DNA of 55,520 nt from an uncultured Alphaproteobacteria bacterium (GTDB lineage: Bacteria > Pseudomonadota > Alphaproteobacteria > RF32 > CAG-239). Below the pieces are notes generated by a model that worked only from the letters and a program-made list of their open reading frames with translations, had not been told where the DNA came from and made no database searches. This document shows, piece by piece, positions 1 to 55,520 of this stretch. The stretch covers positions 1-55,520 of the forward strand of contig CALXUN010000010.1 in NCBI GenBank assembly GCA_944391705.1, in the 5' to 3' direction. A program made the position numbers and the translations under genes. Each line of letters starts with the position of its first letter. Position 1 is the first letter of the stretch.

Positions 1-51
1 TGCGGAGAATGGTGCAGATAAAGTGCTTTCTAGTGAGGAGGAAAATCCTAG

Positions 52-302
52 CGTACATAAGACGTACGTGAATTTTCCGACTTCGCGTAAAAGCGCTTTA
101 GATGTGCCGTTATACGCAATTTCCTTCTTATTTTCATTCTTTTGCAGAGGGCTGCAGATGCGCCGTAACTTTTTGACGACGTGTACAACATTAGGTACAC
201 GAGGAAAAAAGTTGCAAGCAGATGCGGCTCTATGCGGAAGAATTGCGAAGAATGGTGCAGATGCGAAGCCTTGTTTGAGCGACGTGTACAAAATGAGTAC
301 AC
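52..302. repeat. Repeated palindromic leader ahead of the pilin gene
   Basis: Three GTAC-ended inverted repeats lie here: CGTAC/GTACG at 52-67, GTGTAC/GTACAC at 181-200 and GTGTAC/GTACAC at 284-302. The last two sit in a longer imperfect direct repeat (about 178-240 against 281-340). A second direct repeat pairs bases 2-19 with about 246-263 (GCGRAGAATGGTGCAGAT). The frame through this stretch is open, but its translation shows no recognisable domain. It may be an untranslated duplicated leader or a decayed coding duplication. Confidence 0.5.
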
Positions 303-964
303 GAGCGAAAAGAAGGCAAACAGATGTTCGGTTATCCGGACGTTCTATGGTGGAGATGTTGGGTGTTTTAGCCATTATCGGTATTTTAAGCGTAGGTGCT
401 ATCGCCGGTTACTCCAAGGCCATGATGAAATATAAACTCAATAAACAGGCAGAGGCAATAAATCTGCTTTTAAATAATGCCATACAAAACACCAAACGTT
501 TCCAAAATAATTCAACCTCGGATAATCCGGAAATGTATGCTCAAATTATGGATAAGCTCGGACTTTTGCCCGACGGTATTGAATTAAGTTCCTCCAACGC
601 CACTTATTTGACAGACAAAATGTTTGGAAATTCACTCTGGATTTATGCTTATCCTTTTCAATACGGAATGGGATATGAATTCAGCCGGCACAGCGACAAA
701 AAAGAAATTTGCCGCAATCTCTTAAACGTTTATAAAGCTAACAGTTCAGAATTATATTACGTTGTTTCCGACCGTTATTATCAGCCGGACGAGGGAGATT
801 CTTCAGAAGAAAATTTCTCCAAAAGCGGCTCTTATTACGGTGATGCTTATTGCAAAGAAGGGAATAATTGCCTCCGCAGTATATCCCTTAACGATATCGA
901 CCTGCTTTGCCACCAATGTGCCGAAGATTCCACCCAGTGCCGCTTTTATGCAACCTGGAAATAA
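293..964 (+). CDS. Type IV pilin-like prepilin
   Basis: Probable type IV pilin or pseudopilin: a small protein held in the inner membrane by its N-terminal helix and trimmed by prepilin peptidase. From the ATG at 293 there is a short basic leader (MSTRAKRRQTDVRLSG), then the processing-site pattern G^RSMVE, with Glu at mature position 5. A hydrophobic helix of about 20 residues follows (MLGVLAIIGILSVGAIAGY), then a polar Cys-containing C-terminal domain. The frame is open upstream to the window edge, with other possible starts at 158 (ATG behind AGAGG) and 23 (GTG). I prefer 293 because it gives a normal leader length, though it has no clear ribosome site. It converges on the minus-strand gene ending at 967. 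No other pilus gene lies in the window, so its assembly system is unknown. The family call is firm; the exact start and role are not. Confidence 0.75.
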   Translation: MSTRAKRRQTDVRLSGRSMVEMLGVLAIIGILSVGAIAGYSKAMMKYKLNKQAEAINLLLNNAIQNTKRFQNNSTSDNPEMYAQIMDKLGLLPDGIELSSSNATYLTDKMFGNSLWIYAYPFQYGMGYEFSRHSDKKEICRNLLNVYKANSSELYYVVSDRYYQPDEGDSSEENFSKSGSYYGDAYCKEGNNCLRSISLNDIDLLCHQCAEDSTQCRFYATWK

Positions 965-966
965 AA

Positions 967-1692
967 TTACCGGTAAACAAAACCCCGGACTTGCAGTTGC
1001 TCAACATAAAAATACCGGCATAAAGAAGACGTTTTTCCACCTAATTTGAAATCGGCAATTTCTCCCGGGGTTAAAGCTGTTTTCATTTTTGTACCCGCAA
1101 ACTCGCCCAGAGGCTCCCAATCCAAAAGATAACCGCTCAAATATACAATATCCCCTTTTTTTATGGTATCAAACCCGCGGCGGACATTAACACTGGCCGG
1201 AATAATGTGGTTGTTGCTGATTTCACTGGTATTCACAACCGGATTATCCTTATATTTCCACTTCCAGATAATAACACGGTACTCATGCGACACATCAATT
1301 TTCTGCCAATTGTCTTCCGCTGCCGTTTTTCCGATAAACAAGCTTAAATCCAACGGAGAAACAGCATTATAAACATCATTGAATTTATCCTGTTCGGTTT
1401 TAAAGCCGATATGAAAACCTTTGTCATAAACATCGACATAAACGGCCCGGCCGCGAACCTCATAAGTTGCTCTGAAATTTAGTGCAATATCATATTTACC
1501 AAATTTTACAGTTTGCAAAAAAGGCTGTGGCAACACTTCTATCTTCTCTGCCAGCACCTGATTGGCAGATATTCCGTCAGCCGGCTGCCCAAAAACCCGC
1601 TGCCATAAAAAAGTCCGGCCGGAATTTGCCCATAAAAGCCATAAAACAAGCGGTACCGACCACCACAAATGTTTTTTATATTCTTGTTTCAT
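967..1692 (-). CDS. Membrane-anchored protein of unknown function
   Basis: A 241-residue protein I do not recognise with confidence. One hydrophobic segment near the N-terminus (about residues 10-19, Trp- and Leu-rich) follows a Lys-rich start, suggesting a signal anchor with the rest in the periplasm. The body is beta-rich and contains the phrase GDIVYLSGYL near residues 184-193, as seen in small OB-like or SH3-like exported domains; that fold idea is inference. Its start codon overlaps the miaA stop as ATGA, so it is translationally coupled as the last gene of a ddl-miaA-unknown operon. It runs head-on into the pilin gene with only 2 bp between the stops. Confidence 0.6.
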   Translation of the reverse strand: MKQEYKKHLWWSVPLVLWLLWANSGRTFLWQRVFGQPADGISANQVLAEKIEVLPQPFLQTVKFGKYDIALNFRATYEVRGRAVYVDVYDKGFHIGFKTEQDKFNDVYNAVSPLDLSLFIGKTAAEDNWQKIDVSHEYRVIIWKWKYKDNPVVNTSEISNNHIIPASVNVRRGFDTIKKGDIVYLSGYLLDWEPLGEFAGTKMKTALTPGEIADFKLGGKTSSLCRYFYVEQLQVRGFVYR

Positions 1693-2627
1693 TTATCTTG
1701 CGCAAAAAATAAAATTTTATCCGATATTTGAGAAAAATCTCCGCTATAACAATGCTCCAGCTCAATATCTGCTTTAAGTTTGTTTTTAAACCATGTACGC
1801 TGCCGTTTGGCATACTGACGTGTGTGCAGCTTGGCATCATCAACGGCTTGTTTAAGCGTACAGTCCCCCTTTAAATAGCGCATCAGCTCCGGCACACCGA
1901 GTGCCCGCATTGCCGGCAGGTTTTCTGATAGATTTAACGCCGCCAGCTTTTGCACTTCCTCTAAAGCTCCCGTTTCCATCATCTGATCAAAACGCCGGTA
2001 ACAGCGTGCATCCAGCTCTTCTGCAAAAGGGCAGATTTTAATAATAAAAAATTTTGCTTCCGGCAGCTTTTTGACCATTGGCTTTTTGTGCCAGTCCGAC
2101 AATTTAATCCCGGTATCCAGCCACACTTCATAAGCCCGACGCACCCGGGTTGTATCATTAGGACTGAGCTTTTCTGCACTCGGCTCATCAACCTGTGCCA
2201 ATTGCCGGTAAACAAAAGTATTTCCTTTTTCCCGCAGCAGATTTGCCACAACTTGCCGCACTTTTTCTGAAGTTTCGGGTATCGGCGTCGTTCCGTTAAT
2301 AAGATTGTCAATATAAAGCCCGGTGCCACCGGCAACAACCGGAATTTTGCCTGCCTGCCAGATTTTTTTAATTTCTGCCACCGCCTGCGACAGCCAGTCT
2401 ACGACATTGCCGTTGACCGAGGGCTCATAAATTTCAAATAAAACATGTGGAATTTCAGCCCTTTCTTTAACTGTCGGACAGGCTGAAATTATCGGCATAC
2501 CTTTATAAACCTGCATGGAATCACAATTAACCACCACGCCGTCAATTGCCTTGGCGACATCAATTGCCAAAGCAGATTTTCCTGAAGCCGTCGGACCGGC
2601 AATAATAATTACCCGATTTTCCGGCAT
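1689..2627 (-). CDS. miaA: tRNA dimethylallyltransferase MiaA
   Basis: MiaA transfers a dimethylallyl group to N6 of A37 in tRNAs that read UNN codons; it is cytoplasmic. The 312-residue length is normal. Visible motifs are the P-loop GPTASGKS (residues 11-18), DSMQVYK (36-42) for substrate contact and GGTGLY (100-105). Near the C-terminus RQYAKRQRTWF matches the conserved tRNA-contacting region. The usual IGTAKPT stretch is IISACPT here, a divergent form. The start overlaps the 3' end of ddl by 19 bp and the stop overlaps the next gene by 4 bp, so the three minus-strand genes look like one transcript. Confidence 0.96.
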   Translation of the reverse strand: MPENRVIIIAGPTASGKSALAIDVAKAIDGVVVNCDSMQVYKGMPIISACPTVKERAEIPHVLFEIYEPSVNGNVVDWLSQAVAEIKKIWQAGKIPVVAGGTGLYIDNLINGTTPIPETSEKVRQVVANLLREKGNTFVYRQLAQVDEPSAEKLSPNDTTRVRRAYEVWLDTGIKLSDWHKKPMVKKLPEAKFFIIKICPFAEELDARCYRRFDQMMETGALEEVQKLAALNLSENLPAMRALGVPELMRYLKGDCTLKQAVDDAKLHTRQYAKRQRTWFKNKLKADIELEHCYSGDFSQISDKILFFAQDK

Positions 2628-3520
2628 GTGGCATTCTCCACCAGTTTAACACATAAATCTTCATATGAAATCCCGATATGGTTTGCCTGCTCCGGCACCA
2701 AAGATAACGGCGTCAGTCCCGGATGGGTATTAACTTCCAAAAACACCACACCATCCGTTTCATTATAACGAAAATCCGAGCGGGAAACCGTATTGCATTT
2801 AAGTAATTTATGAACTTTTTCGGCATACGTCATGGCCGTCTCAAAAGCTTCCTGCGGAATTTCAGCCGGCAGGATATGGCGTGTCATACCGGCGGTATAT
2901 TTTGCTTTATAATCATAAAATTCCTCTTGCGGGCGCAACTCGGTTACCCCGCAGGCTTTTCCGTCCAGAACCGCTACCGTAATTTCTTTACCGGCAATAT
3001 ATTTTTCTACCAGCAAAGCTCTGTTTTCATCTTCATAGAAAACGTGCCTTTTATCTTCATCATTTCTGACAATAAAAACGCCTATGCTGGAACCGTCGCT
3101 TTGCGGCTTAACCACATACGGATACGGAAATATCGTGCCGTTTTGCTTAAATTCGGCATAACTTAAAGCCTGATAAGGCGCTGTCTTAATACCCGCTTTG
3201 GTACACAATTCTTTGCAAAGCCTTTTATCCATACCGATAACTGCCGCTTCAAGGCCGCAATGGGTATAAGGAATTTGTAAGACATCCAAAAACCCCTGAA
3301 TTTCGCCATCCTCACCCCAGTTGCCGTGCAAAGCGTTAAACACCACATCCGGTTTTTCTTCTTCCAAAACCTTAAACAATGCCCTGCCGGAAACAAGATT
3401 ATGCCAAACGGCGTCATATCCCCTGTTTTTCAAAGCTTCAAACACACCTTTGCCGCTGACCAGACTAACCTCCCGCTCGGCCGAAAAACCGCCGGCTAAA
3501 ACCAAAACTTTCTTTGCCAT
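2609..3520 (-). CDS. ddl: D-alanine--D-alanine ligase
   Basis: An ATP-grasp ligase that joins two D-Ala residues for the peptidoglycan stem peptide, in the cytoplasm. The 303 residues show the N-terminal GGFSAEREVSLVSG substrate motif, the HGNWGEDG loop, the central VVKPQSDGSSIGV ATP-grasp segment and the C-terminal FLEVNTHPGLTPLSL metal and substrate site. The length fits the short DdlB type. In many Proteobacteria ddlB sits in the division and cell-wall cluster next to ftsQ; here it instead heads an operon with miaA, overlapping it by 19 bp. It diverges from the DUF3108 gene at 3593, leaving a 72-bp AT-rich gap for both promoters. Confidence 0.95.
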   Translation of the reverse strand: MAKKVLVLAGGFSAEREVSLVSGKGVFEALKNRGYDAVWHNLVSGRALFKVLEEEKPDVVFNALHGNWGEDGEIQGFLDVLQIPYTHCGLEAAVIGMDKRLCKELCTKAGIKTAPYQALSYAEFKQNGTIFPYPYVVKPQSDGSSIGVFIVRNDEDKRHVFYEDENRALLVEKYIAGKEITVAVLDGKACGVTELRPQEEFYDYKAKYTAGMTRHILPAEIPQEAFETAMTYAEKVHKLLKCNTVSRSDFRYNETDGVVFLEVNTHPGLTPLSLVPEQANHIGISYEDLCVKLVENATCRKIG

Positions 3521-3592
3521 TAATTTTTTCCTTTATTCCTTTAAATTTTTTGTTAGTATAAGCTTTAAATTTTTAAGAAAGCATAAAATCTT

Positions 3593-4372
3593 ATGAAAAA
3601 TATTGTCAGTTTTTTAATCTTAATCTGCCTGCTGCCGACGGCCGCTTTCGGCAAAACCGTCGAACATCATTTAAATGCGGAAATCGGAATTTTTGATGCC
3701 GCCCGTATCACCATGAGTTATGAATTAAAAAACAACACCTATAAATTTTCATCCGTAGTTAAAACTGCCGGTATGTTCGGCAAACTCTACCTGTTTGAAG
3801 CCTTATATTCTTCACACGGCTTTTTTAAAAACCGCCATGCTGTTACCCGAAATTACAATTATGAAACAAAATCAAGCTCGCATACCCGCACCAAACAACT
3901 GGTTTTTGATGAAAACGGAATTCTGGATTATCGTTTAAGCTCCAAAGACGGCAAGCCCAAACGGGTTGACATCACGCTGCCGGACACCCCCTTTGACGCA
4001 AGCGACCTGCAAACCGTTTTTGCCATGCTTGCCCGCCAAATCAAAGAAGATAAATTTTGCGACATGCAAAAAATTGTTTTTGACGGTAAAAAAAATTATA
4101 AAGTTGTCATTAAAGACGAAGGAAAAGAAAAGCTTTCCGATGAAAATATACCATATTCCGGCGATTCGCTGAAATGTTCCCTGTACATCAGCAGCTTAGA
4201 AAAAGAAGAAGATGACGATTTGTTGTGGAACACCACCGCTGACCGCCCGATTTATTTCTGGGTTTTGGAAGATAATCAAACCAAACTTCCTTTTCTGGCC
4301 AAAATAGAAATCAAGTCCACACCGTTGGGCAAGCTCAAAGCTTATACCACCGGCATTTCAATAAAGGATTAA
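3593..4372 (+). CDS. Exported DUF3108-family protein
   Basis: A 259-residue protein with a clear signal peptide (MKNIVSFLILICLLPTAAFG) and a beta-rich body. The pattern of KTVEHHLNAEIGIFDAARITMSYEL near the mature N-terminus, a central FDASDLQTVFAML stretch and a late LPFLAKIEIKSTPLGKLKA segment fits the DUF3108 family of periplasmic proteins, whose function is not established. It lies 3 bp upstream of the U32 gene and is probably co-transcribed with it. The ATG follows an AT-rich gap without a strong ribosome site. Confidence 0.75.
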   Translation: MKNIVSFLILICLLPTAAFGKTVEHHLNAEIGIFDAARITMSYELKNNTYKFSSVVKTAGMFGKLYLFEALYSSHGFFKNRHAVTRNYNYETKSSSHTRTKQLVFDENGILDYRLSSKDGKPKRVDITLPDTPFDASDLQTVFAMLARQIKEDKFCDMQKIVFDGKKNYKVVIKDEGKEKLSDENIPYSGDSLKCSLYISSLEKEEDDDLLWNTTADRPIYFWVLEDNQTKLPFLAKIEIKSTPLGKLKAYTTGISIKD

Positions 4373-4375
4373 ACC

Positions 4376-5779
4376 ATGGGCAAATCAGAACTGTTGCTGC
4401 CGGCCGGCTCGCTTATTAAACTTAAAACCGCTCTATTGTACGGTGCCGATGCCGTATATGCCGGCACCCCGGACATGAGCCTTCGCACCCAGTCGTCATT
4501 TACGATGGATGATCTGGCAAAAGGAATTGAATTGGTTCACCGCCAAAATAAAAAAATCTACCTGACCTTAAATCTTTACATCCACAATGAAGAAGCCGAC
4601 AAGCTTCCGCAATTTGTAGACACGCTGCGCCAGTTAAAACCGGACGGTGTACTGGTTGCAGACCCGGGCGTCTTTTATTATTTAAAAGAAAATGCACCGG
4701 AATTAAACCGCTTTGTTTCCACCCAGGCCAATATCTGTTCGGCGCAAACCGTTAAATTCTGGCAGTCTATGGGCGCCAAACTCTGCGTTTTGGGCAGGGA
4801 AGTAACTTTTGCCGAGATGAAACAAATCCGCGCCCGGTGCCCGGATATACTTTTGGAAACATTTATTCACGGCGCCATGTGCATGTCTTATTCCGGCCGC
4901 TGCCTGATATCAAACTTTATGGCCGGCCGCAGCGCCAACAAAGGCAAATGCGCCCATTGTTGCCGCTGGCATTATAAATTGCTTGTCAAAGCCAAAGACG
5001 GCACGGTCAAAGATCTGGAAATAACTCCGGAAAACAAAGATTTTTTTGAATTCTTCCTGGAAGAAGATTTTCGCCCCGGGGAATATTATGAAGTTATGGA
5101 AGATGAACACGGCGGATATATTTTAAACTCCAAAGACATGTGCCTGATGCCGCGTTTGCATGAAATTTTGGATCTCGGCATGGATTCGCTTAAAATTGAA
5201 GGCCGCAACAAAACCGAATATTATGCCGGTACTGTGGCACGTGCATACCGTCAGGCAATTGATGATTATGAAAAAGACCCTGAACATTGGGACTACAACA
5301 AATATATGTCTGATTTATTTGCCCTGCAAAACCGTGGTTACTGCTTAGGCTTCCATGACGGCCGGTTAACGGAAATCAGCCAGAATTATGAATACACCCG
5401 TACCTTAGGCGAATGGTTGTTCGCCGGCTCGATTGTTGAGTGGCAGGGTGATGACGCAATCTTTGAAGTAAGAAATTACATTAACGGCGGCGAATTTATC
5501 GACTTTCTAATTCCCGGCAGTTTAGAAAATTTCCGGGTGATGTTAAATGAATTTGAAGATGCCGATACCGCCGAAATAACCCCGCGCGTTTCTGCCGGAC
5601 AAGGCAAAAAAATCCGTCTCCGACCGCAAGTTTGGGGCAAACCGGTTGAAGAAATCAAAAAACTTTTACCGCAATATGTCATAGCCCGCAAGCCGGCGCC
5701 TTTAAGCGGAGAAAATAAAAAAATGTATGAACACAAACGTCAGGAATTTTCCATTCTCTGCCAAAATAAAAAGCCTTAA
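4376..5779 (+). CDS. Peptidase U32 family protein (TrhP/YegQ-like)
   Basis: A 467-residue member of the U32 family. The best studied relatives act in RNA hydroxylation (TrhP/YegQ in tRNA uridine hydroxylation, RlhA on 23S rRNA) rather than proteolysis. The hallmark is ETFIHGAMCMSYSGRC followed by NKGKCAHCCR; these cysteines are likely cofactor ligands. An N-terminal TIM-barrel-like part (ELLLPAGS, GADAVYAG) and a C-terminal domain are both present. By length and the position of the Cys motif it is closest to the YegQ/TrhP type. The ATG follows AAAGGA at good spacing and sits 3 bp after the DUF3108 stop. A strong hairpin terminator overlaps its 3' end. Confidence 0.88.
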   Translation: MGKSELLLPAGSLIKLKTALLYGADAVYAGTPDMSLRTQSSFTMDDLAKGIELVHRQNKKIYLTLNLYIHNEEADKLPQFVDTLRQLKPDGVLVADPGVFYYLKENAPELNRFVSTQANICSAQTVKFWQSMGAKLCVLGREVTFAEMKQIRARCPDILLETFIHGAMCMSYSGRCLISNFMAGRSANKGKCAHCCRWHYKLLVKAKDGTVKDLEITPENKDFFEFFLEEDFRPGEYYEVMEDEHGGYILNSKDMCLMPRLHEILDLGMDSLKIEGRNKTEYYAGTVARAYRQAIDDYEKDPEHWDYNKYMSDLFALQNRGYCLGFHDGRLTEISQNYEYTRTLGEWLFAGSIVEWQGDDAIFEVRNYINGGEFIDFLIPGSLENFRVMLNEFEDADTAEITPRVSAGQGKKIRLRPQVWGKPVEEIKKLLPQYVIARKPAPLSGENKKMYEHKRQEFSILCQNKKP

Positions 5780-5800
5780 GGTTATTCCTTAAGGCTTTTT
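5768..5800. terminator. Bidirectional Rho-independent terminator
   Basis: AAAAAGCCTTAAGG and CCTTAAGGCTTTTT form a perfect stem around TTATT, with T-runs on both strands. It serves both the U32 gene (plus) and the Gfo/Idh-like gene (minus), which converge here. Confidence 0.9.
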
Positions 5801-5816
5801 ATCTTCACAATTGTCG

Positions 5817-6710
5817 TTACATCTGAGCCACGGCTAACACATTGGTCAGCAAACTGATGATGTCCGCTCCGCTCGGAACCGGTTCCGAACCGTTTACCAT
5901 ATTGATAAACGACTTGTTAAACATCAGACATTTGTCAATGCTGACGTGCTTCGGCATGCCGAAATTCCGGTATTCTGCCGTCTCACCGCTTGCAAATTCC
6001 AAAGATATCTGCACCCCAGCCTTGATGGCACTTTTCACATAAAAAGTATCCAGCTGTATGCCGATTCTTTTCTCGTCATTGGCACTGGTAAAGGTTCCCT
6101 TCACGGAATAGTTCCTTTTCTTTTTCAGAACCTTTCCATAAGACAGACAGCCTTGCCCCAGCAAGAAATTCAGCGCATCCGCGTCGTGGATAAACCTGTC
6201 CATGAACAAACTGTAGCCGGGTTGTTCAACCGGCGGAAAAAGACGCGTGTTAATGGCAATACTTGTCAACGCACCGTATTCTTCTTCCAAACGCGGCAAA
6301 ATCACCGAAAGTCCGGAGAAAATGGCATCATAGCGCCTTGGAAAACAAGCGGCAAATACCCGCTTATACTCCCAGTGGTCAACCAGCAGCTTCAACAAGG
6401 CTTTGATGTCATCTTCCGAAGCAAACTGAGGAAGCTCGTACATAATATGTACTTTTGCTTCCATGGCCTGACGCACCCGGATAAAAAACTCCGGTGAATT
6501 GTAAATCACGACGGCTTCAACCTCATCAAGCAGGCAACCGTAATCGGTAAAAAGCCTGATTTCCGTTTCCGCCTTTTTTTCCATTTGTTCCAGCATGGCG
6601 GCATCTGCATCAAAAGCACCGACAACTTCGACATCCGAATTGTTCAAAAGCTTTTCGAACACTTCCATCGGCAAATTTTTATGCACACCGCAGAATCCTA
6701 TTTTTAGCAT
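5817..6710 (-). CDS. Gfo/Idh/MocA-like protein, probably not catalytic
   Basis: A 297-residue protein with the two-domain layout of Gfo/Idh/MocA oxidoreductases: an N-terminal Rossmann-like half (MLKIGFCGVH, VVGAFDAD, EAVVIYNSPEF) and a C-terminal half with the family-like HDADALNFLLG helix (about residues 176-186). Two key features are altered. The nucleotide loop reads GFCGVH, lacking the last Gly, and the catalytic EKP motif is ELP (Glu92-Leu93-Pro94), so the usual Lys is gone. It may be a sensor or a dead homologue, or use another substrate. It is monocistronic and ends at a shared terminator. Confidence 0.7.
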   Translation of the reverse strand: MLKIGFCGVHKNLPMEVFEKLLNNSDVEVVGAFDADAAMLEQMEKKAETEIRLFTDYGCLLDEVEAVVIYNSPEFFIRVRQAMEAKVHIMYELPQFASEDDIKALLKLLVDHWEYKRVFAACFPRRYDAIFSGLSVILPRLEEEYGALTSIAINTRLFPPVEQPGYSLFMDRFIHDADALNFLLGQGCLSYGKVLKKKRNYSVKGTFTSANDEKRIGIQLDTFYVKSAIKAGVQISLEFASGETAEYRNFGMPKHVSIDKCLMFNKSFINMVNGSEPVPSGADIISLLTNVLAVAQM

Positions 6711-6802
6711 AAGAATAAAATTTATAATTAAACATAAAAGTAAACTGTAACTTTCAGTATAATGATTTCGACAAAAATGTCAAACTATATCTTAAAAAAA
6801 AA

Positions 6803-7363
6803 TCAAGACCAGAATAAATGCTCACATAAAATTTTTGTTCCGAGTAAAATCAGGATAATCTCGGCAGAAATTTCCATTTTCTGTTTCGGCAGTTTTTTGA
6901 AAAAACGTTTTAAATGAAAGGCGAGAAAAGAAAGCAAAAATGTTGTCAAACCGATAAATGCCGCTGCCGGCCATATGGGCGTTTGGGCAAAATAAAGACT
7001 GACACCGGCAGCCATGGCATCAATACTGGTCGCTATACCGACAATAAAAAGCACCGATAAAGTTAAATTTTTATCCAACTTTCCCACTTCCGTCGACATG
7101 GCATTAATAATTATATTCAAGCCCAAAATTCCAAACACCAGAAAAACCAGCCAATGATCAAACTGTGCAACATAAGCACTGACGGGAACCGAACAATACC
7201 ACCCGGCCGCAGGCATCAAAAACTGCCCGGCACCAACCGCTGCCGCTAATTTCAAACTGTTGTGGAACCGGTTTTTTTTAATAAGCAGGCCATAAGAAAA
7301 CGAAACCGTAAAAGCATCAACCGAAAGCGCCAGTGCCAACAATAAAACATCAAAAAAGTTCAT
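6803..7363 (-). CDS. mntP: Putative manganese efflux pump MntP
   Basis: A 186-residue inner-membrane protein with six predicted hydrophobic segments arranged as two related halves, the layout of MntP (DUF204), which exports Mn2+. The conserved acidic residues stand in ALSVDAFTVS (Asp16) and in IATSIDAMAAG (Asp115), the expected internal repeat. The length matches the family. In other bacteria mntP often lies under a yybP-ykoY manganese riboswitch; the 5' region here is short and I see no such structure. It appears to be transcribed alone. Confidence 0.9.
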   Translation of the reverse strand: MNFFDVLLLALALSVDAFTVSFSYGLLIKKNRFHNSLKLAAAVGAGQFLMPAAGWYCSVPVSAYVAQFDHWLVFLVFGILGLNIIINAMSTEVGKLDKNLTLSVLFIVGIATSIDAMAAGVSLYFAQTPIWPAAAFIGLTTFLLSFLAFHLKRFFKKLPKQKMEISAEIILILLGTKILCEHLFWS

Positions 7364-7410
7364 ATTTTTTCCTTATTAATTGCCAACTTATCAGGAAAGT
7401 ACAAAAAAGC

Positions 7411-7440
7411 AATAAAAAAAACCGGAATTTTCCGGTTTTA
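7411..7440 (-). terminator. Rho-independent terminator after the exported protein gene
   Basis: AAAACCGGAA and TTCCGGTTTT form a stem, with the T-run on the minus strand. It ends the transcript of the gene at 7541-8086 before mntP. Confidence 0.8.
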
Positions 7441-7540
7441 AAAAGATTCCAAGCATTATCATAAATACTTGTACAGCATTCCTCCTTTACCACCTCAATC
7501 AAAGTATCTTTTAATGCTGCTCACAATGAATAACATCTTT

Positions 7541-8086
7541 TTATTTAGCAAGCTCAACCGTAAAATCCAACGCCGGCAGATTTCTGTTTCCGGCACGCAT
7601 ATTGATAAGTTTTATGCGGGTTTTATCAAGTTTATCACAAGGAAACGGTGCCAAAAATTCTAATGTGCCGATATTAACAATTGCTCCTTCCGAAAACTTC
7701 GCGTTATTTTTAACCAGTGTCGAACCGTATATCCGTCGTTCTTCGCTTTCTCCCGGACGTGAAAACTGGATTCGGGTTTTTTCAAAAGATTTAGCCCAGT
7801 CACTGTCACCGCGCATGGCCACCTTAAAGATATTGATGTTAAATTTAATATCCTTAATGCGTTCGTTGGAAACACAAAGCGGCGATGTTGGCAGCAATGT
7901 ACCCAGATTAATCATAATTTCCACCTGTGCTTCCGGATAATATGCACGGATTGAAGCACTTCCGCTGCGTTCTATTTCCCAGCTTTTATTATTGTTTTCA
8001 ATTTCAAACGGATTGTCCTGACCCGAAAGACCGGTAAAACCGCACAATCCCCACACCACACACATCAGTCCGAAAATTTTTTTCAT
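7541..8086 (-). CDS. Exported protein of unknown function
   Basis: A 181-residue protein, taken from the ATG at 8086 because GGGAGG lies 7 bases upstream; the frame extends 17 codons further without a ribosome site. An N-terminal signal peptide (MKKIFGLMCVVWGLCGFTGLSG) is followed by a beta-rich domain with three to four cysteines. I recognise no family. It is flanked by terminators on both sides and so is expressed alone. Most likely periplasmic; the function is unknown. Confidence 0.65.
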   Translation of the reverse strand: MKKIFGLMCVVWGLCGFTGLSGQDNPFEIENNNKSWEIERSGSASIRAYYPEAQVEIMINLGTLLPTSPLCVSNERIKDIKFNINIFKVAMRGDSDWAKSFEKTRIQFSRPGESEERRIYGSTLVKNNAKFSEGAIVNIGTLEFLAPFPCDKLDKTRIKLINMRAGNRNLPALDFTVELAK

Positions 8087-8143
8087 CAAATACCTCCCAA
8101 CTAAAATATACTTATAATGTAAAGATAAATCTTTCAATCTGCA

Positions 8144-8180
8144 ATAAAAAAAACGAACCGGAAACCCGATTCGCTTTTTT
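8144..8180 (-). terminator. Rho-independent terminator after rplQ
   Basis: On the minus strand GAATCGG and CCGGTTC pair (one G-T pair) and are followed by a run of eight T. It lies just past the rplQ stop. Confidence 0.8.
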
Positions 8181-8200
8181 TCATCAACTAAAATAAAGCT

Positions 8201-8707
8201 TTATTCAGCATCTTCTTTTTTAGATTTCTTAGCTTTCTTTTCAGCTTTCGGAGCTTCTTCAACCGGCGCCTCAGCAGCAGCTTCCGCAGCAGCGGCAGCA
8301 GCTTTTTCAGCAGCAACCCGGGCTAAATCCTTGGCACCTTTGGCGTTAACATCACGGTCAACCAGCTCAATAATTGCCATCGGCGCACAGTCGCCATAAC
8401 GGAAACCGGCTTTTAACACGCGGGTATAACCGCCGTTACGATCTTTATAACGTTCGGCCAAAGTCGAGAAAAGCTTGGAAACGACTTCATTGTCGCGCAG
8501 GAAACCCAATGCCAGACGGCGGCTGTTTAAATCACCTTTTTTGGCATAAGTAATCATGCTGTCGGCAAAAGTTCTCAACTCTTTGGCACGCGGCAAAGTA
8601 ATCGTGATTTGTTCGTGCGTCAGCAAAGCATTGGTTAAATTTGAAAACAAAGCTCTGCGCTGGCTTTTCGGCATATTAAATTTTCTGTGTTTATCACCAT
8701 GTCTCAT
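8201..8707 (-). CDS. rplQ: 50S ribosomal protein L17
   Basis: L17 is a large-subunit protein near the exit tunnel. The start is the ATG at 8707 ([20 protein letters not shown]), behind AAGGA; the frame runs 18 codons further upstream without support. The L17 core occupies about residues 1-118 and ends in the typical [22 protein letters not shown]-like block. After it comes a low-complexity Ala/Glu/Lys tail of about 45 residues, common in alphaproteobacterial L17. The gene is normally the last of rpsM-rpsK-rpoA-rplQ; here an unknown gene and secA lie upstream instead, and a 170-bp gap suggests its own promoter. Confidence 0.96.
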
Positions 8708-8878
8708 ATTAAATTTCCTTTCTTCTCTCTGTTGCTTTGACAGGCAAAGCGGATAAAACATATGGCTTTTACCACGGTTTCCTCTAACGGCTCATGCATA
8801 AAAACCCTGATTCGCAAGCTGTTTAACACATAAAATTCCTAAATGCAAGCAGAATCTTCAACCCTTTTTTTTAACCTT

Positions 8879-9367
8879 TTAACGGCCGATTCTTTTATGT
8901 ACTTCCTCATATGCATAAGCATAAGGATCTGGTTCGGCATATTTTTTATCTTCTTCATGCAAAGGCCAGACACCGTCAACCATCCGCAGGCTTTCTGCCC
9001 GGCAGCTTTTAATTGTATCCAGATACCTGACCAAATCCGTAAAAACACACTCTATGACAACCAAATCGCCTTTAGTGTTTAACAACGGCTTTTTTGTCTT
9101 TCGGTCGCGTACAACGTAAGGTTTAAAAACCTGCGTATCGCCCGTTCCACCGATTCCTTTATGCGGACGGCGAAATTTATTTTCGTCTGCGCAAGGGGTT
9201 ATCTCTTTCAAACATTCAAGATAAAATTCCATTGTTTTCTTTTCACCGTCATCAATCTTCGGATTTGCCAAAAGTTGCTTACAGAAAATAAAAGTTTCCC
9301 GTAATTTTTGTGCTTCATAACTAGGCTTGCCGCCGACCGTATCTTCCGGAATTTCTTTATTATTCAT
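8879..9367 (-). CDS. Protein of unknown function
   Basis: A 162-residue soluble protein that I cannot place in a family. The N-terminal half is helical and charged (KLRETFIFCKQLL, MEFYLECLKEI). The middle has a Gly-rich turn (HKGIGGTGDTQVF) followed by a short beta-rich stretch (LVVIECVFTDLVRYLD). No signal peptide or membrane segment is visible. The ATG follows a purine-rich AGGAGAT. It sits alone between rplQ and the secA terminator. Confidence 0.55.
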   Translation of the reverse strand: MNNKEIPEDTVGGKPSYEAQKLRETFIFCKQLLANPKIDDGEKKTMEFYLECLKEITPCADENKFRRPHKGIGGTGDTQVFKPYVVRDRKTKKPLLNTKGDLVVIECVFTDLVRYLDTIKSCRAESLRMVDGVWPLHEEDKKYAEPDPYAYAYEEVHKRIGR

Positions 9368-9473
9368 ATTTATCTCCTGTTAACACAGCTTAACATACAT
9401 AAAATATCACATAAGTAAACACTATTTTCCATACATTATTTGTCTCAAAGTAATGATAACGGCAATTCTTATC

Positions 9474-9504
9474 AAAAAAGCACCCGTTTCAGGGTGCTTT
9501 TTTT
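9474..9504 (-). terminator. Rho-independent terminator after secA
   Basis: AAAGCACCC and GGGTGCTTT form the stem, with A- and T-runs on either side. It begins directly past the secA stop codon. Confidence 0.9.
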
Positions 9505-12258
9505 CTACTCAATCCGCCCGTGACAATGCTTATATTTTTTACCACTGCCGCAAGGACAAGGATCATTGCGGGCAACCTTACCCCAACTTGACGGATCATT
9601 GGGATTAATTTCGCCGCTGCCATAACGGAAAGGTTCTGGCTTATTTTCTTCTGCTGTCGGCTGTTCCGCCGCACTCTGTCGGCTGCCGCCGACCAGATTT
9701 TGCGGTTGCTCGTGTACCGCCTGCATTTTAACATTCTGCTGGCGCTGTTCCGCCCGCTGCATCGATTCTTCGGCATTGCTTCTGATAAGCGTCCGGCAGA
9801 CCACGATTGTTACCTGCTCTTTTAGCGCATCCAGCATGTTGGAAAACATATTAAAAGCTTCGCGCTTGTATTCATTAAGCGGATCTTTCTGCCCGTAAGC
9901 CCGCAGGACAATCGTGTGGCGCATCATATCAAGCGTGGCGATATGATCTTTCCATAACTGATCCAAAACCTGCAGCAAAATGCTTTTTTCCACCATTTTG
10001 ACGATATTTTCCGGAATATTTTCATTCTTTTCGGCCAGGCGCTTTTCGACCTCGTCCAAAATTTTCTGCGTCATTTCTTCACTGTCAATTTCCGACTCAT
10101 TTGCCCAATTATTAATCGGCAGCACAAAACCGGTTACTTTCGCCAGTTCCTGTTTTAATTCTTCACAGCGCCATTCCTCAACCGCGCTGCCGTACGGAAT
10201 ATACCCGGCAATAATGGAGCATAAATACTCATGGCGCATATCTTTAATTGTTTCGGAAACATCATCGGTTTCCATCAACTCTTTGCGCTGGGCATAAATT
10301 ACCTTGCGCTGTTCGTTCATGACATTGTCATATTTTAACAGGTTTTTACGAATATCAAAGTTGCGCTCTTCAACTTTTTGCTGTGCTTTCTCCAAAGCCT
10401 TGCTGATCCAGGGGTGAACCAGCGCCTCGCCTTCGGGAAGCCCAAGTTTTTGTAAAACGGCAGACATTCTTTCAGAACCGAAAATCCGCATCAAATCATC
10501 TTCCAATGAGAGGAAAAATTTTGAGGTTCCCGGATCTCCCTGACGTCCGGAACGTCCGCGCAGCTGATTATCGATTCGCCGGCTCTCATGACGCTCCGTA
10601 CCCAAAATATATAAACCGCCGGCTTCCAAAACTTTTTGTTTGTCCGCCTCAATTTCCTGTTTCAGTTTTTCTCTGATTGCCTCAACCTGCTCCGGTGTTT
10701 CATGCCCGGTCAAAACAGATTTTAGTTTCATATCCAGGTTGCCGCCAAGCTGAATATCCGTCCCGCGGCCGGCCATATTGGTGGCAATCGTAACCGCACC
10801 CGGCACACCGGCCTGAGCCACAATTGCCGCTTCACGTTCATGATGACGGGCATTTAACACTTCAAAATGCAAATCCGGCGCCGCTTTTTTCAATAAATCC
10901 GCCACAACTTCGGATTTTTCAACCGAAGTTGTACCGACCAAAACCGGCTGTCCGCGGCGGTGGCAATCTAAAATCGTATCAATAATGGCCTTGTATTTTT
11001 CCTTTTCCGTCCGGTAAATCACATCATGTTCGTCTTTACGGATAACCGGCTTATTGGTCGGAATTTCAACACAGGACAAACCATAAATATCGCCGAATTC
11101 GGCTTCTTCGGTCATCGCCGTACCGGTCATGCCGGAAAGTTTCGGATAAAGACGGAAATAGTTTTGGAAAGTAATGGATGCCAAAGTCTGGTTTTCCGAC
11201 TGGATGTTAACATGTTCCTTGGCCTCCAATGCCTGATGCAAACCGTCGCTGTAACGGCGGCCCTCCATAATACGGCCGGTAAACTCGTCAACAATGACCA
11301 CCTTGCCGTCTTTGACGATATAATCAACATCGCGGGCAAACATTTTATGCGCACGCAAAGCCTGGTTGACATGATGAACCAGCTGCACGTTGCCGATATC
11401 ATACAAACCGCCTTCGGTAATCAACCCGACTTCTTTTAAAAGCTGTTCCACATGCGTCATACCGGCTTCGGTTAAAGTAACGGTACGGGCTTTTTCATCT
11501 TTTTCATAATCAGCTGCCGTCAGCTGGGGAATAATTTTATTAACCGTAATATAGCGTTCGGAAGAATCTTCCGCCGCACCGGAAATAATTAACGGCGTTC
11601 TGGCCTCATCAATCAAAATCGAGTCAACTTCGTCAACGATGGCAAAATTAAAATCGCGCTGTACCCGCTCTTCTAAATTAAACTTCATGTTATCGCGCAG
11701 ATAATCAAACCCGAGTTCGTTGTTCGTGCCGTAAATAATATCGGAATTATAGGCGATTCGGCGTTCATTGTCATTTTTTTCATGAATAATGTAATCAACC
11801 GTCAGGCCTAAAAAACGATAAACCTGCCCCATCCATTCGGCATCGCGTTTGGCCAGATAATCGTTAACGGTAACAATGTGCACGCCTTTGCCTTCCAGCG
11901 CATTTAGATATGCGGCCAAAGTAGCGACCAGCGTTTTACCTTCACCGGTTTTCATTTCGGCAATCATGCCTTTATGCAAAACAATACCGCCCACCATCTG
12001 CACGTCATAATGGCGCTGACCGAGTGTGCGTTTGGCGGCCTCACGGACGGCGGCAAAAGCTTCGGGCAAAAGCTCGTCCAGTGTTTCGCCGTTTTTAATC
12101 CGCTCGCGGAATTCATTGGTTTTTGCTTTGAGCTCATCATCGGACAACTTAATAAAATCCGGCTCCAGAGCATTGATCTTTTCAACAATTTTCAGCTGTT
12201 TTTTTATAAATCTGTCATTGGCACTTCCGAAAAGAGTGCGGGCTATTTTATTTAACAT
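9505..12258 (-). CDS. secA: Preprotein translocase ATPase SecA
   Basis: SecA is the motor that drives unfolded preproteins through SecYEG. The 917 residues are full length. The Walker A motif is GEGKT (about residues 105-109), and the [13 protein letters not shown] block marks the DEAD-like Walker B site. The preprotein-binding domain, helical scaffold and second motor domain ([23 protein letters not shown]) follow in order. The C-terminal zinc motif [13 protein letters not shown], which binds SecB and phospholipid, is intact. It diverges from the parvulin-type isomerase gene, a neighbour that also acts on exported proteins. Confidence 0.98.
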
Positions 12259-12276
12259 TTGTTTTACCTTGTTTTA

Positions 12277-12320
12277 TTGACAATATGTTACATTTAGTGT
12301 TTATAAAAAATAATGTCAAT
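12277..12320. promoter_or_regulatory. Face-to-face candidate promoters for secA and the isomerase gene
   Basis: A plus-strand TTGACA at 12277-12282 is followed, 18 bases on, by TTTATA at 12301-12306. A minus-strand TTGACA (12320-12315) is followed, 18 bases on, by TAAATG (12296-12291). The two elements overlap, so RNA polymerase binding one way should hinder the other. This is sequence matching only. Confidence 0.45.
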
Positions 12321-12424
12321 ACTATGATCCAAAGTTATAAACGGCTAATAAAAAATACTTGGAATGTCATAAAAAAAAGTTTATATCTTTAGGCAGTGAT
12401 TTTTTTTATTATTTGGAGGGAAAT

Positions 12425-13276
12425 ATGCAAAAGAAATACGTTTTAACAACCGGCACGGCCGTTTTGGTTATTGCCGCCGCAGCTTTCGGGGCCTTTAAGG
12501 TTTATGCCGAAAAGAATGCCGGCGTTGCCGCCCGCGTCAACGGTGAAGTCATCAGCATTGAAGACATCAAAAAGGGTTATGAAGCCAATCCGCAGATTGC
12601 CGCCCAGGTTCCGTTTGAGCAGTTTTATCCCAAAGCGGTTGACATTTACGTCAACGGCGCCCTGCTTTATCAGGCCGCTTCAACTGCCAAAGTCCAGGAA
12701 ACACCGGAATATAAAGAGCAGTTAAAAACCGCCGAGGAAGATTTGGCCCGCAAGGTTTACCTGGAGCAAATCGTCAAAGAAAAAGTTAATGAAGCTGCCA
12801 TTAAAGAAGTATATGACAACACATACCTCAAAAACTTTGAAAGCAAAAAAGAAGCAAAAGCCAAACATATTCTGGTATCGGATGAAAAAACCGCCAATGA
12901 CATCATCGCCAAATTAAACAAAGGCGGCGATTTTGACAAGCTGGCCGAAGAATATACCAAAGATTCGTCTGTCGAACTCGGCTATTTTTCCGAAGACATC
13001 ATGGTTCCTGAATTTACCAAAGCCGCTTTTGCCCTGAAAAAAGGCGAATACACAAAAAAACCGGTTAAAACCCAGTTCGGCTACCATATCATTTTAACGG
13101 AGGATTTCCGTGATTCGCAGCCCCTGCCGCTGCAGGATGTTGAACCGCAAATCCGCAACATGCTGACCCAGAAGGTCGTTGCCGAAACTTTTGACGGTTT
13201 GTATAAAAACGGCAAAATCGAAAAATATGATTTGGAAGGTAAAAAACTTCCGCAACCCGAACCGGTTAAAGAATAA
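12425..13276 (+). CDS. Parvulin-type peptidyl-prolyl isomerase (PrsA/SurA-like)
   Basis: A 283-residue envelope foldase, started at the ATG at 12425 behind GGAGGG. A hydrophobic N-terminal segment (about residues 6-24) ending near VYAEK acts as signal peptide or anchor. A SurA-like N-domain follows (VARVNGEVISIEDIKKGYE), then a single rotamase domain from about residue 143 (KAKHILVSDEKTA) to about 240 (TQFGYHIILTEDF), and a short C-terminal helix. One parvulin domain, against two in SurA, is more like PrsA or the alphaproteobacterial PpiC-type protein. The divergent secA suggests a shared role in protein export. Confidence 0.9.
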   Translation: MQKKYVLTTGTAVLVIAAAAFGAFKVYAEKNAGVAARVNGEVISIEDIKKGYEANPQIAAQVPFEQFYPKAVDIYVNGALLYQAASTAKVQETPEYKEQLKTAEEDLARKVYLEQIVKEKVNEAAIKEVYDNTYLKNFESKKEAKAKHILVSDEKTANDIIAKLNKGGDFDKLAEEYTKDSSVELGYFSEDIMVPEFTKAAFALKKGEYTKKPVKTQFGYHIILTEDFRDSQPLPLQDVEPQIRNMLTQKVVAETFDGLYKNGKIEKYDLEGKKLPQPEPVKE

Positions 13277-13291
13277 GCCGTTATAAAGCTT

Positions 13292-13323
13292 AAAAAAGCC
13301 TCTTTGCAAAGAGGCTTTTTTTA
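13292..13323. terminator. Bidirectional Rho-independent terminator
   Basis: AAAAAAGCCTCTTT and AAAGAGGCTTTTTTT pair around GC. It ends the isomerase gene (plus) and can also serve the convergent XRE gene (minus). Confidence 0.9.
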
Positions 13324-13358
13324 AATTTAAAATGTACTTTAAGCAATCTGTATTGTTT

Positions 13359-13829
13359 TTATTTTTTTGACATAACCGAATTGCTTTTTCCCATATCCCG
13401 TACAAGATTAAAAATATGCCGGGAAAGCCTGCGGTTGTGTATCTTATAATAGTTCTTGATAAGCTCCAGCGTTTCCGTCTTCTTTAACGGATCATCAGCA
13501 TTCATTTCTTCCACTTTACATTCCGGCGGGTTCACCAGACGCATCGGACTGTTCTCGGCTGTTTTCTTATCCATCCCGTCCCGGAAATAATCCAACGTCG
13601 TCCCTAAAACGTCGGCAATGTCGCATATCCGGCTGAAACCAATCCGGTTTTCTCCTTTCTCGTATTTTTGTACCTGCTGAAACGTTAAGCCCAGTTTCCG
13701 CGCCAAAGCCTGCTGGCTCATCTTTAACATAACCCGTCTGAGGCGCATCCTTTGTCCGGCATACACATCTACCGGGTTGGGCTCACTGTCTTTCATCCGC
13801 CCGCGCACGTTCTTTTTTGATCCTGCCAT
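13359..13829 (-). CDS. XRE-family transcriptional regulator
   Basis: A 156-residue DNA-binding protein. I use the ATG at 13829 (MAGSKKN), which has AAGGA upstream. The helix-turn-helix spans about residues 22-80 (GQRMRLRRVMLKMSQQALA, then GLTFQQVQKYEKGENRI), the recognition helix being TFQQVQKYE. The DNA-binding part matches the regulators widespread in Alphaproteobacteria that end in LDYFRDG. The C-terminal 70 residues are a short helical tail ending near the stop with RLSRHIFNLVRDMGK. Its targets are unknown. Upstream lie two structured RNA candidates in the same orientation. Confidence 0.88.
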   Translation of the reverse strand: MAGSKKNVRGRMKDSEPNPVDVYAGQRMRLRRVMLKMSQQALARKLGLTFQQVQKYEKGENRIGFSRICDIADVLGTTLDYFRDGMDKKTAENSPMRLVNPPECKVEEMNADDPLKKTETLELIKNYYKIHNRRLSRHIFNLVRDMGKSNSVMSKK

Positions 13830-13889
13830 CCGTATTTCCTTTTTTTTATTTAAACAAACCATTTCATGACTTCAGATAGCAACAAGATA

Positions 13890-14125
13890 ATAAAAAGTCC
13901 GTTTCCCGAAAGAAAGCGGACGGATGTCGTTAACCTTTACACTAGGCCTGGCTTATTTGATAAACCTTATTCAGCCAGCATCCGTCCTTACAAATAAGGC
14001 ACAGAGATACTGCTTATAAAGATCCTGCGTTCAAGCCGGATACTGCTTCATGTTTGTGTAAGGGTAACGTCCCCGTACGGTCTCCACGGTATTAGTCGCT
14101 TCAACCGAAGTCTACTTTTATATTT
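13890..14125 (-). ncRNA. Candidate structured RNA A
   Basis: Gene-free DNA with strong minus-strand secondary structure. From its 5' side it has a small CTTC-GGTT-GAAG hairpin, then GGACGTTACCCTTACAC, which pairs across about 130 nt with GTGTAAAGGTTAACGACATCC to close a long stem. Inside, AAGCAGTATC occurs twice, 23 nt apart, and a hairpin forms around TGGCT/AGCCA. It ends in a terminator, GTCCG-C-TTTC/GGAAA-CGGAC followed by TTTTTATT (13890-13921). I could not match it to tmRNA, RNase P RNA or 6S RNA. Ends are approximate. Confidence 0.5.
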
Positions 14126-14147
14126 CCTGCTTAATTATGTCAAGCAA

Positions 14148-14362
14148 GAAAAAACCCACGCTTGAAAGTGGGCGGGGTTGAAACAGCCGTACTTACGAAA
14201 CGGTGCCGGCATTATACTTGCTAAGCCGACCCCCACCCTAAAGTGAGAGCGACTTAATTTTAAGTCCGGTCAAGACTCGTAAGTACACGGGTGTTTCACG
14301 CCCGCGTAATTGCTTCCTGCCCCGGCAAACGCCGGATTATTCCACAATTACGGTAACTGCTC
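14148..14362 (-). ncRNA. Candidate structured RNA B
   Basis: A second minus-strand structured region, directly upstream of RNA A. A first stem GTAATTG/CAATTAC encloses a CCGGC-GTTT-GCCGG hairpin. A long second stem joins GCGGG..TGAAACA..GTACTTACGA to TCGTAAGTAC..TGTTTCA..CCCGC and encloses two hairpins, GACTTAAAATTAAGTC and GTCGGC/GCCGGC. It ends in a terminator, CCCACTTTCAAGCGTGGG followed by TTTTTT (14148-14173). The extended matched stems and terminator argue for a real RNA of about 160-215 nt. I assign no family; ends are approximate. Confidence 0.55.
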
Positions 14363-14509
14363 TAATCTTTGCAAACGCAATTTCATATCACAGTTACATT
14401 TACACATTACATAATGTTTTTGATTTTGTAAAGAAAAAATTTTAAAATCGGAAAAATTAAACTTTAAGTTGTGAAAACAAAAGCCAAACATACCGGTAAA
14501 AAGCGCTTT

Positions 14510-14890
14510 TTACGGCCGCCAGGCATCAGGAATATGTTTAACCGTTAAAGGCAGACGAACCAACACCGCATCAAAGCGTATCTGATATCCGGCATATTGC
14601 GGATGCAGTTGTAAAAAACTCAATGCCGCCCGGGTCAAACGTTGTTTTTGGCGCGCTGTTACGGCATATGCCGCCTTTTGCAGGCTGCGCCGGGTTTTAA
14701 CTTCGACAAACACCAGCGTTTTTTTCCGGCAGGCGATAATGTCCACCTCGCCGGCGCCGGCATGCTGTCGACTTCTCACGGCATAATTACGATACAAAAC
14801 CCGATAACCATGTAAACGCAAATACCAACACGCCAAAAATTCTGCCCAACGCCCCCTGCGGCGATTATTTTTCGATAATGCGTTATTCAT
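14510..14890 (-). CDS. YraN/UPF0102 family nuclease-like protein
   Basis: A 126-residue protein of the YraN (UPF0102) family, with a restriction-endonuclease-like fold but no firmly established role. Seen motifs: GRWAEFLACWYLRLHGY, the AGEVDIIACRKKTLVFVEVKTR core (Asp, Glu and Lys of a PD-(D/E)XK-type site) and a late YQIRFDAVLV strand. Its ATG overlaps the rsmI stop as ATGA. The rsmI-yraN pair beside an LppC-like gene is a conserved neighbourhood. A perfect palindrome (14496-14513) covers the stop codon and may act as a weak terminator. Confidence 0.9.
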   Translation of the reverse strand: MNNALSKNNRRRGRWAEFLACWYLRLHGYRVLYRNYAVRSRQHAGAGEVDIIACRKKTLVFVEVKTRRSLQKAAYAVTARQKQRLTRAALSFLQLHPQYAGYQIRFDAVLVRLPLTVKHIPDAWRP

Positions 14891-15717
14891 TTTTTTAATT
14901 CCAGCGCCAGCGCATAAATTTCATTCCGGCCGCACCCGGACAATTCCGCCACTTCTTTAACCGCAGATTTCAAGCTCATGGTTCCGATTCTTTTTTCCAG
15001 CTCGGCCCGCAAATCCACACCGTCTTTTGCCGGTTCTTCCGGCGGTGCTATCATTAAAACGATTTCCCCTTTAGGCGGATTTTGCTCAAAATAAGCCGCC
15101 AGTCCGGCACAGGTATCAGCGCGGCATTCTTCAAAAAGCTTGGTAATTTCACGCGCCACCGCCGCCTGCCGCCCTTTAAATATTTCTTCTGCCGCCTGCA
15201 GGGTTTTAACAAGCCGCGGCGCCGTTTCATAAAAAACCAAAGTCGTATTGATGTTTTTCAACTCATTGAATAAATCTTTACGGGCTTTATCTTTGTTGGG
15301 AATAAAACCGGCAAACATAAACCGGTTGGTCGGCAGCCCTGAAATCTGCAGCGCCGAAATCACGGCCGACGGTCCCGGCACCACCTGCAGCGGCAATCCC
15401 TGTTCCCGGAAACAGCGCACCAGTTTATACCCCGGATCGGAAATCAGGGGCGAACCGGCATCGCTGATAAGCGCCACGGATTTTCCCTGCCGGACAAACT
15501 CGGCAATGTCCGGGGCTTTTTGCTCTTCATTGTGGTCCTGATAACAAATAAAAGGCTTATCGGCATCAAGTCCGAGCAAAGAAAAAAGCTTGCGGGAAAC
15601 ACGCGTATCTTCACAGGCGATGATATCAGCGGCACGCAAAACCTCAAGAGCCCTTTGCGAAATATCCTGTAAATTGCCGATTGGCGTCGCGACAATATAT
15701 AAACCATAATCTAACAT
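14887..15717 (-). CDS. rsmI: 16S rRNA (cytidine-1402-2'-O)-methyltransferase
   Basis: RsmI uses S-adenosylmethionine to methylate the 2'-O of C1402 in the decoding centre of 16S rRNA. The 276 residues contain the tetrapyrrole-methylase-type fold: LYIVATPIGNLQDIS at the N-terminus, ACEDTRVSRKL, then LISDAGSPLISDPGY and VVPGPSAVISAL, all signatures of this family. The short C-terminal helical domain of RsmI is present. It overlaps yraN by 4 bp downstream and diverges from the LppC-like lipoprotein gene with a 75-bp gap. Confidence 0.96.
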   Translation of the reverse strand: MLDYGLYIVATPIGNLQDISQRALEVLRAADIIACEDTRVSRKLFSLLGLDADKPFICYQDHNEEQKAPDIAEFVRQGKSVALISDAGSPLISDPGYKLVRCFREQGLPLQVVPGPSAVISALQISGLPTNRFMFAGFIPNKDKARKDLFNELKNINTTLVFYETAPRLVKTLQAAEEIFKGRQAAVAREITKLFEECRADTCAGLAAYFEQNPPKGEIVLMIAPPEEPAKDGVDLRAELEKRIGTMSLKSAVKEVAELSGCGRNEIYALALELKK

Positions 15718-15792
15718 TTTATATCTCTTTACATCGGCGGTTTTTTAGTCTACATATTTTATAGAACGGATTGTTTTATATTTTGGGAAAAA

Positions 15793-17211
15793 ATGCAAGT
15801 GTTAAAAAAAATCAGTATCTTTTTTTTGGTTTTAATCATATCTGCCTGCGGCACGTCCGAACGCAGCCGGATATCCATGCGCGGCGGAAGCTGGGATACC
15901 AGCCGCGGCAAACCGGTCGATGCTTCTTTTTTTGAAGCGGAAGATAATTTCAAAGTTGCCATGCTGCTGCCTTTAAGCGGCAAAAGCGCCGCATACGGAA
16001 AAGGGCTTAAAAACGCCGCCATGATGGCTGTTGAAGACGCCGGAAACTCCCGCATGGTTGTCCGTTTTTATGACACGCAAAGCACGCCGGCCGGCGCCGA
16101 AGCAGCTGCCCTGGAAGCCTCCCGCGATAACAGCAGTCTGATTTTGGGACCGCTGACTTCCGGTGAAGTTTCAGCCGTCAGCCGTACGGCAAAAGCAAAA
16201 GACATTCCGGTCATTTCGTTTTCCACCGCACCTGCCGTTTTGCAAAGAGGCGTATACACGCTTGGTCTTTTGGGCAGCGAACAGGTCGAACGGGTGGTCG
16301 CTTACGCTGCCAAAGAAGGACGCACCAGAATTGCCGTGCTGGTGCCTGATAATGATTCCGGCATTAATGTAGCCAAAGCTGCCATAAAAGCCGCGCCAAA
16401 CCACGGCGCCGGCGTGGTAAAAATCGGCTTTTATCCGCCGGAAACGCTTGATTTTGCCGAAATCGTCAAATCCATGACCGACTATAATGAACGTTCAACG
16501 GAAATCAACAATCAAAAAGCCGAATTAAGCCAGAAAGCCAAAGCCGGCGACAAAGAAGCCGAAAAAGAGCTTAAACGTTTGAAAACCGTTTACACAACCG
16601 GCGAGGTTGACTTTGACGCCCTGCTCATTCCGGAAACCGGCAGCCGGTTAAAATCCGCCGTTTCCATGTTCGGCTATTACGACGTCAGCTATCCCGACGT
16701 CCTGTTTTTGGGAACTTCCGTTTGGGAAAACACCAACTTGTCGAAAGAAACCACGTTATACCACGGGGTTTATCCGGCCATGTCGCGCATTCACAACAGT
16801 TATTTCAATGACAAATATGAAACTTATTTCGGGAGCAAACCCAACCAGCTGTTCAGCTTTGCTTATGACGGCGTAGCCCTGGCCTCTGCCCTGGCGCGTA
16901 AAAACAGCGGCAATCTTGAACAAAATATCACGGACCGCGAAGGTTATATCGGCATCAACGGCGCTTTCCGCATTTTTGCCGACGGCACCAACCAGCACAG
17001 CTTAGATATTATGGAAGTAACCGCAGACGGACCGCAGACTGTTGACGCCGCACCCAAAAAATTTAGCCCGCTGCCGCCGGAATCGTTTTCAGCCGCAATG
17101 CTTCCGGAAATGCCCGAAATTTACGGCAAAGACCGGACATTAGCCGAAAAACTCCTTTTTGAGCACCGGCAGAATTCGTTTGATGATTTTATTTTTGGCA
17201 GCAGGTGGTAA
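15793..17211 (+). CDS. LppC/LpoA-like penicillin-binding protein activator lipoprotein
   Basis: A 472-residue lipoprotein with a type 1 periplasmic-binding-protein fold. The signal peptide ends in a lipobox, LIISAC, so Cys19 would be lipidated. The body starts with FKVAMLLPLSGKSAAYGKGLKNAAMMA and keeps the two-lobe pattern (ILGPLTSGEVSAV, DIPVISFSTAP, FSFAYDGVALASAL). In enterobacteria LpoA activates the synthase PBP1A from the outer membrane; alphaproteobacterial LppC proteins are assumed to do something similar, which is inference here. Its position divergent from rsmI-yraN is a conserved arrangement. Confidence 0.85.
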   Translation: MQVLKKISIFFLVLIISACGTSERSRISMRGGSWDTSRGKPVDASFFEAEDNFKVAMLLPLSGKSAAYGKGLKNAAMMAVEDAGNSRMVVRFYDTQSTPAGAEAAALEASRDNSSLILGPLTSGEVSAVSRTAKAKDIPVISFSTAPAVLQRGVYTLGLLGSEQVERVVAYAAKEGRTRIAVLVPDNDSGINVAKAAIKAAPNHGAGVVKIGFYPPETLDFAEIVKSMTDYNERSTEINNQKAELSQKAKAGDKEAEKELKRLKTVYTTGEVDFDALLIPETGSRLKSAVSMFGYYDVSYPDVLFLGTSVWENTNLSKETTLYHGVYPAMSRIHNSYFNDKYETYFGSKPNQLFSFAYDGVALASALARKNSGNLEQNITDREGYIGINGAFRIFADGTNQHSLDIMEVTADGPQTVDAAPKKFSPLPPESFSAAMLPEMPEIYGKDRTLAEKLLFEHRQNSFDDFIFGSRW

Positions 17212-17361
17212 TAAAAACAAACCGGCTTTGTCCGGGGCACAATAATATCCCGCACAAACAGCCGGGAAAAAACTTATGCCCTGCCGGTGTTGATAGTTCA
17301 ATTTTTTGCTTGAAAATCGGGGGATTTTTCACAATATTAAATGTAGACTTTTTATCAAGAA

Positions 17362-17442
17362 GGGCAAAAGACCGTCTTTGCCGCCAACCCGGTCAGGTCC
17401 GGAAGGAAGCAGCCGTAACGGATAAAGCGGGGTTTTTGTCCC
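17362..17442 (+). ncRNA. ffs: Signal recognition particle RNA, small bacterial (4.5S)
   Basis: The invariant SRP domain IV core is present: GGTCAGGTCCGGAAGGAAGCAGCC, split here as GGTCAGGTCC then GGAAGGAAGCAGCC at about 17391-17414, containing the GGAA tetraloop and the Ffh-binding symmetric loop. The ends GGGCAAAAGACC and GGTTTTTGTCCC pair to close the hairpin. The RNA binds Ffh and directs membrane proteins to the Sec system. Its place just ahead of dnaX is common in Proteobacteria. Ends are set by the outer stem and could shift by a few bases. Confidence 0.95.
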
Positions 17443-17461
17443 TTCACCCTGTTTAGAGAAG

Positions 17462-19279
17462 ATGATGGCAGAAGAAAACAATCAGAACCAATATGTCGTT
17501 TTAGCCCGCAAATACCGGCCGCAGACTTTTGAAGATCTGCTCGGTCAGGATGCGCTGGTACAAACTCTGACCAACGCCATCAAAAACAACCGCCTGCACC
17601 ATGCCTACATTTTAACCGGTATCCGCGGAGTCGGCAAAACCACAACCGCCCGCTTAATTGCCCGTGCCTTAAACTGCACCGGCTTGGACGGCAAAGGCGG
17701 TCCGACGATTCATCCGTGCGGTGCTTGCGAAAACTGCAAAGCGATAGCTGCCGGCCGCCACATTGATGTTATGGAGCTTGACGCCGCATCGCGCACCGGC
17801 GTGGATGATATCCGCGAGCTTTTGGACGGCGTCCGTTACAAACCGACCAATGCCCGCTACAAAGTTTATATCATCGATGAAGTTCATATGCTTTCCAAAG
17901 GCGCTTTCAATGCTCTGCTTAAAACTTTGGAAGAACCGCCAGCCCACGTCAAATTTATTTTTGCCACCACCGAAATCCGCAAAGTTCCGGTTACGATTCT
18001 CTCGCGCTGCCAGCGTTTTGATTTGCAGCGTTTAAGCATTGAAACGCTTTTAAAACTGTTTCATAAAGTTTTGACGGCTGAAAACATTCCGGCCGATGAA
18101 GAAGCGCTTGAAATGGTGGCACGCGCTGCCGACGGCTCCGCCCGCGACGGCTTGTCGATGCTTGATCAGGCCATTGTTTTGGGCGATGGCAAAGTCAAAA
18201 CCGAAACCGTTATTGAAATGATAGGCCTGGCCGACCGCACCCGCATGCTGGATTTGTTTGAACATCTGGTCCAAGGCGACATTCCGGCCGTTTTGAAAAA
18301 TCTGTCGGAACAATATAAAAACGGCGCCAATCCGCTGGTTATCCTGCAGGATCTGGTTGATATCACCCACATGCTGACCAAAGTTAAAATTGTTCCCGGC
18401 AGCTTAAATGCCGAAACAATGGGCGAGAATGAACGCAATTTGTGCGAAAAATTATCCGGCAATCTGTCTGTTGCCGTATTATCCCGCATGTGGCAGATGC
18501 TGATAAAAGGCTTAAACGAACTAAACGGCGCGCCGTCTGCGCTTGACGCCCTGGAAATGATTTTAATCCGTGTGGCATATTCGGCCAGCCTGCCGACACC
18601 CGCCGAACTTTTAGACGAAGTAAAAAAAAACTCTAGCGCCGATATAAAACCGTCTTTCCAAACCATGCCGCAGACAACGCCGGTCACCGGTATCATTTCG
18701 CCGCAAACATTGGTTTCAAAACAACAGCCGGCTGCCGCACCGCTAAAAAATACTCAACCCCTGACACCGGCCGCAGGAGAGGAACAACCGGTGGCAAAAA
18801 CCGCCGTTTCGGATGCCAAAACAGATGCAATGCCTGCCGGCGACTGCCCGTTTTCACGCATTGAGGAATTTGCCGCCTATCTGGAAGAGCATAAAAAAAT
18901 GCTTCTGCTTTACGCCTTAAAAAACGATGTTTCGGTTGAAGAATTCGGCAACGGGCGGCTTACTATGGCGGTTTCGGATAAAATCCAGCCGGATTTTATG
19001 CTAAATTTGCAAAAAGCTTTAGCCGAAGCCACCGGCCGCAACTGGCAGATTGACATCCGCCGCGGGCCTTTGGGCGAAACGCTCGCCGACAAAGAAAAGG
19101 CTGCTTTAGAGCAGGATAAGCGCAGCATTTCGGAATATCCGCTCGTCAAAGCAATTTTAAGCGAATTCAAAGGCGCCCGCATTGATACCTTAACCCGCAA
19201 GGCCGCCGCGGTACAAACGGCGGAAGATACCGGTGCGGAAGATGAAAACCCAACCACAACTGAAGAAGAGGAAGAATAA
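17462..19279 (+). CDS. dnaX: DNA polymerase III subunit gamma/tau
   Basis: DnaX is the ATPase of the clamp loader; tau also links the polymerase cores to the helicase. The 605 residues show LARKYRPQTFEDLLGQ at the start, Walker A GIRGVGKTT (residues 53-61), a four-cysteine zinc site (C..CGACENC), Walker B with DEVHMLS and the sensor stretch CQRFDLQRL. A Pro/Thr-rich linker (about 385-450) leads to the tau C-terminal domain. A first ATG at 17462 is followed at once by a second. It begins dnaX-ybaB-recR, a conserved operon, 3 bp ahead of ybaB. Confidence 0.96.
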   Translation: MMAEENNQNQYVVLARKYRPQTFEDLLGQDALVQTLTNAIKNNRLHHAYILTGIRGVGKTTTARLIARALNCTGLDGKGGPTIHPCGACENCKAIAAGRHIDVMELDAASRTGVDDIRELLDGVRYKPTNARYKVYIIDEVHMLSKGAFNALLKTLEEPPAHVKFIFATTEIRKVPVTILSRCQRFDLQRLSIETLLKLFHKVLTAENIPADEEALEMVARAADGSARDGLSMLDQAIVLGDGKVKTETVIEMIGLADRTRMLDLFEHLVQGDIPAVLKNLSEQYKNGANPLVILQDLVDITHMLTKVKIVPGSLNAETMGENERNLCEKLSGNLSVAVLSRMWQMLIKGLNELNGAPSALDALEMILIRVAYSASLPTPAELLDEVKKNSSADIKPSFQTMPQTTPVTGIISPQTLVSKQQPAAAPLKNTQPLTPAAGEEQPVAKTAVSDAKTDAMPAGDCPFSRIEEFAAYLEEHKKMLLLYALKNDVSVEEFGNGRLTMAVSDKIQPDFMLNLQKALAEATGRNWQIDIRRGPLGETLADKEKAALEQDKRSISEYPLVKAILSEFKGARIDTLTRKAAAVQTAEDTGAEDENPTTTEEEEE

Positions 19280-19282
19280 AAA

Positions 19283-19603
19283 ATGATGAACATTCAAGGT
19301 CTGATGAAACAAGCCCAGATGATGCAAAAAAAGATGCAGGAAACCCAAAACCGCCTGGGCGATGAAGAGCGCACCGGCGAAAGCGGCGGCGGGTTAGTGC
19401 AGATTACATTAAACGGCCGTTCGGAAATGAAAAAAATTTCCATTGACAAGTCATTGGTTGTTGCCGATGAAAGCGATATTCTGGAAGATTTGATTTTGGC
19501 GGCTTACAATGATGCCCACCAAAAAATTGAAGCCATGCAGGAAGAAGGCATGAAAGAGGCAACCGGCGGTTTAAATTTCGGCGGCCTGAAAATTCCGTTT
19601 TAA
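19283..19603 (+). CDS. YbaB/EbfC nucleoid-associated protein
   Basis: A 106-residue small DNA-binding protein of the YbaB/EbfC family, which forms a tweezer-shaped dimer and coats DNA. Seen: the helical start IQGLMKQAQMMQKKMQETQ, the central GGGLVQITLNGRSEMKKISID sheet and the terminal helices to GLNFGGLKIPF. The start could be 19283 or the adjacent ATG 3 bases later. It lies between dnaX and recR, the standard order. Confidence 0.93.
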   Translation: MMNIQGLMKQAQMMQKKMQETQNRLGDEERTGESGGGLVQITLNGRSEMKKISIDKSLVVADESDILEDLILAAYNDAHQKIEAMQEEGMKEATGGLNFGGLKIPF

Positions 19604-19619
19604 AGAGGGACAAACAAAA

Positions 19620-20213
19620 GTGGCCGGAAAAGAAATCGAAAAACTGATTAAGGCAGTTGCCAAACTGCCGGCGCTGGGCACCCGTTCGGCGCGGCGGATT
19701 GTTTTGCAGCTCTTAAAAAAACGCGACACACAGCTTCTGCCGCTGATTGCTTCTTTGCAGGAAGTTGCCGAACACATTAAAACCTGTGAAATATGCGGCA
19801 ACTTTGATACCGAAAATCCGTGTTCCATATGCACCGATGCCGCCCGCGACGGCAAAATGCTATGCATTGTCCAGGATGTTGCTGATTTATGGGCCATGGA
19901 GCGCGTCGGCTTTTATAAGGGGAAATATCATGTTTTGGGCGGGGTTCTTTCCGCACTGGAAGGCATAACGCCGGAAGACCTGAATATGGAAAATATCCCT
20001 GCCCGGATCAATAATGAGCATATTGAAGAAGTGATTTTAGCTCTGCCGGCAACCGTAGACGGACAAATTACCACCCATTATCTTTTAAGCCGGTTAAAAG
20101 ATATGCCGGTTAAAATAACGACCCTGGCACAGGGGATTCCGGTCGGTGCCGAATTAGACTATATGGATGACGGTACCATCCAGCTGGCGCTCAATTCCCG
20201 CAAACCTCTTTAA
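19620..20213 (+). CDS. recR: Recombination protein RecR
   Basis: RecR works with RecO and RecF to load RecA at gaps. The 197 residues include the helix-hairpin-helix start (KLPALGTRSARRIVLQLL), a four-cysteine zinc finger (CEICGNFDTENPCSIC) and the Toprim domain (LCIVQDVADLWAMER, then YHVLGGVLSALEGI). The start is a GTG at 19620, supported by AGAGGGA upstream and by alignment of the first helix. It is the last gene of dnaX-ybaB-recR and is followed by a G+C-rich hairpin. Confidence 0.96.
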   Translation: MAGKEIEKLIKAVAKLPALGTRSARRIVLQLLKKRDTQLLPLIASLQEVAEHIKTCEICGNFDTENPCSICTDAARDGKMLCIVQDVADLWAMERVGFYKGKYHVLGGVLSALEGITPEDLNMENIPARINNEHIEEVILALPATVDGQITTHYLLSRLKDMPVKITTLAQGIPVGAELDYMDDGTIQLALNSRKPL

Positions 20214-20216
20214 CAT

Positions 20217-20243
20217 TAACCCCGCCATTAAGAGACGGGGTTT
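20217..20243. terminator. Hairpin between recR and the small XRE-like gene
   Basis: AACCCCG and CGGGGTT form a stem around about 13 nt. The following T-run is short, so termination may be partial. The two genes converge here. Confidence 0.55.
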
Positions 20244-20250
20244 ATGATTA

Positions 20251-20520
20251 TTATTCTTTATTTTTATCCTTAGCCGGCAGATAATCGACGAGTTCGATTT
20301 TAACCCGCTTGTCAAAAAACGCCGCCAATTGTATCAGATAATCTACATCAATCTTGTTCTTGCCGCATATCAGATAATCCAGCTTCCATTCCGGTATGCG
20401 GGCACGCAATGATAAATCTTCCAACGACATATCGTGTTTTTGCCGCAATTCCCATAACATTTGTCGGGTTTCATGTCGGGTTAGTTTCAAGGCCGCGCGC
20501 CTTTGTTGTTTACTTAGCAT
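20251..20520 (-). CDS. Small XRE-like helix-turn-helix protein
   Basis: An 89-residue protein, basic and helical, with a probable helix-turn-helix: MLWELRQKHDMSLEDLSLRARIPEWKLDYLICGKNKI (about residues 21-57), where SLEDLSLRA and EWKLDYLICGKN fit the XRE helix pair. The last 25 residues (QLAAFFDKRVKIELVDYLP) resemble the tail of short antitoxin-type XRE proteins, but no toxin gene is next to it. An AAGGAGC site precedes the ATG. Directly upstream, in the same orientation, is a structured RNA candidate with its own terminator. Confidence 0.7.
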   Translation of the reverse strand: MLSKQQRRAALKLTRHETRQMLWELRQKHDMSLEDLSLRARIPEWKLDYLICGKNKIDVDYLIQLAAFFDKRVKIELVDYLPAKDKNKE

Positions 20521-20552
20521 TATTCATAAGCTCCTTTCTTTTGTTCATGAGT

Positions 20553-20692
20553 TAAAACAAAACCGCTTTAGAAAATTCCAAAGCGGAGGAGCCAAAAAAC
20601 TGCAACTACACAGTCAGAGTTATTCGCGCCAAAGGCCTTATTTCCTCTACTCCCCCAAAGAAGGAGTTTCGTAGTTGAAGATGTTTTTTGGA
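20553..20692 (-). ncRNA. Candidate leader or stand-alone RNA upstream of the XRE-like gene
   Basis: On the minus strand CCAAAAAACATCTTCAACTAC pairs with GTAGTTGCAGTTTTTTGG across about 60 nt, enclosing an ACTCC/GGAGT hairpin. Next comes a terminator, CCGCTTT/AAAGCGG with TTTTGTTTT (20553-20586), then the XRE-like gene. This is either a short RNA of about 130-140 nt or a 5' leader that attenuates that gene. No known riboswitch consensus was recognised; the 5' end is a guess. Confidence 0.5.
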
Positions 20693-20775
20693 CACCACCG
20701 TCAAACGACGGCAATGCTTATATTAAAGAAATTCCCCATTTTTGCAAGCATTTTTATTTATCCGAAAGTACTATC

Positions 20776-20804
20776 TTGACCTTTCTCTTAAAAGTTGTTA
20801 AATT
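20776..20804 (+). promoter_or_regulatory. Candidate sigma-70 promoter for the small RNA
   Basis: TTGACC (20776-20781), a 17-base spacer and TAAATT (20799-20804). This predicts a transcript starting near 20811. Confidence 0.6.
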
Positions 20805-20810
20805 TAATTT

Positions 20811-20927
20811 GTTTTCCAACAGGAATGAAATCGAAATCGCCTGTTGTTGTATCTCATCTCGTGCCTGCTAAGCCGGGGTGAGGATAAGACAAAGCCTCGC
20901 ACGGCGCCGATTTGCGAGGCTTTTTGT
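20811..20927 (+). ncRNA. Candidate small RNA of about 117 nt
   Basis: A complete small transcription unit without an open frame: promoter TTGACC-N17-TAAATT, a CAACAGG/CCTGTTG hairpin, a CTCATC/GGTGAG hairpin and a strong terminator AAAGCCTCGCA/TGCGAGGCTTTTTG (20890-20927). It points away from the structured leader at 20.6 kb and towards the 3' end of the unknown gene at 21074-22009. I assign no family. It could be a trans-acting regulatory RNA; that is inference. Confidence 0.6.
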
Positions 20928-21073
20928 TAGTTACTCCCATTTATTGACAATTTATATTGCAAGTATTATATTCAAAAGTAAAGGTATTTTTGAAGAGCAG
21001 AAAGGTGAGCTGGCCAACGTGGCGTTTTCTAGAAGCGTCTTGCGAATGTCTGATGAGGGATTCACCGTCCTCC

Positions 21074-22009
21074 TTAAATACCTTTTCTTCCTTTATCTAT
21101 CTTATACATACTCTTAATTACGGTTTGTCCATTAGCCGGATTTTGTGAAATGTAACCAACATCTTCTGTATAAGTTCTAGGTCTGCCTATTTGTTGAATA
21201 TGAGGATATTTGCTTTCTGATACCGTGTTTCCGCCCTCATGAAAAAGTCTTTTGCCCATTCGTGCCATATCCTCTGGCGTATAGCCCTCTTTTAAGCGCT
21301 TGTTATAAAACTTTCTAACCACATTTGCCGGGATATATGCGTTTTGATTAAGTCGTGGTTGGTTATCAAATTCACGCAACCGGTTGATTCTTTTTAAAGT
21401 GTCAGGATATACTTTCCCAAAATTTATATCCTTAAAATCCTCTCCGCGTTTAAGCTGGTTAATTAAATTACGCCGACCGTTCCAACGCACAATACTATTT
21501 CCCGCTGCCGGTATTGATGTAAAAAGTGCCGCACCACCTAACCCCATACCGCCGAATTGTGTCATATTTCCTAAATTCCGGGCAAGATTGCCGGTACCTT
21601 CCTCATCTTTAAGACTTAAATAATCATTCATGCGGGTATCAATCCCGTACTTCTCACCCAGATAATCCAGTCCGCCGCCGCTCAGGCCGTTTATGGTTCG
21701 ACCGGCGCCGTATACCATGTCGGCGACATTTTCCGCCAGATAATCCGTAAACATATTCGGCATTTGAGGTCTTATTTGTCTTGCCAATGCTTCCGCCTCT
21801 TCCTTTTGTCTTTCTGTCATCGGCTGCAATGATGTTGAATATTGCTCCTGATATGGCGCTTCTTCCTCTTTGCTTTCATCCTCATATTCAAACCCGTACC
21901 ATTGCCGAAACTTTGCACCGTTTTCTTTGATGGAAAGGTTATCATCTTTGATATGCTTTTGTCTTGTATCGTGTTGTATCTTTTTGCCCACTTTTGCACT
22001 CTTTTGCAC
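21074..22009 (-). CDS. Accessory protein of unknown function, possible nuclease-like C-terminus
   Basis: A 311-residue frame from a GTG at 22009; the real start may lie further in, since the first 40 codons fall in or near a 10-bp repeat array and no ribosome site is clear. The middle (LAENVADMVYGAGRTINGLSG, then Gly-rich GNMTQFGGMGLGGAAL) looks like proteins carried by phages and mobile elements. The last 100 residues, with FHEGG, GRPRTYTEDVGYIS and GQTVIKSMYKI, faintly recall barnase/EndoU/RelE-type nuclease domains in polyvalent phage proteins; this is low-confidence inference. It may be a 5'-truncated remnant. No integrase or capsid gene is nearby. Confidence 0.5.
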   Translation of the reverse strand: MQKSAKVGKKIQHDTRQKHIKDDNLSIKENGAKFRQWYGFEYEDESKEEEAPYQEQYSTSLQPMTERQKEEAEALARQIRPQMPNMFTDYLAENVADMVYGAGRTINGLSGGGLDYLGEKYGIDTRMNDYLSLKDEEGTGNLARNLGNMTQFGGMGLGGAALFTSIPAAGNSIVRWNGRRNLINQLKRGEDFKDINFGKVYPDTLKRINRLREFDNQPRLNQNAYIPANVVRKFYNKRLKEGYTPEDMARMGKRLFHEGGNTVSESKYPHIQQIGRPRTYTEDVGYISQNPANGQTVIKSMYKIDKGRKGI

Positions 22010-22040
22010 AAACTTGTATCGGTCTGCTCAATCTTGTATC
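21961..22040. repeat. Eight-unit 10-bp phased repeat array
   Basis: Eight consecutive 10-bp units follow the pattern NNYTTGYANC. Four contain TTGTATC (from 21964, 21974, 22014 and 22034) and three contain TTTTGC; TTG or CTG holds the same place in each unit. The exact 10-bp step puts each unit on one face of the helix. It lies upstream of, and overlaps the possible start of, the 21074-22009 gene. Confidence 0.7.
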
Positions 22041-22069
22041 GTATCTCATTTTGAACAGATGTCTTTAAA

Positions 22070-22100
22070 TAAAAAAATGCCCTCATAAAAACAAAGGGCT
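22070..22100 (-). terminator. Rho-independent terminator after phoB
   Basis: On the minus strand GCCCT and AGGGC pair around an 11-nt loop and are followed by ATTTTTTT. It follows the phoB stop by about 25 bp. Confidence 0.75.
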
Positions 22101-22124
22101 TGGCAAAATCTGCTATTATAAGGC

Positions 22125-22826
22125 TTAAATTTCTTCTTCGACCGGCTGATGATTGTCTATGGAGTACCCGGTTGCCCGTACCGTACGAATATAATCCGGT
22201 CCAAATTCATTAAGCGACTTCCGTAAACGCCGGATATGAACATCTACCGTTCGCGATTCCACATAAATATTATCGCCCCACACGGTTTTTAACAACACCT
22301 CGCGCGAAAAAACCTTTCCCGGCGTTTCCATCAGCATTTTAAGCAGCCTGAATTCGGTCGGACCGAGATGCACATAATTTTCGCCCCGGAAAACTTTTTT
22401 CTCAACCAAATCCATGCGGATATCCTCAAACACCAGTTCTTTAAGTGTTGAAACCTCCGGCGCCCGCCGCAGATTTGTTTTGACCCGCGCCATCAGCTCC
22501 GGAACTGAAAACGGCTTGGTCACATAATCATCGGCACCAGCCGACAAGCCTTTGATTTTGTCTTCTTCCTGCCCTTTGGCGGTTAACATGATAATCGGAA
22601 TATTTTTGATATCCGGTTTGGAACGAATAAGCTTGCAGATTTCCACTCCTGATAATTCCGGCAGCATCCAGTCTAACAATATAACCGACGGACAATATTT
22701 TTCCACCTGCCCCAAAACCCGGTTTCCGCGCGATTCGACAACGACGTCATATCCTTCCTTTTCCAGATTGTATTTCAAAAGCAGCGCCAGGGCTTCTTCA
22801 TCTTCCACCACCATAATCGTCGTCAT
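22125..22826 (-). CDS. phoB: Phosphate regulon response regulator PhoB
   Basis: A 233-residue OmpR/PhoB-type response regulator that activates phosphate-starvation genes. The receiver domain (1-120) has the acidic pocket at Glu8-Asp9, phosphoacceptor Asp52 in ILLDWMLPE and Lys104 in YVTKPFS. The winged helix at about 135-225 shows LGPTEFRLLKMLMETPGKVFSR and VDVHIRRLRKSL. It carries the PhoB-type layout over OmpR. The partner kinase PhoR is not adjacent, as it often is elsewhere. The ATG follows AGAAGGAG and it shares its direction with rpe, 26 bp upstream. Confidence 0.92.
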   Translation of the reverse strand: MTTIMVVEDEEALALLLKYNLEKEGYDVVVESRGNRVLGQVEKYCPSVILLDWMLPELSGVEICKLIRSKPDIKNIPIIMLTAKGQEEDKIKGLSAGADDYVTKPFSVPELMARVKTNLRRAPEVSTLKELVFEDIRMDLVEKKVFRGENYVHLGPTEFRLLKMLMETPGKVFSREVLLKTVWGDNIYVESRTVDVHIRRLRKSLNEFGPDYIRTVRATGYSIDNHQPVEEEI

Positions 22827-22852
22827 CTTTTTTCTCCTTCTGTTTTTATATT

Positions 22853-23488
22853 CTAGCGCAGCGCGTCAATGTTCTTTTTATAATCACCACCGGCAAAAAC
22901 CGCCGTTCCGGCCACCAGAATATCAGCCCCTGCTGCCGTGCATTCGGCTGCCGTCAACGGATTGATACCGCCGTCAACCTCAATTTTAATATCCCGTCCT
23001 TTAACCATTTCTTTAATGCGTGAAATCTTTGCCAGCTGGGCCGGAATAAAACTCTGCCCGCCAAACCCCGGATTTACCGTCATGACCAGCACCTGATTGA
23101 TTTTATCCAAAACATAAGCCAGAACTTCTTCCGACGTTGCCGGATTAAGAGAAACACCGGCTTTCAAGCCCAATGCCCTGATTTCTGCCAATGTCCGGTC
23201 CAGATGCGGACAGGCCTCCGCATGCACGGTTAAAATATCAGCGCCGGCCTTTGCAAACCATTCCAGCATTTTATCCGGTTTTTTAACCATCAAATGTACA
23301 TCAAAATCAAGTTTGGTATACGGACGGATACTTTGAAGCACGCCCGGACCAAAAGTCAGATTAGGAACATAATGCCCGTCCATAATATCGCAATGCAGCA
23401 TATCGGCACCGGCTTTTTCTATCGCCTCGACCTCCTCGCGCAGGCGCCCGAAATCAGCCGAAAGTATACTGGGAGCAATCAAAACCAT
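22853..23488 (-). CDS. rpe: Ribulose-phosphate 3-epimerase
   Basis: Rpe interconverts ribulose 5-phosphate and xylulose 5-phosphate in the pentose phosphate pathway. The 211 residues make a complete TIM barrel: [13 protein letters not shown] at the start, [19 protein letters not shown] with the catalytic Asp and His, [26 protein letters not shown] and [12 protein letters not shown] with the second Asp. The ATG follows GAGGAGAT. It precedes phoB by 26 bp on the same strand, and the two may be co-transcribed. Confidence 0.96.
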
Positions 23489-23642
23489 GTTTTATCTCCT
23501 CATCTTAAACTAACATAATACTTTGATTATAAGATAAAAAGCTTAAGCTCTGGTAAAATTTTTTAACTTTCGGTATTGATTTTAGGCAAATCAAACATAT
23601 CTGAAACATGAAAAATTCATACAACAAACAAGGGGAAATACC

Positions 23643-24158
23643 ATGGGAGAAATGGCTCAAAAAATCACCAAAACAGACCTAAACGAACTTATCCGTACCT
23701 TAAATGAAGCTTATGCCGAAGAGTGGCTGGCTTATTATCAATACTGGCTGGGCGCCAAAGTTGCCGCCGGTCAAATGCGTACTTCAATTGTTGAAGAATT
23801 TGAAGAACATGCCAAAGAAGAACTGGAGCATGCCGATATGCTGGCCGAGCGGATTATCCAGCTGGGCGGCACACCGGTCTTAAACCCCGATGACTGGAGC
23901 AAACTTGCCAAATGCAAATACGATGCACCGATAAATGAAGATACTATCACGCTTGTTACCCAGAATCTTGCTTCCGAACGCTGCGCCGTCGGTCGTTATC
24001 AGGGAATATGCGATATGTGTTTTGGCAAAGATTATGAAACTTTCCGTATAACCGAACATATCTTAAAAGAAGAAATCGAACATGAACAGGAAATGGAAGA
24101 TTTCCTAAAAGATATGGCGGTTGCAAAAAAATATTTTACGGACGGTAAAAGCCTTTAA
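23643..24158 (+). CDS. Ferritin-like di-iron protein, Dps-like (DPSL) type
   Basis: A 171-residue four-helix-bundle protein. Iron ligands can be read as two ExxH sites: Glu27 with Glu60xxHis63 (EELEHAD), and Glu112 with Glu144xxHis147 (EIEHEQE). Cysteines 114, 123 and 126 stand right after the second ligand helix (SERCAVGRYQGICDMC). A Cys pair next to the di-iron site is the mark of Dps-like (DPSL/thioferritin) proteins, which oxidise iron with peroxide and store it; the assignment is by pattern. Cytoplasmic, likely in oxidative stress. AGGGGAAATACC precedes the ATG. It is monocistronic with its own terminator. Confidence 0.75.
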   Translation: MGEMAQKITKTDLNELIRTLNEAYAEEWLAYYQYWLGAKVAAGQMRTSIVEEFEEHAKEELEHADMLAERIIQLGGTPVLNPDDWSKLAKCKYDAPINEDTITLVTQNLASERCAVGRYQGICDMCFGKDYETFRITEHILKEEIEHEQEMEDFLKDMAVAKKYFTDGKSL

Positions 24159-24188
24159 GACACATTTCTTCAAAAAATATCATCTGTT

Positions 24189-24219
24189 ATAATCCCTGCT
24201 GCCGACAGGGATTATTTTT
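24189..24219 (+). terminator. Rho-independent terminator after the ferritin-like gene
   Basis: ATAATCCCTG and CAGGGATTAT pair around CTGCCGA and are followed by TTTTTA. Confidence 0.85.
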
Positions 24220-24223
24220 ATAA

Positions 24224-24252
24224 TTGACAAATATGTACAAAAATGGCAGAAT
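24224..24252 (+). promoter_or_regulatory. Candidate promoter of the 24288 gene
   Basis: TTGACA (24224-24229), a 17-base spacer and CAGAAT (24247-24252), 36 bases ahead of the ATG and right behind the previous terminator. Confidence 0.55.
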
Positions 24253-24287
24253 GGAGAAAATTCACAAAAATTTGGAGATAAATTTAG

Positions 24288-25646
24288 ATGTCTGATAATA
24301 CGACAATCCAGCTGGTTGATGCTCATGGTGAGCCTATTAAACACCAACCGGCAGCAGCTGCTTCACGGGAACAGCTTGTCTTAAAAGTATACAACTATTT
24401 TCTAAACCAACCGGAAGCCCCTGAATTTTTGGCTGAAGTCATTAATAGTACTGTTGATGAAGATACGCTTAAAACCGGACGCTTACAAATGCGTCTGGAT
24501 GATCCGAAATTTCAAGCCGCCTGTCTGGATTATGGCTCTGAAGCCGTTATCAATGCTGCCTTGGATGAAAACCTGCCCAAAGCATATGCCATGCTTTTCC
24601 AATTTTCAGATTTGCCGCTTTACCAGGAAGAAACAACCGAAATTACCGAAATAACTTACGCTGAACTCAATGAGTTGGATCAACGTTTTATGCAAACACC
24701 GGAATTAATCCTGGCTAAAAAAGTTTGTGATATCCAAAGTGAAATTACCGGCTTTTTAAATGGCAACTGCCAAAAAAGTATTACTTCATTCCAAGCCAAC
24801 CGTATCCAGGAAAAGTTTGAAGATATCACGCCTTATTTAAATTTTGAACAAAGGGCCGCAGGTTATTACAACATATCCATTATTCACCGTGCTCTGTTGG
24901 GTGAAAAGGATTTTCAGGACCCAAAACAAAATAACGCCGAAAAAGAGTGTTTGAAAAAGGTTTTGGAATACACTTCCGACTATAAACGCATTAACTATTG
25001 TATCAACCGCTTGGGAAGTGACTTTGCCGATAAGGGAACAATCCGGGCTGCCTACCGCCGGGCTCTTGAAGCAACCAACATTCCCAATGATTTGTATAAA
25101 ATCAATCTGGCTTTGGCTCAATGTTACCTTGAAGAATACCGCCCGAGAATTGGCTTTAACCACGCTCTGGCTGTTGACAATCCGGAATATGAAAAGCTGG
25201 AAAAAGCCGAAATCTATTACCTGGACGCTTTAAGTTATGCCAAAAAACCAGAGCAGCTGAGCCTGCTTAAAAACATCGCCAAACTGCAATTTACCCAAAA
25301 GAAACTTCCGGAATGGACGGAAACCAAAACCCGCATTGCCATGCAGTTTCTGCAAGGCGAAGAACGCTGTCATGCTTTGATGGAAATTGCCTCTAAAAAT
25401 CAGGAACTTTGCCAGCCTTACCTGGAAAGAGCATTGGAAGAAGCTGTGCGTTCAAGAAAAATTAAAAAACTGCACAAAAAAATTCTGCTTAGAAAAATTG
25501 ACTATCAGTTGCGTCCAATATATCAGAAACAACACAATACAGAAAAATTGCAAAAGTTAGATAATATTTTGGAAAAATACGAATTAACACCCAAGGTTCC
25601 TTTCAACCCGCTGTTAAAATATACGCGAAAATCACGGGAAAAATAA
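24288..25646 (+). CDS. Large helical protein of unknown function (TPR-like)
   Basis: A 452-residue protein with no signal peptide and almost wholly helical content. The C-terminal two-thirds has spaced helix pairs such as YKINLALAQCYLEEY, LEKAEIYYLDALSYA and ERCHALMEIASKNQELCQPYLERAL, a spacing and Ala/Tyr/Leu pattern like tetratricopeptide repeats, so a role as a protein-binding scaffold is plausible. I find no catalytic motif. A TTGACA-N17-CAGAAT promoter precedes it and a terminator follows, so it is a single-gene unit. The 331-residue protein at 29286 has a similar composition and may be a distant relative. Confidence 0.65.
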   Translation: MSDNTTIQLVDAHGEPIKHQPAAAASREQLVLKVYNYFLNQPEAPEFLAEVINSTVDEDTLKTGRLQMRLDDPKFQAACLDYGSEAVINAALDENLPKAYAMLFQFSDLPLYQEETTEITEITYAELNELDQRFMQTPELILAKKVCDIQSEITGFLNGNCQKSITSFQANRIQEKFEDITPYLNFEQRAAGYYNISIIHRALLGEKDFQDPKQNNAEKECLKKVLEYTSDYKRINYCINRLGSDFADKGTIRAAYRRALEATNIPNDLYKINLALAQCYLEEYRPRIGFNHALAVDNPEYEKLEKAEIYYLDALSYAKKPEQLSLLKNIAKLQFTQKKLPEWTETKTRIAMQFLQGEERCHALMEIASKNQELCQPYLERALEEAVRSRKIKKLHKKILLRKIDYQLRPIYQKQHNTEKLQKLDNILEKYELTPKVPFNPLLKYTRKSREK

Positions 25647-25651
25647 ATTCA

Positions 25652-25684
25652 TAAAAAAAAACCGGCAAAATGCCGGTTTTTTTA
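25652..25684. terminator. Bidirectional Rho-independent terminator
   Basis: AAAACCGGCA and TGCCGGTTTT pair around AAA, with long A and T runs. It is shared by the plus gene ending at 25646 and the minus gene ending at 25709. Confidence 0.9.
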
Positions 25685-25708
25685 TATTATATCATGAAAA
25701 CAATTTGA

Positions 25709-26017
25709 TTATAAATCGTCCGTAAAAACATTTTTCTTAACATGCTTGATGTAAACGGAATAATCCCGGGATACATCCTGAATATCGTCATCTAATTCAA
25801 AAATAACCGCCTGTTCGGATTTTTTTAAGTACGGAATAACTTTTTCATTCAGATAATCAAATAAAATAGTTTCATTACCACGCCGGTAAAATGTGGCATG
25901 ATTTCCCCCGTCATACAAAATAAACGGTTTTTCCGGCTCTTGCCTGCGGCTCTTAATCAGAAACACCAACGTTCCTTCGTGGGTAATAATCACCTGATAA
26001 TCATTCTCATGTTCCAT
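25709..26017 (-). CDS. Small protein of unknown function
   Basis: A 102-residue acidic protein with a beta-rich first half (YQVIITHEGTLVFLIKS, PFILYDGGNHATFYR) and a helical end (FDYLNEKVIPYLKKSEQAVIFELDD). No family is recognised. Its ATG overlaps the previous stop as TAATG, a one-base overlap that marks translational coupling to the 82-residue gene at 26017-26265, so the two products probably act together. Confidence 0.6.
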   Translation of the reverse strand: MEHENDYQVIITHEGTLVFLIKSRRQEPEKPFILYDGGNHATFYRRGNETILFDYLNEKVIPYLKKSEQAVIFELDDDIQDVSRDYSVYIKHVKKNVFTDDL

Positions 26018-26265
26018 TATTTAGAAAACCCTTTGCCTGTTTTAATAAGATTCTTAGACAACCCCGATACGCCTTTTTTGACACCGTCAAAAGCTGCTTT
26101 TCCGACACCGAGTTCCGGAGCTTTAACAAAGCTGTCTGCCATATTTTTAGCGCCATTTAAAACCACTTCCGAGGCATTTAAGCCCCATTCAGCCAATTTA
26201 AGAGCATATCCTGCACCGATTAAAACACCACCGACCGCTTTTTTCGTAATTTTTTTAGCTTCCAT
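26017..26265 (-). CDS. Small amphipathic protein of unknown function
   Basis: An 82-residue Gly-, Ala- and Lys-rich protein (KKAVGGVLIGAGYALKLAEWGLNASEVVLNGAKN). The mild hydrophobicity and repeated Gly suggest an amphipathic or membrane-touching helix hairpin, not a classic transmembrane segment. No family is recognised. The ATG follows AAGGAG, 13 bases or so from a predicted start of transcription, so the leader is very short. It is coupled to the 102-residue gene downstream (TAATG). Confidence 0.6.
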   Translation of the reverse strand: MEAKKITKKAVGGVLIGAGYALKLAEWGLNASEVVLNGAKNMADSFVKAPELGVGKAAFDGVKKGVSGLSKNLIKTGKGFSK

Positions 26266-26284
26266 TCTTCACTCCTTATGATTA

Positions 26285-26313
26285 AGCTTAGCAAAAAACT
26301 CATTTTTTGTCAA
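26285..26313 (-). promoter_or_regulatory. Candidate promoter of the two-gene unit at 25709-26265
   Basis: Minus-strand TTGACA (26313-26308), a 17-base spacer and TAAGCT (26290-26285). Confidence 0.5.
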
Positions 26314-26321
26314 TTTTAATC

Positions 26322-26349
26322 TTGAATCTTATAAAAAACACTTTATAAT
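26322..26349 (+). promoter_or_regulatory. Candidate promoter of the 26379 gene
   Basis: TTGAAT (26322-26327), a 16-base spacer and a perfect TATAAT (26344-26349), 29 bases ahead of the ATG. Confidence 0.6.
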
Positions 26350-26378
26350 AAAATTGATAAATTAATTCTTTTTAAATT

Positions 26379-26750
26379 ATGATAAAACAAAAAAGATGGA
26401 TGTACCTGACGGCAGCAATCCTTTACGTTGCAGCCATTGTGTTGTTTTTCTCCACCAACCAGGAAGAGAACAACAAACTCTGGGTTTTCTGTGGCACTTT
26501 GATTCTTTCCGCTCTGACTGTGTTCGCCTGGGAAGAAGCCCCTGAAAAAAGAAAAGTTGTCGCGTTTGCAACCGGCATTTTCCTCGTAATTTTGGTAGGA
26601 ATGTGGTTATTGCCGATTTCACCGGTATGGACGGCCATTCCTATTTTCTTCATCGGGGAAATAATTCTGCTGATTATGAATGCAACGGACAGCAAAATGT
26701 ACCTTATACCATTGATTATTGCTTTGGTATCTGCCTGGGTAATGATGTAA
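26379..26750 (+). CDS. Small four-helix membrane protein of unknown function
   Basis: A 123-residue protein with four hydrophobic segments (about residues 8-24, 36-49, 61-78 and 84-98, plus a last one at 107-121 that could make a fifth). The loops are short and carry Lys/Glu clusters (NQEENNK, EEAPEKRK). No family is recognised. It likely sits in the inner membrane and is expressed alone from a good sigma-70-type promoter, with a terminator 10 bp past the stop. Confidence 0.6.
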   Translation: MIKQKRWMYLTAAILYVAAIVLFFSTNQEENNKLWVFCGTLILSALTVFAWEEAPEKRKVVAFATGIFLVILVGMWLLPISPVWTAIPIFFIGEIILLIMNATDSKMYLIPLIIALVSAWVMM

Positions 26751-26760
26751 AACATCTGAA

Positions 26761-26790
26761 ATAAAACCGGAGATTTCCGGTTTTATTTGT
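26761..26790 (+). terminator. Rho-independent terminator
   Basis: AAAACCGGA and TCCGGTTTT pair around GATT, followed by ATTTGTTTT. Confidence 0.8.
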
Positions 26791-26804
26791 TTTAAACCCA
26801 TACC

Positions 26805-26889
26805 CGTCATACCTACGGACCCACACCCGCGTCTGTCCTCTCTGCACCACTCCGAAAGCGCACAACAACCCCTCTCCGTCATTCCTACG
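26805..26889. repeat. Direct 13-bp repeat in the gap before lepA
   Basis: CGTCATACCTACG (26805-26817) and CGTCATTCCTACG (26877-26889) differ at one base and are 72 bp apart. The stretch between is C-rich and unlike nearby gaps. It may be a copy of a dispersed intergenic repeat of this genome, which cannot be tested here. Confidence 0.35.
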
Positions 26890-26909
26890 AGCGATAGTAT
26901 CCGTTTCTT

Positions 26910-28712
26910 TTAATCATCACCGATTCGCAACGCCTCGATAAAGGCCGACTGCGGTACTTCCACCTTGCCGAACTGGCGCATACGCTGCTTGCCTTTTTTC
27001 TGCTTATCCAAAAGCTTGCGTTTACGGGTCACGTCGCCGCCATAGCATTTAGCCGTTACGTCTTTGCGCAAAGCCGAAATTGTTTCGCGCGCCACCACCC
27101 GGCCGCCGATAGCTGCCTGTATCGGAATTTTAAACAAATGCCGCGGAATCAAATCCTTTAAACGCTCACAAATCTGCCGTCCCCTGGATTCGGCTTCGCT
27201 GCGGTGGCACAAAAATGCCAGAGCGTCAACCGGCTCTTCATTAATCAAAATCTGCACCTTAACCAAATCCGATTCCTGATAACCGGTCAACTCATAATCA
27301 AAACTGGCATAACCGCTGGTGATAGATTTTAAGCGGTCATAAAAATCAAACACGATTTCATTTAAGGGAATATTGTAAACCACCATCGCCCGGCTGCCGA
27401 CATAAGTCAGTTCCACCTGCTCGCCGCGGCGTTCGGTACAAAGTTTCAAAACAGCGCCTAAATAAGTATCCGGCACTAAAATGGTTGCTTTGACCATCGG
27501 TTCTTCTATTGAACGCACCGTGCTTAAATCCGGCATATCCGCCGGGTTATGCAGCATAATTTCCGTTCCGTCGGTCATGTGGATTTTATAAGCCACTGAC
27601 GGGGCCGTGGTAATGATATCCAAATCAAACTCGCGCCCGATTCGCTCCTGAATAATTTCCATATGCAACAGCCCCAAAAAGCCGCAACGGAAACCAAGCC
27701 CCAAAGCTGCCGAATTTTCATTCTGGTAATTAATGCTGGCATCATTTAATTTAAGTTTTGCCAACGCATCTTTTAACGCGTCATACTGGCTGGAATCTAC
27801 CGGAAAGATTGAACAAAACACCACCGGCACCGACGGCTTAAAGCCCGGAAGCGCTTCGGCACACGGATTTTTATTATCGGTAATCGTATCGCCTACCCGG
27901 CAGTCTGAAACGCTTTTAATGCTGGCAGTCAAAAAACCGACTTCACCGGGATACAAAGCTTCCACATCTTGCATCTTGGGCGTAAAAATTCCGACCTTGT
28001 CTACACTGTACACCGCACCGTTAGACATCATGCGGATAGGCATTTTTTTCTTTAAAACCCCGTCTTTAATACGCACCAGAATAATCACGCCCAGATAAGA
28101 ATCATACCAGCTGTCAATTAAAAGAGCTTTCAAAGGCGCGTTTTCATCACCGGACGGCGCCGGCAGCCGCTGCACGATGGCTTCCAACAACTCCGGTACA
28201 CCCAAGCCGGTTTTACCGGAAGTTTCCACCGCATTGCTTGCATCCAAGCCGATAACGTCTTCAATCTGCCGCCGAACCTTTTCCGGATCAGCCGAAGGCA
28301 AATCAATCTTATTTAACACCGGTACGATTTCGTGATTATTATCAATTGCCAGATAGACATTAGCCAAAGTCTGCGCTTCAACGCCTTGCGTTGCGTCCAC
28401 CACCAAAACCGAACCTTCGCAGGAGGCAAGCGAACGTGAAACCTCATAAGAAAAGTCCACATGACCGGGCGTATCCATCAAGTTCAGCTGATAGGTTTTG
28501 CCGTCTTTGGCATGATAATCAAGCCGCACGGTTTGAGCTTTAATCGTAATACCGCGTTCTTTTTCAATATCCATTGAATCCAAAACCTGCTCGGTCATTT
28601 CCCGCTGGCTTAAACCGCCGCAATATTCAATCATCCTGTCGGCAAGCGTTGACTTCCCGTGGTCGATATGGGCAATAATAGCAAAATTTCTGATCAGGTT
28701 TAATTCCGTCAT
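26910..28712 (-). CDS. lepA: Elongation factor 4 (LepA)
   Basis: LepA (EF4) is a ribosome-associated GTPase linked to initiation and back-translocation. The 600 residues are full length. The G domain begins [18 protein letters not shown] (G1), with RGITIKAQ (G2), DTPGHVDF (G3) and NKIDLP (G4). The LepA-specific C-terminal domain follows, ending in [21 protein letters not shown] and [14 protein letters not shown]. The ATG follows AAAGGA. It diverges from the acetyltransferase gene at 28834. Confidence 0.97.
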
Positions 28713-28775
28713 TTATCTTTCCTTTATTTCTTTTTCCCATAGATAAATTAAATTTTTGCTTTAGGCAATATATTA

Positions 28776-28804
28776 TTGAAAAAATCCGCGGAATATGTTT
28801 TAAT
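28776..28804 (+). promoter_or_regulatory. Candidate promoter of the acetyltransferase gene
   Basis: TTGAAA (28776-28781), a 17-base spacer and TTTAAT (28799-28804), 30 bases before the ATG at 28834. Confidence 0.4.
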
Positions 28805-28833
28805 AAAATAACATTTGTAAGGAGGCTTAACCT

Positions 28834-29271
28834 ATGAAAAAAATGATTGATGTCGATTTTGGTTCTTCACGCTACGATGAACTGGTCGAACTGCGCTATA
28901 AAGTTTTATTGGAACCTTTAGGCCTCAAATTTTTGGATTCTTTCCGGGATAAAGAAGCCGCATACCTGCATATCGGCTGTATTGAAAGTCTGGATGACAA
29001 ACTTGTCGGCGGACTTATTCTGGCTCCGGTCAATGACAAGGAAATCCGTTTAATGCAGGTTGCCGTCGACCCCGTTTATCAGGGCGAAGGCATCGGCCGC
29101 CAACTGGTGTCTTATGCCGAAAAACGCGCTCAGGAAGCAGGTTTTACCAAAATCGTCATGCATGCCATGCTTTCGGTCGTCAATTTTTATGAAAAGCTCG
29201 GCTATAAACAAGAAGGTGATTTGTTTGAAGAACAAGGTCTGACCTTTGCCAAAATGGTTAAAAAACTTTAA
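28834..29271 (+). CDS. GNAT family N-acetyltransferase
   Basis: A 145-residue acetyltransferase of the GNAT superfamily; the acceptor is unknown. The acetyl-CoA signature is MQVAVDPVYQGEGIGRQLV (motif A, with the Q-x-x-G-x-G/A loop as QGEGIG), and motif B is VVNFYEKLGYKQEGD. The N-terminal YDELVELRYKVLLEPLG segment recalls the ElaA/YjcF-like small GNATs. A strong AAGGAGG precedes the ATG. The 331-residue unknown gene follows 14 bp downstream on the same strand, so they are likely one operon. Confidence 0.88.
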   Translation: MKKMIDVDFGSSRYDELVELRYKVLLEPLGLKFLDSFRDKEAAYLHIGCIESLDDKLVGGLILAPVNDKEIRLMQVAVDPVYQGEGIGRQLVSYAEKRAQEAGFTKIVMHAMLSVVNFYEKLGYKQEGDLFEEQGLTFAKMVKKL

Positions 29272-29285
29272 TCCGGGACTAAAAA

Positions 29286-30281
29286 ATGATGCAAAACAAA
29301 GACTCCTCCCTTTCCGAAACTTTTAATGCATACCGTTATTTCCGGATTTGTGACGAATACACGGCTGGCGGTTTTTCAAAATCCTTGCCGTATTTGTGCG
29401 CCTTGGCCGGAACAACGCCGGAAGAGGCCGGCTGGCCTGACTGGGAGGAACGCCTGAATGTGCTTTATGACAAACTGCCGCAAAAATACCGCAGTGAAAT
29501 TGCCCTGATTGAAACAACCTTGTCTGACCGGTATAAAATTAACACTGATTGCGAAAATGACAACCTGATGCAAGAAACAATCAGCGGTCTGAATAAAATC
29601 CTTCGCAATATTCCGAATAACAGCCCGCAAAACACTAAAATCCGTCAGGAAATTTTGGAGCATTTATATAATGTTTATGAACAGTTTCTTCCGGAAAATC
29701 AAACCAACCGTTTTGCTATTTTAAAAAAAATGGTAAAGGAGATTAAGCATAACGACGGTTCTTTTGACCACGATCCGCTTAATATTACTGCCCGCCGGAT
29801 AGATTACTTCATGAAAAAAATTTCAGCCAAAGAACGCTACACCCTGCTGTTGGAAATTGATAAGAAAACAATCGACCGCAGGCAATATGATTATACATAC
29901 ATGAAAAAGCGCTTTTCGGAAGAATATGAAAAAGAAAAACAAGTGTTAAAGTATCTGCAGCGGGAAAAAAATCAGGAACGCTACGACCAAATTCGCCATG
30001 ATGAACTGCCTGCGGCTCAAGACAACAAAACCAAAATCAATCTTTATAAAGAATTATTGACTTTAGTCAACAGTCAGGATTGGGGACGTACCCGCAAATT
30101 TAATGAAAAGAAGACAATTTATAATCATTTGATTTTGCTTTATCAGGCAGAAAATATGCCCAAAGAAGCCGAACAGGCAAGCTATGAACGGGAAAAATTC
30201 ATCAACGCCCGCAACATCAGCCGGGAAGCTTCTCGCATCAAGGGATATTCATTTAAAAATAACCATAACTCCGGACGATAA
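29286..30281 (+). CDS. Helical protein of unknown function
   Basis: A 331-residue soluble protein, almost all helix and very rich in Lys, Glu, Asn and Tyr. The first ATG (29286) is followed at once by a second. Helix pairs such as KTKINLYKELLTLVNSQDW and KKTIYNHLILLYQAENMPKEAEQASYER suggest a repeat scaffold of TPR-like type, but no signature fits well. It lies 14 bp behind the GNAT gene. Its make-up is like that of the 452-residue protein at 24288. It converges with the AI-2E-type permease gene. Confidence 0.6.
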   Translation: MMQNKDSSLSETFNAYRYFRICDEYTAGGFSKSLPYLCALAGTTPEEAGWPDWEERLNVLYDKLPQKYRSEIALIETTLSDRYKINTDCENDNLMQETISGLNKILRNIPNNSPQNTKIRQEILEHLYNVYEQFLPENQTNRFAILKKMVKEIKHNDGSFDHDPLNITARRIDYFMKKISAKERYTLLLEIDKKTIDRRQYDYTYMKKRFSEEYEKEKQVLKYLQREKNQERYDQIRHDELPAAQDNKTKINLYKELLTLVNSQDWGRTRKFNEKKTIYNHLILLYQAENMPKEAEQASYEREKFINARNISREASRIKGYSFKNNHNSGR

Positions 30282-30328
30282 TATATATTTATCGGCGGTT
30301 TATCATCCTTGTTCGTTAATGATTTATC

Positions 30329-31555
30329 TTATTCCTCTAAATATAAATTACTTTTTTTGTAATTATTGATGGCATAACGGGTCAGAACACCGATAATAGC
30401 AGCCACCGGAACGGCAATCATCAACCCTAAAAAGCCTAAAAGCACACCGCCGGCAAGCAATGCAAACATCACCCATACCGGATGCAGCCCGATGTTGTCG
30501 CCGACGAGTTTCGGTGTTAAAAAATTTCCTTCCACAAACTGACCGACAGCAAAAACCGCGATAACCTCCAAAACTTTTGTATAATCATTAAACTGCGCCA
30601 AAGCCAGAATAATACTGACAACAAATCCCGAAATGCTGCCGACATACGGAATAAATGAGATTAAACCAGCCAAAAAGCCGACCAAAACGCCTAATTCCAG
30701 ACCAACCAATTTCAAACCGATTGAATAATAGGTCCCCAAAATAACGCAGACACTGACCTGACCGCGGATAAAACCGGACAATGCCCGGTCAATCTGCCGA
30801 AATTGTTCACGAATAGTATTTTTGGATTTACGCGGCAGTAAATTGTCCACCTTTTTAACAAACGTATCCCAGTCGCGCAGCATATAAAAAGCGACAACCG
30901 GCGTAATCAGCAAAAGCGAAATCAGGTTAATAATGGCAAAACCGTTGTTGATAAGCCCTTTTAAAAGCCTGCCGCCAAACTGCAGACCACTTGTCATATT
31001 ATCCTTTATCATAGCCTTGATATTAGCAATTTCCAGACTGGGGAAACGTTCCTGCAAGCCGGCCAAAACCGGTTCCGTTCTTTTGATGAACGAAGAAATA
31101 TATCCCGGGGCGGCTTCAACAAATAAACTAAGCTGTTCGTCAACCATACCAAACAATAAAATAATTCCCGGAACAGCTATCAGAATGACCACCGTAAAAA
31201 CCAAAATTGTCGCCCAGGTACGCGACATTCCCCATTTTTCAAAACGGCTGGCAAGCGGATCAAACAAATATCCCAGCACAATACCGGCAACAAACGGCAT
31301 CAAAACCGAACGCAAAACATAAACCGCCACGCAAAACAATATAAAAAGCACCAGCCAAACGTGCCAGTTATGACTGCCCGGCATACGGAAACGACGAATT
31401 TTATAACGCCTTGTCCGAGTGTCGTTCCGTTCGGTTTCAGCTGTTTTTTTATCTGTGGCGACACTTTTTTCCGCCTGTTTATTCTTTTGCATTTGTACAA
31501 CCTCATTCATAACGATATTTTTGATACTGTCCTGTCCTAATTTTATTTTACGCAT
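30329..31555 (-). CDS. AI-2E family transporter (PerM-like)
   Basis: A 408-residue inner-membrane protein of the AI-2E transporter (DUF20/PerM) family. A Lys/Arg/Thr-rich cytoplasmic N-terminus of about 65 residues precedes seven or eight hydrophobic segments. The family core PYVGSISGFVVSIILALAQF and, near the end, FVEGNFLTPKLVGDNIGLHPVWVM are clear. Members are proposed exporters of small molecules or Na+/H+ antiporters; the substrate here is unknown. The ATG is preceded by AAGGA. It lies 8 bp behind the DUF2066 gene, a pairing I know from other Alphaproteobacteria. Confidence 0.88.
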   Translation of the reverse strand: MRKIKLGQDSIKNIVMNEVVQMQKNKQAEKSVATDKKTAETERNDTRTRRYKIRRFRMPGSHNWHVWLVLFILFCVAVYVLRSVLMPFVAGIVLGYLFDPLASRFEKWGMSRTWATILVFTVVILIAVPGIILLFGMVDEQLSLFVEAAPGYISSFIKRTEPVLAGLQERFPSLEIANIKAMIKDNMTSGLQFGGRLLKGLINNGFAIINLISLLLITPVVAFYMLRDWDTFVKKVDNLLPRKSKNTIREQFRQIDRALSGFIRGQVSVCVILGTYYSIGLKLVGLELGVLVGFLAGLISFIPYVGSISGFVVSIILALAQFNDYTKVLEVIAVFAVGQFVEGNFLTPKLVGDNIGLHPVWVMFALLAGGVLLGFLGLMIAVPVAAIIGVLTRYAINNYKKSNLYLEE

Positions 31556-31563
31556 ACCAATCC

Positions 31564-32598
31564 TTACCTTAAAATATAATAACCGTTTTCAAGTTGCAAA
31601 TAGATACCGGAATTTTCCAAAGACGAACGCAGGCGGTTTTCGGAACCGGAAAATTCAAGGTTGATTTTGACGCTTCTGCCGCCGATGGCATCTGCACGCA
31701 CACGCTTAATCTGCGGAATATTATTCAAACGTTTTTCCATATTAAGCCATTCCGGCAGCCTGTTAAAATAAAACACGGCATCAATGCTGCCCTGGCGGCT
31801 GCTTTCCTCAACCGTCCGACCTTGCATAACTGATGAAATATAACCGACGGTTTCAGCCACAGCCTTGTCAAAAGGTTCACCGTCTTCGGCCGTAACCATA
31901 ATCCGTTTTTCCGCACCCGACGGCATTGCCCTGATAACCACGACCAACGTATTACGGCCGGCCCGGACGGCATTAACCCCGAAAATATCTTTAATGCCAT
32001 TGTTTGAAACCAGCTTATTATAAGTTTCCAAAGATATTGTTTCTGCTTTTTCAGCCGACAACAGCTGCCGGTTAACGGCATTATCGGCAATCACGATAAA
32101 ATCATATGCACCGGACTTTATCAGGCCTTTGTCAAGCCAGGCCTGCCGCCAGACATTACCGTCTTCCCAGACAACCTTATCAGGATATACCGTATCGCTG
32201 AAAACCGGAACAACCAATACCTTTGAAGGCGAAGAAACAACCTCCAGCATTTCATTTTCCTGCATATACTGCTTTAACAGATTTTCATTGATTTTAATAT
32301 TTAAATCCGCCTGATAGGTTTTGCTGCCGCTGCGTTCTGCCACCACGGAAACTTCACGGATAAAATGCAAAAGCTGGTCATCGGTCAGCTCGTTTAACTT
32401 ATCGACATTGGCTTTGGTTGTTAAACGCGAAGCCACTTTCAAAAAAGCCTCCCGGTTTGCTTTTTTCATGGCTTCTTCTTTGGCAAGAGATGCATTTTCA
32501 GCTTCTGTGGCGACATTAACACCTGCTTCAAAACTGACATCTGCTCCGGCCACTGCCGGCAGCAGCATCAGCAAACCCAACAAGCTCCAGAATTTCAT
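31564..32598 (-). CDS. Exported DUF2066 protein
   Basis: A 344-residue protein with a signal peptide (MKFWSLLGLLMLLPAVAGA). I start at the ATG at 32598, which has AAGGA upstream at a plausible distance; a TTG three codons earlier is possible. The N-terminal EAMKKANREAFLKVASRLTTKANVDKL helix and the strand run PSKVLVVPVFSD fit DUF2066, a family of unknown function found in Proteobacteria. Likely periplasmic. It heads the operon with the AI-2E-type permease and diverges from pta with a 150-bp gap. Confidence 0.8.
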   Translation of the reverse strand: MKFWSLLGLLMLLPAVAGADVSFEAGVNVATEAENASLAKEEAMKKANREAFLKVASRLTTKANVDKLNELTDDQLLHFIREVSVVAERSGSKTYQADLNIKINENLLKQYMQENEMLEVVSSPSKVLVVPVFSDTVYPDKVVWEDGNVWRQAWLDKGLIKSGAYDFIVIADNAVNRQLLSAEKAETISLETYNKLVSNNGIKDIFGVNAVRAGRNTLVVVIRAMPSGAEKRIMVTAEDGEPFDKAVAETVGYISSVMQGRTVEESSRQGSIDAVFYFNRLPEWLNMEKRLNNIPQIKRVRADAIGGRSVKINLEFSGSENRLRSSLENSGIYLQLENGYYILR

Positions 32599-32750
32599 GT
32601 TCTTCAAAGTCCTTTCTTTTTAACGGCAAATTTTCAAAAAAATGTTATTATACTTTCCTGTAAAAATCAAAACTTTTTTATGGACATTTATAAAAGATAG
32701 TGATTAATTGCAATATATCTGTTTAACCCGTATTGCAAAGGATTTAAATT

Positions 32751-33761
32751 ATGCTGACGAAATACTTAAGCAGCCTGATTGCAAAAGCCGCAGAAAATAT
32801 CAAAACCATTGTTCTCCCTGAAGGTGAAGATGAAAGAGTATTAAAAGCTGCCCATATCATTGCTCAGGCCAATGCCGCCAGACTGATTATTTTCGGACAA
32901 GAGGACAAAATCAGTGCTTATTTTTCCGAAAACGGTTGGAATATGAATAACATTGAAGTGTTAAAGCCTGAAAATTCTCCCCGCTTAAAAGAATATACCG
33001 ATTTATTGTATAATTTACGCAAAGAAAAAGGCATGACCTATGAACAGGCCGAACAGACCGCCCGGGATTACACTTATTTTGGCACCCTCATGGTCAAAGC
33101 CGGTCATGCCGACGGTATGGTTTCAGGTGCCAATCATTCCACCGCCGATACTGTCCGGCCGGCGCTGCAGATTATTAAATCTGCCCGCAAAGACCGCAGC
33201 GTTTCATCTTTTTTGATTATGATATCCAATGACACGCCGTATTTATTCTCTGACTGCGGTGTGGTCATTAACCCCAATGAAAAAGAACTGGCAGACATTG
33301 CCTTAACTGCGGCAGAAACTGCCATTCAGTTTGACATTGAGCCCAAAGTTGCCATGCTTTCATTTTCCACCCGCGGCTCCGGCAAAGGTGAAACCGTTGA
33401 CAAAGTCCGTAATGCCACTGCTTTAGCGCAGCATGCCCTAAAGTCGCCCGAATATCAGGGTTTGGGTATTGAAATTGACGGTGAAATGCAGGCTGATGCC
33501 GCCTTAGACAAGGTTGTTGCAAAGAAAAAAGCCCCTGACAGCCATGTTGCCGGCTCCGCCCGTGTCTTGATTTTTCCCAATATTGAAGCCGGAAACATCG
33601 GTTACAAATTGTTGCAGCGTTTAGGCGGCTGTGAGGCATATGGTCCGATGCTGCAGGGTTTAAACGCCCCGATTAATGACTTGTCGCGCGGTGCTTTTGC
33701 CGAAGACATTGCCGGCGTGATTGCCATCACCTGCCTGCAGGCGACCCATCAACATAAGTAA
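32751..33761 (+). CDS. pta: Phosphate acetyltransferase
   Basis: Pta converts acetyl-CoA and phosphate to acetyl phosphate and CoA. The 336 residues are the short single-domain form. Seen: IVLPEGEDERVLKAA, DGMVSGANHSTADTVRPALQII, the FSDCGVVINPN block, AMLSFSTRGSGKGE, then DGEMQADAAL and VLIFPNIEAGNIGYKLLQRLG. It lies 20 bp ahead of ackA, and together they make ATP and acetate from acetyl-CoA, or run the other way for acetate uptake. Confidence 0.96.
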   Translation: MLTKYLSSLIAKAAENIKTIVLPEGEDERVLKAAHIIAQANAARLIIFGQEDKISAYFSENGWNMNNIEVLKPENSPRLKEYTDLLYNLRKEKGMTYEQAEQTARDYTYFGTLMVKAGHADGMVSGANHSTADTVRPALQIIKSARKDRSVSSFLIMISNDTPYLFSDCGVVINPNEKELADIALTAAETAIQFDIEPKVAMLSFSTRGSGKGETVDKVRNATALAQHALKSPEYQGLGIEIDGEMQADAALDKVVAKKKAPDSHVAGSARVLIFPNIEAGNIGYKLLQRLGGCEAYGPMLQGLNAPINDLSRGAFAEDIAGVIAITCLQATHQHK

Positions 33762-33781
33762 AAATTTTCAAGGAATACGAC

Positions 33782-34960
33782 ATGAAAAAAATTTTAGTAT
33801 TAAATTCCGGTTCATCTTCACTGAAATATCAGTTATTCAATGTTGAAGGCGAAAATTACGATGTTCTGGCCAAAGGCGTAGCCGACCGCATCGGCATTCA
33901 CGGCTCCTTTGTTACTTTAAAAATCGGCGACAACAAACAAACCAAAAATGTTGAACTGCCGACACATACCGAGGCCATCGGCGAAGTTTTGAACATGCTT
34001 TTAAGCGGTCCGCTTAAAAGCATGGATGAACTAAGCGCTGTGGGACATCGTGTCGTTCATGGCGGAGAAATATTTAAAACCTCTGCTGTGGTTAATGAAA
34101 AGGTTATTGAAGAAATTGAACAGCTTTCAGAATTGGCTCCTTTGCATAATCCTGCCAGTGCTGCCGGCATCCGGGCCGTCAAAAAATTCTTACCTGACAT
34201 TCCCCAAGTTGTGGTATTTGATACCGCTTTTCATCAAACCATGGAAAAAGAAGCCTTTCTTTATGCCCTGCCGAAAGAACAGTACACGGAACACAAAATC
34301 CGCCGCTACGGTTTTCACGGTACTTCACATGCCTACGTTGCCGGGAAAGCTGCTGAATTAATCGGAAAGAAAGGTAAAATCATCACCTGCCATTTGGGCA
34401 ACGGAGCTTCAATTACGGCTGTTGAAAACGGCAAATGCATGGATACTTCCATGGGTTTTACGCCTTTAGCCGGTGTTGTCATGGGTACCCGCTGCGGTGA
34501 CATTGATCCTTATATTCCGCTTTATATTATAAAAACCCAAAACAAGACCCCTGATGAGGTCAACACGTTAATGAACAAACAAAGCGGTATGTTTGGTCTT
34601 TGCGGGTTTTCCGACAACCGTGATGTTGAAGCCCGTTATCTTCAAGGAGAACCGGATGCTGTTGATGCCATGAACGTTTACATTCATACATTATTGCGCT
34701 TTATCGGCGGTTATATCGCCGTTTTAGGCGGTGTTGACGCCATTGTCTTTACTGCCGGTGTCGGTGAAAACGGTTCGGTTGTCCGCAAAATGGTTGTTGA
34801 GAGGCTTGCTTACCTGGGCATTAAACTAAATGAGGAAAACAACCAAAAACGCGGAGAAACCATAGAAATTTCCACCTCTGATTCCAAAGTCAGAGTGTTT
34901 GTCATCCCGACCGATGAAGAACTGATGATTGCCAAAGACACCATGAGGTTGGTTTTTTAA
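33782..34960 (+). CDS. ackA: Acetate kinase
   Basis: AckA makes ATP and acetate from acetyl phosphate. The 392 residues are typical. The N-terminal ILVLNSGSSSLKYQLF motif, the RRYGFHGTSHAYV segment, HLGNGASITAV with the nucleotide-binding glycines, and DAIVFTAGVGENG are all present. The ATG follows AAGGAA at a suitable distance. It is the second gene of pta-ackA and ends at a strong terminator. Confidence 0.97.
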   Translation: MKKILVLNSGSSSLKYQLFNVEGENYDVLAKGVADRIGIHGSFVTLKIGDNKQTKNVELPTHTEAIGEVLNMLLSGPLKSMDELSAVGHRVVHGGEIFKTSAVVNEKVIEEIEQLSELAPLHNPASAAGIRAVKKFLPDIPQVVVFDTAFHQTMEKEAFLYALPKEQYTEHKIRRYGFHGTSHAYVAGKAAELIGKKGKIITCHLGNGASITAVENGKCMDTSMGFTPLAGVVMGTRCGDIDPYIPLYIIKTQNKTPDEVNTLMNKQSGMFGLCGFSDNRDVEARYLQGEPDAVDAMNVYIHTLLRFIGGYIAVLGGVDAIVFTAGVGENGSVVRKMVVERLAYLGIKLNEENNQKRGETIEISTSDSKVRVFVIPTDEELMIAKDTMRLVF

Positions 34961-34978
34961 AGTTGCCGCAATTTGACA

Positions 34979-35012
34979 TAACAACCGCCGTTTACCGGCG
35001 GTTGTTTTTTTT
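34979..35012 (+). terminator. Rho-independent terminator after ackA
   Basis: AACAACCGCCG and CGGCGGTTGTT pair around TTTAC, followed by a run of T. Confidence 0.9.
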
Positions 35013-35077
35013 CTTGCATAAAACAAAACTTCGGATTATCCATATAATTATAAGTCTGAATTCGGAGGATAATACAC

Positions 35078-36136
35078 ATGTTCAACATATCGGAATTTAT
35101 TCGCATCAACCGGGTTTACTTCATCTGGGGCGTGTTTTTAGGCCTGTTGTATTTATTCCGTAATATGTTCGGACTTGTTTTCATTACTTTTATCATGTGT
35201 TTCATTGTTTCCGGCATTTCCCACCGGATACGAAAAATCCACCGGCTCAACCGGCGGACAATTGTTATCTCTGTTTACCTGTTGTTTCTGATGGGGGTTT
35301 GTGCTTTTTTAATGTATATTCCGCCACGTCTTTTATCTGAAGCCATAAACTTTACCGAACAGCTTCCCAAAAGTATGTCTTCGGTTAGAAACTGGTTAAG
35401 CGACAATTTAAGCAATAACGAGATTATTGCTCCGCTTCTGCCCCAGATAAAAGAAGCTTTATCGCCCGAAACGGTAGTTGTCAGTGCCTGGAACATTGTA
35501 CGCGGATTACTGGAAAAAGGCATTCATTATTTTGGCTGGTTCTTTTTGGCCATGCTTTTTAGCTTCCTTATCATGTTTGACTTGCCGGAACTTTCAAGAA
35601 GCGTTCGCCGGCTGCGCTTTACACGACTGGCCGAATATTACCGGGAAACAGCCGACAGTATCATTTTATTTGCCAAGGTGGTCGGGGAAAACTTTCGGGC
35701 ACAATTGCTTATATCCGCGATTAATACGATTTTAACGGCAACCGGTCTTCATTTTTTAGGCATTAACGCCATTGCGCTTTTATGTACGATTGTATTCATG
35801 TGCGGACTTATTCCGGTACTTGGTATGTGGATATCTTCAGTGCCTATTTTACTTATGGCTGTCAATAACGGCGGTATGTCCTTGGGGCTTTGGGCACTGC
35901 TGATGATAATTGCCATCCATATGCTCGAAGCTTATGTTTTAAACCCGCGGATTGTTTCATCTTTTATGCACATCAACCCGGTTATGACACTTATTATTTT
36001 ATACATTGCCCATTCCATGATTGGTTTATGGGGCATGCTGCTCGGCGTACCGATTGCCGTATACATCTACCGTAAAATAAACAAGCCTGCGGATAATACG
36101 GAGCTTAATAAGTCCGTCCCTGTTGAGCCAAAATAA
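35078..36136 (+). CDS. AI-2E family transporter, second copy
   Basis: A 352-residue inner-membrane protein of the same AI-2E (DUF20) family as the product at 30329 but without the long charged N-terminus. Several long hydrophobic segments are visible (LGLLYLFRNMFGLVFITFIM, WFFLAMLFSFLIMFDL), with the family-like GLIPVLGMWISSVPILLMAV and HMLEAYVLNPRIVSSFMHINPV stretches. The substrate is unknown. GGAGG lies ahead of the ATG. Its last 32 bp overlap, on the other strand, the end of the lysozyme-like gene. Confidence 0.85.
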   Translation: MFNISEFIRINRVYFIWGVFLGLLYLFRNMFGLVFITFIMCFIVSGISHRIRKIHRLNRRTIVISVYLLFLMGVCAFLMYIPPRLLSEAINFTEQLPKSMSSVRNWLSDNLSNNEIIAPLLPQIKEALSPETVVVSAWNIVRGLLEKGIHYFGWFFLAMLFSFLIMFDLPELSRSVRRLRFTRLAEYYRETADSIILFAKVVGENFRAQLLISAINTILTATGLHFLGINAIALLCTIVFMCGLIPVLGMWISSVPILLMAVNNGGMSLGLWALLMIIAIHMLEAYVLNPRIVSSFMHINPVMTLIILYIAHSMIGLWGMLLGVPIAVYIYRKINKPADNTELNKSVPVEPK

Positions 36137-37685
36137 GATCGCCCACCACGCCGGTGTATGTTCCGGATTTTTCCATTTCCGCCACGCCGTCAATAACTGA
36201 TTGCGGCAGAATATCTTTGACCTTGGGACATTTTTTACCGCGGCAGGCTGCGCTGTAACGAGTTTTTTTTGCCTTATTCAGATTATTTTCTAAATTATCA
36301 AAACGAAAATATGCAAACCCGTCTTTATCAAGTTTTAACTTCCGGCCCTCATAAACACAAACATCTTTAGGCTTCAAGTTATAACACCCTTCAGCCGTTA
36401 AATCCATCAAATCCGAAACTTTCATATCCCCTTTAAGCAGGGCGCCCATAAAATAAAACCTTGACAGCAACCCTTTTTGCACCCTGTACCCGGTCAAATA
36501 GCGTGCTAAATCCTCACCTTTTTCACCTTTATTCAAGGCCTTGAGATATTCAGATTTTCTGAAATTAGTCGAACCTATGACATAAGCAAAATTGCAGGTG
36601 GCAACCATGGTTGCTTCATCCATCGGAACCTTAACATTCTCCTGAATCTGTTTTAAGATTTCAAACTGCAGATACCTTTCTTTTTGGACGTCTGCTTCTT
36701 CAACCGTCATTGTATCACCCATCTTAACCGGCGTCGTCTTCCGGCTGCCGTTACCGTTTTCATCCAGATAATATGTACAGCCGTAACCGATTGTCGGCAT
36801 ACCGACACCGTCTTTAAATGCCTCACCTGCAAAATTTTCGGCAAAAGCCAAACTGGTTTTAATGGCATCATGACATCGGGAAAACATCCGGACATGCCCC
36901 ATAGGATCTTTAAACTGCCTTTGTTCGGCTTGCTCTTTTTGCTCTTCTTTTTTATCTTTAATTTGAAAAGCCGTATAAACTGCACCGGTAATTGTTGTTG
37001 TCAGCATCACCCCGACAGCCCATCGGCGCGCTTTAACCTTTAAGGTATCGATATCCAGATTTTTAAGATTATTAGTAACTTTAACAGCATTTTGTGCCAG
37101 AAAGTTCCCGACCTTTTTTGTGATATAGATGGCTTTATCACGAGCCAGTTTTAACTGATATTCATAACGGGCTTTTTGCATATCCCTGACCCGGGCAATG
37201 CTTATCAATGTTTGATATGGACGTTCCGGATAAGCCTCCGCCAGATATTGGGATAAACTGACGGCTTTGATATATTTCTTTTCGGCACGTTTAAAAATCC
37301 GGTTAGCAACTTCCTGCGGGGAAACCTGCTTATTTCTCAAATCATAAGGTACAACCAGTTTACGGTGTTTATCATTGTCATGCCAGCTGATGTATTGCAC
37401 GAAAAGATTATGTTTTTTGTATGCCTGATAATCACGGCGCATAATATCAAAAAAATCATCTAAAAATTTTTTTTGGCATTCTTCTTTGATTTCTTCTAAG
37501 ACTTCTTGAACTTTCGCATCTGTTTGACCGCCATATTTTTCTGCACATTGTTTTTTACATTTTAAATAATTGCTCATATATGGATAAGGAATAATATATT
37601 TTTTACCATGCAGAGAAATACTTTCAACTTCTGCACCTTTTTTTTCATATTCCGATTTTAAGAAGCCCGCCAGATTTTCTTTCAT
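36105..37685 (-). CDS. Membrane-anchored lysozyme-like (GH24) protein
   Basis: A 526-residue protein with a likely cell-wall hydrolase domain. The first 215 residues are charged and helical, of unknown fold. One transmembrane segment (about 222-241, RWAVGVMLTTTITGAVYTAF) follows a basic stretch, so the N-terminus should be inside and the rest in the periplasm. From about residue 280 a GH24 (T4 lysozyme-type) domain begins: Glu283, Asp292 and Thr298 match the E-(8)-D-(5)-T spacing of Glu11-Asp20-Thr26 in T4 lysozyme, ahead of IGYGCT. NKGEKGEDLARYL lies where the second lobe is expected. About 120 C-terminal residues include six or more cysteines. A hybrid protein; no holin or phage gene is near. 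Confidence 0.75.
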   Translation of the reverse strand: MKENLAGFLKSEYEKKGAEVESISLHGKKYIIPYPYMSNYLKCKKQCAEKYGGQTDAKVQEVLEEIKEECQKKFLDDFFDIMRRDYQAYKKHNLFVQYISWHDNDKHRKLVVPYDLRNKQVSPQEVANRIFKRAEKKYIKAVSLSQYLAEAYPERPYQTLISIARVRDMQKARYEYQLKLARDKAIYITKKVGNFLAQNAVKVTNNLKNLDIDTLKVKARRWAVGVMLTTTITGAVYTAFQIKDKKEEQKEQAEQRQFKDPMGHVRMFSRCHDAIKTSLAFAENFAGEAFKDGVGMPTIGYGCTYYLDENGNGSRKTTPVKMGDTMTVEEADVQKERYLQFEILKQIQENVKVPMDEATMVATCNFAYVIGSTNFRKSEYLKALNKGEKGEDLARYLTGYRVQKGLLSRFYFMGALLKGDMKVSDLMDLTAEGCYNLKPKDVCVYEGRKLKLDKDGFAYFRFDNLENNLNKAKKTRYSAACRGKKCPKVKDILPQSVIDGVAEMEKSGTYTGVVGDLILAQQGRTY

Positions 37686-37847
37686 AAGTCAACACCTTAT
37701 TACTTTTACAATTATATATATCATAAACTTATTTAAAAATTTTGTCAAATCGATTTAACGATTCCTTTTTATTCTACAGCATCCATTGTTTTTAACAGTC
37801 TTACATTCTAAAAAAAAACACAGTATGTCTTAAATCTCTGCTGTCAC

Positions 37848-37883
37848 GCCTTAAGAGCGAACGAATGTGAGCGAGTATAAGGC
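37848..37883. repeat. Imperfect palindrome in the gap at 37.8 kb
   Basis: GCCTTA at 37848-37853 and TAAGGC at 37878-37883 flank two GAGCGA-type copies (GAGCGAACGAATGTGAGCGAG). The gap 37686-37969 holds nothing else I can name. Confidence 0.35.
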
Positions 37884-37969
37884 ATACATAAAATTTTTCT
37901 CTCCGGAAGGGGCTTTTTTTTGCCGGAAACTTTAAAGTTGCAAAAAAAAAGGTTTACAATGAGTCGTAT

Positions 37970-38278
37970 ATGCGCCATATGCTTGACACCGGCAGAAACA
38001 AAACCATGGAAGGCATTGAAGAAATCGAGAAGTTTTACAAAGACTGCATTGTCAACAGTGCTTCTTCCATCAGGGAATATATCCTTTATAAACTCCTAAA
38101 CTACCGCGGCATTCATTCTCAGCTGCAGGAGTTGTTCAATGACAGTTTAAGAGATTACTTAAGTCTGGAAAGTAAGAAAAATGATGCCGCTTCTCCTTCC
38201 TTTATCCCTTCCGCTTCTGAAAACCCAGGTTTCAATCTTTCTTATACACTTCCGCCTTTATACAAAATTGATGTTTAA
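37970..38278 (+). CDS. Small helical protein of unknown function
   Basis: A 102-residue frame with a plausible amphipathic helical part (IEEIEKFYKDCIVNSASSIREYILYKLLNYRG) and a Ser/Pro-rich tail. No family is recognised. The start is unclear: the ATG at 37970 has no good ribosome site and another ATG lies at 38006. Eleven bases upstream, in another frame, an ATG at 37959 does have AAGG at the right distance but opens only 46 codons. It is followed by a hairpin terminator and may be a real small gene. Confidence 0.4.
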   Translation: MRHMLDTGRNKTMEGIEEIEKFYKDCIVNSASSIREYILYKLLNYRGIHSQLQELFNDSLRDYLSLESKKNDAASPSFIPSASENPGFNLSYTLPPLYKIDV

Positions 38279-38332
38279 TATCATCGTTAAATGGTTCATA
38301 TAGCAAAGAAATTTTATAAAATTAATTTTTCT

Positions 38333-38361
38333 AAAACTACCGGCTTAAAGCCGGTAGTTTT
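38333..38361 (+). terminator. Rho-independent terminator
   Basis: AAAACTACCGGCTT and AAGCCGGTAGTTTT form a perfect stem. It follows the 102-residue frame. Confidence 0.75.
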
Positions 38362-38370
38362 CAGAATATT

Positions 38371-38400
38371 AAAAAAGCGCCTGATTTCTATCAGACGCTC
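38371..38400 (-). terminator. Rho-independent terminator after ppdK
   Basis: On the minus strand GCGTCTGAT and ATCAGGCGC pair (one G-T pair) and are followed by TTTTTT. Confidence 0.85.
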
Positions 38401-38447
38401 TTCTATGGCTTAATTTTTCAGTATGTTAAACATACCTCGAAATTTAA

Positions 38448-41150
38448 TTAAGCACACTTCTTGCAGCAAGTTCCGTGAGAAGCACCATCAACGTCCTTCT
38501 TTTGTCCCTTATGCTTAACAGCAGCCTGAGCAGCAGCCAGACGAGCAACCGGTACACGGAACGGAGAACAGGATACATAATCCAAACCTACTTCATCAAA
38601 GAATTCAATAGATTTTGGATCACCACCGTGTTCACCGCAAACACCAAGGTGAATATCCGGATTGGTAGCACGGCCTTCAACAGCGGCACGTTTAACCAGT
38701 TTACCGACACCTTCAACATCAATTGAAGCAAACGGATCGGCAACATAAATACCTTTAGCACGATATTCATCCAAAATAGCACCTGTATCATCACGGCTCA
38801 TGCCCAAAGTGGTTTGAGTAAGGTCGTTAGTACCAAAACCGAAGAATGCAGCAGATTGGGCGATTTCTTCAGCCATCAGAGCCGCACGCGGCAATTCAAT
38901 CATCGTACCGACGATATAGTCGATTCTTTTGCCTTTTTCGGCAAAAACTTTTTCTGCCGTCGTATCAATGATGTTTTTCACGATATCCAGCTCTTTCTTG
39001 GAACCGGTCAGCGGAACTTCGATTTCCGGAATAACTTTGATTCCTTCGGCTTCGCATTCCAAAGCAGCTTCCAAAATGGCACGGGTCTGCATTTCACCGA
39101 TTTCAGGATAAGTAATCGGCAGACGGCAGCCGCGATGTCCGAGCATCGGGTTTAATTCATGCAAAGCATTGGCACGAGCCTTAACTTCAGCTAAAGTTTT
39201 GCCGAGCTTGTCAGCCAATTCCTGCATTTCCGGATCAGTGTGTGGCAAAAATTCATGCAACGGCGGATCCAATAAACGGATGGTAACCGGCAGACCGTTC
39301 ATAATTTTGAACAAATCTTTGAAATCCTGTTTTTGATACGGCAGCAAACGAGCCAAAGCTTCACGGCGTCCGGCTTCGTTATCAGCCAAAATCATCGCAC
39401 GCATATCGGCAATACGGCCGGCATCAAAGAACATATGTTCGGTACGAGCCAGACCGATACCTTCGGCACCAAAGTCCAAAGCCTGCTGAGCATCTTTCGG
39501 TGTTTCGGCATTAGCGCGGACTTTCATTGTACGGATTTTGTCAACCCACGTCATCAAACGACCAAAATTACCGGTATTGGTATCAGCCTTAACCGTCGGA
39601 ATCTGGCCTTCAATAATCTGACCTTTAGCACCATCTAAGGATACCCAGTCGCCTTCTTTAATCACAACGCCGGATTTTGTGGTCATGGTCTTGGATTTAT
39701 AATCAATCGTAATATCGGTTGAACCGGAAACACAAGGTGTACCCATACCGCGGGCAACCACAGCTGCATGCGAAGTCATACCGCCGCGGGCTGTAATAAC
39801 ACCCTGGGAAGCATGCATACCACCGATATCTTCCGGACTGGTTTCATTACGGATAAGAATAACTTTCTCACCTTTTGCAGCCCAGCTTTCTGCATCTTCG
39901 GCATTGAAGACGGCACGACCGACGGCAGCCCCCGGAGAAGCCGGCAAACCTGTTGCAATAACTTTTTTCTCGGCTTTCGGATCAAGCATCGGGTGTAACA
40001 GCTGATCCAACTGGTCGGCACCGACGCGCATAATTGCTTCTTCAGGCGTCAGTAAGCCTTCATCAACCATTTCAACGGCCATGCGTACGGCAGCGGTTGC
40101 CGTTCTCTTTCCGTTACGGCACTGCAGCATCCAAAGTTTACCATGTTCAATGGTAAATTCCATATCCTGCATGTCTTTATAATGATGTTCCAGATTGTTT
40201 TTGGCATCAACCAGTTCTTTATACAAATGCGGCCATTTTTCTTCCAAAGATGTACCGTCACCAATGCTGCCCATCGGCTGCGGGGTACGAATACCGGCCA
40301 CAACGTCTTCGCCCTGGGCATTGACCAGATATTCACCATAATATCTGTTTTCACCGGTTGCCGGGTCACGTGAGAAGCAAACACCTGTTGCGCAATCATC
40401 GCCGGCATTGCCGAACACCATGGTTTGAACGTTAACAGCTGTTCCCCAGTCGCCCGGGATATTGTTTAATTTACGATAGGTAATGGCACGCGCCGACATC
40501 CAGGAGCCGAACACAGCACCGATACCGGCCCACAATTGATCCCACGGATCCTGCGGAACGACTTTACCTAATTTCACGCCGATTTCTTTATACTCTTTAA
40601 CCAGTTCTTTCAAATCTTCGGCCGTCAAATCCGTATCAGACTTGTAACCTTTGGCCTTTTTCATATTTTCCAAAGCTTCTTCATACAAATCCAGGTCAGC
40701 ACCCAGCACAACGTCCGAGAACATCTGCAGGAAGCGGCGATAAGAGTCATAAGCAAATCTTTCGCTGCCGGAAGCTTTAGCCAGAGCCTTAACGGTTTCA
40801 TCATTCAAGCCAAGGTTTAAGACCGTATCCATCATACCCGGCATGGAAACACGGGCACCGGAACGCACCGAGAACAATAACGGATTATCGGCATCGGCAA
40901 ATTTTTTGCCCATAATTTTTTCGACACCGGCAACGGCTTCCTTAACCTGAGCCTTTAAATCATCAGGATAAGTGTTGTTGTTGGCGTAATAATAAGTACA
41001 AACCTCGGTTGTAACCGTAAATCCCGGAGGAACAGGCAAGCCGACCTTGTTCATTTCTGCAAGGTTAGCACCTTTACCGCCGAGGAGATTTCTCATGGAA
41101 GCATCGCCTTCGGCTTTGCCATTCCCAAATGTATAAACCCATTTACTCAT
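38448..41150 (-). CDS. ppdK: Pyruvate, phosphate dikinase
   Basis: PpdK interconverts pyruvate, ATP and phosphate with phosphoenolpyruvate, AMP and pyrophosphate; in anaerobes it often runs as a pyrophosphate-using glycolytic step. I start at the ATG at 41150 (MSKWVYTFGNG), which has AAGGAG upstream, giving 900 residues. The N-terminal ATP-grasp part has LLGGKGANLAEM. The swivelling domain carries GGMTSHAAVVARGMGTPCVSG with the phosphorylated His. The C-terminal barrel has FGTNDLTQTTLGMSRDD and CGEHGGDP. Two cysteines close the protein. A terminator follows. Confidence 0.97.
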   Translation of the reverse strand: MSKWVYTFGNGKAEGDASMRNLLGGKGANLAEMNKVGLPVPPGFTVTTEVCTYYYANNNTYPDDLKAQVKEAVAGVEKIMGKKFADADNPLLFSVRSGARVSMPGMMDTVLNLGLNDETVKALAKASGSERFAYDSYRRFLQMFSDVVLGADLDLYEEALENMKKAKGYKSDTDLTAEDLKELVKEYKEIGVKLGKVVPQDPWDQLWAGIGAVFGSWMSARAITYRKLNNIPGDWGTAVNVQTMVFGNAGDDCATGVCFSRDPATGENRYYGEYLVNAQGEDVVAGIRTPQPMGSIGDGTSLEEKWPHLYKELVDAKNNLEHHYKDMQDMEFTIEHGKLWMLQCRNGKRTATAAVRMAVEMVDEGLLTPEEAIMRVGADQLDQLLHPMLDPKAEKKVIATGLPASPGAAVGRAVFNAEDAESWAAKGEKVILIRNETSPEDIGGMHASQGVITARGGMTSHAAVVARGMGTPCVSGSTDITIDYKSKTMTTKSGVVIKEGDWVSLDGAKGQIIEGQIPTVKADTNTGNFGRLMTWVDKIRTMKVRANAETPKDAQQALDFGAEGIGLARTEHMFFDAGRIADMRAMILADNEAGRREALARLLPYQKQDFKDLFKIMNGLPVTIRLLDPPLHEFLPHTDPEMQELADKLGKTLAEVKARANALHELNPMLGHRGCRLPITYPEIGEMQTRAILEAALECEAEGIKVIPEIEVPLTGSKKELDIVKNIIDTTAEKVFAEKGKRIDYIVGTMIELPRAALMAEEIAQSAAFFGFGTNDLTQTTLGMSRDDTGAILDEYRAKGIYVADPFASIDVEGVGKLVKRAAVEGRATNPDIHLGVCGEHGGDPKSIEFFDEVGLDYVSCSPFRVPVARLAAAQAAVKHKGQKKDVDGASHGTCCKKCA

Positions 41151-41413
41151 GGTTATATAAGCTCCTTTCGCAGCTATTTTAGTTAAACACACAGCCGCAT
41201 AACGCACTATCGCAAAAAAATGCGGCCAAAATTAAAAAAAACTTTCAATTCGGCTAAAATCTATACCACTAATTCCGATTCTTCAAGCAAAAAATTTTGC
41301 CATTGTAATAAATTGTAAACCTTCTTTAGTATAAAATTCTTGAATAAGATTGGTAATCCTGATAAGATTGCTGATATATGGCCTTAATTATTATAAAGGA
41401 CAAGGAATTCAAC

Positions 41414-44400
41414 ATGGATATTCTGCAAATTAAAGAAAAACTGCCGAAAGATTTTTACGATCGGTTCAAACTTCTTTCCTGCTCTTCCGGTGAAGAAGAA
41501 CAACATTGGGCTTATCTTAAAAAAATTGCCGAAAAACTTTTTAAGGACGGCATTGATTTCAACAAACATCCTGTTTTTTTCTGCATTACCGACAGCCCGG
41601 CCGCAGACGCCTGCTTTGTTTCTCCGGATTTGATTGACACTCAAAACCTTTCAGCTATTACAATTACCAAAGGGCTGTTTTCTCTTATTCGCAATGAAGA
41701 ACAATTAGCTTTCATCTTAAGCCGCGAACTTATTGCATTACAAAAATTTTTCAATCTGGTGCCGCCGACAACCGGTGTGGAAGAAAACGATCCGGACTTC
41801 ATCTGTCTTGAAAAAATGGCGGCAGCCGGATATAACATCAACGAAGCCGGAAAACTAATCGCTCACATCCTTATTAATGGGCAAAAATTCGATTCTTTGG
41901 CTGCAAAACTTTCAAAATCATCCGAAGATGAAATTGACAATGAAAGCCGTATAAGCACAATTGAACTCAAAATAGCCCAACTTGAAAATTTTTATCAAAA
42001 ACAAAACAAAGATATCCGTTCCGCCAAACCGCAGCCTTTGCCTGAAGATATAAAAGAACATATTCTGTCATCAAGACATATTCCGACATTGCAACAAATG
42101 CTGCTGACCCGCAAATATGATATGGCGGACATGTCTGCCAAACAGGATATTTTAATTCAGGCCATCCGGGATTTTATCATTGAAGACCGCCCGGCCGAAT
42201 TTTTGGAATACAAACACCGGCAAATTCAGCAAGCCGTCATTAATTATGTGATTGAGCTTCGAAAAGAAATGCCTGCGCACCTTCTTTCCACCGGGAATTA
42301 TAATCTTTTAACCGGCAATTCGCCTCAGGATGAAAATATCCGAAAACAACTGTGGCAAGAAGCAACCGGACATGAAATGCCCGAAAGCATAAATATCAGA
42401 AAAAAATTCCTGCATGCCTTTCCGGTTAAAATCATTCCCGACGAAAATTTTATGGAAGCAAAAGAAGAAAACAATTTCAAAAAAGCAAAACAGCAAAAGG
42501 AAATTGAAGCCGGAGATAATCTTAACGTCCTGTTCTGGATTAAGCTGGTAAATATGGAAGCCTCATTTGCCAACACGCCAAACATCGCCAGATTAAGCGA
42601 TTTTAACGGTTTTGTTTTAAATGGAATAAACAACGTTGATTTGACCAAAATCCCCGGCGGCCAGAATATATTAAACGTTTTGGAAAAACTGGCCGACAGC
42701 CACAATCGGATTGATGAGGCCGAAAGAACCCTGTTAATGGCGTTTTTACATATTCAGGACCATTATGATACGGGAGGAATACAGGATGCTTCTTTGCCTG
42801 CCCGAATGCGTTTTTACAACATTCGCCGGCCGCGCATATTTAAGAAATTCAACGCCAAAAGCTTTCCGGAATTAAATTTAAGTACAACCTTAAATACCAT
42901 CGGTAAAAGCCTGCCGACAAAAGTTTTGGCCAACGCCGGTTTTTCCAGGATATTCGGCATCATCGTCAAAGAACTGTCCAAAACGTCTTACCTGGTCGGT
43001 TACAACTCAAATTATAAAAATACAACCGAAGATATCAGCGAAGAACTTGCCGACTGGTTTTACATTGTCAATAAAGACGGACAAATTACCGATTCTTTTT
43101 CGGTTCAGGAAAAAGATAAAAAAATTTCCGACTTGATAAATAAAGAAGAAAATAAAATTTATCAAAAACTGGCTGAAAAAATCAAAACATATCATCAGAT
43201 GCTGGAAGCCCTCCGGCAAAACCCTGCAGAAGACAAATTCTCTGCCGAAGATTTATGGCATCTTAAACGGATGGTTTCGGCCCGTAACAGTAATAATGAA
43301 AATTACAAATTATCCCAATTGGAATATTATCAGGAAATTAATAAGGAAAAAAGCAGCCGGACAAAACGGAACAGGCAGGAAATTCTGCCGATATTGCAAA
43401 AAGATTTTCAGAAACAGAAATATGAATCCGGTTTTGAAGTTTCTATCGGCGCTTTTGACATGAATAAACTTAAACGCTGCCTGAGCCCTGAAATTTCTGC
43501 TTTTATCCAGGCACCTTACAATGAACAAACCGATAATCTTGTTTTTGATGCTTACCTGCGTCAATTACAAAAAGAATTTTCCACCTGCCAAAACATCTGG
43601 GATTTTATTCAGCCTGATTTTAAAGAAAACAGATTCATACCAGAGTGTAACACGGCCTTAAATGATGCTCATAACGCCAAATGGTTTACCGAACCGCAAT
43701 TAAAAAAATATTATCAGGCACTGTTAAAAGAAACAGAGGCCGAAAAATTACTGGAATACGGCGTTTTAATGCGGGAACGGGTTGTTCTGCCGGAATTAAA
43801 ACAACTGGCCGCTTTTACGCTGGAGCAACAGCAGTCGTACCCGGAAATTCCTGTAAAAGAGATTGATTTCAAAACATATAAACCGCTTTATGCCGGCGAA
43901 ATTGCAAAAAAACTCGGTTTCCCGTCAGAATTTGCACAATTTGCACAGGCTGAAATATTTGACGTTCCCGATGATCGGGTTGCAAATTTACAAACACATA
44001 TTCTATTACACATATTAACCGATGACAAACATCGTTTTCCGCTTGATACACTTGCCAAGCATCCTATTCATGACCTGCTTGACCTGCAAAAAGCAAAACT
44101 CGTACCGTTTTTAACGACCCGTGAAAATTATCCGCGAGATATTATCGATATGGTTAATATCTATCAAAAATTATACGATTGCCGCGTCGTAGATTTTGCA
44201 GCCACGGTCGAATTCATAATCCGTCAGATAAAAACAGAACCCAACCCGCAAAAAGCGTTGACAGCCTCTTTGAAAATGGCCGAAATCATCCAATATGCCG
44301 GAAACAACACCCACAAAGATTTATTATTAAAAGATAACCCGGCATTTGATACCAGTTTATTCGGTAAAATTACCGCTTATCAAAAACTGGCAGCTGCCGG

Positions 44401-47353
44401 TGCTTTTGCCGACGATTATATCATACAAAACCGGATGCTGGAGAACTTTATTCCGGATATTGAAGCCGTTCAGGAAGCTGACATCAAAAACAGTTATTAT
44501 GATATCTTCATCAGCAAACATCATCGTATTGCCGACCCGGATTTAAGAAGACGCTACCAACAGCTATGGGTACAATCAGCTTTTACCGCCTGCGGCTCAA
44601 AAATTGATGACAACTCATCCGAACTTTATAATAAAGTCCGTCATTTTACCGATAAACTGCATGGACATTATATTGTCAACGATTTATTCAAAATCCGCCG
44701 GGAGGACAATGTCAACCCTGCCGACCGGATTGAAATTGCCCAAGTCTTGGCAGACAGACTTGTCTCCCAACAGAAACTGTCGGCTTTGATAAAGCCGCAG
44801 CCGGCAACTTATGCCGATTTGGAATTAAATCTCAGTGCCGAAAACTTCCAAACAGCCGGTTTTGCAGCCATAAGAACTTTTCTAAAAAATTTCCCGGCAG
44901 AAACAGATAAAATCGTGGACTTTTTAGTTTCCAAAGGAACCGTTAATGATTGCCAAAACCTGCAGCAGCACATGCAAAAATTGCAATCCGAAAAAAATAG
45001 GGTTTCGGCAGAAACACTTCATATTTTCTACCGCGAATTTTGGACTTACCCGCCGGAAGCTCAAAGCGTATTCTTAAATGAGCTGCTTTTGGACATCCAA
45101 CCGCACACTGCAGAAAACCAATGGAAAGACATCTTTAATCAGATTGTCAGTCGTATGTTCCCCCATGTTGATGCGCCAACACTTGAAACAGTAAGTTTTC
45201 TTTTGAAATATTACATATTATCCAGACCTCCGGCACAAAGAACCAAACCGCTGGTCGCCATGATGACAGCTGCCGTTGGAAATTTAGACACAACAGATGC
45301 TTCCAAAAGTCTGGGAAAAGGTTTCCGTCTTTTTTTGGAAAATGCCGGACCGGAAACCGTCAAAATCGGTTATACTCTGGCATCATACACGGATATCCCC
45401 AAATTTATCCGCGATGAATTTTTGAAACTTAAGCCTCCGGTTATCCGGCCGCCGCGATGGGAAATTTATGAATGGCTTGATTTTTACAAAACTCAGGAAA
45501 AAGATGTATCCTTAGATTACGGAACAGATGTCTGGCTGGGTAAATTCATAACTTCTTCCCTGTATTTTGTTACTTTGGAAAAAGGACAATTTCAAAACGG
45601 CAAACCGCCTTTTGAAAGCAACAGAATTATCAAGCTTTTACGTGCCGGTGCCAAATTATCTGCCGAAAACGAATTTAAAACTTTTGAAACCATGCTCCGC
45701 AGCCTGGTTGAAAAAAATCTTATAAAAATTGACCTTGATAAATATCTGGCACTAATCCGCCGCACGGAAGAAAAATTAAATATAGAAATTGATTTACAAA
45801 CCGGATTTGAACAATTCAAAACCTCGCAACAGATATACAGCAACAAAGAATTCCGTGCCAATGGATATAAATTCAAGATTCACATCGCCGACTGGCTCAA
45901 TTATGGCAAGAACTGGGCCGAAATGAACTATATTAAAGGCTATGAACTTGAAAAAATCAAGAACCTCCGTTACCGGCAGGCTGCTGCCAAGGTATGCTTT
46001 TCTTTAGAAGCCATGAACTTATTGTCCGGCGGTCGTTTTTATCATGAACGTTTCGGACTGGAATTGCGTTTTGATACCGACAACAACATTATTAATCTGA
46101 TTGATATCGGGGCAGCACCCGTCGTTCCTCCGGTTCCCGGAGATAAAGAGCTTTTGGGAGCCGTCATTTACCGCACACTGGAAAGATTTATGAATGACAA
46201 AGCCGATATTAACGGTTTCAGAAAAATGAGTGTTATTTTAAACAACGAAATTAATAAAGTTTATCAGGAAAAACAAACCGCATCGACATATTTGCAGGAA
46301 TGCCAGCGCGGTTTGCTTGCTCTGGCCGAATTTTATACGGATTTTAATTCGCAAGACTTTATTGACAGTTTAAATAATGCTTTAAACAACCAGAGTCTTC
46401 CTTTTGATAAACATATTATGAAAGGTTTCATTGCCGAAGGTATAAAAAACATCGGAATCTTTGAATCCGAACAAACTCTGTTATCCGTTCAGGATAAAGA
46501 AAAACTCGGCATTCTGTTATTTAACATTTATGCTGCGTCCTTAACCAACAACAGCATAAAAGCCGGCAACGTCATAAAAAAAGAAATTATCAAAATGCGA
46601 CAAACATCCGAAAGCATTATGCCCCTTTTAAAGATAATTTCGGAAAAAATAAAAGACTTGGATAAAGATTCCCTAAGTCTGGATTTGCCCAAAGAATTTA
46701 TGCCGACCATAGGTGAGATGATTATCCGCCAGAATGTCGACAGTGCCATTTTAAAAGGCATTATGAAAGAAGTAATCTACACCGTCAGCCTGGATGAAGA
46801 AAATATGCCTTTCTCGGCACAGGACCGACAGGAATTCGGCCGGCTTTTATATGACACTTTCAGCTTCATCGTTTCTGAAAACCAGCAGGGCAAAAGCGCA
46901 GATATTGCCGAAACATATCTGATGCTGCACGCAAGCGGAAAATACAAATCCGAATATGCCGCCCGCATTGCCGCCATTGTCCAAATGGTAAGAACCGTTA
47001 ACATGACGGAAAAACATCACGGACTCAATACGGACATGGCTGTCAAATCAATTATTCTTTCCGGAAAAATGGATAAAGAAATCGTTCAGGGAACAGCCGA
47101 AACTTTCCGCACGCGCAATCCGAATTCATTAACCCGTTCGGTTGTTGCCAAAGGTTTGGAATTATTCCTAACACAAAAGCAGGCAACGCCCGATCAGTTA
47201 AAGAAAGCTTTAATAAAAATCTTTGTTAAAAAGAAAAATGCCCTACCGGTACTTGACCGGGATATTATGACGGCTTTGGAAAATCCTGAAAACAGAATGC
47301 AGATTGTTAAAATGATGCAGATTTACATTCAAAAACTCGGCGGTGGAAAATAA
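41414..47353 (+). CDS. Giant protein with M48-like and UbiB/ABC1-like degenerate domains
   Basis: A 1,979-residue protein with no signal peptide. I start at the ATG at 41414, seven bases after AAGGA; an ATG at 41378 lacks a site. The first 160 residues follow M48 peptidases (ITITKGLFSLIRNEEQLAFIL, then MAAAGYNINEAGKLI), but the zinc motif HExxH is RELIA (104-108), so it should be inactive. From about 1,300 to 1,600 the chain tracks UbiB/ABC1 atypical kinases: FLENAGPETVKIGYTLAS with Lys1317 of the KxGQ motif (Gln is Tyr), RIIKLLRAG with Lys1407 as the VAVK Lys, EID at 1458-1460 as ExD, and IDIG with Asp1564 as the metal Asp. The HADPHPGN loop is HERFGLEL (His1544), so catalysis is doubtful. 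The remaining parts are helical and unfamiliar. It diverges from ppdK and ends at a terminator. Confidence 0.7.
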   Translation: MDILQIKEKLPKDFYDRFKLLSCSSGEEEQHWAYLKKIAEKLFKDGIDFNKHPVFFCITDSPAADACFVSPDLIDTQNLSAITITKGLFSLIRNEEQLAFILSRELIALQKFFNLVPPTTGVEENDPDFICLEKMAAAGYNINEAGKLIAHILINGQKFDSLAAKLSKSSEDEIDNESRISTIELKIAQLENFYQKQNKDIRSAKPQPLPEDIKEHILSSRHIPTLQQMLLTRKYDMADMSAKQDILIQAIRDFIIEDRPAEFLEYKHRQIQQAVINYVIELRKEMPAHLLSTGNYNLLTGNSPQDENIRKQLWQEATGHEMPESINIRKKFLHAFPVKIIPDENFMEAKEENNFKKAKQQKEIEAGDNLNVLFWIKLVNMEASFANTPNIARLSDFNGFVLNGINNVDLTKIPGGQNILNVLEKLADSHNRIDEAERTLLMAFLHIQDHYDTGGIQDASLPARMRFYNIRRPRIFKKFNAKSFPELNLSTTLNTIGKSLPTKVLANAGFSRIFGIIVKELSKTSYLVGYNSNYKNTTEDISEELADWFYIVNKDGQITDSFSVQEKDKKISDLINKEENKIYQKLAEKIKTYHQMLEALRQNPAEDKFSAEDLWHLKRMVSARNSNNENYKLSQLEYYQEINKEKSSRTKRNRQEILPILQKDFQKQKYESGFEVSIGAFDMNKLKRCLSPEISAFIQAPYNEQTDNLVFDAYLRQLQKEFSTCQNIWDFIQPDFKENRFIPECNTALNDAHNAKWFTEPQLKKYYQALLKETEAEKLLEYGVLMRERVVLPELKQLAAFTLEQQQSYPEIPVKEIDFKTYKPLYAGEIAKKLGFPSEFAQFAQAEIFDVPDDRVANLQTHILLHILTDDKHRFPLDTLAKHPIHDLLDLQKAKLVPFLTTRENYPRDIIDMVNIYQKLYDCRVVDFAATVEFIIRQIKTEPNPQKALTASLKMAEIIQYAGNNTHKDLLLKDNPAFDTSLFGKITAYQKLAAAGAFADDYIIQNRMLENFIPDIEAVQEADIKNSYYDIFISKHHRIADPDLRRRYQQLWVQSAFTACGSKIDDNSSELYNKVRHFTDKLHGHYIVNDLFKIRREDNVNPADRIEIAQVLADRLVSQQKLSALIKPQPATYADLELNLSAENFQTAGFAAIRTFLKNFPAETDKIVDFLVSKGTVNDCQNLQQHMQKLQSEKNRVSAETLHIFYREFWTYPPEAQSVFLNELLLDIQPHTAENQWKDIFNQIVSRMFPHVDAPTLETVSFLLKYYILSRPPAQRTKPLVAMMTAAVGNLDTTDASKSLGKGFRLFLENAGPETVKIGYTLASYTDIPKFIRDEFLKLKPPVIRPPRWEIYEWLDFYKTQEKDVSLDYGTDVWLGKFITSSLYFVTLEKGQFQNGKPPFESNRIIKLLRAGAKLSAENEFKTFETMLRSLVEKNLIKIDLDKYLALIRRTEEKLNIEIDLQTGFEQFKTSQQIYSNKEFRANGYKFKIHIADWLNYGKNWAEMNYIKGYELEKIKNLRYRQAAAKVCFSLEAMNLLSGGRFYHERFGLELRFDTDNNIINLIDIGAAPVVPPVPGDKELLGAVIYRTLERFMNDKADINGFRKMSVILNNEINKVYQEKQTASTYLQECQRGLLALAEFYTDFNSQDFIDSLNNALNNQSLPFDKHIMKGFIAEGIKNIGIFESEQTLLSVQDKEKLGILLFNIYAASLTNNSIKAGNVIKKEIIKMRQTSESIMPLLKIISEKIKDLDKDSLSLDLPKEFMPTIGEMIIRQNVDSAILKGIMKEVIYTVSLDEENMPFSAQDRQEFGRLLYDTFSFIVSENQQGKSADIAETYLMLHASGKYKSEYAARIAAIVQMVRTVNMTEKHHGLNTDMAVKSIILSGKMDKEIVQGTAETFRTRNPNSLTRSVVAKGLELFLTQKQATPDQLKKALIKIFVKKKNALPVLDRDIMTALENPENRMQIVKMMQIYIQKLGGGK

Positions 47354-47485
47354 CAGAACCTTTCGCCATTGTTTTATTGTGACACAATAGTGTAGCGCTG
47401 TATCATCCTGCTGTGGTACTTACCAAAAAAGTTCATGGACAACTTGTAACAAATTCGTCGGTAACGGCTATTACTGAAAAAATAT

Positions 47486-47514
47486 AAAAAGGGGGATGAG
47501 CAATCCCCCTTTTT
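47486..47514. terminator. Bidirectional Rho-independent terminator
   Basis: AAAAAGGGGGAT and ATCCCCCTTTTT pair around GAGCA. It stands between the giant gene (plus) and htpG (minus). Confidence 0.9.
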
Positions 47515-47538
47515 CTGTCATAAAAGATATCCGGAATA

Positions 47539-49377
47539 TTACATTCCTTTTAAGATATACTCGCTCATCTTTTCAGCAAAAAACGACGGATCGGAAACTG
47601 CTTCGCCTTCGGCAATTTTAGCCTGATCCAAAACCAGCCGCGAAACATCTTCCACTTCCTGTTTTTTACTTTTATCACCCAGCATTTCCGTAAGTTTGAT
47701 AACCAGCGGATGATACGGGTTGATTTCCAAAATCCGGGTGCTGGCAAATGCCGTTTGCTGCTGGTGATTGCGCATCAACCGCTCCAGGTGGATGCTCATC
47801 TGCCCGTCTTCAACATTAAGTGCGGCCGGGCTCTTGGTCAGTTTTTCGGTCACAATCACTTTACCGACTTCATTTTTAAACATTTCCGTCATCAAATCGG
47901 TCAGTTTTTTCAGATCACCCTCTTCGGCTTTTTTATCTTCGCGATTGATGTTCAAATCAACATCGGCTTTGGAAATATGCTTAACTGCAAAAGTCTTGTA
48001 ATTAACCAGTGTCTGGGTCCAGAACTCATCAATCGGATCGGTCAAAAGCAATACTTCAATGCCTTTTTCTTTAAAGGCTTCCAACTGCGGATTGTTACGC
48101 AGCGTCGGCACATCATCGCCGGTAATATAATAAATGGCTTTTTGCTCCGGTTTAGCCCTTGAAATATATTCATCAAGCGTGGTCAGCTTTTCTTCCGAAT
48201 TGGTGGAAGCAAACAAAGAAAGTTCCGCCACGTCCTCCCGGTTGGAGAAATCTTCATAAATTCCTTCTTTGAAAGCAACACCGAAAGCGTTCCAGAATTT
48301 AAGATAATCATCATAATCTTTGGCGCGTTTTTTTAATTCTTTTAAGATTCTTGAAACCGTACCCTGGCGGATTTTGGCAAGCAAAGCGCTTTGTTGGAGC
48401 ATTTCGCGCGAAATATTAAGCGGCAGATCGGAGCTGTCTATCACCCCTTTGACAAAGCGCAAATACGCCGGCATCAACCCCTCAACCTTATCGGAAATAA
48501 ACACCTTGTTGACATAAAGCTTCAAGCTTTGCTGCCGGTCGGGCTGAAACAAATCATACGGTGCGGTTGAAGGAATATACAATAATGCATTATATTCAAT
48601 GCTGCCTTCTGCTTTAAAATGCAGTGTCAGCCACGGATCATCGAAATTTTTGGAGATATGGCGGTAAAATTCTTTATACTGCTCTTCGGTAATATCCGCC
48701 TTATTTCGCGTCCACAAAGCAGAAGCCGTATTAACGGTTTCCTCACCGGCCTTGCCCAAATCCAAGACTATCGGATATTCGACATGGTCCGAATAAGTGC
48801 GGATAACATGACGCAAATAGATGGTATCGGTAAAATCTTTGGCATCATCTTTTAAGAAAAGCTTGATATCCGTACCATTCGATTCCCTTTCGGCTTCCGA
48901 AATTTCATAACCGCCGAGCCCGTCGGAAACCCATTTCCAGGCCTGTTCTTCACCGGCCTTTCTGGTTGTGATTTCAACTTTTTTTGCCACCATAAACGCC
49001 GAATAAAAACCGACGCCGAACTGGCCGATTAAATCCACAACCGAACCGTTGTCTTTGGCATTGCGTACAAAATCAGCCGTGCCGGACTTGGCAATCGTCC
49101 CGATGTGATTAATCAAATCATCTTTGTTCATACCGATTCCGTTATCGGAAACAATCAAAGTGTTTTCTTTTTCATCGGGAATTATTTTGATTTTAAGCTC
49201 ACCCGACGGCTTGGCAATATCGGGATTCGTCAGCGCCCAGTATTTTAATTTGTCACAGGCATCGCTGGCATTCGAAATCAGCTCTCTTAAAAAAATATAT
49301 TTTTCCGAATACAATGAATTAATCACAATATCCAAAAGTTTGGCAACTTCGGTCTGAAATTCTCTTTTTTCACTCAT
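47539..49377 (-). CDS. htpG: Chaperone protein HtpG (Hsp90)
   Basis: HtpG is the bacterial Hsp90, an ATP-driven cytoplasmic chaperone. The 612 residues are typical. The N-terminal GHKL ATPase has FLRELISNASDACDKL, LIVSDNGIGMN and IGQFGVGFYSAFMVA, the four ATP-lid motifs. The middle domain has NISREMLQQS and the C-terminal dimer domain is complete. The start ATG has GGAGAG upstream. A promoter of heat-shock type lies about 34 bp before it, fitting the protein's role. Confidence 0.97.
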   Translation of the reverse strand: MSEKREFQTEVAKLLDIVINSLYSEKYIFLRELISNASDACDKLKYWALTNPDIAKPSGELKIKIIPDEKENTLIVSDNGIGMNKDDLINHIGTIAKSGTADFVRNAKDNGSVVDLIGQFGVGFYSAFMVAKKVEITTRKAGEEQAWKWVSDGLGGYEISEAERESNGTDIKLFLKDDAKDFTDTIYLRHVIRTYSDHVEYPIVLDLGKAGEETVNTASALWTRNKADITEEQYKEFYRHISKNFDDPWLTLHFKAEGSIEYNALLYIPSTAPYDLFQPDRQQSLKLYVNKVFISDKVEGLMPAYLRFVKGVIDSSDLPLNISREMLQQSALLAKIRQGTVSRILKELKKRAKDYDDYLKFWNAFGVAFKEGIYEDFSNREDVAELSLFASTNSEEKLTTLDEYISRAKPEQKAIYYITGDDVPTLRNNPQLEAFKEKGIEVLLLTDPIDEFWTQTLVNYKTFAVKHISKADVDLNINREDKKAEEGDLKKLTDLMTEMFKNEVGKVIVTEKLTKSPAALNVEDGQMSIHLERLMRNHQQQTAFASTRILEINPYHPLVIKLTEMLGDKSKKQEVEDVSRLVLDQAKIAEGEAVSDPSFFAEKMSEYILKGM

Positions 49378-49410
49378 TTTGAACTCTCCTGCTTAAAAAA
49401 CATATCATTT

Positions 49411-49439
49411 ATATGGGAATAAAAAACCGCCGCCGCAAG
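49411..49439 (-). promoter_or_regulatory. RpoH-type (heat-shock) promoter of htpG
   Basis: On the minus strand CTTGCGG (49439-49433), a 15-base spacer and CCCATAT (49417-49411). This fits the sigma-32 pattern of CTTGAAA then CCCATnT with a 13-15 base gap, and it lies upstream of the correct gene. The call is by motif only. Confidence 0.7.
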
Positions 49440-49532
49440 AGTATTTTTTAAAATTTTACTTGCTTTTATTTTCAAATGCGCTAAAGATATGCCCTGAATT
49501 AAAAAGTCAATTTGATTATAAGGAGATAAGAT

Positions 49533-49772
49533 ATGCCTTCAGTAGTAAACGACAGCTGCATCAAATGCAAAGCCTGCGCCAGTGTATGCCCGGTGGATGC
49601 TTTTCATGAATGTGAAACCCAGCTGGTTGTCGATCCTGACACCTGCATTGATTGCGGCGTTTGCATTTCCGAATGTCCGCAGGGTGCCATTTCAAACGAT
49701 GCCGATGCCGATGAAAAATTCGTAAAATTCAATGCCGAACAGGCAAAAGTCTGCCCCGGCGCTAATGACTAA
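49533..49772 (+). CDS. 2[4Fe-4S] ferredoxin
   Basis: A 79-residue ferredoxin with two complete [4Fe-4S] motifs: CIKCKACASVCP (Cys9, 12, 15, 19) and CIDCGVCISECP. It is a soluble electron carrier, perhaps for pyruvate-ferredoxin or related redox enzymes, which are not in the window. The C-terminus past the second cluster, ending in EQAKVCPG, is short, unlike the long FdxA type. A strong AAGGAGAT precedes the ATG. It diverges from htpG and has its own terminator. Confidence 0.93.
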   Translation: MPSVVNDSCIKCKACASVCPVDAFHECETQLVVDPDTCIDCGVCISECPQGAISNDADADEKFVKFNAEQAKVCPGAND

Positions 49773-49790
49773 TTTGTAATTTTAAGCTCC

Positions 49791-49827
49791 GAACGCCCCT
49801 TAAATCTGTTTAAGGGGCGTTTTTTAT
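49791..49827 (+). terminator. Rho-independent terminator after the ferredoxin gene
   Basis: AACGCCCCTTAAA and TTTAAGGGGCGTT pair around TCTG, followed by TTTTTATT. Confidence 0.9.
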
Positions 49828-49886
49828 TTAATCCTTAAAAGTTTTGTGCTAAAACAGAACAAAAGAAAGAGCAAAAGGAACAAAAA

Positions 49887-50627
49887 ATGGATAATTTCAC
49901 CAACGATTATCTTTTAAACAAAAAAGTCCGCATCCTGCAGCCGGTCGATGGCTACCGGGCATCATCCGATGCCGTTTTACTGGCATCTTTAATAGAAAAC
50001 ATCAAACTTTCAGATACCATCTTGGATGTCGGCTCCGGTACCGGCGCCGTTTCTTTATGTCTAGCATACCGATTCCCTGAAAATCACATTACCGGACTGG
50101 AAATCCAACCGCAGCTGGCAGATTTGGCCAAACAAAGTGCCGATATCAACAACTTTGCCAACCTGGTTTACTATCAGGCCGATATCCGGCAAAAAAAGCT
50201 ACCCGTATCGCCCTGCTTTTTTAACCATGTCATAACCAACCCGCCTTATTCGGAACATGACCGTCCCTCGCCCAACTTAAGCAAGGCTCTGGCGCATAAC
50301 CATACGGATTTTACCTTGAACGAATGGCTGAAATTTTGTTTAAAAATGCTTAAACCTTTCGGAAAAATTTATTTAATCAACCGGGTTGAAGCCATTGATG
50401 AAATATTAAACACCTTTTCCAAACGCGCCGGCGGCATCAAAATTATCCCGGTATATTCCAAACCCGGGCAGCAGGCCAAACGCATTTTAATTTCGGCCCA
50501 AAAAGATTCAAAAGCGCCGACCGTTATCTGCCCGCCTTTTTATATGTATAATTCGGACGGTACATATACCCGGGCGGCCGATGAAATTTTGCGTAAAGGA
50601 AAATCTTTTTTCACAATTGACATTTAA
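49887..50627 (+). CDS. tRNA1(Val) A37 N6-methyltransferase (TrmN6/YfiC-like)
   Basis: A 246-residue class I SAM methyltransferase. The start YLLNKKVRILQPVDGYRASSDAVLLAS is the signature of the TrmN6 (YfiC) family. SAM motif I is ILDVGSGTGAVSL, motif II ends in GLEIQPQ, and the N6-adenine catalytic motif is NPPY in VITNPPYSEHDRP. In E. coli it makes m6A37 in tRNA1(Val). AAAGGAAC precedes the ATG. It is followed 48 bp later by the LprI-like gene. Confidence 0.87.
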   Translation: MDNFTNDYLLNKKVRILQPVDGYRASSDAVLLASLIENIKLSDTILDVGSGTGAVSLCLAYRFPENHITGLEIQPQLADLAKQSADINNFANLVYYQADIRQKKLPVSPCFFNHVITNPPYSEHDRPSPNLSKALAHNHTDFTLNEWLKFCLKMLKPFGKIYLINRVEAIDEILNTFSKRAGGIKIIPVYSKPGQQAKRILISAQKDSKAPTVICPPFYMYNSDGTYTRAADEILRKGKSFFTIDI

Positions 50628-50675
50628 GGCTTATATATTACAATAACTTTTAACACAGCAATCCGGGAGAAAACC

Positions 50676-51113
50676 ATGATTAAAAAAATTTTTACCCTTT
50701 TAGCTTTAGTAACAGCGGCAACAGCGGCACATGCCACCCCCGAATATGATGCGTGTTATCAAAAAGCGGCTGATGACAATGCCGTTGCCTTATGCATGAA
50801 AGCCGAAAACACCCGCCTTTTAAAAGAGGTCCAACAAATATATCTTAATTTATCCAAACTGGAAGATATAAAAAAATGGAACAACGGCAACGGACTGCTC
50901 TCCGGAAATTTAAAAGACATGTATAACAGCTGGCTGGCTTACCGCAACCGTTATTGTTCGCTTTATGTTGTTGCTTCAAAAAACACATTCGGCAGTTCTT
51001 CTTTTGACCGGGAAAGATGTCTTTTGTCTTTCACCAACGAACATCTTGAACTCATAAAGACCATTATCGTTAATGCCAACAGCGGCGGCGAAGAAGATGA
51101 TATTGAAGAATAG
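50676..51113 (+). CDS. Exported LprI-like (DUF1311) protein
   Basis: A 145-residue protein with a clear signal peptide (MIKKIFTLLALVTAATAAHA). The mature part has the Cys pattern of DUF1311/LprI proteins: YDACYQKA, ALCMKAEN, YRNRYCSLY and ERCLLSFTNEHLE, four Cys that could form two disulfides. Some LprI-type proteins inhibit lysozymes, so a protective role is possible but unproven. The tail is acidic (GGEEDDIEE). Likely periplasmic. GGGAG precedes the ATG. Confidence 0.7.
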   Translation: MIKKIFTLLALVTAATAAHATPEYDACYQKAADDNAVALCMKAENTRLLKEVQQIYLNLSKLEDIKKWNNGNGLLSGNLKDMYNSWLAYRNRYCSLYVVASKNTFGSSSFDRERCLLSFTNEHLELIKTIIVNANSGGEEDDIEE

Positions 51114-51198
51114 TCCTTGCACAAAGAGGGCAAATTTCTGATGACAAAATCAAAATTTTGCATTATTGGTAAGTAAAAGAACATCGGGAGAAAAGACC

Positions 51199-51720
51199 TT
51201 GCAGGAAAAATTTTCAAAAGAAGAAAGCAAAGCTTTTAATTTTGGATTCGTAATAATTTTATTGTTTTGCGGCGTATTTTTCTTTATGGCTTTTTCCCGG
51301 CATGATTATAAACATGTAGATGAGCGTTTTTATCATGTCAAAGCAACTTTCGGCCGCACAGACGGGCTTTTGGTCGGTGACAAAGTCCGGATGGCCGGCG
51401 TTGACGTCGGACGGGTCGTGGGAGCCGAACTGGAGCCTGATTTTAATGCCACGCTTAATCTAGAAATCAAAGAAGGGTTAAAAATCCCAGATGACAGCAG
51501 CGCTTCAATCGTAAGCGCCGGCTTGATGGGCAGTAAATATATTGAAATTGAACCGGGAGGATCGGAAGATTATATTCCTGACGGCGGACATTTCAGCTAC
51601 ACTCAGGACGCTATGGTCTTAGAAGAGCTTTTAGACCGTATTGTTGCTTTAGGAAAAGCCAAACGCCAACCACCCCGGGAAACAGAAAATTCCCGGTCGG
51701 AATTAACAGGCGAGTTTTAG
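51199..51720 (+). CDS. MCE/MlaD-domain protein
   Basis: A 173-residue protein with one N-terminal transmembrane helix (FGFVIILLFCGVFFFMAF) and one MCE domain (YHVKATFGRTDGLLVGDKVRMAGVDVGRVV), ending with the typical GLMGSKYIEIEPGG. MCE proteins carry lipids between the inner and outer membranes as hexamers. The start is most likely the TTG at 51199, behind GGGAG; a TTG at 51166 lacks one. It is the first of two MCE genes, 9 bp before mlaD. The ABC permease and ATPase that usually go with MlaD are not in the window. Confidence 0.85.
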   Translation: MQEKFSKEESKAFNFGFVIILLFCGVFFFMAFSRHDYKHVDERFYHVKATFGRTDGLLVGDKVRMAGVDVGRVVGAELEPDFNATLNLEIKEGLKIPDDSSASIVSAGLMGSKYIEIEPGGSEDYIPDGGHFSYTQDAMVLEELLDRIVALGKAKRQPPRETENSRSELTGEF

Positions 51721-51729
51721 GAGAACATC

Positions 51730-52188
51730 ATGAATAAAAAACCAGTTGAAACCATTATGGGTTTTGTTGTTTTAACCGTTGCCGTGCTTTTTCTGCTTTT
51801 TGCCTACCGTGTTTCGGACTTGCAGGTTGTCAAAGGTTATGAACTCAATGCCAGATTTTTAAAAGTCGGCGGGTTAAACATCGGTTCCGATGTCCGCATC
51901 AACGGCATCAAAGTCGGAACGGTCGTCAACCAAAAGCTGGATAATGACGATTATATGGTTAATGTCGTTTTAAGCATTGCCTCCGACATTAAGCTGCCCA
52001 AAGACAGCCAGGCCGCAATTGTCGGTGATGGTCTGGTCGGCGATAAATTCATTAAAATCGAACCCGGAAAATCAAAAGAATACTTAAAAAACGGTGAAAC
52101 TTTCGCCAACACCAAAGATTTTAAATCTTTGGAAGACATGGTCGGCGAAATCATTTTCATGGTGACGGACGATGGCAGCGAAAACTAA
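51730..52188 (+). CDS. mlaD: Outer membrane lipid asymmetry protein MlaD
   Basis: A 152-residue MlaD-type protein: an N-terminal membrane helix (IMGFVVLTVAVLFLLFAY) and one MCE domain with YELNARFLKVGGLNIGSDVRINGIKVGTVV and AAIVGDGLVGDKFIKIEPG. MlaD binds phospholipid at the periplasmic face of the MlaFEDB complex. TAGGAGAAC lies ahead of the ATG. Its last 17 bp overlap the start of the DUF2155 gene, a common alphaproteobacterial pair. Confidence 0.88.
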   Translation: MNKKPVETIMGFVVLTVAVLFLLFAYRVSDLQVVKGYELNARFLKVGGLNIGSDVRINGIKVGTVVNQKLDNDDYMVNVVLSIASDIKLPKDSQAAIVGDGLVGDKFIKIEPGKSKEYLKNGETFANTKDFKSLEDMVGEIIFMVTDDGSEN

Positions 52189-52996
52189 CATTATCTGTGC
52201 TCTGGCGGCTCTGTTGACTTCTATGCCGGCTTATGCCGAAGACATAGCCATGAACATGGCACAGATGCAGGCTATGGATAAAATTACCGGCCGTGTCAGC
52301 ATGATTGATGTACCGGTCGGCGGGGAAGTAAAGTTCGGAACTTTTTCGGTTGTTGTCAGAGCTTGTATAACCCGCACCGAGGATGAAATTCCGGAAAATT
52401 CCGCATTTGTTGATGTTACCGATAAAAGTTTTGATAAAGAAGAATTCAATATTTTCAAAGGCTGGATGTTTTCATCCTCACCGGCGGTCAATGCCGTGGA
52501 ACACCCGATTTACGACGTCTGGCTGATAAAATGTTATGACGGCGAGCCTGCTCCCGACCAGCTTTTGAGTAAAGAACAACTGGCAAAGCGCGATAATCTT
52601 CCGACTTTGCGGGAAATTAAAAGCCAATCAAATGAATCAGGTTTAGAAGATTCTACCCTGCCGGAAACAATCCAGTTTAAGGATTCGATGTATAAAGTCG
52701 AAAATCCGGAACACCCAAAATCTGAGGAAACAAAAGAAAACAATAACGGACCGGAAAATCTGCTAAACATTAAAGAAGACTATAAAATCCCTGAAGAAGA
52801 AACCGTCACTGTGCCGGCTGACGAACTATCCGAAGCTTTAACTGCCGAAGCACAAAATCTGGAAAAACAAAATCCGCTTAAGGAACATGACACAGATTCT
52901 GCCGCCGGTGAAGCAACGGAAAATAACGTTTCGCCGATTAATGATGATTTGGCCGCGGCAATTGAGGCTGAGCTTGCCAGACACCAGCCGGAATAA
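52172..52996 (+). CDS. Exported DUF2155 protein
   Basis: A 274-residue protein with a signal peptide (IICALAALLTSMPAYA). The DUF2155 part, about residues 30-125, includes AMDKITGRVSMIDVPVGGEVKFGTFSVVVRAC and a late HPIYDVWLIKCY; the two Cys could pair. A long acidic Pro/Glu/Ser-rich tail (130-274) has no fold in view. The family is typical of Alphaproteobacteria and of unknown function. It overlaps mlaD by 17 bp, so its translation is coupled, and a role in envelope lipid handling is a fair guess. Confidence 0.82.
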   Translation: MAAKTNIICALAALLTSMPAYAEDIAMNMAQMQAMDKITGRVSMIDVPVGGEVKFGTFSVVVRACITRTEDEIPENSAFVDVTDKSFDKEEFNIFKGWMFSSSPAVNAVEHPIYDVWLIKCYDGEPAPDQLLSKEQLAKRDNLPTLREIKSQSNESGLEDSTLPETIQFKDSMYKVENPEHPKSEETKENNNGPENLLNIKEDYKIPEEETVTVPADELSEALTAEAQNLEKQNPLKEHDTDSAAGEATENNVSPINDDLAAAIEAELARHQPE

Positions 52997-53020
52997 AAAT
53001 ATTATGGCTCTGTAATTTAA

Positions 53021-53059
53021 GACGGCTTCGGATTTTCATATCCCGAGCCGTTTTGTTTG
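53021..53059 (+). terminator. Rho-independent terminator after the MCE/DUF2155 unit
   Basis: ACGGCTTCGGAT and ATCCCGAGCCGT pair with one bulge and are followed by TTTTGTTT. Confidence 0.75.
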
Positions 53060-53133
53060 ACAAAAAACTTGACTTGTTTTTTTATCAGTGTCATATTTAA
53101 TACAGAAAATAAATAATTTAAAAATTATCAGAT

Positions 53134-53364
53134 ATGAAGACAATAGAAAAAGAAATCAGGGAGATAATGGAAACCATAACTCCCGATCTGCCGGAAATTG
53201 ATGAGCATACATTGCTTGATGATATCTGGTTTGATCTCTTCAGCAAAGAATTGCTGGCCCGGGATCTGGAACAAAAATACCAGATAATCATCTCAGACCC
53301 GGAGATTGATCACTGGATAACCTTTGGCGATATTGTCGCCACGGTTGAACGCTATCAACACTAA
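53134..53364 (+). CDS. Acyl-carrier-protein-like protein without the carrier serine
   Basis: A 76-residue protein with the length and pattern of acyl carrier proteins: EKEIREIMETITPDLPEID, then HTLLDDIWFD, then LARDLEQKYQIIISDPEIDHWITFGDIVATVERY. In true ACPs the phosphopantetheine Ser stands in a DSL motif; here Asp34-Leu35-Phe36 takes its place, so it cannot carry an acyl chain in the usual way. It may be a degenerate or regulatory copy. The ATG at 53134 has no clear ribosome site. It is a single-gene unit with its own terminator. Confidence 0.55.
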   Translation: MKTIEKEIREIMETITPDLPEIDEHTLLDDIWFDLFSKELLARDLEQKYQIIISDPEIDHWITFGDIVATVERYQH

Positions 53365-53371
53365 ACCAACC

Positions 53372-53413
53372 AAAACAGAGCCGCTTTATAAACAAAGCCG
53401 CTCTGTTTTTTTA
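53372..53413. terminator. Bidirectional Rho-independent terminator
   Basis: CAGAGCCGCTTT and AAAGCCGCTCTG pair with one C-C mismatch, with A- and T-runs at both ends. It separates the ACP-like gene from rlmB. Confidence 0.85.
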
Positions 53414-53418
53414 TGTTT

Positions 53419-54168
53419 TCATTTTTTGCTGAGTTCATATAAAACAATGGCTGCTGCCGTGGAAACATTTAAGCTTTCCACCTTATCCGAAATCGGCAGC
53501 CGGACAGTTAAATCACAGCTTTCTTCCACCAGCCGCCGCATGCCGGAACCTTCACTGCCCATGATAACGGCAAGCTTACCGGACTTATCCACCTTATCAA
53601 TCGTGGTTTTGGCATAACCATCCATACCGACAATCCAAAAGCCGGATTTTTTAAGCACTTCCGCGGCACGGCTCAAATTTGTGACCCGCACCACCGGCAC
53701 CAGCTCCAGCGTTCCGGCTGCAGCTTTGGCCATAGCGCCGCTTTCCTGAGGCGAATTTTTATCTTGTACGATAACGGCCGATACCCCGAATGCTGCGGCA
53801 CTGCGCACAATCGCCCCGATATTTTGCGGATCGGTTACCTGGTCCAGAATCAGGACTCGGCACCGATCCTGCCGTTGCGCATAATCACACAATTCTTCAA
53901 GGGAAAGAGCTTCAAGCGGACTGCAGTAAAGCGCCAACCCCTGATGAACGGCATCAGCCGGAAACAAACGGTCTATATCTTTTTTAGCGGCCACTTCCAG
54001 CGGAATTTGCGGATACTTCCGGCTGATTTCGACAGCATTTTCAGCTGTACATATCAATTTGCCGATTCGCCGTTTCGGATTTTGCAACGCCGACATAACG
54101 GCATGGCGGCCATATAAAATCAACTGACGGAAATTAGCTTTTGTTTCCTTTGAAAACCTATTCTTCAT
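53419..54168 (-). CDS. rlmB: TrmH/RlmB-family 23S rRNA 2'-O-methyltransferase
   Basis: A 249-residue SPOUT methyltransferase of the RlmB/TrmH family, which places a 2'-O-methyl group on G2251 in 23S rRNA. An N-terminal substrate domain (LILYGRHAVMSALQNPKRRI) precedes the SPOUT core: LILDQVTDPQNIGAIVRSAAAFGV, VIMGSEGSGMRRLV and LPISDKVESLNVSTAAAIVLYEL, the three knot motifs. The start overlaps murQ by 4 bp (ATGA), so the two are translationally coupled. The exact target base is by family. Confidence 0.9.
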   Translation of the reverse strand: MKNRFSKETKANFRQLILYGRHAVMSALQNPKRRIGKLICTAENAVEISRKYPQIPLEVAAKKDIDRLFPADAVHQGLALYCSPLEALSLEELCDYAQRQDRCRVLILDQVTDPQNIGAIVRSAAAFGVSAVIVQDKNSPQESGAMAKAAAGTLELVPVVRVTNLSRAAEVLKKSGFWIVGMDGYAKTTIDKVDKSGKLAVIMGSEGSGMRRLVEESCDLTVRLPISDKVESLNVSTAAAIVLYELSKK

Positions 54169-55046
54169 TTGATAACCTTTCTTAAAATACCGCCGGACTC
54201 AGCGAGCAATTCCTCAGCCTTTTCCCGTCCGCATTTTTTAACTGCCATCACGCAGGCCGTCTTGACGCGGTTGCCGGATTGTTCAAGAAGCTTGGCAGCT
54301 TCCTCCTCACCGATGCTGCATATTTCCATCACAAAACGCCGGCCACGTTTGATGAGCTTTTCATTAAGCATCCGGACATCGACCATATAATTTTTATAAG
54401 TTTTGCCGATTCGAATCATGGCACCGGTTGAAAGCATGTTCAACACCATTTTCTGAGCCGTGCCGGCTTTCATCCGGGAAGAACCGGTTACGGCCTCCGG
54501 TCCGACCGGTATACAAATAAAAATATCGGAAAATTCTTTAAGTTTAGCTTCAGGGTTACAGGTAATGCCGATTGTCACACAGCCTTTTTCTTTAGACTTT
54601 TGTAAAACCGACAACACATATTGCGGATTACCGCTGACCGACAGCCCGACAACCACATCGCCCGGATGCGGGTTAAAAGCTTCCAAATCATCCCTGCCGA
54701 ATTCCGGATTATCTTCGGCATTTTCGATTGAATAGCGCAAAGCTTTGTCGCCGCCGGCAATAAAGCCGGAAACCATATCATGTTCCACTCCGAAAGTCGG
54801 CCAGCACTCGGAAGCATCCAAAACACCCAGACGTCCGCTGGTACCGGCGCCAAAATATGCAAGCCGGCCGCCATTTAAAAAAGATTGCGCAATGGCTTCA
54901 ATGGCTTCACCAATCTGTTTAAGCTGGGTTTCCACCGCCAAAGCAACTTTTTTATCTTCACGATTAATTGCCTTTGCAATTTCATAGGAAGACATCAAGT
55001 CAATATGACTTGTATCCGGATTATTTTGTTCAGTTACAATGACCAT
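54165..55046 (-). CDS. murQ: N-acetylmuramic acid 6-phosphate etherase
   Basis: MurQ splits the lactyl ether of N-acetylmuramic acid 6-phosphate to give N-acetylglucosamine 6-phosphate, for recycling of cell-wall sugars. I use the ATG at 55046, behind AAGG; a TTG two codons earlier is in frame. The 293 residues include the SIS domain with GGRLAYFGAGTSGRLGVLDA (sugar-phosphate loop) and the catalytic ECWPTFGV stretch. The EAVTGSSRMKAGTAQKMVLN block is characteristic. It is coupled to rlmB. Its partner AnmK is not in the window. Confidence 0.95.
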   Translation of the reverse strand: MVIVTEQNNPDTSHIDLMSSYEIAKAINREDKKVALAVETQLKQIGEAIEAIAQSFLNGGRLAYFGAGTSGRLGVLDASECWPTFGVEHDMVSGFIAGGDKALRYSIENAEDNPEFGRDDLEAFNPHPGDVVVGLSVSGNPQYVLSVLQKSKEKGCVTIGITCNPEAKLKEFSDIFICIPVGPEAVTGSSRMKAGTAQKMVLNMLSTGAMIRIGKTYKNYMVDVRMLNEKLIKRGRRFVMEICSIGEEEAAKLLEQSGNRVKTACVMAVKKCGREKAEELLAESGGILRKVIK

Positions 55047-55125
55047 TTTCAAACACCTTTTTGCTTTTTTTGGGTAATATGTATCAAAATATGCCCAATT
55101 AATTAAGATATTGTGAAAAAAGGGG

Positions 55126-55154
55126 TTGACATTCGTGCAAAAATAAGGTTAGTT
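55126..55154 (+). promoter_or_regulatory. Candidate promoter of the tRNA-tuf unit
   Basis: A perfect TTGACA (55126-55131), a 17-base spacer and a weak TTAGTT (55149-55154), about 48 bases before tRNA-Tyr. Confidence 0.45.
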
Positions 55155-55201
55155 GCAATGCAGAAGGTAAAAAAGATTAGTTCTTTTCCCGTCTACTTAA
55201 C

Positions 55202-55287
55202 GGAGGGGTGGCAGAGCGGTCAAATGCAACGGACTGTAAATCCGTCGACTTTCGTCTACGATGGTTCGAATCCATCCCCCTCCACCA
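55202..55287 (+). tRNA. tRNA-Tyr (GTA anticodon)
   Basis: A class II tRNA of 86 nt with an encoded CCA end. GGAGGGG pairs with CCCCTCC in the acceptor stem, the anticodon loop CTGTAAA carries GTA, a long variable arm follows and the T loop reads GGTTCGAATCC. It lies 25 bp ahead of tRNA-Gly. Confidence 0.97.
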
Positions 55288-55312
55288 GTTTATTTTCTGA
55301 TGTTTAGAGTTT

Positions 55313-55386
55313 GCGGGTGTAGCTCAATGGTAGAGCAGAAGCCTTCCAAGCTTATGACGGGGGTTCGATTCCCCTCACCCGCTCCA
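55313..55386 (+). tRNA. tRNA-Gly (TCC anticodon)
   Basis: A 74-nt tRNA with encoded CCA. GCGGGTG pairs with CACCCGC, the anticodon loop CTTCCAA carries TCC and the T arm is GGGGGTTCGATTCCCC. It sits 58 bp ahead of tuf. The order tRNA-Tyr, tRNA-Gly, tuf echoes the tRNA-tufB unit of many Proteobacteria. Confidence 0.97.
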
Positions 55387-55444
55387 TTTAGATCCTAAAC
55401 ATCAAAAAATTGTCGTAACCTTTTATGTTAAGGATGAAACAACA

Positions 55445-55520
55445 ATGGCGAAAGAGAAATTTGAGCGGAGCAAGCCGCACTGCAACATCGGGACGATCGG
55501 TCACGTGGACCACGGAAAGA
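55445..55520 (+). CDS. tuf: Elongation factor Tu, 5' part only
   Basis: The first 25 codons of EF-Tu ([25 protein letters not shown]) run off the end of the window. EF-Tu is the GTPase that brings aminoacyl-tRNA to the ribosome; the visible GHVDHGK is the G1 P-loop. AAGGATG lies 10 bases upstream of the ATG. The rest of the gene is outside the window. Confidence 0.96.

Follow-up and report, generated by a model that had tools for sequence, protein, structure and literature searches.

The window, by which we mean the entire stretch of 55,520 nucleotides analysed here, encodes in a single open reading frame a protein with an M48-like N-terminus and a UbiB-like C-terminus, and the protein thus is a member of what we call the M48-UbiB giant family, a name coined in this analysis. 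By its defining features it is neither a UbiB kinase nor an M48 peptidase, although it descends from both. The explanation that we favour, with roughly even confidence, is that of a double pseudoenzyme which has been retained to serve as a scaffold for binding or as a sensor, and which descended from a nucleotide-switched, two-headed peptidase-kinase.

Architecture of the window protein

The gene occupies positions 41378-47353 of the forward strand as an open frame of 1991 amino acids; the length of 1,979 residues given in a preliminary description of this DNA holds if counted from Met13 (position 41414), but not for the full frame. A degenerate M48 (BepA-like) metallopeptidase domain (41423..42082, +; P0001 residues 16-235) is followed by a middle region of ~970 residues (42083..44983, +) that is predicted to be mostly helical, with several stretches of pLDDT <50, and for which searches returned weak helical matches only, so that no family could be named. 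The UbiB/ABC1-like pseudokinase domain with its helical N-terminal extension (45320..46423, +; P0001 residues 1315-1682) precedes a C-terminal tail (46424..47350, +), of which the structural model covers the first 43 residues only and which, by window identities between members of the genus, ranks with the better conserved stretches of the protein. A strongly hydrophobic segment is absent from the protein (no 19-residue window above a hydropathy of 1.6). Full-length orthologues are present in all three other genomes of the genus that were searched, and the frame is unbroken in 4/4 window-genus genomes, with 1,977-1,992 amino acids and 42-75% identity.

The UbiB/ABC1-like domain

The preliminary description had placed a UbiB/ABC1-like domain inside this giant protein and had named profile and structure comparisons with the ABC1 family as the means of checking it. 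Alignment with 11 canonical UbiB proteins confirms the domain: all six motifs are present, in the UbiB order and in corresponding columns. These are KIGY for KxGQ, with Gln replaced by Tyr (45362..45373, +; residues 1329-1332; family alignment), the beta3 lysine K1419 in RIIKLLRAG (45632..45634, +) and EID for ExD (45785..45793, +; residues 1470-1472), both from the motif table, MNYIKGYEL (residues 1516-1524 in P0001 numbering), the catalytic loop YHERFGLE (46040..46063, +; residues 1555-1562), which reads HADxHxGN in UbiB and DxDRHxxQ in the giant family, and the DFG-like triplet DIG (46103..46111, +; residues 1576-1578), in which Asp and Gly are retained. For the catalytic loop, the family alignment and an hhalign alignment of the window genus differ by a shift of one residue, and the family alignment was used.

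The NCBIfam UbiB model matches the window protein at residues 1274-1532 with an E of 7.9e-5, far under the model cut-off, Pfam ABC1 gives no report on it even at E 10, and when the PDB was searched by sequence, neither the single protein nor alignment A1 nor the kinase profile hit a UbiB or M48 chain significantly. Profile comparison by hhalign of four window-genus rows with 15 canonical UbiB proteins (8 found with the family profile itself, 7 with Pfam ABC1) yielded E 6e-9 and a probability of 95.9, and the controls remained at a probability of 0.13 and E 0.45 (N-terminal part against the same UbiB profile) and of 0.16 and E 0.37 (kinase part against an M48 profile). By these controls, chance or composition is ruled out as the cause of the UbiB likeness. 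The structural model agrees with the proposed domain in that it predicts a UbiB fold with a helical N-terminal extension and with helices between beta3 and alpha-C, the positions of KxGQ and ExD corresponding to those of UbiB. We regard UbiB/ABC1 homology of the C-terminal domain as near certain; its mechanism is what we infer.

The M48-like domain

The N-terminal family profile matches the M48 structure 3c37 in the PDB with an E of 7.1e-19 and BepA with 4.3e-11, and an M48 fold is predicted by the model for the N-terminal domain of the window protein. RELIA (residues 116-120; 41723..41737, +) stands at the site of the zinc motif HExxH, of which the alignments show the Glu alone to be kept. 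HExxH is found in none of the four window-genus proteins, and at the column of the third ligand the window protein has Glu, G003 has Lys and G001 has Gln, whereas G002 shows a gap. BepA is a periplasmic protein with TPR repeats; unlike BepA/YfgC and other M48 peptidases, the window genus has lost the zinc-ligand histidines. Outside this genus HExxH is present in 15/15 rows, G054 and G056 included (the N-terminus of G041 lies off its contig), and also in G902; it is not present in G911. Among five relatives tested, Pfam Peptidase_M48 scored above cut-off at the N-terminus in all five, Pfam ABC1 above cut-off in one and NCBIfam UbiB at E<=0.001 in four. Because of these matches and those of the N-terminal profile in the PDB, we conclude that M48 and UbiB-like domains are combined in one chain across the family.

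Distribution of the giant family

A first search of 36 genomes matched five, namely the own genome, three of the same genus and G020; the same-genus relatives are 75, 70 and 42% identical over the full length, and the relative in G020 is 24% identical across 694 residues. When the order was searched with a profile of these five sequences, 21 of 154 genomes matched, a figure that includes G063, G083, G112, G065 and G011, which have short M48-like frames only and were not counted as giants. The UbiB-like part lies within a long frame in 14 of the 154 genomes, with two such frames in G038. G054 contains a long frame that keeps HExxH and whose C-terminal part has no UbiB motifs, and G056 contains fragments of the UbiB-like part plus a long frame with a C-terminal part likewise without UbiB motifs. 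The fragments of G056 (L050:5314-6147, -) adjoin a recA-like gene and are apparently a decayed giant copy. HExxH together with a C-terminal part without UbiB motifs was observed at L051:6689-10597 (+; 1,302 residues) and at L052:5538-9341 (-; 1,267 residues).

A class-wide search with the kinase profile matched 4 of 385 genomes at E<=1e-6, of which G221, the sole genome sampled from its order, and G370, with two copies, were new; in the order of G370, 3 of 33 genomes matched at E<=1e-10 and added G902 and G911. At the level of the phylum, 398 genomes were searched with the family profile and 18 matched at E<=1e-6. The only strong match came from the own genome; the other 17 are weaker, with frames of 475-579 amino acids that contain KxGQ and HADxHxGN (Pfam ABC1 was checked in three of these genomes). 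Giants whose frames are uncut by contig ends have 1,200 to 1,992 residues. A phage origin was rejected, as no relative turned up in a single scan of viral contigs by the kinase alignment or in phages with the window protein as query; a plasmid origin was rejected on the absence of a relative in plasmids, the query being one G038 relative only.

Active sites across the family

The motif table comprises 20 giants and 11 UbiB proteins, G054 and G056 standing outside the table and the trees. Canonical UbiB proteins have the beta3 Lys and the catalytic Asp in 11/11 and Ala at the first loop position in 10/11. All 16 giants from outside the window genus have the Lys and the Gln of KxGQ (its Gly in 10), the ExD Glu, the catalytic Asp, the DFG Asp, a Gln at the position of the metal Asn and a Gly as first residue of the loop, and the beta3 Lys is found in three of them and the alpha-C Glu in none. 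Even these better-kept giants are altered at the kinase site, and catalysis by any of them is putative. Their catalytic loop reads DxDRHxxQ in 15/16, the remaining one having Tyr for His, and DRHxxQ resembles the DRHxxN motif of PI3/4-kinase-like proteins. This likeness speaks for RIO, APH or PI3/4-kinase-like proteins, and not UbiB/ABC1, as the family of the C-terminal domain, an assignment that we hold to be extremely improbable; by ranking, another kinase family was ruled out as the identity of the domain.

In the window genus (n=4) the ExD Glu, present in 20/20 giants aligned, the beta3 Lys and the DFG Asp occur in all four proteins, the alpha-C Glu and the loop Gly in none. The first residue of KxGQ is Lys in three and Arg in one, the last is Gln in two and Tyr in two (G003 having KVGY), the catalytic position is E, E, E and T, the Thr being that of G002, and the metal position is E, Q, V and Q. 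In the window protein the position of the alpha-C Glu is taken by Gly, and LGKFITSSLYF (45536..45568, +), with TSSL as the loop, stands at the site of the Ala-rich loop of UbiB, where other giants have a loop starting with Gly. The earlier claim that the phosphotransfer loop is lost is supported for the window protein, in which catalytic Asp and metal Asn are both replaced by Glu, and the presence of beta3 Lys, ExD Glu and DFG Asp is consistent with the accompanying claim that nucleotide or metal contacts are partly kept. The KxGQ motif had been described as retaining Lys and exchanging Gln for Tyr; this applies to the window protein, but not to the genus as a whole, since Gln is still found in G001 and G002.

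The UbiB-like head could still hydrolyse or transfer phosphate in a non-canonical manner, if Glu served in place of the catalytic Asp and the nucleotide were held by the retained Lys, ExD Glu and DFG Asp. We consider this rather unlikely. The three residues are indeed shared by all four window-genus proteins, the Asp to Glu exchange by three, and a passage of a kinase survey describes kinase-like enzymes in which beta3 Lys and C-helix Glu are both gone and ATP may be bound differently (PMC4702295); however, the Thr of G002 and the changing residue at the metal position, the Tyr for the KxGQ Gln in two of the four and the loss of the family glycine of the nucleotide loop in all four argue against such a chemistry.

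History and constraint

Kinase-domain trees split giants and UbiB by a 100/100 branch. The first tree contained 18 giants and 11 UbiB proteins, the second 20 giants and 7 UbiB proteins after removal of four UbiB rows, all of odd letter composition; the first tree groups the window genus with G130, G036 and G039 at 98/96, a grouping that the second does not resolve. As the catalytic Asp is present in UbiB and in the other giants, HExxH in the relatives, and giants and UbiB are separated by the 100/100 branch, both active-site losses look derived. As an independent check, G902 and G911, which were added after the motifs had been fixed, have the catalytic Asp, the metal-site Gln and the DFG Asp in 2/2 and HExxH in 1/2. 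The giant relative of G911 (L097, 2-4405, +) has a complete DFG (FDFGG) as well as the kinase motifs, but no HExxH. On the second tree the loss of HExxH requires two changes, and a single change occurred in 0/200 bootstrap trees, although the starred branches alone are also compatible with a single loss and G911 is a long branch; the loss in G911 was probably a separate event. Because G911 has lost HExxH and kept the kinase motifs, whereas G054 and G056 have kept HExxH and are without UbiB motifs, the two heads seem to fail separately, and a tight coupling of peptidase and switch is thereby weakened.

Between the window protein and G003 we determined a pS of 0.70 and a pN of 0.14, and a dN/dS of ~0.08 overall, 0.07 for the UbiB-like and 0.26 for the M48-like part, values that indicate constraint. 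The ratios are rough because dS is near saturation and was not computable for much of G001 and G002, in the case of G002 not overall either. Evolution is faster in the M48-like part than elsewhere in the protein, and this part could therefore be a fading relic. That the entire protein is one, with decaying domains and a product without present use, would agree with the loss of two active sites and with the reduction of the UbiB-like part of G056 to ORF fragments, but is made very unlikely by the intact frames of all four window-genus genomes and the low dN/dS against G003.

Genome setting

A ubiquinone role is unlikely, as no other ABC1 or UbiA family match was found in the own genome (G000). 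PF03109 is matched in 0/4 window-genus genomes, in 1/16 genomes of the other genera of the taxonomic family (G012, weakly) and also in G020; it is matched in 15/15 genomes that belong to the class but to families of other orders. Searches for UbiA, ABC1 and VirB4 covered 16 of the 18 giant-bearing genomes (all but G902 and G911), with 5 of the 16 assemblies less than 90% complete. The UbiA family is present in G002, G020, G036, G067 and G370 and had no match in the other 11; G002 belongs to the window genus, and its UbiA-family protein counts against a non-quinone reading. A stand-alone ABC1 frame is clear in G370 (451 aa) and partial in G020 (297 aa), and weak ABC1 matches were obtained in G036 (frame of 719 aa) and G221 (frame of 489 aa). 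A ubiquinone role is disfavoured by the absent UbiA/UbiB matches, but could apply in the 5/16 genomes with UbiA.

The very large size of the giants, their patchy distribution and the lack of a hydrophobic segment in all 17 proteins scanned (no 19-residue window >1.6; L041 and L019 without N-terminus; G221, G370, G902 and G911 not included) would suit a secreted effector that reaches a host or another microbe through a type IV secretion system, and a VirB4-family match is indeed present in 10/16 giant-bearing genomes, including 4/4 of the window genus. We nevertheless judge an effector improbable, since 6/16 have no VirB4 match (two of these, G041 and G221, being <80% complete), VirB4 may serve conjugation and the VirB4 count covers giant-bearing genomes alone.

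In the window, as in L006, the giant gene has PPDK as its neighbour; in L008 and L010 it has a divergent frame whose size matches. The PPDK of the window, identified by domain search, and a putative acetate-kinase-like gene are fitting for fermentation. Beyond PPDK, as seen from the giant, the window encodes a 526-aa protein (36105-37685, -) with a phage-lysozyme domain (PF00959, E 2.1e-16, residues 283-401) preceded by a putative membrane segment; it also encodes a 145-aa protein (50676-51113, +) with a match to the lysozyme inhibitor LprI (E 9.1e-6) and a 452-aa ORF (24288-25646, +) without a Pfam match at E 0.001. A putative RNA-methyltransferase-like gene lies near the giant in three genomes (L007:6785-7576, -; L041:4579-5367, -; L046:12839-13576, +), and the start of an ORF upstream of another giant (L049:4520-5461, +) resembles a putative zeta-toxin-type nucleotide-binding protein.

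Discussion

For the double pseudoenzyme that we favour, the ancestor would have been a single protein in which a long helical middle linked an M48 zinc peptidase to an atypical kinase of the UbiB/ABC1 type, and in the window genus both catalytic centres have been lost and the protein retained. As the most probable mechanism, protein partners that were once bound or cut by the peptidase ancestor would be held by the helical middle together with the M48-like head, and the UbiB-like head, with Lys, ExD Glu and DFG Asp kept, may represent a nucleotide- or lipid-sensing switch or a mere docking surface. Where relatives still have HExxH, this UbiB-like switch would gate real proteolysis. Partner binding, ligand sensing and gating by the giants are what we infer; to our knowledge, no partner, ligand or activity is known for any member of the family. 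A broader proposal, which we put forward tentatively and with considerable doubt, is that the M48-UbiB giants might be undescribed soluble, nucleotide-switched peptidases without quinones, with a Gly-first loop, no Lys-Glu pair and a phosphate chemistry possibly unlike that of UbiB, the window genus being a double pseudoenzyme that probably regulates or replaces a partner.

With UbiB/COQ8/ADCK (ABC1, PF03109) the window domain shares profile similarity, the fold with its helical N-terminal extension, the KxGQ and ExD positions, the beta3 Lys and the DFG Asp; unlike these proteins it has no catalytic Asp, metal Asn, alpha-C Glu, KxGQ Gln or Ala-rich loop, and it is part of a giant with an M48-like N-terminus and no hydrophobic segment, in a genome without UbiA or another ABC1 match. 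The mycobacterial MSMEG_1954 and Rv3197, which we take to be ABC1 proteins, the latter presumably adjoining whiB7, have entries of 313-401 residues and are not giants. In the literature searched, mostly outside subscription papers and seen in part, no description of an M48-ABC1/UbiB fusion was found, and the excerpts that name AarF, peptidase M48 and fusion together concern separate proteins. According to excerpts of PMC9725166 and PMC12587418, plastoglobules contain PGM48 and ABC1 kinases, so that in plants the same two families share one compartment, but as separate proteins on lipid droplets, which provides a lead rather than a test; for Streptomyces, an excerpt of PMC13118837 describes M48 and ABC1 clusters that are both syntenic with whiB7. 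The joint occurrence in plastoglobules, the synteny in Streptomyces and the fusion suggest that the M48 and ABC1 families share a task.

The giants provide a covalent link between M48 and ABC1, families that in the sources cited are otherwise joined by a shared compartment (plastoglobules) or by synteny (Streptomyces). As a natural UbiB-like family with a Gly-first loop and an M48 fusion, they offer a means of testing the role of the fold apart from ubiquinone, and the window genus shows that catalytic residues can be lost from both heads while the gene persists.
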